NCBI GenBank assembly: GCA_947053455.1
Contig: CAMRSV010000006.1
Location: 1 to 36,186, forward strand
DNA: 36,186 nt
Source of the DNA: an uncultured Alphaproteobacteria bacterium
GTDB lineage: Bacteria > Pseudomonadota > Alphaproteobacteria > Rs-D84
Reading direction: 5' to 3'
Below the pieces are notes generated by a model. The model had not been told where the DNA came from, did not search any database, and saw nothing but the letters and a program-made list of their open reading frames with translations. Every line of letters starts with the position of its first letter. The first letter of the stretch is position 1. The translations under genes and the position numbers were made by a program. Shown one piece after another: positions 1 through 36,186 of this stretch.

Positions 1-71
1 ACAACAAAGCGATGGAAATGCACAACAAATTGCAAAAAATCAAAATTACACAAAGTCCTGTGTTGCAGTAA
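1..71 (+). CDS. 3' end of an unidentified gene (partial)
   Basis: The first bases read as an open frame from position 3 to a TAA at 69-71, with a plausible polar C-terminus (about 22 residues, Met/Lys/Gln rich). A strong hairpin terminator follows seven bases later, which fits the end of a plus-strand gene. A second frame is also open to a stop at 74-76, so the frame choice is not secure. No family can be named from so short a tail. Confidence 0.4.
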   Translation, partial: NKAMEMHNKLQKIKITQSPVLQ

Positions 72-77
72 AATAAC

Positions 78-105
78 ACCGCCCCATTCGGGGCGGTTTG
101 ATTAT
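78..105. terminator. Bidirectional intrinsic terminator
   Basis: An 8-bp perfect GC-rich stem (ACCGCCCC at 78-85 with GGGGCGGT at 90-97) encloses the loop ATTC. It has a T-rich 3' flank on plus and a weaker T-rich flank on minus. It lies between the plus partial gene and the end of tolA, so it probably ends both. It also means tolB and pal do not directly follow tolA. Confidence 0.75.
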
Positions 106-117
106 ATTTGGGCGCAA

Positions 118-864
118 CTACATAACCTTGCCCTGGGTGGGGTAGAAGGTAAGTTGAATTTTCTCCCACTTTTCAAATTCACCACGCGGCAACATTTTTA
201 ACGGCTGGCATGTATTTATGGCGGCGCGTATCGTCCCCAGAACATATGCAAACGCCGGGTCGGTCTGTTCCCGCGCCGCGGATTCAAACCATACGTCGCG
301 CACAGTACCATTCGGACGCATCGTTAAATGGGCAACCGCACGAATATCCGAAATATCCGGGCGCGTCGTATCAATAACCCAACAACGCGTCATCGCAACA
401 CGCAATGCATCCACAACCGAAACTGTCATTGTCCGGTCTAGTGATACAACATCACGCTTTACACGAACGACTGTCTTTTTCTTTGGGGCGGGCGTATCCG
501 GCTTTTTTTCGGGCGTGGGTTCTGGTTTCTTGGGCGCCGCATCCGACGCATCAGCAACCAATGACGGCGCATCAATTTTTTGCGGTGATTCCGCATCCGG
601 TTTTGCCGGGGCGGGTTCTGGCTTTTGATTCTTTGGCGACTCTTCATCCTCCTTTGGCGCGTCAGTATTATACAACACAGTGTCGTCGCCACGAACACGC
701 ACGGAATTCAAATCCAGTTCCATTATTTCAATACGATCCGGCGCGACCAATTGCGCACGATTAACGACCAGCGTAAACGACGTCACCAAAATCGCCCCCA
801 GCACCAGGTGACCGCCAACCGACATCAGCAAATTTTCCGATGAAAATTGATTCCACTTTCCCAT
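118..864 (-). CDS. tolA: TolA-like envelope energy-transducing protein
   Basis: A 248-residue protein with one N-terminal membrane segment (about residues 14-34), a Pro/Lys/Glu/Asp-rich linker (about 68-130) and a globular C-terminal domain (about 145-248) with two cysteines (161 and 219) that probably form a disulfide. This is the TolA/TonB-C plan: inner-membrane anchor, periplasm-spanning linker and C-terminal domain that contacts outer-membrane partners. The linker is short and Pro-rich, whereas E. coli TolA has a long helical one. The gene lies 3 nt after tolR in the order ybgC-tolQ-tolR-tolA, which makes TolA more likely than TonB. In the Tol-Pal system it would help outer-membrane invagination at division. 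tolB and pal are not downstream. Confidence 0.85.
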   Translation of the reverse strand: MGKWNQFSSENLLMSVGGHLVLGAILVTSFTLVVNRAQLVAPDRIEIMELDLNSVRVRGDDTVLYNTDAPKEDEESPKNQKPEPAPAKPDAESPQKIDAPSLVADASDAAPKKPEPTPEKKPDTPAPKKKTVVRVKRDVVSLDRTMTVSVVDALRVAMTRCWVIDTTRPDISDIRAVAHLTMRPNGTVRDVWFESAAREQTDPAFAYVLGTIRAAINTCQPLKMLPRGEFEKWEKIQLTFYPTQGKVM

Positions 865-867
865 GCT

Positions 868-1269
868 TTAATTCCCGGTGCGCGTACGCAACCCGACGCG
901 CTGAAATCCGGCGTCCTTTAATTTACCCATAACCGCCATTACCGCACCGTAATCCGCCGACGCATCGCCGTTTATCACAATTGTCAATTGCGGATTTTCC
1001 CCGCGCATTGCAACTGCACGGCGAACAACGTCGTCAATTTTCAACTGCGTATCGGCAATATAATATCGACCGGCCGTGTCAACACTAATCTGTATTGCAT
1101 GGTCATTACCGGTCAATACGGAATTACCCGCACGCGGCAAATCCAAATCTATGCCGTTTGTCATCATTGGTGTTGTCACCATAAACACCGCCAGCAACAC
1201 CGTCATAATATCAATCATTGGCGTCAAAGAAATGCTGGCGTCTGTAGATCTGCGTCTGATGCGTGACAT
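868..1269 (-). CDS. tolR: TolR, biopolymer transport protein of the ExbD/TolR family
   Basis: A 133-residue protein with a short basic cytoplasmic N-terminus, one membrane helix (about 17-38) and a periplasmic domain. The helix carries the Asp of the PMIDIM segment (D20), which corresponds to the proton-conducting Asp of ExbD/TolR/MotB-type stators. Length is usual for the family. The start lies 2 nt after tolQ, so the two are surely co-transcribed. Together with TolQ it forms the proton-motive-force motor that drives TolA. Confidence 0.93.
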   Translation of the reverse strand: MSRIRRRSTDASISLTPMIDIMTVLLAVFMVTTPMMTNGIDLDLPRAGNSVLTGNDHAIQISVDTAGRYYIADTQLKIDDVVRRAVAMRGENPQLTIVINGDASADYGAVMAVMGKLKDAGFQRVGLRTRTGN

Positions 1270-1271
1270 TT

Positions 1272-1787
1272 TTATTTCCCCACCGCTTTTTTATTATTGT
1301 TACGTGTCGTCATTTCACGTCGTGTTTCATCCAGTCTGTCAAACAAATCATCCGCACGACGGGCAAAATACTGGTATGCAATGGCCGCAGGAATCGCCGC
1401 AATCAACCCCAATGCCGTTGTTCCCAATGCCGTGGCCAGACCCGGCGCGATAACACCGATTGAAACAGATTGATTTACGCCAATTGCCGCAAACGAATCC
1501 ATAACGCCCCATATAGTACCGAACAGTCCAATAAACGGCGCAACATACGAAACCATGGATAAAAACCACAAATTCCGGTCAAACGGCCGAACCAGCTTTT
1601 CAACCGATGTCGCCAGATTGTCGCCAGATTTTATTGAAACCGGATTTCGCTTCTGAAAACGCCACAGACGAATTTTTTCAATTATTACCGCCCAGGTCAT
1701 TACACTGAACCCAACCAAAACCAGCGATATAAACAGCGTCATTATGTCGCCTGTAAATAAATTCAACAATGAAAAACTATTTCCCAT
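1272..1787 (-). CDS. tolQ: TolQ, proton channel subunit of the Tol-Pal motor
   Basis: I place the start at the ATG at 1787, because a good Shine-Dalgarno (AAGGAAAGGACG) precedes it. The open frame extends further upstream, but that part overlaps ybgC and does not look like TolQ. The 171-residue product has a first membrane helix (about 15-38) and the family's signature helices, with APFIGLFGTIWGVM near the middle and a PGLATALGTTALGLIAAIP stretch toward the end. It is short compared with about 230 residues in E. coli; the missing length is in the cytoplasmic loop between helices 1 and 2. It forms the TolQR stator with the downstream TolR. Confidence 0.93.
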   Translation of the reverse strand: MGNSFSLLNLFTGDIMTLFISLVLVGFSVMTWAVIIEKIRLWRFQKRNPVSIKSGDNLATSVEKLVRPFDRNLWFLSMVSYVAPFIGLFGTIWGVMDSFAAIGVNQSVSIGVIAPGLATALGTTALGLIAAIPAAIAYQYFARRADDLFDRLDETRREMTTRNNNKKAVGK

Positions 1788-1821
1788 TTTTTCGTCCTTT
1801 CCTTCTTTTTCTTTTAATTTT

Positions 1822-2196
1822 TTAAGCCAATAGTGCGGCAATCTCATCCGGTATTCGTTTTGGATGCATATCCGCACCAATATACGCGGCGGTAAGTGTT
1901 ATTATAGCACAAACAACCCCATCTTTTACAAATTTTTGCGCAATATCAATTGATGCCGCCCCAACTTTGGTAATATCAGATTCCACGATAAAATCGTCAC
2001 CCAGTTTCAATGGCGCAATATATCGCACGGCAAGTTCACGCACAACAAAGCCCACATCATCACCAACATGTGCAAATCCGCGTAACCAGTTCATTCGCGC
2101 GCGTTCTGCGATTTCAATGTACCGGCCGTGATAAACAATACCGCCGGCATCGGTATCCGCATATGCGATTGAAAATGGAAATTTATGTGTTGCCAT
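1822..2196 (-). CDS. ybgC: YbgC-type acyl-CoA thioesterase
   Basis: A 124-residue hotdog-fold protein. The segment YADTDAGGIVYHGRY (about 12-26) is the 4HBT/YbgC active-site signature, with catalytic Asp 16 and His 23. In characterised members it hydrolyses short or long acyl-CoA or acyl-ACP thioesters in the cytoplasm. It is the usual first gene of tol-pal operons, as here, 34 nt upstream of tolQ and 6 nt after the DUF5662 gene. Its link to Tol function is unclear in any organism. Confidence 0.9.
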   Translation of the reverse strand: MATHKFPFSIAYADTDAGGIVYHGRYIEIAERARMNWLRGFAHVGDDVGFVVRELAVRYIAPLKLGDDFIVESDITKVGAASIDIAQKFVKDGVVCAIITLTAAYIGADMHPKRIPDEIAALLA

Positions 2197-2202
2197 GTTT
2201 TA

Positions 2203-2652
2203 TTATTCCATGATTTTTGTAATCAGTTCCTCTATCAACGCCTGTTGTTCTTTGGTGAACTTGTATTTAGGCAGGGCGCTATTTTTATAAAAATCCATTG
2301 GTGTTGGGTACTTGCCCCGGCCGGTATTAAGCGCACACCAGTCACAGCACATTTCCGCAATTGCATCCACCGTCATATCAGAAACATGTTCCCAATATTC
2401 CGGGTGGTGCGGATTTGAACGCCGATGCGTACCAATTGCGGCGGCACCCGCCTGAATTACACGCTGGTGCGCATTAAAATGATGCCAATGGCACCATTTT
2501 AATGGTGCAATTTTTGATAACATTGGTTCTGTAAACATATCTGCATCATGCGCCGGAAATGATTGGCCAATTTTTGCCGCATACCGGTTTACGGCGGCGA
2601 CATGTTCGGCACGCTGACGCTTATAAAAAGCAATCATCTTGTCCGCGTTCAT
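2203..2652 (-). CDS. DUF5662-like, putative HD-type metal-binding protein
   Basis: A 149-residue soluble protein. The pattern of His 18, His-Asp at 35-36, an HRRSNPHHPEYW block at about 76-87 and E-M-C-C-D-W at 100-105 matches the DUF5662 family as I remember it. The family's spaced His/Asp residues suggest an HD-like metal site, and its function is unknown. The start overlaps the ruvB stop by 4 nt, so it is translationally coupled to ruvB. Finding it inside a ruvB-tol operon is unusual, since I associate the family mainly with phages and Firmicutes. Confidence 0.6.
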   Translation of the reverse strand: MNADKMIAFYKRQRAEHVAAVNRYAAKIGQSFPAHDADMFTEPMLSKIAPLKWCHWHHFNAHQRVIQAGAAAIGTHRRSNPHHPEYWEHVSDMTVDAIAEMCCDWCALNTGRGKYPTPMDFYKNSALPKYKFTKEQQALIEELITKIME

Positions 2653-3638
2653 TTTTCCAGACCCAGATGTTTGTACCCCGCATCCGTCACAATACGGCCG
2701 CGCGGCGTACGCTGAACAAAGCCCAACTGCATCAGATACGGTTCAACCACATCTTCGATTGTGTCAACCGGTTCGGACAATGCCGCCCCCAGATTTTCAA
2801 TTCCGACCGGGCCGCCCGCATAATGACGCACGATTGTCGACATGTATTCGCGGTCGATTTCATCTAATCCACATTCATCAATATGCAATTGGCAAAGAGT
2901 GGTTTTTATAGTGTCAGCCGATATTTCATTTTTATTCAGTGCCGCCGCAAAGTCACGCGCACGTTTTAACAATCTGTTTGCAATACGCGGCGTGCCGCGC
3001 GAACTCTTGGCCAACATCAGCGCACCCGTCGCATCAATCGGCGTCCCCAAAATTTGGGCGCTGCGCTGAATAATGCGCGCCAGGTCTTCGGGTGAATAGA
3101 ACGACAGGCGTAAATCAATACCAAATCGGTCGCGCAACGGATTGGACAACAGCCCCGTTCGCGTCGTTGCACCGACAAGTGTAAACGGCGGCAAATCTAT
3201 GCGAACGCTTTTTGCGCTAGGCCCTTCGCCCAGCATGATGTCCAGTTTGAAATCTTCCATTGCGGAATAAAGCACTTCCTCAATCGCGGTCGGCAAACGG
3301 TGAATTTCATCAATAAAAAGCACGTCCATCGGTTCCAGTGCCGTCAAAATTGCCGCCAAATCGCCTTGCTTGGTCAACATGGGCGCCGCCGTAGCGCGGA
3401 AATTCGTCCCCAATTCATTTGCGACGATGTGCGCCAGTGTCGTTTTTCCCAACCCCGGCGGCCCGTATAACAAAACGTGATCCATCGCCTCGGCTCGTGA
3501 CTTGGCGCCGGAAATAAATACGGAAAGATTTTGTTTCAAACTATCGTGCCCGATAAAATCCATTAACGCCCGTGGACGGATGGATGCCGCAATGTCATCC
3601 GGGATGTTCGGGTCAAAAAACCTGTCGTTTGTATTCAT
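2649..3638 (-). CDS. ruvB: RuvB, Holliday junction branch-migration ATPase
   Basis: A 329-residue AAA+ motor protein. Walker A is GPPGLGKTT (59-67), Walker B is FIDEIH (108-113), sensor 1 is GATTRTG (156-162) and the Arg-finger region is NPLRDRFG (166-173). A winged-helix domain ending in the QRTPRGR segment binds DNA. It drives branch migration of Holliday junctions on a RuvA tetramer, with RuvC as resolvase. ruvA and ruvC are not next to it, unlike the common ruvCAB order. The start codon overlaps the stop of the upstream hydrolase gene (TGATG). Confidence 0.97.
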   Translation of the reverse strand: MNTNDRFFDPNIPDDIAASIRPRALMDFIGHDSLKQNLSVFISGAKSRAEAMDHVLLYGPPGLGKTTLAHIVANELGTNFRATAAPMLTKQGDLAAILTALEPMDVLFIDEIHRLPTAIEEVLYSAMEDFKLDIMLGEGPSAKSVRIDLPPFTLVGATTRTGLLSNPLRDRFGIDLRLSFYSPEDLARIIQRSAQILGTPIDATGALMLAKSSRGTPRIANRLLKRARDFAAALNKNEISADTIKTTLCQLHIDECGLDEIDREYMSTIVRHYAGGPVGIENLGAALSEPVDTIEDVVEPYLMQLGFVQRTPRGRIVTDAGYKHLGLEK

Positions 3639-4297
3639 CAGAGTAACTTATCCTCGGCATTTTCGCGGCCAACATAGGCCTTCAAATCATTGTACATCTG
3701 GCGCAGGTCGGGCGGAGTGCTGTACGCGGAGTCCGCATTTTTTACCCGAATTGTTTCCAAATCTATCTGTGCCTGTTTTTTCAAAATCTGGGTCATGTGT
3801 GCGGCAAATGTCTTTGCATCATCAGATTCGGCTGCCCCCTGCAGTAATAATCCGCGGTTCGGCCGGGGTGACAAAAACGCAAAATCAGATATTGACGGGT
3901 CGGGCGAAACCAGGGCAAATCCCGAAACCTCGGGTCGGCGCATCATCGCCTGCAGTACATACCATGCACCCAACTGGTGCCCGGCAAGCCAAATTTTATC
4001 ACTGTCTTCGTTATGGTTTTGAATCCAATCAATTACGGTGGCAATATCCAGCATGTTATCCGCCGTGGTGCCAACCGCACCTTCGGAATCATTTACCCCG
4101 CGATAATTAAAACGGACAACAGAAAAACCAATGTCCATAAACGCGCGAAACATTGCATACGACACCCGGTCGTTCATATGATACTTTTGCCGCGGATTTC
4201 CAGACAGCACCACCGCCAATGGTGCCGCAGGAGTGGCTGATTTATGATATACTGCATGCAATTTTCCAGATTCACCCGTAATTATAATATCAACCAT
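3638..4297 (-). CDS. Alpha/beta hydrolase (COG2945-like) with degenerate active site
   Basis: A 219-residue single-domain protein. FSVVRFNYRGVNDSEG (58-73) and the block from GHQLGAW to MMRRPEVSGFALVSP (106-131) follow the alphaproteobacterial COG2945 alpha/beta hydrolase family closely. The nucleophile elbow, usually G-x-S-x-G, reads G-H-Q-L-G (106-110), so the catalytic Ser is replaced by Gln 108. The usual HPHP..GG oxyanion loop is also changed (SGNPRQKYHMND, 32-43). It is therefore probably catalytically inactive or changed in function. It is the first gene of the minus operon and has a good Shine-Dalgarno (AAGGAAAGG). Confidence 0.75.
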   Translation of the reverse strand: MVDIIITGESGKLHAVYHKSATPAAPLAVVLSGNPRQKYHMNDRVSYAMFRAFMDIGFSVVRFNYRGVNDSEGAVGTTADNMLDIATVIDWIQNHNEDSDKIWLAGHQLGAWYVLQAMMRRPEVSGFALVSPDPSISDFAFLSPRPNRGLLLQGAAESDDAKTFAAHMTQILKKQAQIDLETIRVKNADSAYSTPPDLRQMYNDLKAYVGRENAEDKLL

Positions 4298-4387
4298 GTT
4301 AATAAGCCTTTCCTTGAATCATTAATCTCTTTTATGTAATACTTATAGAACAAACGAAATACAATTTTCAATAAAAATATTTTTGTT

Positions 4388-4417
4388 TTGACACGATATG
4401 CGAAAATGGGTTAAGAT
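4388..4417 (+). promoter_or_regulatory. Sigma-70-type promoter of the exported-protein gene
   Basis: A consensus -35 TTGACA (4388-4393) lies 17-18 bp before a -10 of TTAAGAT type (4411-4417). An AAAGG Shine-Dalgarno precedes the ATG at 4445. The stretch 4298-4444 holds only this promoter and, divergently, the start region of the minus operon. Confidence 0.65.
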
Positions 4418-4444
4418 TTAAGAAAGTATACAGAAAGGCAAGAC

Positions 4445-5377
4445 ATGGCTAAATTTATTTCTATGGCTGTTTTCGCGGTTTTATGCGCCATTCCCGCCTA
4501 TGCGGCGAATGAAAACATAGTGGTTGAAGATTTTCAAACCATATATACCGAAACGCCGGTGCAGTCATATTATGCATATCCGGACGACCCGAATTTTATT
4601 CCGGAAACAGAATTTATGGAACGCGCGGACAGTCTGGACTATGACCAGAACATAATTGCTGCCCGTGACGCAGAGCAGGCACGCCACCCCGGCGTAATAT
4701 TTGCCGACCGACCGATGATTATTTGCCGCAATTTCGGATGCACACGCCTGAACGACCGCATTACGCGCACATTCCTGTTTAACAGCCTGGCAAACATGTT
4801 CATGATGAATGCACACTCGCGACTGTATATATGCGAAGCAGACCCGTTTTCACGTGACTGCCTGCAATCGGGCATTTCGTTCCCGGTACGTGCCGGTGTT
4901 GCCAATGCACTAATAAAAATACCCAAGGCAACCATTTCACAGGTAAATGTTTCAACAGGGCTGTCCAAGGCGACGGTTGGAATGACATACGAATTTCTGG
5001 TAAATGGGATTGACAGAAAGTGCGAACCGACCGTTATGGATATCATGGTTCCGATAAATTCCCAGGCAACATTGTCAAACCGCGAATTTACATGCAACAT
5101 GACCAGCGACGGTTTAAGCAACGTGTCACTTTTGGTCAGCATTGATTACATTGATTTAGATTACGGTATATTGGGTGGCTACTATTCCCTGGGGATGCAG
5201 GGACCAACAACCGGCGGCGGAACGGGATATGCGCTGTTCAAAACGGAATTTACCACGAATGGAATGAAATTCCGTGCCTCCGTAGACGAAACAATTATAG
5301 ACACCGGCACACGCATGGGCGGCGCAACGCGAACAATCCAGCCCGGCGAATATGCGGTTGAACCACTGAAGAAATAA
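4445..5377 (+). CDS. Exported protein of unknown function
   Basis: A 310-residue protein with a clear Sec signal peptide: a basic N-terminus, a hydrophobic core and a cleavage site after AYA at residue 20. The mature part is mostly beta-like with six or more cysteines, several in a C-x4-C arrangement (about 98-103), so periplasmic or secreted with disulfides. No membrane helix or lipobox is visible. I do not recognise a family. It is followed by its own terminator and then by a two-component system 45 nt away, which might sense or control it; that link is only positional. Confidence 0.8.
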   Translation: MAKFISMAVFAVLCAIPAYAANENIVVEDFQTIYTETPVQSYYAYPDDPNFIPETEFMERADSLDYDQNIIAARDAEQARHPGVIFADRPMIICRNFGCTRLNDRITRTFLFNSLANMFMMNAHSRLYICEADPFSRDCLQSGISFPVRAGVANALIKIPKATISQVNVSTGLSKATVGMTYEFLVNGIDRKCEPTVMDIMVPINSQATLSNREFTCNMTSDGLSNVSLLVSIDYIDLDYGILGGYYSLGMQGPTTGGGTGYALFKTEFTTNGMKFRASVDETIIDTGTRMGGATRTIQPGEYAVEPLKK

Positions 5378-5383
5378 AAATAA

Positions 5384-5412
5384 AATTCCAAGGTTCGGCC
5401 TTGGAATTTTTA
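5384..5412 (+). terminator. Intrinsic terminator after the exported-protein gene
   Basis: AATTCCAAGG (5384-5393) pairs with CCTTGGAATT (5399-5408) around a TTCGG loop and runs into a T tract. It separates the exported-protein gene from the two-component operon. The start of the response regulator is only about 10 nt downstream, so that operon may depend partly on read-through. Confidence 0.85.
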
Positions 5413-5422
5413 ATGGAACTAA

Positions 5423-6079
5423 ATGAATAAAATTGTATTGATTGTTGATGATGACGATATGTTGCGCACAGCGTTGGCAACCGGGTTGCGCGCCGAAGGA
5501 TTTGATACCATAACCGCAGATGGTGCCGATGCGGCGCAACAAATTTTAACGCGAATATCTGTTGATGCAATTGTTCTAGACCGCATGATGGTTGGAACTG
5601 ATGGCTTAACGTTTTTAAAGCAGTTACGCGCGAACGGTAATGCGACGCCTGTAATAATGCTAACCGCAATGACGGGGCCGGAAAATGCCATAGATGGATT
5701 GTCGGGTGGGGCGGATGATTATTTATCAAAACCGTTTCAATTGCGCGAATTGGTTTTGCGTTTAGAAAAAATTATACAAAAACGCGTTATAAACCATGCA
5801 CCAATGCCGGCGGGTCTGATTTTTACCGACGACGAATTTTTTGTGATAAACGGCGGCGCGCCGCGGGCACTGGGGTTATCGGGCGAAGAAAAAAAACTGC
5901 TGCAAAAACTGACGATGCCGGTCGGCAATATTGCGCCCAGTACACCAATGGTTGCAAAACGCTTGCGCAACAAATTAAATGTTGTATTATCCAGTATGGA
6001 TATTATAACAATCCGGGGGCAAGGATATAAATTGGTTGATTTAAGTCCGCGCACACAACAAAAGGATGTAACAAAATGA
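5423..6079 (+). CDS. OmpR-type response regulator
   Basis: A 218-residue protein with an N-terminal receiver domain: acidic pocket DDDD (9-12), phospho-acceptor Asp 53 in VLDRMM, and Lys 103 in LSKPF. The C-terminal part (about 130-210) resembles a winged helix of the OmpR/PhoB type and ends with the typical ITIRGQGYKL strand-turn segment. Phosphorylated by the kinase encoded next, it would act as a DNA-binding transcription regulator. The receiver-to-effector linker and the first half of the effector domain are poorly conserved. The stop overlaps the kinase start by 4 nt (ATGA). Confidence 0.92.
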   Translation: MNKIVLIVDDDDMLRTALATGLRAEGFDTITADGADAAQQILTRISVDAIVLDRMMVGTDGLTFLKQLRANGNATPVIMLTAMTGPENAIDGLSGGADDYLSKPFQLRELVLRLEKIIQKRVINHAPMPAGLIFTDDEFFVINGGAPRALGLSGEEKKLLQKLTMPVGNIAPSTPMVAKRLRNKLNVVLSSMDIITIRGQGYKLVDLSPRTQQKDVTK

Positions 6080-7356
6080 GACTGATTCCACGAAAATTTT
6101 TATGGCGAACAATATTGATGGTACTAGTTCCGCTGATTATAACGCAGGTTATCATCGCAAATGTGTTCTTTGGGAATCACTGGAAACGCGTTCATGCAAC
6201 TTTGGCACGAACAATGGCCGGGGAAATTGTCACAATGACAAATTTCATGGACAACGGTGACGCGGACGCCATGCTGGATATGGGACAGGCAACCGGAATA
6301 AACGTGACAATAAATGAACGCCTGAACCGACCGAAACATAATGATAACAAGGCGCACGAGGCCGGAATGTTGGCCAGAGAGCTGTCCCACCGCTTGCAAC
6401 GTTCCGCACAAATATATATTGACCGCGGCAAGCATCTGGTATTTGTTGATGTTCCAACCAAGGACGGCCGCATCGCAACATTTGCAACATCACTGTCACG
6501 TATTTATTCAACCAGTACGGAATTGTTCTTGATGTGGTTGGTGGGTTCAATTTTAATCGTGTCGATTTTAATCGCACCATTTATAATTTTGCACTCGCGC
6601 AGTATTCGACGCATCGCCAAGGCTGCCAATCAATTCGGGCGCGGTCTGGATGCACCGGGCTTTGAACCGACCGGTTCCAAAGAAATACGCGAAGCTGCCA
6701 CGGCTATGATCACAATGAAGGAACGCCTGAACAGATACAACCGCACCCGTACTGACATGTTAAACGCGGTCAGCCATGATTTAAAGGCGCCGCTAACCCG
6801 GATGCGTCTGGCGGTGGAAACAGGTGCAGCGACCCAAAAAGAACTGCTGCGCGATATCGACCGGATGTCGGAAATGGTAAACGGATATTTATCGTTCGCA
6901 CGTGGTGAAATGCCTGAAATTGAACAAAGCGTTGAATTACCGGCCATGCTGATACGCATTGCACGCGACGCGGCGCCAGACAAGAAAATTGAAACGATTT
7001 TCCCAGATGCCCCCGCACAGTTTTATGCACGACCAATGGCGCTGGCACGGGCGTTTGGAAACATAATTGAAAATGCGGCACGCTATGCCAAAAAGAAAAT
7101 ACGCATAACGGAAATTGATACCGCAGAACAGGTTGAGGTCATCATTGAAGATGACGGCCCTGGAATTCCAGACGATAAAAAACGCGACGCAATGCGACCA
7201 TTTGTAAGATTAGATTCGGCGCGTGGCGCAAAAACCGGCGGAACTGGGCTGGGGCTGTCGATTGCGCAGACGGCAATTGAAAACCACGGTGGACAAATGT
7301 TCCTGGAAAACAGCGATATGGGCGGTCTGCGCGTCAGAATAGTATTACCAGTATAA
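6076..7356 (+). CDS. EnvZ-like membrane sensor histidine kinase
   Basis: A 426-residue kinase. Membrane helices lie at about 12-33 and 150-172 and enclose a periplasmic domain of roughly 115 residues. A HAMP domain (about 173-225), a dimerisation/phosphoacceptor helix AVSHDLKAPLTR (His 234) and a catalytic ATPase domain follow, with N box (IIENAARY, Asn 333), G1 box (DDGPGIP, 359-365) and G2 box (GGTGLGLS, 388-395). The order and the HDLKAPL type point to the EnvZ/OmpR group. The signal sensed is unknown. It is coupled to the regulator by a 4-nt overlap. Confidence 0.95.
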   Translation: MRLIPRKFLWRTILMVLVPLIITQVIIANVFFGNHWKRVHATLARTMAGEIVTMTNFMDNGDADAMLDMGQATGINVTINERLNRPKHNDNKAHEAGMLARELSHRLQRSAQIYIDRGKHLVFVDVPTKDGRIATFATSLSRIYSTSTELFLMWLVGSILIVSILIAPFIILHSRSIRRIAKAANQFGRGLDAPGFEPTGSKEIREAATAMITMKERLNRYNRTRTDMLNAVSHDLKAPLTRMRLAVETGAATQKELLRDIDRMSEMVNGYLSFARGEMPEIEQSVELPAMLIRIARDAAPDKKIETIFPDAPAQFYARPMALARAFGNIIENAARYAKKKIRITEIDTAEQVEVIIEDDGPGIPDDKKRDAMRPFVRLDSARGAKTGGTGLGLSIAQTAIENHGGQMFLENSDMGGLRVRIVLPV

Positions 7357-7382
7357 TAAATTTAAACGGATGGGTATCAAAA

Positions 7383-9035
7383 ATGAATTTGTATAAGCAT
7401 GTATCTGAATCAATAAATAAAAAACTGGGCGCGGCCGTCAATCTAGAGGTTCCACGCAACCGAGATTTTGGCGATTTTGCAACAAACGCCGCCATGGTTA
7501 TGGCAAAATCAGTTGGCAAAAATCCACGCGAATTGGCAGGAGATATTGCTGAAAAAATCGCAGAACTGCCATTTGTAGCCGAAACATCCGTTGCGGGTCC
7601 TGGGTTTATTAACATAAAGTTGCGCGACGACTTTATCTGGGACGCAGCCGGCGCGAAAGTTGATACCAACACGTCCAACGCAAAAAAAATCGATTTAGAC
7701 TATGGCGGATATAATGTGGGCAAAGCGCTGCATATCGGGCACCTGCGCACGACTATTGTTGGTGATACATTCAACCGCATTGCAAAATCATTGGGGCACA
7801 AAACAAAAAGTTACAATCATATCGGCGACTGGGGACGGCCGATGGGGCTTATAATCGCATGGATTCTGGAAAACGGCATGCCGGAAAGTGCGGCTGAATT
7901 GAATAAAATATATCCAGCATCCACCGCCCGTGCCAAGGAGGACGATGCATGGCTGCAACACGCAAAAGAAGTGACAGCCGGTCTGCAGGCGGGCGATGCA
8001 AAATATCGCGAAATATATGACGCGTTTATGAAAATATCACTGGCGCAAATGGACGAAGTGCTGCACCGTTTGAACGTTCTGCCGTTTGATGCAACAATGG
8101 GCGAACGCGGCGTGGCCGAATATGTGGCCGATACGCAAAAAATACTGGAATCAAAAAAACTGCTGGTTGAATCAGACGGGGCAATGATTGTAAATGTCAA
8201 ACGCGATGATGACACGGCGCCGATGCCACCACTAATGTTTCGAACCAGCAGCGATACCCAGACATACGCCGCAGCAGACTTGTCTGCGATATATTACCGC
8301 GCCAAGACCGACAAACCGGATATCATTGGCTATTTTACAGACTCGCGCCAGAATCTGCACTTTAACCAAGTGTTTCGCGCCGCAAAATTGGCCGATATTA
8401 CAAATGCGGAACTGTTTCATACGGGTTTTGGCGCATTGACCGGCGCCGATGGCAAGCCATTTAAAACCCGTGACGGCGGCGTGGCAGAATTACTAGATAT
8501 TTTAGATACAGCAACGGACGCAGTACGCGAACGTGTGGCCGCGGCAGGAAAAACATTGCCGGATGATACAATTGCGGCAATCGCACTGGCGGCGGTAAAA
8601 TTCAACGATTTGCTGCACGACGTTCGCGCGGATTATATATTTGACCCAAATCAGATAACCAGTTTCGAAGGACGCACCGGCCCATATATTCTGTACACCG
8701 CCGTGCGTTTGAACAGCATTTTAAGGAAAGCAGGTGACGCAGCCACCGCCAAAATGGGCGAAATGACAACGGATGAACGAAATCTGCTGATTGAGGTACT
8801 GGATTTCGAACGTACAGTACAAACCGCGTTCGACAACCGGGCAACAGACTTGATTGCAAACTATGCATATGATTTATGCCAATTGGTTAACACATTTTAT
8901 CACAATTGCCCGATTTTGCGTGATGATGTGGCCGACGCGACCCGGGTACAACGTTTGCATATCGCACGAATTGCGCGCGATACATTGACACGTGCAATTG
9001 ACCAGATGGGTCTTGTCGTGCCGGATGAAATGTAA
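7383..9035 (+). CDS. argS: Arginyl-tRNA synthetase
   Basis: A 550-residue class I synthetase. It has the N-terminal Arg-tRNA additional domain (1-80), the HIGH motif as HIGHLRTT (117-124), a GKPFKTRDGG segment in place of a canonical KMSKS (usual in many ArgRS), and a DALR anticodon-binding domain at the C-terminus ending in a short VVPDEM tail. Slightly shorter than E. coli ArgS (577). It charges tRNA-Arg in the cytoplasm. It sits 26 nt after the kinase gene and ends at its own terminator. Confidence 0.97.
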   Translation: MNLYKHVSESINKKLGAAVNLEVPRNRDFGDFATNAAMVMAKSVGKNPRELAGDIAEKIAELPFVAETSVAGPGFINIKLRDDFIWDAAGAKVDTNTSNAKKIDLDYGGYNVGKALHIGHLRTTIVGDTFNRIAKSLGHKTKSYNHIGDWGRPMGLIIAWILENGMPESAAELNKIYPASTARAKEDDAWLQHAKEVTAGLQAGDAKYREIYDAFMKISLAQMDEVLHRLNVLPFDATMGERGVAEYVADTQKILESKKLLVESDGAMIVNVKRDDDTAPMPPLMFRTSSDTQTYAAADLSAIYYRAKTDKPDIIGYFTDSRQNLHFNQVFRAAKLADITNAELFHTGFGALTGADGKPFKTRDGGVAELLDILDTATDAVRERVAAAGKTLPDDTIAAIALAAVKFNDLLHDVRADYIFDPNQITSFEGRTGPYILYTAVRLNSILRKAGDAATAKMGEMTTDERNLLIEVLDFERTVQTAFDNRATDLIANYAYDLCQLVNTFYHNCPILRDDVADATRVQRLHIARIARDTLTRAIDQMGLVVPDEM

Positions 9036-9059
9036 ATTCGGCTTAAATAAATAACATTG

Positions 9060-9085
9060 CCGCCCAAACGGGCGGTATTTTTATT
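9060..9085 (+). terminator. Intrinsic terminator of argS
   Basis: CCGCCC and GGGCGG pair around an AAAC loop, followed by TATTTTTATT. It lies 25 nt after the argS stop and just upstream of the next promoter, so the following leader RNA is a separate transcript. Confidence 0.85.
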
Positions 9086-9086
9086 C

Positions 9087-9115
9087 TTGCCCGAAAATCT
9101 GTTTTAATATAAAAT
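9087..9115 (+). promoter_or_regulatory. Promoter of structured leader RNA copy C
   Basis: TTGCCC (9087-9092), a 17-bp spacer and TAAAAT (9110-9115) form a sigma-70-type promoter. Transcription would start at about 9120-9122, at the base of the first hairpin of the leader RNA. The -35 lies within the T-rich flank of the argS terminator. Confidence 0.65.
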
Positions 9116-9119
9116 AAAA

Positions 9120-9292
9120 CCGATGCGATGAGTTGTCGCATCGGGGCGTCGAAACCCACCATTGTGTTGCCGGGGTACTGGCAAAAAATCTCCTGCAAAG
9201 TGCAGGAGGGTCGGTGAATATAAAATAACCGACGCTATTTCACAATGGATAGTTTCGAACCTCCTGCCACCTGAATTTTTAGGTGGTTTTTT
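9120..9292 (+). ncRNA. Structured pseudoknot leader RNA, copy C (upstream of serine protease)
   Basis: Helices read directly from the sequence, 5' to 3': hairpin 1, 9120-9128 with 9136-9144 (9 bp); pseudoknot strand 9159-9166; hairpin 2, 9167-9171 with 9180-9184; switch hairpin, 9190-9196 with 9202-9208; hairpin 3, 9210-9214 with 9229-9233, loop rich in GAATATA and AATAA; hairpin 4, 9234-9238 with 9249-9253, whose loop 9241-9248 pairs perfectly (8 bp) with 9159-9166; then CCTCCTGC at 9260-9267, which pairs alternatively with 9202-9209 (8 bp). A terminator follows directly. The same architecture recurs at 17875-18045 and 34220-34392. It is probably a cis-regulatory RNA; ligand and mechanism are unknown. 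Confidence 0.8.
9267..9292 (+). terminator. Leader terminator/attenuator of copy C
   Basis: CCACCT (9267-9272) pairs with AGGTGG (9281-9286) and is followed by six T. It lies between the structured RNA and the Shine-Dalgarno (AGGAG, 9295-9299) of the protease gene, the classic place for a transcription attenuator. Its stem abuts the closing helix of the leader RNA, with one shared base. Confidence 0.8.
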
Positions 9293-9304
9293 ATAGGAGA
9301 AAAA

Positions 9305-10951
9305 ATGTTTTATAAATACTTATTGGCCATACTGTTTGCCACCCATTGCATAACCGCCCACGGTGGCGTCGGTTCAATTGATGAACGAAAATATGTTGAT
9401 TGGAATTCTTATCCATATAATCAAATTGTGTATTTTTTTACACGAGAATATGGCACCTGTACCGCCCAATATGTTGCAAAAGATATAATTCTAACTGCGC
9501 GTCACTGCATTACAAAAGACACAGACTTTGACAACAACAAGCATATTGGTGAATTGTTCACAATAAAACTGCACGACGGGCGAAAAACACAAATTAAACT
9601 GGAAAAATACGGTCATGACTTTGCATCCGACGACTGGGCCTTGCTACGTGTCAAGGATACGAATTTTTTCAGCAATAACGCGTTCACGGTATCCAGCCAA
9701 TCCAAGATATTGACCGTCACCAATGCCGGCTTCGGCTATATGCGAATACTAAAAGACAACGAAATAAAAAAACTAAAACAAATTTTTAAGAAAAACGCAA
9801 AACAACACGGCCTATCTAAAACCAACTTTTTGAACCTGATAGTGCCAAGCGTGCAAGATACCAAGGCGAACGGAATACCACCGCTTATTGATTGGACAGA
9901 TGAAACAACACAATGCCTAACGGGTGCCAATCCCGATGATTGCACCCTGGAGTATAAACTGAAGGCACATATAGACTGCAAACTTATAGAAATAGATTCA
10001 AAGGATAAAATAATCAGCAGTGACTGTGATGCAATGCAGGGAAATTCCGGCGGTCCATATTTTGCAAATAACACCATATACGGCATCGTCAGCCGCGGTC
10101 GCGACAGTTTTAAGGACACGCGATATGGCAACGAATTAGCAGTCACCCCGAGTTTAATCTGGAAAAACCTGCAAAATATACTGTTGGAAAACACAAATAC
10201 CATTCAAACAATTCAGGTGACCGAAACGTCCGACATAAGCGAACAAGAATTACATCGTCGTGAACACGATTTAACCGAACGCGCAAAAAATATCGACGAC
10301 CAGTCCGACAAGGAATTTTTCTATTTTCTATCCGATGCGACCGAATACGTGGCATTGCAAAAACAATATGAACGCGCCAAGGCGCGGGAACAATCACTGG
10401 GGAACAGGCTGCTGGGGGCGTTGGCGATTGGCGCCGCGGGCATCGGCGGTCAAATGCTAATGCAGGGGCGTGCCGAACAACAGGCCGATGCGGCCGCTGA
10501 ATCCGACATGCGCGCATATATTGAAACATTTCGATGCGATTTCGGTGTGGGGCGCAATATTCGCGGCGGCACGGAAAAAATAGAACTGCCCGGTGGAAAT
10601 ACGCTGACGCAACAAAAAGCGGAATATATAAATTTGGCCAAACGCATACAAGAGGCAAAGGCTGCATTAGACATGGCGCCGGGAATAGAATCTGAATTAG
10701 TATTGGACGCGGCAAATTCCGGATTGTACGACAATGAAAGCCTGGGCCGAACGGGTGGGGCGTACACATCCGTATCACGGGCCCTGATGGACAAGGACAG
10801 TACTGATGCCGCCACGTTCACGGAACAAAAAAGCGCGGCAAAAAAGAAGGCAACAACAGGCGCAATTGTCGGCGGCGTCGGCGTTATCGGCGGTGCGGTT
10901 GGAAACATGATTATAAACCGCGATAAAGATAAAAGCGAAAGCCAAAAATAA
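9305..10951 (+). CDS. Secreted trypsin-like serine protease with Gly-rich C-terminal domain
   Basis: A 548-residue protein with a signal peptide (about 1-19) and a chymotrypsin-fold domain with a complete triad: His 67 in LTARHC, Asp 110 in DDWALL and Ser 248 in GNSGGP. A charged helical stretch follows (about 300-360), then a Gly-rich segment that could enter a membrane (about 372-388). The C-terminal domain has a conserved-looking core and ends in another Gly/Val-rich segment and a Lys-rich tail. The C-terminal part resembles domains I recall from exported proteins of gut alphaproteobacteria; its function is unknown. The protease is probably periplasmic or surface-associated. It follows the structured leader RNA and has a good Shine-Dalgarno. 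Confidence 0.85.
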   Translation: MFYKYLLAILFATHCITAHGGVGSIDERKYVDWNSYPYNQIVYFFTREYGTCTAQYVAKDIILTARHCITKDTDFDNNKHIGELFTIKLHDGRKTQIKLEKYGHDFASDDWALLRVKDTNFFSNNAFTVSSQSKILTVTNAGFGYMRILKDNEIKKLKQIFKKNAKQHGLSKTNFLNLIVPSVQDTKANGIPPLIDWTDETTQCLTGANPDDCTLEYKLKAHIDCKLIEIDSKDKIISSDCDAMQGNSGGPYFANNTIYGIVSRGRDSFKDTRYGNELAVTPSLIWKNLQNILLENTNTIQTIQVTETSDISEQELHRREHDLTERAKNIDDQSDKEFFYFLSDATEYVALQKQYERAKAREQSLGNRLLGALAIGAAGIGGQMLMQGRAEQQADAAAESDMRAYIETFRCDFGVGRNIRGGTEKIELPGGNTLTQQKAEYINLAKRIQEAKAALDMAPGIESELVLDAANSGLYDNESLGRTGGAYTSVSRALMDKDSTDAATFTEQKSAAKKKATTGAIVGGVGVIGGAVGNMIINRDKDKSESQK

Positions 10952-10982
10952 ATACGGTATTATTTTACCATATGGATTTTTC

Positions 10983-11013
10983 TTGACTTTTCTGCCGGGT
11001 TCCGTAATAATAT
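10983..11013 (+). promoter_or_regulatory. Promoter of rplM-rpsI
   Basis: TTGACT (10983-10988) is followed by overlapping -10 candidates TAATAA and TAATAT (11005-11013), with a spacer of 16-19 bp. The leader before the ATG at 11052 is about 30 nt and has an AAGGA Shine-Dalgarno. Confidence 0.65.
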
Positions 11014-11051
11014 GCACGCTTTAATAAAAAACAAACCAAGGAAAAAACAAA

Positions 11052-11525
11052 ATGGCAGCGACAAAATCGTTAAAAAAATGCGAATTGGACGCCAAATGGT
11101 ATCTGATTGACGCAACCGATTGCACACTGGGTCGTTTGGCGGCATATACTGCGAACATCCTGCGTGGCAAGCATAAGCCAACCTGGACACCGAACATGGA
11201 TTGCGGTGACCATGTTATCATCATCAACGCGGACAAGGTTGCATTGTCCGGACGCAAGGCGGAAAAGACAAAGTTCTTCTGGCACTCGCTGTGGACAGGT
11301 TCTTTGAAAGAACGCACATTGGGTCAGATGCGCAATGAAAAACCAGAAAAGTTGGTTTTCAACGCGGTAAAGCGCATGATGGGTCGCCGCACTGCGGTTG
11401 CCTTGGCAAACCAGAGACTGACAAAACTGCACGTATATGCGGGTGCAGAACACAAACACGAAGCCCAGAAACCGGTCGTCATCGATTTCGCAGGCTTGAA
11501 CCGTAAAAATAAAAGGGGCGAATAA
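11052..11525 (+). CDS. rplM: 50S ribosomal protein L13
   Basis: A 157-residue protein with the L13 landmarks: W-Y-L-I-D-A near residue 18, LGRLA, and GDHVIIINA (about 54-62). The usual KRMMGRR-type segment is close to residue 116. Normal length. It is an early-assembling large-subunit protein. It is co-transcribed with rpsI, whose start codon overlaps its stop by one base (TAATG), the usual bacterial pair. Confidence 0.97.
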
Positions 11526-12004
11526 TGACAGAAGCCAAAAAAACAACGACCGCAAAAAAAGCGGCACCGGCAAAAAAGGCCGCCGTTAAAAAGGCTCCGG
11601 TTGCATCTGTAAAACTGACCGGCGCAACATACGCCACCGGCAAGCGCAAGGATTCCGTTGCACGTGTTTATCTGATGCCGGGCAAGGGCAACATCATCGT
11701 CAACGACACACCGATGACTGAATATTTCCGTCGTCCGGTACTACAAATGATTATTGCACAGCCGTTTGGTGTTACAAAACGCGAAGGTGCATACGACGTT
11801 CACGTTATGGTAATGGGCGGTGGTCTGTCGGGTCAGGCGGGTGCCGTTAAACATGGTATATCCAAAGCCTTGGAAAAGGCCGAACCGGAATTGCGCGCAG
11901 CGTTAAAGGCGGCGGGATTCCTGACACGCGACAGCCGTGTTGTAGAACGTAAACACTACGGTTTCCGAAAGGCACGTCGTTCAACACAGTTCAGCAAACG
12001 TTAA
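11525..12004 (+). CDS. rpsI: 30S ribosomal protein S9
   Basis: A 159-residue protein ending in the [21 protein letters not shown] tail that reaches the P-site tRNA. The first 30 or so residues are a Lys/Ala/Thr-rich extension before the [15 protein letters not shown] core start, as in several alphaproteobacterial S9 proteins. Translationally coupled to rplM. Confidence 0.97.
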
Positions 12005-12030
12005 TCAAACATCGTCTGCATACGAACAAG

Positions 12031-12058
12031 AAAATCCCGCCCAATGGCGGGATTTTAA
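12031..12058 (+). terminator. Intrinsic terminator of rplM-rpsI
   Basis: AAATCCCGCC (12032-12041) and GGCGGGATTT (12046-12055) form a 10-bp stem with loop CAAT and a T-rich tail. Confidence 0.9.
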
Positions 12059-12082
12059 TTATTGAATAAATAATTTTCCCGC

Positions 12083-12111
12083 TTGCATTTACGCGCGGGT
12101 TCATTTATAAT
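12083..12111 (+). promoter_or_regulatory. Promoter of tRNA-Ser
   Basis: TTGCAT (12083-12088), an exact 17-bp spacer and a perfect TATAAT (12106-12111). Transcription would start about 10 nt before the mature tRNA end. Confidence 0.75.
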
Positions 12112-12128
12112 AAGCCACGCAACCACGC

Positions 12129-12217
12129 GGAGCGTTGGCAGAGTGGTAATGCAGCAGATTGCTAATCTGTGACCGGTTTATGTCGGTCCATAGGTTCGAG
12201 TCCTATACGCTCCGCCA
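12129..12217 (+). tRNA. tRNA-Ser(GCU)
   Basis: An 89-nt class II tRNA. The acceptor stem GGAGCGT (12129-12135) pairs with ACGCTCC (12207-12213), the discriminator is G, and CCA is encoded (12215-12217). The anticodon loop TTGCTAA gives anticodon GCU, which reads AGC/AGU. A long variable arm (ACCGGTTTATGTCGGT) is present, as required for tRNA-Ser, and the T loop is GGTTCGAGTCC. Confidence 0.97.
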
Positions 12218-12254
12218 TTTTTTATTCCCCAATGTTTTTTATTTGTATTGCCTG

Positions 12255-12318
12255 TGTCACGCACGATTACTATAAAACACAAGACAGTTCATGAAATAGA
12301 GACCGTGCCTGTGTGACA
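12255..12318. repeat. Nested inverted repeat downstream of the 125-aa gene
   Basis: TGTCAC-GCACG (12255-12265) faces CGTGC-CTGT-GTGACA (12304-12318), giving 5 + 6 paired bases across a loop of about 38 nt. It lies between tRNA-Ser and the end of the minus gene at 12321. It could be a 3' structure of that mRNA, but it lacks a T tract. Otherwise the stretch 12218-12320 holds nothing I recognise. Confidence 0.3.
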
Positions 12319-12320
12319 GA

Positions 12321-12698
12321 TTATTGATAACTTTTTTGAAACATTTGCGCCAAATGTTCATAGTATGCACAATTTTCCCTTAAAATTCGTTGATGTCGTG
12401 CTTCAAGACGCGCTTTATAACTGGCCAATTTACGACGATAAAATTTATATCCATATTCTAAATCAAATGATTTGAACACAACGGTTTCAAACTCTTCGTC
12501 GATACATGTTACCCCCTTGGTTCCTAAAACGGGTACTTTATACACAACCTCTATCATCAATTCGCCGGCCTTGTATAAATGTCTATCGCGCCATTCAACC
12601 CGTTGCTTTAATGATAACTGTCTATAAAACAATTCATGATTTGACCTTACATGCCATACAAAATATATTGGCCGAGAATCTTTAGTGGGTATGCTCAT
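12321..12698 (-). CDS. Hypothetical protein, 125 aa
   Basis: A soluble, basic and aromatic-rich protein with many Arg, Tyr and His residues. The C-terminal third looks like a charged amphipathic helix. There is no signal peptide or membrane segment. An AAGAAGGG Shine-Dalgarno lies at a good distance from the ATG, which supports real translation. I do not recognise a family. It stands alone between tRNA-Ser and cysS on the opposite strand. Confidence 0.6.
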   Translation of the reverse strand: MSIPTKDSRPIYFVWHVRSNHELFYRQLSLKQRVEWRDRHLYKAGELMIEVVYKVPVLGTKGVTCIDEEFETVVFKSFDLEYGYKFYRRKLASYKARLEARHQRILRENCAYYEHLAQMFQKSYQ

Positions 12699-12761
12699 TT
12701 TTCCCTTCTTATATCTGTTATATCTAAATATTTAACACAAATATTGTGTATTGCCGGGCAC

Positions 12762-12791
12762 TTGACTTTATTGGCCGCATTTGTGATAATA
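12762..12791 (+). promoter_or_regulatory. Promoter of cysS
   Basis: TTGACT (12762-12767), an 18-bp spacer and GATAAT (12786-12791) form a strong sigma-70 promoter whose start (about 12798) lies just upstream of the AAAGGG Shine-Dalgarno. This fixes the cysS start at 12819 and rules out the longer open frame. Confidence 0.75.
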
Positions 12792-12818
12792 TTTTACAAA
12801 GTCAAAGGGAAATCCGTT

Positions 12819-14246
12819 ATGCAAATAAAATTATTCAACACCATGAGCCGTAAAGTCGAAGAATTTAAGCCCATTACCCCCGGGCATGTCGGTTTTTATT
12901 CGTGCGGCCCTACGGTATATCACTTTGCACACATTGGAAATCTGCGCAGTTTCGTGTTGGCGGATTTGTTGAAAAGAATGTTTATTGAAAACGGATTTGA
13001 TGTCACAAATGTAATGAACATAACTGACGTAGGCCATTTGACCAGTGACGATGACGATTCCGGCGAAGACAAAATGGAAAAGGGCGCCGCCCGTGACAAC
13101 AAATCCGTATGGGATATTGCAAAATTTTATACAGACGAATTTCTGCGCGATAGTTTTGATATGAATTTATTGGAACCAACGCACCGCCCACGCGCAACAG
13201 ATTATATCAAAGAACAAATTGATTTAGTAAAAAAGTTGGAAGAACTGGGTTATACCTACGAAATACCAAATGACGGAATTTATTACGACACATCAAAGTT
13301 TGCAGGATACGGCGCATTAACCGGCGGGGCGCTGTCCGGCAACCGTGCGGGGGCGCGTGTTGAATTTAATGACGCCAAACGCAATCCAACGGATTTTGCG
13401 TTGTGGAAATTTTCACCGCGTGACAAAAAGCGCCAAATGGAATGGAACAGCCCCTGGGGCCTGGGATTCCCGGGCTGGCACGCGGAATGCAGCGCGATGA
13501 GCATGGCGTTGCTGGGTGACCACTTTGACATTCATACGGGGGGCATCGACCTGTCACGTGTGCATCACGCAAATGAAATCGCACAATCAGAACCAATTAC
13601 CGGCGAACCATGGGTGAACTATTGGGTACATTCCGAATTCTTGGTCGATAAAAGCGGCGATAAAATGTCAAAATCCGCCGGGGAATTTTTAACATTGACT
13701 GTATTGAAAAACCGCGGTTATGACCCGATGGCATATCGATATATGTTATTGCTGGGGCATTATCAGTCACAGCTAGCGTTTTCATGGGACGCGTTGGAAT
13801 CCGCATCAAACGGATATAAAAACATCGTACGTCGCGTGGCGGATTTAATTGATGCGGCGGCGGACAGCGCAGTTGACGATGCACAATACACCGCGTGGCA
13901 TGATAAAATATTGGGTGTGGTGTCGGACAACCTAAAAACGGCCGAGGCATTGGTCATGGTTCAGGAATTGTTAAAAGACACAACCATCAACGCCGCAACA
14001 AAAATAAAACTGTTTGAATTTATTGACCGCCTGTTGGGACTGCAATTCATACCGCGTGCAAACGCATTACGCGAACTGGAAAACGCGGCCGTACCCACCG
14101 AAATTCAGACCTTGGCGGATGCGCGCACCGCGGCCAAGACCGCAAAAGATTGGGCACGCGCCGACGAAATACGCGCCCAAATTGACGCGGCGGGTTGGTC
14201 AATTGTCGACACAAAGGACGGCGTAAAAATCGTTAAAAAGGCATAA
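12819..14246 (+). CDS. cysS: Cysteinyl-tRNA synthetase
   Basis: A 475-residue class I synthetase. The start at 12819 follows from the promoter, the Shine-Dalgarno and the family's usual N-terminus. Motifs are CGPTVYHFAHIGN (29-41, the HIGH site plus zinc ligand Cys 29), GWHAECSAMS (219-228, Cys 224), the GGIDLSRVHHANEIAQSE zinc/His block (241-258) and KMSKS (282-286). An alpha-helical anticodon-binding domain follows. In the usual GGIDLxFPHHENE, F-P reads R-V and E reads A here. It charges tRNA-Cys. Confidence 0.97.
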   Translation: MQIKLFNTMSRKVEEFKPITPGHVGFYSCGPTVYHFAHIGNLRSFVLADLLKRMFIENGFDVTNVMNITDVGHLTSDDDDSGEDKMEKGAARDNKSVWDIAKFYTDEFLRDSFDMNLLEPTHRPRATDYIKEQIDLVKKLEELGYTYEIPNDGIYYDTSKFAGYGALTGGALSGNRAGARVEFNDAKRNPTDFALWKFSPRDKKRQMEWNSPWGLGFPGWHAECSAMSMALLGDHFDIHTGGIDLSRVHHANEIAQSEPITGEPWVNYWVHSEFLVDKSGDKMSKSAGEFLTLTVLKNRGYDPMAYRYMLLLGHYQSQLAFSWDALESASNGYKNIVRRVADLIDAAADSAVDDAQYTAWHDKILGVVSDNLKTAEALVMVQELLKDTTINAATKIKLFEFIDRLLGLQFIPRANALRELENAAVPTEIQTLADARTAAKTAKDWARADEIRAQIDAAGWSIVDTKDGVKIVKKA

Positions 14247-14264
14247 TTTGCGCCATCTGCCTAA

Positions 14265-14294
14265 AATGCCCGGAAATTCTGGGCGTTATTTTTA
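14265..14294 (+). terminator. Intrinsic terminator of cysS
   Basis: AATGCCC (14265-14271) and GGGCGTT (14281-14287) form a stem with one G-T pair and a 9-nt loop, followed by ATTTTTAT. Confidence 0.75.
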
Positions 14295-14359
14295 TAAAAA
14301 TATCTTGAATTTGGGCGCCTTTTGATGTATATTTTCCCCCAGAATCAAGAGGAATATTC

Positions 14360-14878
14360 ATGAATTACCCATATATGCCCAAATCCACCGCGCTTTGGTT
14401 GATTGAAAACACTGCATTGACATTTGAACAAATCGCAGATTTTTGCGGCCTGCATGAATTGGAGGTAAAAAATATCGCCGATGCCGAAACATACAAGATT
14501 CAGGGTTTGAACCCAATCTTGAACGGACAGGTTACACGCGAGGATATTGAAGAATGCGAGGCAGATTCTACAAAACGCCTGACGCTGCGCGAAAACATCG
14601 TAAACGCACAAAAGGCACAGAACAAAAAGGGTGTCGGATATACGCCGAAACTGCACCGCCAAAACAGACTGGGCGGCATTTTGTGGATTATAAAAAATTA
14701 TCCGGAATTGTCCGACGGCCAGATTGCACGCCTGATGCGCAGCACAAATCCGACGGTTGCATCCGTTCGCAACAAGACGCACAAGTCTTATTCAATCATT
14801 CAAATCCAAAGCCCGATTGTACTTGGACTGGTTTCGGAATCCGCACTGCACGAAGCAATTGCAAAGGCAAAAAAATAA
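14360..14878 (+). CDS. trcR: TrcR (DUF1013) cell-cycle transcriptional regulator
   Basis: A 172-residue protein that matches the alphaproteobacterial DUF1013/TrcR family from end to end: the MPKSTALWLIENT start, the LTFEQIADFCGLHELEV helix-turn-helix (about 20-36), the YTPKLHRQNR linker and a second HTH-like part (LSDGQIARLM..TNPTVASVRN, about 117-137). TrcR of Caulobacter/Brucella associates with RNA polymerase and cell-cycle promoters. Here it lies directly upstream of rpoD (32 nt), so its product and the main sigma factor are probably made together. It is a strong marker for Alphaproteobacteria. Confidence 0.93.
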   Translation: MNYPYMPKSTALWLIENTALTFEQIADFCGLHELEVKNIADAETYKIQGLNPILNGQVTREDIEECEADSTKRLTLRENIVNAQKAQNKKGVGYTPKLHRQNRLGGILWIIKNYPELSDGQIARLMRSTNPTVASVRNKTHKSYSIIQIQSPIVLGLVSESALHEAIAKAKK

Positions 14879-14910
14879 TTTAACAAACTTTATACCCCGG
14901 GGTTTGATTT

Positions 14911-16998
14911 ATGGCAAAAAAACTGGACGAGGCGACAAAACTCCTGATTGAGTCTTTGCCGGAAAATTTACAGAAACTTGCAACAACGGCGATGGATGTC
15001 GGTTATATGTCGCAGATGGACTTTGCAACCGCCACCGAAGCGGACGAGGTTCCGGAATCAGAACAGGCCGAAGTTTTGGATTTCTTTCAACAGGATTTGG
15101 GATTGGAAATTTTGGAAACGGACAATTTCGCCCAATCGATGGAAAAATACTATGATGATGATTCCGATGAACCGCGCGACAAAACCCGCAACCTGTTGAA
15201 CGCAGACGCAGAACAAGTTGATGTAAACGACGATGACTATGAACACTATGCCAAGCAATTGGAGCGCAGCCAGACAGGGAACCTAGTGCTGGGGGTTCAG
15301 GATTCCGTACAGTCATATCTGAAACAAATCGGTACGGTACAGTTACTGACCGCTGCCGGCGAGGTTGCCATTGCCCAACGCATCGAGGCGGCGTCAAGGC
15401 TGATGGTATACGGTCTGTGCGAAAGCCCAATGACAATTCAGGCAATGCTGGATTGGTATCAGCAATTATTAAACGAAGATATTCGTCTGCGCTATATCGT
15501 AAATCTAGAAGTAATGTATTCGTCCGACGCGGAACAAAAATCGTTGGCCGCGCTGTCCGAGGCATTGAAATCCAAGGGGGTAGAGCACGTCGACGAATTG
15601 GACGACGAAGATTTGGACGATTTGGCTGAATCTGCCGCCGAAGCAGAAGAAGACGATGACGAAGAAGATACGGATGAAGAAGACGGCATAAAAAAAGAAG
15701 ACACACCACGTGGAACATCGGGTGTTCCAATTCCTGTAATGGAAGAATCATTGATGCCGATGATTACCGAACTGTTTGCGAAAATAAAACGCATATTCAA
15801 CAGCATGCAAAAATTGCAGGCCAAGCGTTTGGAAAATTTGCTGACATCGGCCAAACCGGACGAAGCGTTGGAAAAGAAATACACGAAAATGCGCCTGGAA
15901 TTGTTCGAACACGTCAGCAAGATTCGCCTTAACGATGACAGAAACGCAGAAATTCTGGAACAGTTGACCAAGCGTGACCAATTGCTGATGGGGCTGGAAG
16001 GTAAATTGTTGCGTCTGGCGATGGCCAACAAGATTAAGCGCGAAGAGTTTCTGGCCGAGTATACGGGTAATGAACTGAACCGTAACTGGGTAAAAAAACT
16101 GCAGAAACACAAAAACCAAGCGTGGGTAAACTTTGCAAAAAAGCACGAAAAAGATATCCAAAAAATCCAAGAGGATATTACGGCAATCGCATTTGAAACG
16201 GGGCAGCCTACCGCAGAATACAAAAAGGTTGTGGAACTGGTTCGCCGCGGCCAGACCGAAGCTGCCCGCGCAAAGCGCGAAATGATAGAGGCTAACCTGC
16301 GTCTGGTTATAAAATTTGCCAAAAAGTCCAGCAACCGTGGTTTGGGATTGGATTTCTCGGACTTGGTTCAGGATGGAAACATAGGCCTAATGAAGGCAGT
16401 TGATAAGTTTGATTATCGTCTGGGGAACAAATTCTCGACCTATGCGACAAACTGGATTCAGCAGGGCATATCGCGCAGCATTGCCGATCAGGCACGCACA
16501 ATCCGCATTCCGGTGCACATGATTGACAACATTCACAAAATTCAACGTGCATCGCGTCAATTCATGCATAAATATGGTCGTCAGCCCACCGCCGAGGAAT
16601 TGTCCAAAATCATCTATCTGCCGGTGGACAAGATTCACAAGGCGATGAAGGTGAATCTAAAACCAATCTCGCTAGAGGCACCGGTCGGCACCGAAGACGA
16701 CAGTTCGCGCATCGAAATTATTGCAGATGAAACGGCGAAAAACCCATTTGTATCTGCCGCGCAAAAGAATCTGCGCAAAATAGTGACACAAATCCTGTCG
16801 GAACTGGATCCCAAGGAGGAAACCGTCCTGCGCCAGAGATTTGGTATGTCAACAAACAAAACCAGCACCCTGGAGGAGGTTGGCGAATACATCGGCGTTA
16901 CCCGTGAACGTATCCGCCAGATAGAGCAAAAGGCGCTAAACAAGTTAAAACATCCCACGCGTGCGCGCAAACTGCGCAGTTTCTTGGAGGATGATTAA
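14911..16998 (+). CDS. rpoD: RpoD, primary RNA polymerase sigma factor (sigma-70)
   Basis: A 695-residue group 1 sigma factor. Region 1.1 is at the N-terminus. Region 1.2 follows at about 130-160, then a non-conserved region with a very acidic stretch (about 230-275). Region 2 contains the core-binding and -10 recognition helices NLRLVIKFAKKSSNRG and NWIQQGISRSIADQART. Region 3 is next, and region 4 ends in EYIGVTRERIRQIEQKAL, which reads -35 elements. The many TTGACA-like and TATAAT-like promoters in this window fit it. The Shine-Dalgarno is weak, so coupling to trcR is possible. Confidence 0.97.
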   Translation: MAKKLDEATKLLIESLPENLQKLATTAMDVGYMSQMDFATATEADEVPESEQAEVLDFFQQDLGLEILETDNFAQSMEKYYDDDSDEPRDKTRNLLNADAEQVDVNDDDYEHYAKQLERSQTGNLVLGVQDSVQSYLKQIGTVQLLTAAGEVAIAQRIEAASRLMVYGLCESPMTIQAMLDWYQQLLNEDIRLRYIVNLEVMYSSDAEQKSLAALSEALKSKGVEHVDELDDEDLDDLAESAAEAEEDDDEEDTDEEDGIKKEDTPRGTSGVPIPVMEESLMPMITELFAKIKRIFNSMQKLQAKRLENLLTSAKPDEALEKKYTKMRLELFEHVSKIRLNDDRNAEILEQLTKRDQLLMGLEGKLLRLAMANKIKREEFLAEYTGNELNRNWVKKLQKHKNQAWVNFAKKHEKDIQKIQEDITAIAFETGQPTAEYKKVVELVRRGQTEAARAKREMIEANLRLVIKFAKKSSNRGLGLDFSDLVQDGNIGLMKAVDKFDYRLGNKFSTYATNWIQQGISRSIADQARTIRIPVHMIDNIHKIQRASRQFMHKYGRQPTAEELSKIIYLPVDKIHKAMKVNLKPISLEAPVGTEDDSSRIEIIADETAKNPFVSAAQKNLRKIVTQILSELDPKEETVLRQRFGMSTNKTSTLEEVGEYIGVTRERIRQIEQKALNKLKHPTRARKLRSFLEDD

Positions 16999-17003
16999 TT
17001 ATC

Positions 17004-17030
17004 GCCGCCCGGGTTTCCGGGCGCGCTTTA
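17004..17030 (+). terminator. Weak terminator-like hairpin after rpoD
   Basis: CGCCCGG and CCGGGCG pair around GTTT, but the 3' flank (CGCTTTATAA) has few T. It lies in the 48-nt gap to the dTMP-kinase-like gene and may only partly terminate. Confidence 0.5.
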
Positions 17031-17046
17031 TAACCGGGGGTAAAAT

Positions 17047-17745
17047 ATGAATACAGGAAAACTGATTGCGGTTGAAGGTGCCGACAAGGCCGGCAAACAC
17101 ACACAGGTAATGAAAATTGTTGAATATCTGCGTGGGTGCGGTATTGCCGCAGAAACACTTGATTTTCCACAATATAACTCATACTTTGGGCGCTTTATCA
17201 AGGATTACTTAAACGGCAAATTCGGCCCAACGCGGCAATTGCCGGCGGAATTTACTATGTTTCCATATGCACTTGACCGCCAAGCGCACATGCCAAAAAT
17301 CCACAAATGGTTAAATGACGGGAAATGGGTTGTGCTGGATAGGTACACGTACAGCAATTCTTTTTCCGTTGCAAAATGTGACGAACGCGAATGGGCGCAA
17401 AAAATCCAGTTTATGGAAGAAACAGAATTTAATCATATGGGCATAATTCGTCCGGATTATAACATCTACCTGTACCTGGATCCGCGCATATCATACCAAA
17501 TGCGGAATCAGGGGCTAAAAGCCTATCAAAACGGCCGCCCGGATATACATGAAAGTGATTTCCAATTACTATATGACGTGTCGCGGGTATATCGTAAAAT
17601 CGCATCCATGAATCCAAACAAATGGACAATTGTCGATGAAATGAAACCGAACGGTGAACGCATGACAATTGATGAAGTGTTTGAAAAACTGAAACTGGTT
17701 ATTGATGACATGGTTATAAAGCATAACATGCGTACCGGGAAATAG
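17047..17745 (+). CDS. tmk: Thymidylate kinase-like P-loop nucleotide kinase
   Basis: A 232-residue protein with the dTMP-kinase layout: P-loop EGADKAGKHTQ (10-20), the DFPQYNSYFG substrate region (about 39-48), DRYTYSNSF (the DRY/DR[YH] motif near residue 98) and a C-terminal LID-like segment. It resembles the eukaryote/archaea-like Tmk branch more than E. coli Tmk. The P-loop has His where Ser/Thr normally follows the Lys (GKH instead of GKS), which could affect magnesium binding. Expected role: dTMP to dTDP. It is the only candidate in the window, so the symbol is provisional. Confidence 0.75.
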   Translation: MNTGKLIAVEGADKAGKHTQVMKIVEYLRGCGIAAETLDFPQYNSYFGRFIKDYLNGKFGPTRQLPAEFTMFPYALDRQAHMPKIHKWLNDGKWVVLDRYTYSNSFSVAKCDEREWAQKIQFMEETEFNHMGIIRPDYNIYLYLDPRISYQMRNQGLKAYQNGRPDIHESDFQLLYDVSRVYRKIASMNPNKWTIVDEMKPNGERMTIDEVFEKLKLVIDDMVIKHNMRTGK

Positions 17746-17840
17746 GACACAAAACCGACAGATTTTTTCTAAATCTTATTTAATTTACAAAATTGCCACA
17801 CCACTATCATGGCTTACAATGAAACAATCCAGTAAATTAT

Positions 17841-17868
17841 TTGCATCCGTTAATTTTTATGATACAAT
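17841..17868 (+). promoter_or_regulatory. Promoter of structured leader RNA copy A
   Basis: TTGCAT (17841-17846), 16 bp and TACAAT (17863-17868). The start would be near 17875. The same promoter, with one base changed in the -10, precedes copy B. The stretch 17746-17840 before it shows nothing else recognisable. Confidence 0.65.
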
Positions 17869-17874
17869 GCACAT

Positions 17875-18045
17875 CGCAAAGGGAAACCGGCGCATGGGTA
17901 TGATAACCCATCCAACGTGTCAGAAGTGACATTAAACACAAAAACTCCATTGGTTGGAGGGTCGTGAATATATTGAATAAGCGACACTATCGTTGGTAGT
18001 TATCATCCTCCAGCCGTTTGGTTTTTCCAGACGGTTTTGTTTTTT
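17875..18045 (+). ncRNA. Structured pseudoknot leader RNA, copy A (upstream of XRE regulator)
   Basis: Hairpin 1 is 17894-17899 with 17906-17911; pseudoknot strand CCAACG 17912-17917; hairpin 2, 17918-17922 with 17927-17931; switch hairpin CTCCA 17945-17949 with TGGAG 17955-17959; hairpin 3, 17961-17965 with 17981-17985, loop GAATATATTGAATAA; hairpin 4, 17986-17989 with 17997-18000. Its loop CGTTGG (17991-17996) pairs perfectly with 17912-17917. GGTTGGAGG (17952-17960) can instead pair with CCTCCAGCC (18007-18015), 9 bp with one G-U. The gap between hairpin 4 and CCTCC is 6 nt, as in the other copies. Terminator stem 18014-18034 abuts it. Confidence 0.82.
18014..18045 (+). terminator. Leader terminator/attenuator of copy A, with antiterminator option
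   Basis: CCGTTTGG (18014-18021) pairs with CCAGACGG (18027-18034), 8 bp with one G-U, followed by TTTTGTTTTTT. GTTTGGTT (18016-18023) can instead pair with AACCAAAC (18046-18053), 8 bp perfect, which would remove the terminator. Copy B has the same sequence. Confidence 0.8.
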
Positions 18046-18067
18046 AACCAAACAAATGGAGTATAAA

Positions 18068-18427
18068 ATGACAGAAAGTAAATCACGGCAAATTCGTGAA
18101 AAAATTGTTCGTTCAACATATGGCACCACCAAAACCGTTGGTGATATGATAAAGCAGGCGCGGATAGCATTGGGGCTGTCACGTACATATGTTGCATATC
18201 GTATGGGTGTTGGCGTTGGAACATGGCACGCATATGAATACGATAAACTGGTTGTGCCATCACATATTCTGATAAAACTGTTTATGTTCGGGTTTGATTT
18301 TTTCTATCCATATCCGTTGCGATTTACGGATTTGGAAACGCCACCCGTTGTTGGCGAATATATCCCGAAAAAACTAAATAACAAAACACAGCCGCCTCAA
18401 CCGCCCCGTCACAATACTAATGCTTAA
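18068..18427 (+). CDS. Small XRE-family HTH regulator
   Basis: A 119-residue protein with an XRE/Cro-type HTH (about 24-62): TVGDMIKQARIALGLSRTYVA, then a recognition-helix region and a GTWHAYE segment where the family often has a W/Y-x-x-[YW]-E. The C-terminal third (80-119) is Pro-rich and low complexity. I take the start at 18068, after TGGAG Shine-Dalgarno at 18057-18061, because the longer open frame runs through the leader terminator. Targets are unknown; neighbours suggest autoregulation or control of the RNA family's other sites, which is inference only. Confidence 0.8.
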   Translation: MTESKSRQIREKIVRSTYGTTKTVGDMIKQARIALGLSRTYVAYRMGVGVGTWHAYEYDKLVVPSHILIKLFMFGFDFFYPYPLRFTDLETPPVVGEYIPKKLNNKTQPPQPPRHNTNA

Positions 18428-18436
18428 TACAAATAA

Positions 18437-18465
18437 AAATCCCCCATTCGGGGGATTTTTATTTT
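18437..18465. terminator. Bidirectional terminator between the XRE gene and the minus gene at 18459
   Basis: AAATCCCCC and GGGGGATTT pair around ATTC, with T-rich flanks on both strands (AATAAAAATC...GATTTTTATTT). It ends the XRE gene and, on minus, the 193-aa gene, whose stop lies inside it. An almost identical terminator ends copy B and gdhA. Confidence 0.88.
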
Positions 18466-19040
18466 GAATTATCCATATCTTTTATTTGTTGCAAAATATT
18501 ACCACCCGGTACATGTTGCCGCGGTGGGAATTTGGCATTCCAGCGTGCACGGTTCATTGTTGCGCGATAATCGGCAAACTCCCGCGTTAGATATTGAATG
18601 TCAAATTTAAATTCAGCCCCCGTTTCGGCGGTTTGACGCGCAATATATTCGCGTGCGGCATCAAACAAAAACTCGTTTAACTTCTTTATTCTGGCCGTAA
18701 ATTCGGGTGGCACGGCCGCCGCATTAAATATATATGGCGCAAACCCATCGTTTGCGGCGGCGCGTACGCAATCGGACAATTCAACGCCGGCCCCCGGTGC
18801 CGTTAATGCCGCCGTTCCAATCAGTTCGTTCATATAAAACGGAATAAACTTTTTAATATACGCATGACGCATCATTTTTGCCACCGCGTCTGCATTTGAC
18901 GCCACGAATTCACGCTGTTTTATATCGGCAAATCTGATTGCGACAACCGTATCACCCCACGTAATCGCCTTGAACCAATCGGTCAAATCGGATGCATTTA
19001 CAATATTTAATAATTTATCGTTTGCCATGATATTAATCAT
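18459..19040 (-). CDS. Hypothetical protein, 193 aa
   Basis: A soluble alpha-helical-looking protein without signal peptide or membrane segment. It is rich in Ala and aromatics, with a recognisable but unassigned C-terminal helix followed by a Pro/Gly tail. The start has AGGA upstream, 1 nt after the stop of the coiled-coil gene, so the two are an operon. A second Met four residues in is an alternative start. I do not recognise a family. Confidence 0.65.
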   Translation of the reverse strand: MINIMANDKLLNIVNASDLTDWFKAITWGDTVVAIRFADIKQREFVASNADAVAKMMRHAYIKKFIPFYMNELIGTAALTAPGAGVELSDCVRAAANDGFAPYIFNAAAVPPEFTARIKKLNEFLFDAAREYIARQTAETGAEFKFDIQYLTREFADYRATMNRARWNAKFPPRQHVPGGNILQQIKDMDNSK

Positions 19041-19041
19041 T

Positions 19042-20976
19042 TTATCCTAAATGTGGCTTTAATGTGACATAAACCTGACCCAGGTCAGTCTTAATCAGCA
19101 TTGCGCCCAACTTATCCGCATTGTCTGCATTTTGGGCAGCCGACAAAACCTTGTCAAAACTGCGCACAAACTGCGTCGCCTGGGAACGGAAAACCGCATC
19201 AGATTTCAGCAGGTCGCGTATTTGTTTTTTATCCGCCGCAGCCATCATTTTGGCCAGCCATTTGGAAAATATGGTTTTGTCGCCGGCATGATATTTCTTC
19301 CATACAACATCTGGAATTTCCGCACCAATCGCGCGAGTTAAATCCAGCGACTGTTCATGCATCTTGTCAAACATACGTTCACTTTGTTTAATGAAATCCG
19401 CACTGCTGATGCGCAGGGATGCCTTGGCCATAACAGGTGCGACCGCAATGGCGTCCATAGGCGCCGTCGCACGTGCAACCATCATTTGCTTGTTCAGGGT
19501 TTGCATTGTTTCCACCGCCTTGGCATAGTCCGACATCAAATCTATCATCTGTTGACGTGATGTGCCGGCCAAATCCTCTAACTTTAATGCAGACTCGGAA
19601 ATTGTGGTGGTCGATTGTGACACCGTCGTATTCATCAGACTTATCTTCTCGTTCAAAGACGCCACAATCTTGTCCAGATTTTCGCCGGTTGCGGCCGCAC
19701 TTTGTGATAAATCGGGCAGAGCGGCAAAATACTTTTCCATCAACTGCGATAGCGGCTGTAGTTGTTCGGTGGTCTGTGCCGACAGCTTTATCAGATTTTC
19801 TGATTGACCCGACAGCTGCGTGTGCGCCGTGTTCATTTCCATTAACGTTTCACGTACCCCCGTTGCCATTGCACGCACGGAATCAGAAAACGCCCCGGCC
19901 GCGGTTTTGGTGTTTTCTAATGTGATGTTAGCAACACCGGAAACCGTGTTTAACTCGGATACTACACCGGTGGCAAATTCCTTTATTTCACCGTCAAACC
20001 GATTAGTTAATGCCGCCAATTCTGTCGATATGCCGCGAACCGACGCTTCGGTTGCAGATGCGGACGCCATCAGTGTTTCCACCGCGTCGGTTAATTTGCG
20101 CACCTGTTTTTCAATGGATGATTCGGCAAGCCGCACCTGACCGCCGACAACATTGGCCGTATTGGTCAAAGTATTCATCTGGCTGGTTAGCTGTTTTTTT
20201 GACTGCTTACTAAAACTATCCATTTTAACCAAATAGGAATCCAATGACTTATTATTCTTTTCCAGAACATCTTCATAATCTGCGGCGGCAGTTTTTATGT
20301 TTTCAAACCCCGTCACCGACGTTTGAGATAACGCAGATAACTTTTCACGCATTTCATCAGATGACGCCCCCATGTCATTCATTTGTTGGGTATTGCGCTC
20401 AAATTCCGATTCCAGATTTTGTGACAATTCGCGACCACGCGCAACCCACGCATCAATTTGCGATTGAATTTTTGACACACGTTCGGTCGAATCCAAAGAC
20501 GTTGTGTTAATTTTGCTTAACAATTCATTGATATTCGCACTAAATTTATCAGTTATGGTTTCAACATCCGACCAATCTGGCGACGACACAATACCGCGCA
20601 ACCCGGATATTGTATTATCCAGACGCTGTGACATCGTGGATAATTTTTTGGTCGCATCATCGGCGGTCGCCACCAGTTTATCGTTTTGAACCGTCAATTC
20701 CTGCTTCAAGTCATTGGCCGCAGAAATTTGACAATTCAATGTGTCACACATACGCGCAAATCCGGATTCTATTTTTGCAATTTCTTCCGCCATTATATTT
20801 TGCAACACGCGCGTCGCATCGTTCACGCGCGCCCGTTCGGGTCGCATCATCAATTGTAACAAAGATTCCATGACTTTTTGCGAGCGACGCGACACAAAAA
20901 ACAACCCCGCCGCACACATCAGCAGCGCAATAATGCAAACAATACCGGCAATTAAAACTATTTGATTGACAATCAT
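19042..20976 (-). CDS. Membrane-anchored coiled-coil protein of alphaproteobacteria
   Basis: A 644-residue protein taken from the ATG at 20976, which has GGGGG about 9 nt upstream; the longer frame (to 21141) starts inside the divergent helicase gene. An N-terminal membrane helix (about 5-30) is followed by a basic turn and then about 450 residues of Ser/Thr/Gln/Asn-rich heptads like those of chemoreceptor or RmuC-type coiled coils. The C-terminal 100 residues (EIPDVVWKKYHAGDKTIF... to SDLGQVYVTL type) resemble a domain I recall from uncharacterised alphaproteobacterial proteins with a GDR/GDK-x-[IV]-F motif. Function unknown. RmuC is less likely, since its nuclease-like domain is not evident. 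Confidence 0.65.
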   Translation of the reverse strand: MIVNQIVLIAGIVCIIALLMCAAGLFFVSRRSQKVMESLLQLMMRPERARVNDATRVLQNIMAEEIAKIESGFARMCDTLNCQISAANDLKQELTVQNDKLVATADDATKKLSTMSQRLDNTISGLRGIVSSPDWSDVETITDKFSANINELLSKINTTSLDSTERVSKIQSQIDAWVARGRELSQNLESEFERNTQQMNDMGASSDEMREKLSALSQTSVTGFENIKTAAADYEDVLEKNNKSLDSYLVKMDSFSKQSKKQLTSQMNTLTNTANVVGGQVRLAESSIEKQVRKLTDAVETLMASASATEASVRGISTELAALTNRFDGEIKEFATGVVSELNTVSGVANITLENTKTAAGAFSDSVRAMATGVRETLMEMNTAHTQLSGQSENLIKLSAQTTEQLQPLSQLMEKYFAALPDLSQSAAATGENLDKIVASLNEKISLMNTTVSQSTTTISESALKLEDLAGTSRQQMIDLMSDYAKAVETMQTLNKQMMVARATAPMDAIAVAPVMAKASLRISSADFIKQSERMFDKMHEQSLDLTRAIGAEIPDVVWKKYHAGDKTIFSKWLAKMMAAADKKQIRDLLKSDAVFRSQATQFVRSFDKVLSAAQNADNADKLGAMLIKTDLGQVYVTLKPHLG

Positions 20977-21065
20977 GCTTTCCATCCCCCGAATTTTAAC
21001 AGAGTATAATCCTTGCAGTCCTGTTCGATTTATACTAAAATTTACATAATAAAGCAAGGGTATAA

Positions 21066-23741
21066 ATGGCACAAAAGCGCACTCTTTCACAGGAACAGGA
21101 TATTGCCGCGAATCCGACTGAAAACGTCTGGGTTCAGGCAAACGCCGGCACCGGAAAAACCAGCGTTCTGGTACAAAGATTACTGCGTATACTGTTTCGC
21201 GGCGACATTACGCACGCCGGGATATTGTGCCTAACTTATACAAATGCAGGGGCCAGCGAAATGCGCAACCGTATTCTGGCGGCGTTGCGCACATGGGTAC
21301 AGGCCAGTGACGATGAATTAATAGAGATGTTAAGCGGAATTTCGGAAAACCAACCCGCCACATGTGCGGACGCCGCACATGCCCGCGAAATATTCTTTAA
21401 ATATATCGACAATCCGGAATTACTAAAAATTAAAACAATTCATGGTTTCTGTGAAGAAATTTTACGCCGTTTCCCGATAGAGGCCGGCGTATCACCATCA
21501 TGGATGCTAATATCCGATGCAAACCAAAGAATGTTACTGCAGGATGCGTTTTCCAAACTGATAAACTCATCACTGTCAAATATGGCCGATGGTGCACGTG
21601 TAACAAGCGCCTTTTCACATATTGTTGGGCGCATTTCAGAAACTTATTTGACCGATTTGATGGATATATTAAGTTCACAGTACAAATACTTTTTTGACAT
21701 CGAAGATAATGACAAGTATCGTAATTATTTCATTGATACGACATGGTATTTTTTAAACTTGGATAACGCGCCGAATATATCAGAAGATGAAAAAACACTC
21801 AAAAACATAGTAAATATGGCTATGGATGAGCAAAATACACTAAAAAAGCCGGCAAAATATCTTGACACTATTATCAACTTAACACAACAGTACATTGATA
21901 AAACTATAGATTTTGAAAAATATAAAACTGCATACCTAAAAGCCGATGGCAATAAAATCCAGGCAATAGAAAAGAAAAGTTTTCTAGAAGATGAACAGGA
22001 ACGCGTATACCAAATAAATCAGCATAACGCAAACAAGCAGGTTTTTGACGACACCGTTGCATTATTTGATTTATCATCGGCGTTTGCAAAAACATACCGG
22101 GATATGAAGCGTGCACGCAATCTGTTGGATTTCGAAGACCTTATTTTATATACACGGCGACTATTTTCATCGCCTGAAAATATGGGCTGGGTATTGTCGC
22201 AACTGGATATGTCACTGTCACACATATTAGTGGACGAGGCACAAGACACCAGTCCCGCACAATGGGACATAATGCGTATGTTGGCCGGTGACTTTTTTGT
22301 TGGCGGCGACACAATGGATTCGCCGCGCTCGCTGTTTGTAGTGGGTGACAGCAAGCAGTCTATTTATGGATTCCAGGGCGCAGACCCCGCCGCATTTACC
22401 GCATCACGCGAAGATATTGCACGCCATATAAAACAAAATCTTCGCACAATACGCGAAGTACCACTTACACAAAGTTTCCGGTCACTGTCACCGATTTTAC
22501 GTGTTGTTGATGAATTCTTTGGCGACGAAACAACAATGCAATTGACCGGATTTAACAATAACCGCCATGCATGTTTCCGCAAAGAATGTGGCGGATTGGT
22601 TGAAATGCATAAGTTGGTTTCAAAACAGGATACTGATATCGACATAACACAATACGTGCGCGACATCGCCGATAAAATAAAATCACTGATTGAATCGGGC
22701 CAATATTCGGCACGGGACATCATGGTACTTGTACAAAAGAGGCACCCCATGGCTGCGCCGTTGGTTTCGGAATTAAAGCGGCGAAATATTGACGTTGCCG
22801 GCAGTGACCGAATTGTTTTGCCCAATTTTCCGGCAGTACGGGACATGATGAACATGGTCAGATTCTGTTTGAACAACGCCGACGATTATAGTTTATGTTG
22901 TGTATTAAAAAGTCCAATCTATAGATTGAAAGAACAAGATATTTATAATTTATGTCAATCCCGAAACAATGCGAATAAAGTACATACAGACAATGCGCCA
23001 GACGCCACCAAAACAACCGTGTTTGATATTTTGCGTGATGCACACCCGGAAATATTTGCGCATTTGGTCAAAACAATCGCAAACTCAAAAAACATGGGGC
23101 CGTTTTCGTTCTTTTCAAACTTGCTTAACAATGACGGTGTACGTGAAAACATGATTGCTGCACTTGGCACACAAATAATCGACCCGTTAGAGGAATTTTT
23201 AACAATCTGCCTGTCATATGAAAGAACCCAGCCGGGTACATTATACCACTTTATAAAATGGTTTATTACAGGCGCAAGTGAAATAAAACGCGACATGGAT
23301 GCTACCGCCGGCGTCCGCATTGCCACCGTTCACGGCAGCAAAGGGTTGGAGGCACCGGTTATTTTCCTTATTGATACTGTTCGAACGCCGGACGCAGATG
23401 CGGTTTTGCCGATACCGGAAAACGAAATACCAATTGCAAAACGTGCCAAAGAACACAACATTCCTAATGCATGGATTTGGTCGCCGCGCGGAACCGAGAG
23501 TGCACGCCGCACAATCGCACTTGATGCAGCAAAACAGGATGACATTGCCGAATACTACAGGCTGCTTTATGTTGCGATGACACGTGCGCGCGACCGTTTA
23601 TACATATATGGGCACACGCCATACAAAAACGCCCCTGAAATTGCATGGCACACACAACTGTGGCGCGTTTTGTCTGCCATAGACAATGCAAATATAACCG
23701 AGGACACAATCAGGATAACAGATGACACAAACGCTGCATGA
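21066..23741 (+). CDS. addA: AddA helicase subunit, UvrD-type, without nuclease domain
   Basis: An 891-residue superfamily 1 helicase. Walker A is VQANAGTGKTS (23-33, Lys 31), the DEAQDTSP motif II, the GDSKQSIYGFQGA motif III and the C-terminal TVHGSKGLEAPVIFL and YVAMTRARDRLY motifs are all there. The sequence matches alphaproteobacterial AddA. The usual C-terminal nuclease domain is absent from this frame and is encoded by the next gene. AddA with AddB processes double-strand breaks to 3' tails for RecA. addB is not in the window. The Shine-Dalgarno is AAGGG. Confidence 0.93.
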   Translation: MAQKRTLSQEQDIAANPTENVWVQANAGTGKTSVLVQRLLRILFRGDITHAGILCLTYTNAGASEMRNRILAALRTWVQASDDELIEMLSGISENQPATCADAAHAREIFFKYIDNPELLKIKTIHGFCEEILRRFPIEAGVSPSWMLISDANQRMLLQDAFSKLINSSLSNMADGARVTSAFSHIVGRISETYLTDLMDILSSQYKYFFDIEDNDKYRNYFIDTTWYFLNLDNAPNISEDEKTLKNIVNMAMDEQNTLKKPAKYLDTIINLTQQYIDKTIDFEKYKTAYLKADGNKIQAIEKKSFLEDEQERVYQINQHNANKQVFDDTVALFDLSSAFAKTYRDMKRARNLLDFEDLILYTRRLFSSPENMGWVLSQLDMSLSHILVDEAQDTSPAQWDIMRMLAGDFFVGGDTMDSPRSLFVVGDSKQSIYGFQGADPAAFTASREDIARHIKQNLRTIREVPLTQSFRSLSPILRVVDEFFGDETTMQLTGFNNNRHACFRKECGGLVEMHKLVSKQDTDIDITQYVRDIADKIKSLIESGQYSARDIMVLVQKRHPMAAPLVSELKRRNIDVAGSDRIVLPNFPAVRDMMNMVRFCLNNADDYSLCCVLKSPIYRLKEQDIYNLCQSRNNANKVHTDNAPDATKTTVFDILRDAHPEIFAHLVKTIANSKNMGPFSFFSNLLNNDGVRENMIAALGTQIIDPLEEFLTICLSYERTQPGTLYHFIKWFITGASEIKRDMDATAGVRIATVHGSKGLEAPVIFLIDTVRTPDADAVLPIPENEIPIAKRAKEHNIPNAWIWSPRGTESARRTIALDAAKQDDIAEYYRLLYVAMTRARDRLYIYGHTPYKNAPEIAWHTQLWRVLSAIDNANITEDTIRITDDTNAA

Positions 23742-24168
23742 TTTGATTAACGCCGAAAATCACATCGCATACGCAACCGATGCAGGACGAAAAATGCATG
23801 CAAAGTTGCAGGCAGTTGTCATTAATGGCGATAATTGCCACGGTGACCTGGAACTAATCCGGCGAATAAAATCCTGTGGGGCGGCGGCGGATTTTTTTGG
23901 TCCAAATTCAAGAACCGAAGCCCCTGTCGCCGGATATATAAACAATAAGTTCATCAGCCGGCGTATCGACAGAATTTGTATAAATAATAAAGCCAAGATA
24001 ATTGACATATTGGATTACAAAACGGACGTATCACGCGATGCGATGCGCACGAAATATATACAGCAACTGTGGGAATACCGTGCACTTATTTCAAAAATAT
24101 ATCCGGGCTACACCATACGCACATATATTTTATGGACGCATTACTGGGAATTGGAACAGGTGCAATAA
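23722..24168 (+). CDS. addA: AddA nuclease part, PD-(D/E)XK, as a separate gene
   Basis: A 148-residue protein that matches the AddA C-terminus: GRKMHAKLQ (23-31, the G-x-x-x-H lead-in), SRTEAPVAGYI (70-80) and the RIDRI...IIDILDYKTD stretch with the catalytic D-x-K (D-Y-K at about 115-117), then QLWEYRALISKIYPGY and a WT-containing end. It overlaps the helicase gene by 20 nt in another frame and has its own Shine-Dalgarno (AGGATAACAG) before the ATG. So it looks like a gene split with both parts retained, though a recent frameshift cannot be excluded. Confidence 0.88.
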   Translation: MTQTLHDLINAENHIAYATDAGRKMHAKLQAVVINGDNCHGDLELIRRIKSCGAAADFFGPNSRTEAPVAGYINNKFISRRIDRICINNKAKIIDILDYKTDVSRDAMRTKYIQQLWEYRALISKIYPGYTIRTYILWTHYWELEQVQ

Positions 24169-24192
24169 AGTTCGTATATAGCATAAAAATTC

Positions 24193-24222
24193 TTGAACTA
24201 TACACCCAAAAACGGGTATAAT
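24193..24222 (+). promoter_or_regulatory. recN promoter, possibly giving a leaderless mRNA
   Basis: TTGAAC (24193-24198), an 18-bp spacer and a perfect TATAAT (24217-24222). The expected start is about 24229, at the recN ATG (24230), and no Shine-Dalgarno lies upstream. The spacer contains an inverted repeat, TAnACCC-N6-GGGTnTA (about 24200-24219). Confidence 0.65.
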
Positions 24223-24229
24223 TCACATC

Positions 24230-25882
24230 ATGTTAGTATCATTAAGCATTTCAAATATCGTACTGATTGAACGACTAAATCTTGAATTTGGGGCTGGGCT
24301 AAACATATTAACCGGTGAAACCGGCGCCGGAAAAAGCATTCTGCTTGACGCATTATCCATGGCGCTGGGGGCGCGTTCGGACACGGGATTACTGCGACAC
24401 GGATGCGACAGTGCGTCCGTCGTGGCGGAATTTAACGAATGCCCAAATTCTGTAAAAAGTATTCTTGACGATAACGGCATAGAATGTGATGGTACATTGA
24501 TATTGCGACGCACAATGGGCGCCGATGGAAAAAGCCGCGCCTGGATTAACGATACGCCGGTATCTGTAAAAACACTAAAACAAATTGGCGATGCAATTGT
24601 TGAAATTCACGGTCAGTTTGCAAACCACACATTGCTGGATCCATCAACACACAGGGCAGCCCTGGACGAATTTGCCCGAATGCACATGCGTGATTACGAC
24701 AAATTATTGGCCGCGGTAAAGGATGCTTATAACGCATATCATTCGGCCGACACGCAACTTAAAAATCTGCGTGAAATGCTGGAACGTGCGGCATCGGAAC
24801 GCGAATTTTTGGAACATAATGTTGCAGAATTGCGCGCATTGAATCCGCAACCCGGCGAAGAGGGCGAATTAGCCGCCCGACGCGCCGCAATGATGAACGC
24901 GGAAAAGAACGCCGCAATATTGTCAGAGGCCGCCGACGCAATTTCCCCACGCGGACAGTCACTTGATGCGGCAATATGTGCCGTTGCACACATACTTGGG
25001 CGCATAAAAACAGACCCAAATCCATACGCGACCCAGATTGAACGTTTATTTGATGCGGCCGAGATTATTTCTGATGTTGCAGGAACACTTACGCCGCCCG
25101 ATGCGGACATGGACGACATGGACGCGATAGAGGAAAGATTATTTGCCATTCGCGCCGCCGCACGCAAACACCGCGTAACACCGGATGAATTACCGCAAAC
25201 TTATGAAAAGATGGCGGCACAATTAAATGCAATTGACAATTCTGATGCGGAATTAAAAAAATTAGAATCAGATGTAAAAAAATACCGCGCGGCATTTGAC
25301 CAATATGCAGAACAATTGACCGCGGCGCGCGACACGGCGGCAAATGCAATGCGTACGGCATTGCTGACCGAATTGCCGGATCTAAAACTGGGGCAGGCGG
25401 ACTTTGCCGTTATCAATAATCCCGGCGCACCATCAATGCATGGTACTGACGACATATTATTTATGATAAAAACAAATCCCGGTGCCCCGTTTGCCCCATT
25501 GCACAAATCGGCATCGGGCGGCGAACTGGCTCGACTGATGCTGGCCATGCGGGTTGTATTAGCCGGCAATGATAATGCACATACATTCGTCTTTGACGAG
25601 GTTGACACCGGAATTAGCGGCGCCACCGCCAGTGCGGTTGGGCTACGCCTTAATAAATTGGCGAACAGGTCACAAGCATTGGTTATAACACATTCTGCCC
25701 AGGTGGCCGGCTACGCGGATCGTCATTACAAAATATTGAAAACCGTTAAAAACAATGTGACAACAACAACTGTTACGGAAATAAGCGGAAATGACCGGCT
25801 AAACGAAATTGCCAGAATAATCAGCGGAGAAAAAATAACACCGGAATCACTGGCGACCGCAAAAACATTGATTCATAAATAA
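24230..25882 (+). CDS. recN: RecN, SMC-like DNA repair ATPase
   Basis: A 550-residue SMC-family protein. Walker A is GETGAGKS (29-36), the central part is coiled coil (about 150-370), and the ABC signature SASGGELARLM and Walker B TFVFDEVDTGISG are in the C-terminal half. N-terminus MLVSLSISNIVLIE is the usual RecN start. It holds broken DNA ends together during recombination repair and is often SOS-induced. It follows the split AddA 61 nt downstream, a repair gene cluster. The start codon seems to lie directly at the transcription start. Confidence 0.97.
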   Translation: MLVSLSISNIVLIERLNLEFGAGLNILTGETGAGKSILLDALSMALGARSDTGLLRHGCDSASVVAEFNECPNSVKSILDDNGIECDGTLILRRTMGADGKSRAWINDTPVSVKTLKQIGDAIVEIHGQFANHTLLDPSTHRAALDEFARMHMRDYDKLLAAVKDAYNAYHSADTQLKNLREMLERAASEREFLEHNVAELRALNPQPGEEGELAARRAAMMNAEKNAAILSEAADAISPRGQSLDAAICAVAHILGRIKTDPNPYATQIERLFDAAEIISDVAGTLTPPDADMDDMDAIEERLFAIRAAARKHRVTPDELPQTYEKMAAQLNAIDNSDAELKKLESDVKKYRAAFDQYAEQLTAARDTAANAMRTALLTELPDLKLGQADFAVINNPGAPSMHGTDDILFMIKTNPGAPFAPLHKSASGGELARLMLAMRVVLAGNDNAHTFVFDEVDTGISGATASAVGLRLNKLANRSQALVITHSAQVAGYADRHYKILKTVKNNVTTTTVTEISGNDRLNEIARIISGEKITPESLATAKTLIHK

Positions 25883-25909
25883 AAATCCCAGAAAACTGGG
25901 ATTTTTATA
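25883..25909. terminator. Bidirectional terminator of recN and the Cys-rich gene
   Basis: AAAAATCCCAG and CTGGGATTTTT pair around AAAA, with T tracts on both strands. It ends recN on plus and lies 1 nt from the stop of the minus Cys-rich gene. Confidence 0.9.
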
Positions 25910-25910
25910 T

Positions 25911-26609
25911 CTAATTATAATAACAATTCAAAGTGTACTGATAACTTCCGATTATGTCGCTTTGCGACGTACCCGAGCGAACAAAACATTGCGATTGCGC
26001 CGTTGCGCCCACAACACTTGTTCCGCCATTCGGGCATTTTTTACACAAAGAACCACTTTTGTAATATCCGGCATTACATTTGAATGTTGTGCCACTACAG
26101 GTGGAATTAGCCGGCCGCGCAACGCACGCGGTGCCGGTGTTACAATATCCGCTGTTACAGGTAAACGTCGTGTTGCCTTCACCGCTGCAACTGGCATTGG
26201 CTGGGCATTTCGTACATGTCTTACCATTGCCATAGTAGCCCGACGCGCATACTGTTATAGCGGCCTCTGAATTCGTTCTATCATAAGTAGTTTCACAATG
26301 AATTTCATCATTAATGGGGCATTCAACTTTCAATATTGGCCAATAATATGTAATACTGCCGTTTCCAGTTAAGCTGCTGTATTGCGTGCGTTCTTTTATC
26401 CACTTACTCCAATTAGAACGACATGTCGAGCTGGGGACATAACTACCATAAGATTCACCTGTTTCATAATTTAAGTCCAAACAATCATCAAATCCAGCCT
26501 CTTCAGGATTCACCCAATAAGTACCGCTGTTTATATCTGATACTGACAGACCCCATGTAGGCGTTATAAACAGCACGGCGACGGAAGTTAGTATAAATAT
26601 TTTTGACAT
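25911..26609 (-). CDS. Secreted Cys-rich repeat protein
   Basis: A 232-residue protein with a signal peptide (about 1-20, cleavage after TWG). The middle and C-terminal parts carry repeats of the form C-x2-G-Y-Y-x2-G-x-x-C-x2-C-P (for example CASGYYGNGKTCTKC, CNSGYCNTGTAC, CNAGYYKSGSLCKKC), about 15-25 residues apart. Such EGF-like or TNFR-like knots are common in surface proteins of gut alphaproteobacteria as I recall them. Probably an exported adhesin or surface protein; function unproven. Its own promoter (TTGTTT, 16 bp, TATAAT) and an AAAGGAAA Shine-Dalgarno suggest real expression. Confidence 0.75.
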   Translation of the reverse strand: MSKIFILTSVAVLFITPTWGLSVSDINSGTYWVNPEEAGFDDCLDLNYETGESYGSYVPSSTCRSNWSKWIKERTQYSSLTGNGSITYYWPILKVECPINDEIHCETTYDRTNSEAAITVCASGYYGNGKTCTKCPANASCSGEGNTTFTCNSGYCNTGTACVARPANSTCSGTTFKCNAGYYKSGSLCKKCPNGGTSVVGATAQSQCFVRSGTSQSDIIGSYQYTLNCYYN

Positions 26610-26679
26610 TTTTTGTTATTTCCTTTGGCTAACAAAGCACAATTTGACATAGCGGTCAGAGATTAAGAAAATCATAATT

Positions 26680-26707
26680 ATTATAAATAATCAGTGTAAA
26701 AAAACAA
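26680..26707 (-). promoter_or_regulatory. Promoter of the Cys-rich protein gene
   Basis: Read on minus: TTGTTT (26702-26707), a 16-bp spacer and a perfect TATAAT (26680-26685). The leader to the start at 26609 is about 60 nt. Confidence 0.6.
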
Positions 26708-26713
26708 GACTTA

Positions 26714-27952
26714 TTACAATTGGGCGATGCCATCTGCAAATTCAATCGATGATATACGTGGGGCGTCGGCAACATGCGACACTACATTACCAGATGCGTC
26801 ACGTGCAATTGTGAATCCACGCGACAAGACACTCTTATAACTCAAAGAATTCAGCATCTGTCCGATATGTGAAATCATTTGACGCAAGGACTGCATTTTA
26901 TTTCCCAGCATTACCGACATGGACGGAACCGCATCCATTTTTTGGCGCGCCGCCTGCATGCGACCATTTACAATAATCCCCAGCGTTCGCGACATGTCGT
27001 CCAGACGTTGCTGACGTTCCATCAGCATTTGTTGCGGGCTTTTTAATGATACAGAATCCATTTTCTGATGCGCCGTTGTCAAACGTGCTGAAAGCGCACC
27101 CAGCAATCTGTGCCACTGATTATCCAAATCCTGAATCAGGGACAATTTTGTCGGAACTGCGGCCTCGGCTGCACCGGTTGGGGTAGGCGCGCGAAAATCC
27201 GCCGCAAAATCAATCAGCATCCAATCCGGCTCGTGTCCAACGCCGGATATAAGCGGTATGTGACTAGCGGCGGCGGCACGAACAACAACTTCCTCGGAAA
27301 AGGGCAACAAATCTTCCAACGCGCCACCACCGCGCGCGACAATTATCACGTCAACATTATCCGCACGGTTAAAGTATTCTATGCCGGCGGCCACCTCTGC
27401 GGCGGCGGTCGCACCCTGGACTGTGGCAGGGTACAAAATCACATGCACCGGAAATCGTTCGCGCAAACGATTTTGAATATCTTGAAATGCGGCGCCGGTT
27501 GGACTGGTTACAACACCGATGCGCGCCGGCAATTTCGGCAACGGTTTTTTCCGCGATGCGTCAAACAATCCCTCTGCGGCAAGTTTTTGTTTCCGTTCCT
27601 CTAGCATTTTTAGGATTGCACCAATACCCGCCATTTCAATTTCGCTAACGATAATCTGATAATTGCTACGCGCAGGATATGTGGTAAAGCGTCCGGTAAC
27701 GATAACCTCCATACCTTCTTCAAGGCGAAATGACACCGGAGTTCCTCGCCATATTATAACGGAAATTGCGGCACCAGAATCCTTTATCGTCATGTACATA
27801 TGCCCAGATGCGGCACGTGTTATCTGTGATAATTCACCACGTATTTTTATACGCGCGAACGCGGTTTCCACGACATTTTTCAACAGTGCCGACGCATCAG
27901 ATACACTGAATATCATGTCCGGCTGCACAAATGGTTCTGGTTTGTTTATCAT
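26714..27952 (-). CDS. xseA: Exonuclease VII large subunit
   Basis: A 412-residue protein when started at the internal Met at 27952, where the OB-fold begins as in other XseA proteins; an ATG at 28054 would overlap the upstream gene and adds residues unlike the family. The OB-fold (about 10-100) includes IRGELSQ and GHMYMTIKD. The catalytic half has VVTSPTGAAFQDI and IIVARGGGALEDLLPFSEE, and a helical C-terminal part binds XseB. It degrades single-stranded DNA. xseB is not adjacent. Confidence 0.92.
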   Translation of the reverse strand: MINKPEPFVQPDMIFSVSDASALLKNVVETAFARIKIRGELSQITRAASGHMYMTIKDSGAAISVIIWRGTPVSFRLEEGMEVIVTGRFTTYPARSNYQIIVSEIEMAGIGAILKMLEERKQKLAAEGLFDASRKKPLPKLPARIGVVTSPTGAAFQDIQNRLRERFPVHVILYPATVQGATAAAEVAAGIEYFNRADNVDVIIVARGGGALEDLLPFSEEVVVRAAAASHIPLISGVGHEPDWMLIDFAADFRAPTPTGAAEAAVPTKLSLIQDLDNQWHRLLGALSARLTTAHQKMDSVSLKSPQQMLMERQQRLDDMSRTLGIIVNGRMQAARQKMDAVPSMSVMLGNKMQSLRQMISHIGQMLNSLSYKSVLSRGFTIARDASGNVVSHVADAPRISSIEFADGIAQL

Positions 27953-27995
27953 GTGAACCAGTCTATCAAAAACTGCAATTTTTGCAATATATAAA

Positions 27996-28451
27996 TTATT
28001 CCATCCCGGCACTGCGCCCAAGAATAAGCGCCTTATCCCGCAAGACTTTAACAAATTCTGGGTCTGTTTTTAACCGCACTTCATCCGTGCCGATTTCATA
28101 TGGGAACGGTTCGTTAAACTGTGTATATGTAATATCAAAAACATTACCAGTTTGACGATGAACCAACCACCAGTGCGCAGGATTATGCACCAAGCGCCAT
28201 ATTTTATCGCCACCTGTATGCAAATAAATATAATAACTGCTGACTATGCAAAAGCCGGTTGCAGGATCATATGTATTTCGTAAAATTTCATTGAATACGC
28301 GCTTGTATGTCAATTTATATTTAAAAGATTCACGCAGCAGGAAAACCATCTCTGGCAGGGAAAACGACCCATCGCACGATACATCCAAATCCTGTGCCTG
28401 AAGCATCAGTTTCTTTGTCGCCGCATCATAAGATTTTAATTTACTGGCCAT
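27996..28451 (-). CDS. Putative Cys-His-Asp protein, second of a tandem paralogous pair
   Basis: A 151-residue protein from the Met at 28451, preceded by an AAAGGATGG Shine-Dalgarno and overlapping the upstream stop by 11 nt. It shares its plan with the gene before it: a charged N-terminal region, then a GFC segment, then HWWLVHRQTGNVFDITYTQF and a PYEIG end. A Cys (GFC), a His (the HWW/VH pair) and an Asp (FDIT) in this order fit a papain/transglutaminase-like triad. The H-x-W..G..D-[LI]-T-x-x-Q part recalls YunG-like proteins. Function unknown; the triad is inferred. Confidence 0.6.
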   Translation of the reverse strand: MASKLKSYDAATKKLMLQAQDLDVSCDGSFSLPEMVFLLRESFKYKLTYKRVFNEILRNTYDPATGFCIVSSYYIYLHTGGDKIWRLVHNPAHWWLVHRQTGNVFDITYTQFNEPFPYEIGTDEVRLKTDPEFVKVLRDKALILGRSAGME

Positions 28452-29037
28452 AAGCAAATCCATCCTTTTGTACGCGCAACGCATTTTGAAACGCGATTTT
28501 TTGCAGGTCAACGTTTATATATTCTCCAAATTTTATCGCACGCTTAAATGCAAAATTCCCATCAATAGGCTTGCCCAGTTCATACGGAATTTCTATAAAA
28601 ATGCCATGCGAATCAATAGATTGGTCAAATGTTAAATCCAAAATCGAACCGTCATAAATGTTTTTCAACCAAACATGATTCATCAAGCAGCGCCCATTCC
28701 CAATATTTGAATAATGATACATTTGCCATATCGGCGCACCCGATTTTAGACGGAACATATGATGCCATGCGTAACTTGCGATACCGCAAAAACCAGCGGA
28801 AAAATTTGCCATAGCAATACGTGATGCCTCATGCCGCGGCACTAACACAGTCGCACGCAACTGTGGCAATTTGAATGCATCACGGAACTTTTTTACCGTG
28901 TCGCACATATCAAATTTATTGCTCGCATCATCCGGCAATTTTATTGCAGAAACACGCCGCATTAACATTTCGGTTGCATTTTCATAAGTCTTTATGCGTT
29001 CCGACGAAATATCAAAAGGTTCGTTTTTTTTGTGCAT
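28441..29037 (-). CDS. Putative Cys-His-Asp protein, first of a tandem paralogous pair
   Basis: A 198-residue protein. Shared with its downstream neighbour are an ERIKTYENATEMLM-like N-terminus, FRDAFK, GFCGIASYAWHHM, IWQMYH, HVWLKNIYDGSILDLTFDQS and IPYELGK. The same Cys, His and Asp candidates occur in the same order (GFC; H-V-W; L-D-L-T). It is soluble, with no signal peptide. The two genes overlap and were probably made by tandem duplication followed by divergence. The family is not one I can name with confidence. Confidence 0.6.
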   Translation of the reverse strand: MHKKNEPFDISSERIKTYENATEMLMRRVSAIKLPDDASNKFDMCDTVKKFRDAFKLPQLRATVLVPRHEASRIAMANFSAGFCGIASYAWHHMFRLKSGAPIWQMYHYSNIGNGRCLMNHVWLKNIYDGSILDLTFDQSIDSHGIFIEIPYELGKPIDGNFAFKRAIKFGEYINVDLQKIAFQNALRVQKDGFAYGQ

Positions 29038-29133
29038 AATTTTTTAACCTGTTATTTGTAATTTTAGCGCATTTTTTGCCGATAGTCAATTTTGCCGCCC
29101 ATAACAAAAAAAACGAACAGTTTTATTGTGCAT

Positions 29134-29157
29134 AAAAAACGGGGCATTGCCCCGTAT
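29134..29157 (-). terminator. Intrinsic terminator of tsaD operon
   Basis: On minus, ACGGGGC and GCCCCGT pair around a 3-nt loop (29139-29155), followed by a T run. The stretch 29038-29133 shows nothing else clear. Confidence 0.85.
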
Positions 29158-29160
29158 ATT

Positions 29161-30282
29161 TCATAACTCGGTCAACGGCCAACGCGGACGTGGCGCAACA
29201 GGTTCCTTGACTATTCGACCCACGACATAATTTTCAAGCCCAGCCCACGCAATCATAGCCCCGTTATCTGTACACAGATTCATCGGCGGGGCAGCAAATA
29301 CCATACCATGCGCTGCGGATAATTTTTCCATCGCCGCGCGTATAGCACTGTTTTTTGCGACCCCACCAGCAACCACCAATGTCTTTGGCGCAGCATTAAC
29401 AACACGCGCATCCCGCATCGCATTCCCCAGTCGATTTATTATACAATCAACCACGGATGCCTGGAAAGATGCGCAAAAATCATTTATAAATTCGTCCGAA
29501 TGGGGTTCGGGATTTTTTTCCAAGAATGTCCGAGCCGCGGTTTTTATCCCACTAAATGAAAAATCACATCCCGGTTTGTCACACAGCGGCCGCGGAAACT
29601 TGAATGCAGCCGGATTACCCGATTTCGCACGATTGTCCACCACCGGGCCGCCCGGATACCCCAGATTCAGCATTTTTGAAACCTTGTCAAACGCTTCGCC
29701 GGCGCTGTCATCCAGTGTCTGACCGATTAATTCATATTTTCCAACACCGCGAACCAGTAAAATCTGGCAATGACCACCTGACGCCAACATTAACAGGTAC
29801 GGAAACGCAACCGATATATTACCATCTGTTCCGTTTGCGGCCGCTGCATGCAAACGCGGCACCAGGGCGTGTCCCTCTAAATGATTCACGGCAATCAGCG
29901 GCTTGCCCGTTGATTGCGCAATACCGGTGGCGGCCATCCATCCAACCAACACCCCGCCGATAAGCCCCGGCCCGGCGGTTGCAGCAATGACATCAATGTC
30001 TGCTATTGTTTTCCCGGCCGCGACAAGCGTCTGATTTATTACCGCATCAATCGCCAGTATATGTGCACGCGCCGCCAGTTCGGGAACCACACCACCATAC
30101 TTTTGATGTTCGGGAATTTGTGAATAAATTATATGCGACAATATATTTCGGTTTGAATCAACAATTGCGGCACTGGTTTCGTCACACGAAGATTCAATTC
30201 CCAAACACAAAACAGGATGCGCCGACGCGCCGTTACCACGCATAGCGCCCATATCGGTACGAATAATATTTTCCTGGCTCAT
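29161..30282 (-). CDS. tsaD: TsaD, tRNA N6-threonylcarbamoyladenosine transferase
   Basis: A 373-residue protein of the Kae1/TsaD/Qri7 family. LCLGIESSCDETSAAI (25-40) begins the ASKHA fold. The HLEGH motif (His 134 and His 138) binds the metal, and GGVAKNSAIR and the C-terminal CTDNGAMIAWAG segment complete the ATP/metal site. With TsaB and TsaE it makes t6A37 in tRNAs that read ANN codons. It starts 7 nt after the small membrane-protein gene and ends at its own terminator. A start at Met 11 or 14 is also possible. Confidence 0.96.
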   Translation of the reverse strand: MSQENIIRTDMGAMRGNGASAHPVLCLGIESSCDETSAAIVDSNRNILSHIIYSQIPEHQKYGGVVPELAARAHILAIDAVINQTLVAAGKTIADIDVIAATAGPGLIGGVLVGWMAATGIAQSTGKPLIAVNHLEGHALVPRLHAAAANGTDGNISVAFPYLLMLASGGHCQILLVRGVGKYELIGQTLDDSAGEAFDKVSKMLNLGYPGGPVVDNRAKSGNPAAFKFPRPLCDKPGCDFSFSGIKTAARTFLEKNPEPHSDEFINDFCASFQASVVDCIINRLGNAMRDARVVNAAPKTLVVAGGVAKNSAIRAAMEKLSAAHGMVFAAPPMNLCTDNGAMIAWAGLENYVVGRIVKEPVAPRPRWPLTEL

Positions 30283-30288
30283 TTGATT

Positions 30289-30594
30289 TTACAAATTTTC
30301 TTTTAATTGAATCCCTGTATAGCAAAGCGAAACAGCATCCTTTATCGCCATTTCGCCAGAATCTGGCAGGGTGGACATTTTATCAACACATGCAACTGTC
30401 AAATCAGTGTCATTTTCAGATGCCGTTAAAACACGCACCGCGGCCACACGCCGTTCCAATGATGCAGAACGCCAATTTTTTAATGTGGCAGATTCCAAAT
30501 CACTGCTGCGCTGTGCAAAAAAGAACAGCACCAGAGCCATTATCAACACACATACACCAACAAAAAACAATAAAAATTTTTTTAAGTGTTTCAT
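30289..30594 (-). CDS. Small membrane-anchored hypothetical protein, 101 aa
   Basis: A basic N-terminus and one hydrophobic helix (about 7-28), followed by a charged soluble part with two cysteines (about 69 and 91). Probably a bitopic inner-membrane protein facing the periplasm. No recognised family. Its start overlaps the stop of the upstream gene by 4 nt and its stop is 6 nt before tsaD, so it belongs to the tsaD operon. Confidence 0.65.
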   Translation of the reverse strand: MKHLKKFLLFFVGVCVLIMALVLFFFAQRSSDLESATLKNWRSASLERRVAAVRVLTASENDTDLTVACVDKMSTLPDSGEMAIKDAVSLCYTGIQLKENL

Positions 30595-31088
30595 TTTATC
30601 TTTCCCTTTTCTTTGGCTATTTCAATTTTTTTCTGTTGAATCACATCCCAAACACGGCGCAACATTGTACTAGAGTGATCTGGCACAGACTGCGGCGGTT
30701 CAATATGGCGAACAACTTTATCAACAATTAATTTTTCAATCTTGCTTGGGTAAAAACATCTATCACGTCTGCGTTCTGCCGGTGAAAAGACCCCAGTTAT
30801 GTTATTAGCATGAACACGATATAGCGTATTAAACGGTTTATACTCAGGCAAGCCATCAATAGTTTTAGTCCATGCATCCCACGCATAACCGGCCGCATCC
30901 AAGCCCAAGAAAATCCACAACGGTAAATTTTCTGTTCCCCACTCGTCGCCAGGATTTAACAGGCGGCCATCATTGCCCCCCAAAACAAATCCATCCAAAT
31001 ACGGCAACGTTACCTCACGACTCGGCATGGATTTCATTATTTCCTGTTCCCAGTTTGGATTATATTTATGCAAATTTTTATTATTCAT
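30591..31088 (-). CDS. Hypothetical protein, 165 aa
   Basis: A soluble protein rich in Trp, Pro and Asp in the middle (GDEWGTENLPLWIFLGLDAAGYAWDAW), with a helical Lys/Glu-rich end. There is no signal peptide. The hydrophobic stretch near 57-70 is probably a buried helix. I do not recognise a family. It lies between the DUF2155 gene and the small membrane protein in the tsaD operon. Confidence 0.6.
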   Translation of the reverse strand: MNNKNLHKYNPNWEQEIMKSMPSREVTLPYLDGFVLGGNDGRLLNPGDEWGTENLPLWIFLGLDAAGYAWDAWTKTIDGLPEYKPFNTLYRVHANNITGVFSPAERRRDRCFYPSKIEKLIVDKVVRHIEPPQSVPDHSSTMLRRVWDVIQQKKIEIAKEKGKIK

Positions 31089-31167
31089 CTTTTTTACCTT
31101 TTTATAAATTTATTTCAATCAGTCAAAGATTTTTCATACTTTTCTATCTTCGACGCGGCGCTTCTTT

Positions 31168-31542
31168 TTATTTATTTTCACCGGTCACACATCCAACCAG
31201 CCACAGGTCATAATCGGCATCCTGCAACGGGTTATCACCCGGTTCATTTTTATTCATCCATCCGGAAAAAATATCACCGTCGCCGGATTTTGCGACCTCT
31301 ATAAACATGAAATAATTTTCCGCCTGGAACGGGTCGGTCTGCTTGCATGAACGTACGGTCATGGACAGCTTTTCAAATTCCACCGCTCGTCCCACCGGAA
31401 TTGTTAGTGTTTGCGTCTTGCCCGCGGCCTTGTTCATAATGCGAACCGTTGCCATATTGCGTTCAATATACGCATGTGCGCCGTTCGCAAACACAAGCGC
31501 AAATACCCCGCCAATCAATAGTTTCACAATATACTTTTTCAT
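31168..31542 (-). CDS. DUF2155 family exported protein
   Basis: A 124-residue protein when started at the ATG at 31542, which gives a Lys-rich n-region and a signal peptide (cleavage after AHA at about 24). Upstream GTG at 31563 is an alternative start; no clear Shine-Dalgarno decides it. The mature part has the DUF2155 signature: TLTIPVGRAVEFEKLSMTV, a C in VRSCKQ, the IFSGWMN segment and the C-terminal DYDLWLVGC. The family occurs in Alphaproteobacteria, is periplasmic, and its function is unknown. Confidence 0.85.
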   Translation of the reverse strand: MKKYIVKLLIGGVFALVFANGAHAYIERNMATVRIMNKAAGKTQTLTIPVGRAVEFEKLSMTVRSCKQTDPFQAENYFMFIEVAKSGDGDIFSGWMNKNEPGDNPLQDADYDLWLVGCVTGENK

Positions 31543-31596
31543 ATTCAATATATTAGCGCGCACATCCTACAAAGTCAAATTTATAAATTACACAAA

Positions 31597-31626
31597 TATA
31601 AAAAGCCCCACAAAAGTGGGACTTTT
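31597..31626 (-). terminator. Intrinsic terminator of the rpsP-rplS operon
   Basis: On minus, AAGTCCCAC pairs with GTGGGGCTT around a TTTT loop and runs into TTTTTAT. It lies 20 nt after rplS and upstream of the DUF2155 gene. Confidence 0.88.
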
Positions 31627-31643
31627 TTACAAACAATAAAATA

Positions 31644-32036
31644 TTATTTGTTCGCGTTCTTTTCTGCAGATGCCGCAGCCAAGTCTTCGACGATACGAGC
31701 TTTTTTGCCGGACAATCCACGCAGGAAGAACAATTTCGCACGACGAACCTTACCGATACGAACTTTTTCAATTTTTTCAATCGCCGGGCTGTACAGCGGA
31801 AATTTACGTTCCACACCAACACCGTATGATTCGCGGCGAACCGTAAAGGATGCATTATTGCCCATGCCGCCATCGCGTGCGATTACGACACCTTCAAACA
31901 TCTGGATACGGAATTTGTCGCCATCCTTAATCTTGACGTGCACCTTCAATGTATCACCGGCCTTGAAGTTCGGGATTTTTTTCTCGCCCTTTAATTTTGC
32001 AATTTGGGCTTCTTCGATTTTTTTAATAATGCTCAT
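31644..32036 (-). CDS. rplS: 50S ribosomal protein L19
   Basis: A 130-residue protein. It has the L19 landmarks [53 protein letters not shown] and [20 protein letters not shown]. It contacts the small subunit near bridge B6/B8. It starts 2 nt after the trmD stop and ends the rpsP-rimM-trmD-rplS operon. Confidence 0.98.
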
Positions 32037-32038
32037 TT

Positions 32039-32719
32039 TTACTTTTCCTTTATTAAATCCGGACGACGTTCTTTTGTTATGTCATCCGATTGTTGTTTCC
32101 GCCACCGTTCGATATTGCCGTGGTGACCGGACAGCAGGACTTCTGGGACATTGTGTCCACGCCATGCCGACGGGCGGGTGTATAACGGCCATTCCAGCCC
32201 CCCGATTTCGAAACTTTCATTCGCGGTGGCATCCGCGCCACCATGCAGCACATTATCCATCACACGAACGCAACTGTCAATAAAAACTTCGGCGGCAATT
32301 TCACCCCCCGACAGTATATAGTCCCCGATGGACAATTCCATTATATCATATTCTTCGATTACGCGCTGATCAATTCCTTCGTACCGGCCACAAAGCAGGG
32401 TGTACACAGCACCCGCATCCGCGGCAAATTCGCGAACCATTTTTTGGTTCAACTGTGGCCCACGCGGCGAAAAATATATAATGCGCCCCGGTTTTTTAAC
32501 GGAATCCAGCGCCGCCCCCAGAACATCTGGGCGCATAACCATACCGGCACCGCCACCGAATTGTTCATCATCAACACTGCCATAATTATTTATGGCAAAA
32601 TCGCGAATGTTTATCGCGTCATACGACCAAATGCCACGCGCCAACGCACGCCCAACCACCCCGGCACCCAAGGTACCTGGAAACAATTCTGGAAAAATGG
32701 TCAATATGTTAAAGTGCAT
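32039..32719 (-). CDS. trmD: TrmD, tRNA (guanine-37-N1)-methyltransferase
   Basis: A 226-residue SPOUT methyltransferase with the trefoil knot: [31 protein letters not shown], and [20 protein letters not shown]. It methylates G37 of tRNAs reading CNN and prevents frameshifting. In the usual operon between rimM and rplS, but separated from rimM by an 83-residue gene. Confidence 0.97.
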
Positions 32720-32749
32720 GTCTAATAAATGACCTATCTTCTTGGATTA

Positions 32750-33001
32750 TCAACGTGTATGATTATTATGCACACACCGCGTACATATCTGTATTAAATT
32801 TTGTCTGTCCAGTTGCGGTTCCGGCGAACGAAATCCATCAAACATCATTTTCATTTCGCCATTTTCAATTGAATAGCGGAAATCCCAGCCCGATTGACGC
32901 ACCGTATCAATCAATGGGCATCGTTCCATTGGATTTGTCTTTGTGCACTCAACCGATATCAATGGTTCCTTTATAAATGTAAAATGATATATTTGTGCCA
33001 T
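32750..33001 (-). CDS. Hypothetical protein inserted between rimM and trmD, 83 aa
   Basis: A soluble 83-residue protein with five cysteines, two of them in a C-T-R-C pair near the end (about 73-76) and one in MERCPLI. It starts 11 nt after the rimM stop and is followed 30 nt later by trmD, all on the same strand. The translation keeps a natural composition, so it is probably real, but I recognise no family. It interrupts the very conserved rimM-trmD junction. Confidence 0.55.
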   Translation of the reverse strand: MAQIYHFTFIKEPLISVECTKTNPMERCPLIDTVRQSGWDFRYSIENGEMKMMFDGFRSPEPQLDRQNLIQICTRCVHNNHTR

Positions 33002-33012
33002 ATTGTCCCCGT

Positions 33013-33480
33013 TTATTTAACCGTTACAATTTTATTTTCCAAATCAACCACGGCGCCATGAAAAGACAGCATATCCCCATTTTCCAATTCAATTATATCA
33101 CCGGCGCCAAAATTCTGAAAACATGCAATGCGCCCAATTTTTTCACCACCGCGCAAAACATCAAAGCCAATCAAATCCGCCTGATAATATTCGTCATCAT
33201 GCAGTTCGGGCAGGGCATCACGCATAATAAACAAATCCACCCCACGCAAAGTTTCGGCCGCATTTCGGTCGGCAATCCCGTCAACCCGCGCAACAATCAC
33301 ACTAGATGTTGGATTCAAGCGCCGCACAAAATGAAATGCGCCGTCTGAAAAACGTTCAGACACAACATTTATCTTTTGAAAATCCATTGGCGACGCAGTG
33401 TACGTTTGAACACGCATCTCGCCACGGATGCCCTGGGGGGAAACAATTTTTCCAATTAAGATTTTATTCTCATACTTCAT
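33013..33480 (-). CDS. rimM: RimM, 16S rRNA processing / 30S maturation protein
   Basis: A 155-residue protein. N-terminal beta-barrel begins ILIGKIVSPQGIRGEMRV, with RRL and VDGIADRNAAETLRGVDLFI later. The PRC-barrel domain has DDEYYQADLIGFDV and IIELENGDMLSF, which bind S19. It follows rpsP, as is usual. Confidence 0.96.
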   Translation of the reverse strand: MKYENKILIGKIVSPQGIRGEMRVQTYTASPMDFQKINVVSERFSDGAFHFVRRLNPTSSVIVARVDGIADRNAAETLRGVDLFIMRDALPELHDDEYYQADLIGFDVLRGGEKIGRIACFQNFGAGDIIELENGDMLSFHGAVVDLENKIVTVK

Positions 33481-33497
33481 GGTTTACCAAAGAACAC

Positions 33498-33521
33498 CAT
33501 GCCCGGGCGAACCCGGGCATG
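33498..33521 (-). other. Stable UUCG hairpin between rpsP and rimM
   Basis: On minus, CATGCCCGGG and CCCGGGCATG form a perfect 10-bp stem around a TTCG tetraloop. No T tract follows, so it is a processing/stability or translational spacing element rather than a plain terminator. It could set the high S16 to RimM ratio. Confidence 0.7.
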
Positions 33522-33534
33522 AACAAAAGCAAAA

Positions 33535-33993
33535 TTATTCTGCAACCGTTTCCGCCGGCGTGTCGGATGCGGCGGGCGCCGCTTCTTCGGCCGGGGCCTC
33601 TGCTGCTGCCTTGGCGGCGGCTTCTGCGGCGGCCTTTTCTTCGGCTATCTTTGCCAATTTGTCAGCCTTGTCCTTAATCTTCATCTGGGTCTTTTCGGAC
33701 TGCAGATGTTTTTTAGTCTGAACAGGCACTGGTTTTGCCGCAACCAAACCGGCCTTGGCCAAGAATTTGTGCACGCGATCGGATGCCTTTGCCCCCTTGG
33801 TCAGCCAAGCCTTTACCGCATCAATTTTCAAAACGACGCGCTTATCAGAATCTTTCGGCTGCATCGGATCGTATTTGCCGACCGTTTCCAGAATGTTACC
33901 GGAATTGCGCGCATTACGGGAATCCGTAACAACGATGTGGTAATACGGGCGTTTTTTTGCACCAAAACGCGCCAAACGAATAACTGTTGCCAT
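33535..33993 (-). CDS. rpsP: 30S ribosomal protein S16
   Basis: A 152-residue protein taken from the ATG at 33993 (AAAAGGAGC Shine-Dalgarno). The longer frame runs into the leader. The S16 core is VIRLARFGAKKRPYYHIVVTDSRNARNSG, YDPMQPKDS and the KAWLTKGAKASDRVHKFL segment. After the core comes a long Ala/Glu/Lys-rich, low-complexity tail (about 85-152), which makes it twice the usual length. Tails of this kind occur in other alphaproteobacterial S16 proteins. Confidence 0.96.
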   Translation of the reverse strand: MATVIRLARFGAKKRPYYHIVVTDSRNARNSGNILETVGKYDPMQPKDSDKRVVLKIDAVKAWLTKGAKASDRVHKFLAKAGLVAAKPVPVQTKKHLQSEKTQMKIKDKADKLAKIAEEKAAAEAAAKAAAEAPAEEAAPAASDTPAETVAE

Positions 33994-34040
33994 TTTATTT
34001 TGCTCCTTTTTAATTAAACTTTTATCCACAAAGAAAACCG

Positions 34041-34071
34041 ACATCAAGAGCGAACACTCGCCGGATGATGT
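34041..34071 (-). other. Hairpin in the rpsP leader
   Basis: In the long leader of rpsP (about 130 nt from the likely start near 34124), ACATCA (34066-34071 on minus) pairs with TGATGT (34041-34046), and an inner GCGA/TCGC pair encloses GTGT. It could be an autoregulatory site for S16 or only a stable leader fold. The rest of 33994-34140 shows nothing else. Confidence 0.35.
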
Positions 34072-34130
34072 ACCAATGCCACAACGCATCTGGGGTTATT
34101 TTGATGGCAATCTTTGGGATTTGCGAATAA

Positions 34131-34159
34131 ATTATGCACCAATATTTCGCAAAAGTCAA
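34131..34159 (-). promoter_or_regulatory. Promoter of the rpsP operon
   Basis: On minus, TTGACT (34154-34159), a 17-bp spacer and CATAAT (34131-34136). Transcription would start near 34124, giving a leader of about 130 nt. The promoter lies back to back with that of leader RNA copy B. Confidence 0.65.
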
Positions 34160-34185
34160 ACATTTTTGCATGTTTTTAATTTAAT

Positions 34186-34213
34186 TTGCATCCGTTAATT
34201 TTTATGATGCAAT
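34186..34213 (+). promoter_or_regulatory. Promoter of structured leader RNA copy B
   Basis: TTGCAT (34186-34191), 16 bp and TGCAAT (34208-34213). It is identical to the copy A promoter except in the -10 (TACAAT there), over a shared stretch of 20 or more bases. Confidence 0.6.
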
Positions 34214-34219
34214 GTACAT

Positions 34220-34392
34220 TGCAAAGGGAAACCGGCGCATGGGTGTAAGAACCCATCAAAGTCTGTCGAAAGACATAAAATTAAACTCCACGATTGGTTG
34301 GAGGCCCACGATATATTTGAATAAGTGGGACTATTGACTTTGATAGTTCTTAACCTCCAGCCGTTTGGTTTTTCCAGACGGTTTTGTTTTTT
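34220..34392 (+). ncRNA. Structured pseudoknot leader RNA, copy B (orphan)
   Basis: Hairpin 1 is 34239-34244 with 34251-34256; pseudoknot strand CAAAGTC 34257-34263; hairpin 2, 34264-34267 with 34272-34275 and a GAAA tetraloop; switch hairpin CTCCA 34286-34290 with TGGAG 34299-34303; hairpin 3, CCCAC 34305-34309 with GTGGG 34325-34329; hairpin 4, 34330-34334 with 34343-34347. Its loop GACTTTG (34336-34342) pairs perfectly (7 bp) with 34257-34263. CCTCCAGCC (34354-34362) is the alternative partner of GGTTGGAGG (34296-34304). Terminator 34361-34392. Paralogous to copy A; pseudoknot and hairpin 3 sequences differ from A but stay paired. Confidence 0.82.
34361..34392 (+). terminator. Leader terminator/attenuator of copy B
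   Basis: CCGTTTGG (34361-34368) pairs with CCAGACGG (34374-34381), followed by TTTTGTTTTTT. As in copy A, GTTTGGTT (34363-34370) can pair with AACCAAAC (34393-34400) instead. Confidence 0.8.
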
Positions 34393-34414
34393 AACCAAAC
34401 AAATGGAGTATAAA

Positions 34415-34501
34415 ATGTCAAAATACAAACCCAAAAGCCAAACAACGCCAATGCTTAACAAAAAATCCCCCATTCGGGGGATTTTTATTTGCGCAACTTG
34501 A
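34415..34501 (+). pseudogene. Mini-ORF after leader RNA copy B, remnant of an XRE-type gene
   Basis: TGGAG (34404-34408) and ATG (34415) are preserved exactly as before the XRE gene at 18068, but only 28 codons follow and they run through the shared terminator hairpin. The bases around 34451-34490 match the end of the XRE gene and its terminator (AATGCTTAA, then the CCCCCATTCGGGGG hairpin). It therefore looks like copy A with nearly all of its coding sequence deleted and the frame lost. A functional small peptide cannot be ruled out. Confidence 0.55.
34464..34490. terminator. Bidirectional terminator between copy B and gdhA
   Basis: AAATCCCCC and GGGGGATTT pair around ATTC, with T tracts on both sides. 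It ends copy B on plus and gdhA on minus and is nearly identical to the terminator at 18437-18465. Confidence 0.88.
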
Positions 34502-34503
34502 CT

Positions 34504-35757
34504 TTAATACCAGCCGCGCAATTTCATTGCTGCGGCGACACGTTTGATAGAATGCATATATGCGGCTTCGCGCATGGTGACATTGTATTCGGTCTTGATT
34601 TTATAAATCGCGTCGAATGCGTCCTTCATGGCGACATGCTCTTTCTGTTCGACCTCTGATTCCGACCAGTAGTAGCCATAGCGATTCTGAACCCATTCAA
34701 AATACGACACGGTGACACCACCGGCGTTCGCCAAAATATCCGGCACAATTGTCACGCCGCGTGCGTTTAGGATTTCTTCGCCATCCAATGTTGTTGGGCC
34801 GTTCGCCCCCTCTACAATCAGGTTGGTTTTTATCAGCGGCGCAGTATCCTTGTTAATGGTGTTTTCCATTGCACATGGCGACAGAACGTCCACATCCAAT
34901 CCCCAGAATTCATCCGCCGTAATTTCACGCGCGCCGGGGAAATCCTTGATGCTGCCCTTGTTATCCGATTTATACTGCATCAGCGCGTCAATATCCAAAC
35001 CGTTTTCATTGAACAAAATGGTATTCCATTCGGCGATTGCGACAATCTTTGCGCCCATGTCATGCGAACATTTTGCCGTAAACGACCCGACATTACCAAA
35101 GCCCTGGATTGCAATGCGGGCGCCACTCATTTCTTTGCCACTCGCGCGCAGCGCCTCTGCTATAACAATTGAAATGCCCAGGCCTGTCGCCTTGGTGCGC
35201 CCCTTGGAACCGGCCAATTCAACCGGTTTTCCGGTAAATGTGCCAAAAGACTCTTCGCCCGACAATTTGATATATTCATCAATCATCCATGCCATAATCT
35301 GGCCATTGGTGTTGACATCAGGGGCGGGGACATCACGCTTTTCACCCAAAATCGGGTAAATCGCGTCAACATACCCGCGGCACAGGCGTTCCAGTTCGCC
35401 CGCCGACAATTCTTTTGGGTCAACGATAATACCGCCTTTGCCGCCACCGTACGGAATCCCGGTGACAGAACATTTGAACGTCATCCATATAGACAAGGCG
35501 CACACTTCGTCGCGCGTCACCATCGGGTGAAAACGAACACCACCCTTGGACGGGCCGATGGCCGTGTTGTGCTGTGCACGGAACCCGGTAAATACACGCG
35601 TTGTGCCATCATCCATCTTGACCGGAATCGACACTTCGAACATGCGCTGCGGATTTTTCAAGATTTCATAAACCGCCGGTTCTAGCCCCAGTTTATCGCA
35701 CGCTACCTTAACGCGATGCTGGGCTGCGACCAACGGATTTAAATTTTCATTTGCCAT
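34504..35757 (-). CDS. gdhA: Glutamate dehydrogenase
   Basis: A 417-residue dehydrogenase of the Glu/Leu/Phe/Val family. The substrate-binding segment is GPSKGGVRFHP (68-78, Lys 71), the catalytic region IPYGGGKGGI (101-110, Lys 107), and the Rossmann signature is IQGFGNVGS (about 208-216). It interconverts glutamate and 2-oxoglutarate plus ammonia; cofactor choice cannot be told by eye. An AAAGGAGAAAG Shine-Dalgarno precedes the ATG. The convergent terminator with copy B is at its 3' end. Confidence 0.96.
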   Translation of the reverse strand: MANENLNPLVAAQHRVKVACDKLGLEPAVYEILKNPQRMFEVSIPVKMDDGTTRVFTGFRAQHNTAIGPSKGGVRFHPMVTRDEVCALSIWMTFKCSVTGIPYGGGKGGIIVDPKELSAGELERLCRGYVDAIYPILGEKRDVPAPDVNTNGQIMAWMIDEYIKLSGEESFGTFTGKPVELAGSKGRTKATGLGISIVIAEALRASGKEMSGARIAIQGFGNVGSFTAKCSHDMGAKIVAIAEWNTILFNENGLDIDALMQYKSDNKGSIKDFPGAREITADEFWGLDVDVLSPCAMENTINKDTAPLIKTNLIVEGANGPTTLDGEEILNARGVTIVPDILANAGGVTVSYFEWVQNRYGYYWSESEVEQKEHVAMKDAFDAIYKIKTEYNVTMREAAYMHSIKRVAAAMKLRGWY

Positions 35758-35842
35758 AACTTTCTCCTTTGATTGGCTAATAAAACACCGTATGCCTAAA
35801 GGATAAAAAAAGCAAATAAAAATTTAATGCATCGTTTTGTGC

Positions 35843-35871
35843 TGGACTTTTATCCACATGTGTTATAAAAT
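35843..35871 (+). promoter_or_regulatory. Promoter of tRNA-Gly
   Basis: TGGACT (35843-35848), a 17-bp spacer and TAAAAT (35866-35871), about 28 bp before the mature tRNA. The rest of 35758-35842 holds the gdhA leader region and no other clear signal. Confidence 0.55.
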
Positions 35872-35898
35872 CGCGAGAACTAGAAAGTTCAAAGTTCC

Positions 35899-35972
35899 GC
35901 GGGCGTGGTATAATGGTAGCACGTCAGCTTCCCAAGCTGAAGACGAGGGTTCGATTCCCTTCGCCCGCACCA
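35899..35972 (+). tRNA. tRNA-Gly(CCC)
   Basis: Acceptor GCGGGCG (35899-35905) pairs with CGCCCGC (35962-35968), discriminator A, and CCA is encoded (35970-35972). The anticodon loop TTCCCAA gives CCC, which reads GGG. D loop AATGGTAG and T loop GGTTCGATTCC are normal. Confidence 0.96.
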
Positions 35973-36186
35973 AAAATTAAATTGGCCTTGCGCCAATTTT
36001 ATTTTTGGATTGTGGCACCGGAATTGAACCCGGTAAAGAGGGTTCGAAAACAAGTAGGCGAGATAAACAAAGTGCAATCGAGCCGTCACGGTTTCCCCGC
36101 AGTCACGGCGCACAAAGTGCGACGGACGAGGGATTCCCTTCGCCCGCACCAAAAATTAAATTGGCCTTGCGCCAATTTTATTTTTG
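35953..36186 (+). repeat. Direct repeat of the tRNA-Gly 3' end and terminator
   Basis: The 55 bases 35953-36007 (tRNA T-arm end, acceptor, CCA and terminator) recur without mismatch at 36132-36186. Before each lies GACGAGGG (35942-35949 and 36125-36132), but the second copy lacks the TTCG of the T loop, so it cannot be a full tRNA. Between them (36008-36124) lies unrelated sequence without a credible gene. The frame that can be read across it on minus is a tRNA antisense artefact. This looks like an attachment-site scar or a repeat-caused contig end. Confidence 0.75.
35980..36007 (+). terminator. Intrinsic terminator of tRNA-Gly
   Basis: ATTGGC and GCCAAT pair around CTTGC, followed by TTTATTTTT. 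It is duplicated exactly at 36159-36186. Confidence 0.8.

Follow-up and report, generated by a model that had tools for sequence, protein, structure and literature searches.

Among riboswitches with a terminator/antiterminator expression platform, the one nearest in function to the leader RNA described here is c-di-GMP-I (GEMM), a class that likewise acts on numerous surface genes. The likeness to riboswitches of this kind lies in the 5' leader position, conservation of the fold, mutually exclusive helices that end in an intrinsic terminator, numerous copies per genome, tandem copies, and surface-related genes; unlike c-di-GMP-I, however, the present leader has no Rfam match and appears to have a fold with two interleaved long-range helices. 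T-box leaders are also numerous within a genome, each in front of its own gene, and have an antiterminator-terminator choice comparable to that between helices P4 and P5 below and a part that varies from gene to gene, but our leader has no T-box match in Rfam, the genes behind it are not amino-acid or tRNA-synthetase genes, and its variable strands pair internally. In antisense attenuators of the pT181 type, which include orthogonal families (PMC3753616), the variable pairing sequence also differs among members, whereas here the partner strands lie in the same molecule and no systematic antisense promoter was seen. The ToxI RNA of type III toxin-antitoxin systems is a pseudoknotted RNA, sometimes in tandem, followed by a terminator and then a protein gene; in contrast, the proteins led by our RNA are secreted or helix-turn-helix proteins and not like ToxN, CptN or TenpN, and the unit is about 160 nt long and not a short repeat array. 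In a by-eye reading of the copies for a leader-peptide attenuator, no start codon or frame looked conserved. From sequence comparison, the leader RNA appears to be a cis-acting transcription attenuator of a new class, probably akin to a riboswitch.

The window, by which we mean the whole 36,186-nt stretch of DNA that was analysed, contains three copies of the leader (A, B and C), all on the forward strand. The preliminary description stated that the loop of hairpin 4 pairs without mismatch with an upstream strand in each copy, and a script re-check returned the three perfect pairings at the same positions. Strand c lies directly 3' of hairpin 1 and its partner c' is the loop of hairpin 4, of which the stem is short (CTAT/ATAG in copies A and C, ACTA/TAGT in copy B). 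The pairs are CCATTGTG (9159-9166) with CACAATGG (9241-9248) in copy A, CCAACG (17912-17917) with CGTTGG (17991-17996) in copy B, and CAAAGTC (34257-34263) with GACTTTG (34336-34342) in copy C, at intervals of 74, 73 and 72 nt, respectively. The spacing of 72-74 nt had been called fixed, which holds for the three window copies only, because the interval from c to c' across the family has a median of 74 nt and ranges from 31 to 118 nt. Copies A and B had been taken as recent paralogues; a blastn search with copy B instead recovers C and not A, and it is B and C that are close paralogues (83% identical). The observation itself is real and was understated, as c-c' is one helix of a larger leader RNA.

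In the genome that contains the window (915 kb in 21 contigs, 96% complete), blastn with copy B gives 29 matches. A covariance model built from 22 copies (R1) finds 53 matches there at E <= 1 and 49 at E <= 0.001, that is, about 50 copies. Six contigs of this genome (C3, C7, C10, C14, C18 and C19) end in or beside a leader copy; assemblies therefore probably break at these repeats, and the copy counts are lower bounds. Within the genus, R1 matches were found in 54 of 59 genomes (1-51 copies each); the family has them in 137 of 142 genomes, covering all 13 genera, and the order in 169 of 190 genomes, covering 17 of 22 genera. They are rare in the class (12 of 289 genomes) and occur in two of 299 genomes sampled from the phylum, both of the same genus, with none outside that genus. 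When the distant matches were read out, many were seen to keep b-b', c-c', d-d', the H3 loop, CTTCC or CCTCC, the terminator and the start codon, and for this reason they look genuine. One divergent leader, in another alphaproteobacterial family, lies 5' of a BRO/anti-repressor-like protein of prophage type (L159:673-1455). A strict motif pattern gave two isolated matches in named genomes, in Paenibacillus and Lachnospiraceae, which we take as chance. No match was found in Rfam 15 for the window copies (E <= 1) or for eight further loci (E <= 0.5); the searches returned only tRNAs and sub-threshold noise, and a known RNA family was therefore rejected. Such an RNA was not found described in a literature search, where absence is no proof of absence, and a keyword check of the main text of a recent survey of structured bacterial RNAs (PMC11109978) gave none either.

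That c-c' is unlikely to arise by chance, as the preliminary description held, is borne out by partner shuffles and by counts of exact 5-mers, which rule chance out as its source. In a first set of 157 copies, the hairpin-4 loop can form with the strand that follows hairpin 1 a Watson-Crick run whose greatest length is on average 6.4 bp, compared with 3.5 bp when loops are reassigned among copies, and the exact complement of the last 5 nt of the loop is present in the c window of 132 of 153 copies, whereas 5.6 are expected. The helix is not part of the covariance model and was assessed separately. Among the homologues, no position of c-c' lacks any of the four Watson-Crick pairs. With relaxed segmentation, the helix has at least 5 bp in 238 of 256 copies (~93%), with 199 distinct c sequences. 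Changes on one strand only, which would speak against selection on the pairing, are rare: the helix falls below 5 bp in 18 of the 256 copies, several of them degenerate or misplaced. Imperfect positions are G-U in 13 cases and A-C in one, so that c-c' acts as RNA of this strand.

A second long-range helix, b-b', is as strong as c-c' and was absent from the earlier account. It joins the loop of hairpin 1 (TCGAA, ATGATA and TAAGA in copies A, B and C) to the strand directly after hairpin 4. The strands follow one another along the RNA as a, b, a', c, hairpin H2, P4, H3, d, c', d' and b'; b-b' and c-c' are nested within each other, and each crosses one hairpin stem. A seed alignment made by MAFFT without structure shows double-sided changes in 14 of 19 pairs, with a covariation of 0.522 against <=0.115 for slid partners. 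Among 106 distinct copies, double changes occur in 14 of the 15 modelled pairs, covariation is 0.636 against <=0.078 for slid controls, and 98.9% of cells are paired, although these counts, which cover b-b', H3 and d-d', lean towards the modelled structure because the alignment was fitted to it. In the same copies, double changes are seen at all six pairs of b-b' (99.5% of cells paired) and all five pairs of the H3 stem. H3 is a hairpin with a conserved internal loop, GA..AATAA, the strongest conservation outside the switch strand. The stem d-d' also changes on both sides (CTAT/ATAG, CAAT/ATTG and others), and a-a' and d-d' covary independently of the long-range helices. Homologues with covarying pairs thus give strong support to selection on c-c' within a compact multi-helix RNA. 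Arrays of at least three tandem leaders with different c sequences exist in the window's genome and in genome G010 (L167, L177 and L220); some of their d-d' stems are aberrant (GCA/TGC, AGC/GCT), and no led gene was recognised after several of the leaders.

The preliminary description called the pairing a pseudoknot. The long-range pairing is real, but the label needs a-a' and d-d' to coexist with b-b' and c-c'; either they do, which would give two interleaved pseudoknots, or the two sets alternate. Energy folding, which cannot draw pseudoknots, gives helices of the b-b' and c-c' type nested in all three copies, together with the terminator hairpin. Each long-range helix crosses a hairpin stem that covaries independently, on which ground a plain nested-hairpin fold was rejected. 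Strand c' is confined to the loop of d-d' and, in 148 of 153 copies, leaves 0-3 nt of it unoccupied, with loop lengths of at least 5 nt. Because c' sits in this loop and fills nearly all of it, coexistence is preferred, and the sequences thus favour hairpins and long-range helices formed simultaneously as two pseudoknots; a nested fold without a pseudoknot may be possible according to the folding model. Loop length also correlates with c-helix length (rho 0.83), which was not used as proof because it is partly built in, the helix having been sought within the loop.

One G-rich strand of the leader has two complementary partners, one upstream (giving helix P4) and one downstream (giving helix P5). 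P4 is mostly 5-10 bp long, and in 213 of 232 copies P5 has 9-13 bp. The commonest G strand is GGTTGGAGG, with CCTCCAACC as its downstream P5 partner. Where the G strand differs, both partners change together: GGTCAGGAGG goes with CTCCTGACC and CCTCCTGACC, GGCGAGAGGT with the altered partners GCCTCTCGC and ACCTCTCGCC, and GCAGGAGG of copy A with CTCCTGC and CCTCCTGC. Non-consensus G strands form 7.5 bp with their own P4 arm, compared with 5.4 bp with the arms of other copies. Of 232 copies, 206 have an intrinsic terminator (median -10 kcal/mol), whose 5' arm in most cases shares 2-6 nt with P5; about 11% of copies have no terminator by the rule used, which counts against an attenuator. Upstream, TATAAT boxes, resembling the -10 element of sigma-70, peak at -35 to -31 of the modelled core, and a perfect box occurs in the upstream stretch of 82 of 153 copies, compared with 14 in shuffles. 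Downstream, the start codon lies 42-66 nt 3' of CCTCC (5-95% range; median 53 nt), so near that little space is left for a separate promoter between terminator and gene.

Copy A contains all these elements. A probable -10 box, TATAAA (9108-9113), lies 34 nt 5' of the modelled core and matches the family TATAAT peak. Hairpin H0 (CCGATGCGA/TCGCATCGG, 9120-9144; read directly and by folding) forms the 5' end of the predicted transcript and is followed by hairpin 1 (9144-9157), which was identified by reading, covariation and folding and has the stem a-a' GGG/CCC with b (TCGAA) in its loop. Strand b, TCGAAAC (9149-9155), pairs with b', GTTTCGA (9252-9258), in agreement with the family covariation and with folding. 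The code of its strand c is also carried by the orthologue in genome G010. Next come the variable hairpin H2 (TTGCC/GGCAA, 9167-9184) and P4 (CTCCTGC/GCAGGAG, 9190-9208), both predicted by folding; by comparison of the three strands, P4 shares its G strand with P5. This G strand, GCAGGAGG (9202-9209), pairs with either the P4 5' arm or CCTCCTGC, as the three-strand covariation of the family indicates. H3 (GTCGG/CCGAC, 9210-9233), supported by covariation of its stem and by the GA...AATAA conservation, bears the conserved loop TGAATATAAAATAA. Hairpin 4 (9235-9252) has the d-d' stem CTAT/ATAG, which covaries to CAAT/ATTG, and its loop is c', found by direct reading and folding. The P5 3' strand CCTCCTGC (9260-9267; folding and family comparison) adjoins the intrinsic terminator (GCCACCT...AGGTGGT plus T run, 9266-9292). 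After a Shine-Dalgarno sequence, AGGAG (9295-9299), the led gene (9305-10951) encodes a trypsin-like protease (Pfam PF00089, E 4e-14) with an N-terminal signal peptide by a crude rule.

Copy B has a probable -10 box, TACAAT (17863-17868), with TTTGCA 17 nt upstream. Folding gives hairpin 1 (ATGGGT/ACCCAT, 17894-17911) with b, ATGATA (17900-17905), in its loop, H2 (TGTCA/TGACA, 17918-17931), P4 (CTCCA/TGGAG, 17945-17959), hairpin 4 (17986-18000) with c' in its loop, and strand b' (TATCAT, 18001-18006). Close relatives of this copy have CCACAG/CTGTGG and CCAGTG/CACTGG in place of its c-c' pair. The switch strand is GGTTGGAGG (17952-17960), with CCTCCAGCC (18007-18015) as its P5 partner (folding and family comparison). 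H3 (GTCG/CGAC, 17961-17985; covariation and folding) carries the conserved loop TGAATATATTGAATAAG. The P5 3' strand and the intrinsic terminator (18014-18045) together span 18007-18045 by folding. The led gene (18068-18427, ATG at 18068, Shine-Dalgarno GGAG at 18058-18061) encodes a 119-aa helix-turn-helix protein, whose PF13560 match (E 7.5e-4) is below the curated cut-off.

Copy C folds into hairpin 1 (ATGGGT/ACCCAT, 34239-34256) with b, TAAGA (34246-34250), in the loop, P4 (CTCCA/TGGAG, 34286-34303) with the G strand GGTTGGAGG (34296-34304), H3 (CCCAC/GTGGG, 34305-34329) with the conserved loop, hairpin 4 (34331-34346), and the P5 3' strand CCTCCAGCC (34354-34362) with a terminator (34361-34390). 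Its strand c was identified by direct reading and folding. Strand b', GTTCTTA (34346-34352), read directly, faces TAAGAAC (34246-34252), the inner five pairs being script-checked. The short ORF behind it (34415-34501, 28 codons) starts MSKYKPKSQT like the helix-turn-helix gene after L007 and L038 and then diverges. It appears to be a truncated remnant of the helix-turn-helix gene that follows related copies, and copy C looks like a leader whose gene was deleted.

Covariation establishes the structure and the switch strands at the level of sequence comparison, and the leader RNA has the anatomy of a transcription attenuator; we infer its function, direction and cue. Three features expected of a riboswitch are found: a 5' leader position, with the -10 box upstream and the start codon downstream; a covarying structure conserved across species; and, as far as can be read from sequence, an expression platform in which P4, P5 and the terminator are mutually exclusive. 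We consider it fairly probable that the copies are 5' leaders of mRNAs and act in cis as transcription attenuators, candidate riboswitches of a new class. While P4 holds, the terminator would form and the gene would be off; were P5 to form, the terminator would be blocked and RNA polymerase would read through. The paired core (b-b', c-c' and H3) would sense a cue common to all copies and choose P4 or P5; as the cue, a small molecule or an ion that binds the junction and the conserved loop of H3 would be the most likely. Because b-b' and c-c' nest with P4 and cross P5, a stabilised core is suggested to favour P4 and termination; this direction is uncertain, and coexistence of b-b' and c-c' with P5 is possible. 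In two leaders that stand first in a tandem arrangement (L032:1918-2038 and L182:680-800), the T run directly follows P5; P5 itself may terminate in these, and the logic there would then be reversed. The core of a riboswitch normally shows little sequence variation; in the leader core, strong conservation is confined to H3 and the switch strand, which counts against the riboswitch reading.

The genes so controlled in genome-reduced Alphaproteobacteria would encode small regulatory proteins and proteins that are secreted or belong to the cell surface. Signal peptides (by the crude rule) are predicted for 50 of 109 distinct led genes (46%) but for 60 of 402 others in the same stretches (15%; odds ratio 4.8, p 6e-11). 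Small helix-turn-helix proteins are frequent (18 of 89 led genes match HTH_31), and other led families include outer-membrane barrels, Surface_Ag_2, Stealth, other surface-sugar transferases/glycosyltransferase, ABC transporter and trypsin. Among the Pfam and NCBIfam matches, helix-turn-helix proteins, outer-membrane barrels and other surface proteins are the commonest. The led genes have no common metabolic pathway that would name a ligand. In the window's own genome, no match to GGDEF (PF00990) was found, and RelA/SpoT (PF04607) and Hfq were not detected, while controls worked; c-di-GMP is therefore unlikely as a cell-made ligand, and ppGpp made by the cell was likewise rejected as the cue. 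Candidatus Enterousia (order Rs-D84, Alphaproteobacteria) comprises gut bacteria with reduced genomes and a partner-dependent lifestyle (PMC12306168). A leader with the code TTACGAG is kept together with a conserved long protein (MSTARIVQRPIIVDKSGKTV...) in six species (L062, L091, L092, L066, L096 and L113), and in one genome paralogous small Cys-containing secreted proteins (MKKHLIIAGIICAASIPPAYAVTKC...) each have their own leader and code (L094, L098, L120, L125, L131 and relatives).

The same leaders might instead be bound by a protein, for example at the conserved H3 loop, that controls termination as in ribosomal-protein or antiterminator-protein leaders. The internal loop GA..AATAA has the usual form of a protein site, and the many small helix-turn-helix proteins among the led genes would suit such a reading; most led genes, however, encode proteins other than RNA-binding ones, and their diversity is too great for simple autoregulation, and two long-range helices exceed what a protein site usually needs. 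We regard a protein-controlled leader as rather unlikely.

The variable c strand raises the question of another RNA as the cue. Syntenic leaders of different species that are <=10% diverged elsewhere have identical c codes in nearly all pairs (~12 independent loci); copy A and its orthologue, for instance, both have CCATTGTG, at 6.2% divergence. By contrast, among 57 pairs of dispersed copies from the same genome that are <=13% diverged elsewhere, one has a common c code, and on average 34% of c/c' positions differ, even though both strands must change. The pairs in these comparisons are non-independent, and low divergence outside c can also come from conserved cores or short-tract gene conversion. 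Tandem copies have common codes in some cases and different ones in others, and several share both codes while diverging elsewhere. A trans RNA, perhaps the terminated leader of the same locus, could pair with c before c' is made and tip the choice between P4 and P5, with c/c' (and b/b') as the address, as antisense RNA does in pT181-type attenuators; the code contrast between orthologues and dispersed paralogues and the tandem copies with shared codes are in keeping with this. However, a scan of the reverse strand for the -10 consensus found no clear antisense start common to the leaders, Hfq was not detected, codes are not less cross-compatible within genomes than between them in the full sets, and short-tract gene conversion, with one-strand changes in c-c' being harmful, could give the same paralogue pattern without an address. 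A trans-RNA cue is accordingly judged unlikely. Genome-wide orthogonality of the c codes, indicated in the first set (p 0.0135 at >=5 bp), was rejected because it disappears in the full sets of four genomes. A role of c as antisense to its own mRNA was also rejected, the matches (4 and 6, with 1.6 and 2.3 expected) being too few and confounded by tandem copies.

The code contrast could further be read as an addressed attenuator, in which c/c' with b/b' would be a gene-specific code, kept at a locus between species and replaced on both strands on copying within a genome, so that up to some 50 near-identical switches in one cell would respond singly, for example each to its own terminated leader RNA. 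We find this idea doubtful and do not take it as the main explanation, because cross-pairing avoidance is negative, the pairs are dependent, gene conversion is possible and the tandem codes are mixed.

It is very unlikely that each copy is instead an independent gene for a trans-acting small RNA beside an incidental neighbour. Each has its own -10 box and terminator, and some, such as copy C, are without an intact led gene, but the T run is followed, after a short and almost constant distance, by a Shine-Dalgarno sequence and a start codon, the led genes are strongly biased in function, and the absence of a detected Hfq also speaks against it. Scarcely credible is the view of the repeats as mobile or selfish elements whose structure serves movement: copy numbers of 1 to 51 per genome and near-identical copies in different contexts, such as L038 and L111, would fit it, but viral contigs gave zero exact matches to the strict motif pattern, on which ground a phage element was rejected too, and orthologous positions are kept between species with placement consistently 5' of a start codon. 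The modelled cores of L038:1501-1615 and L111:1501-1616 are without substitution in two species, with different led genes and surroundings, which suggests recent leader swapping or transfer.

The sharp contrast between codes kept in orthologues and replaced in close paralogues offers a clean natural test of drift versus gene-specific information in leader pairing sequences. This structured RNA, without an Rfam entry, has about 50 copies in a 0.9-Mb genome and is found in nearly every species of a large, probably host-associated genus; in our judgement, which is not a measured ranking, it would rank among the densest cis-RNA regulons known. Its setting is cells in which no Hfq, RelA/SpoT or GGDEF signalling protein was detected, and the finding points to a largely RNA-based control of surface and secreted proteins in these uncultured bacteria.
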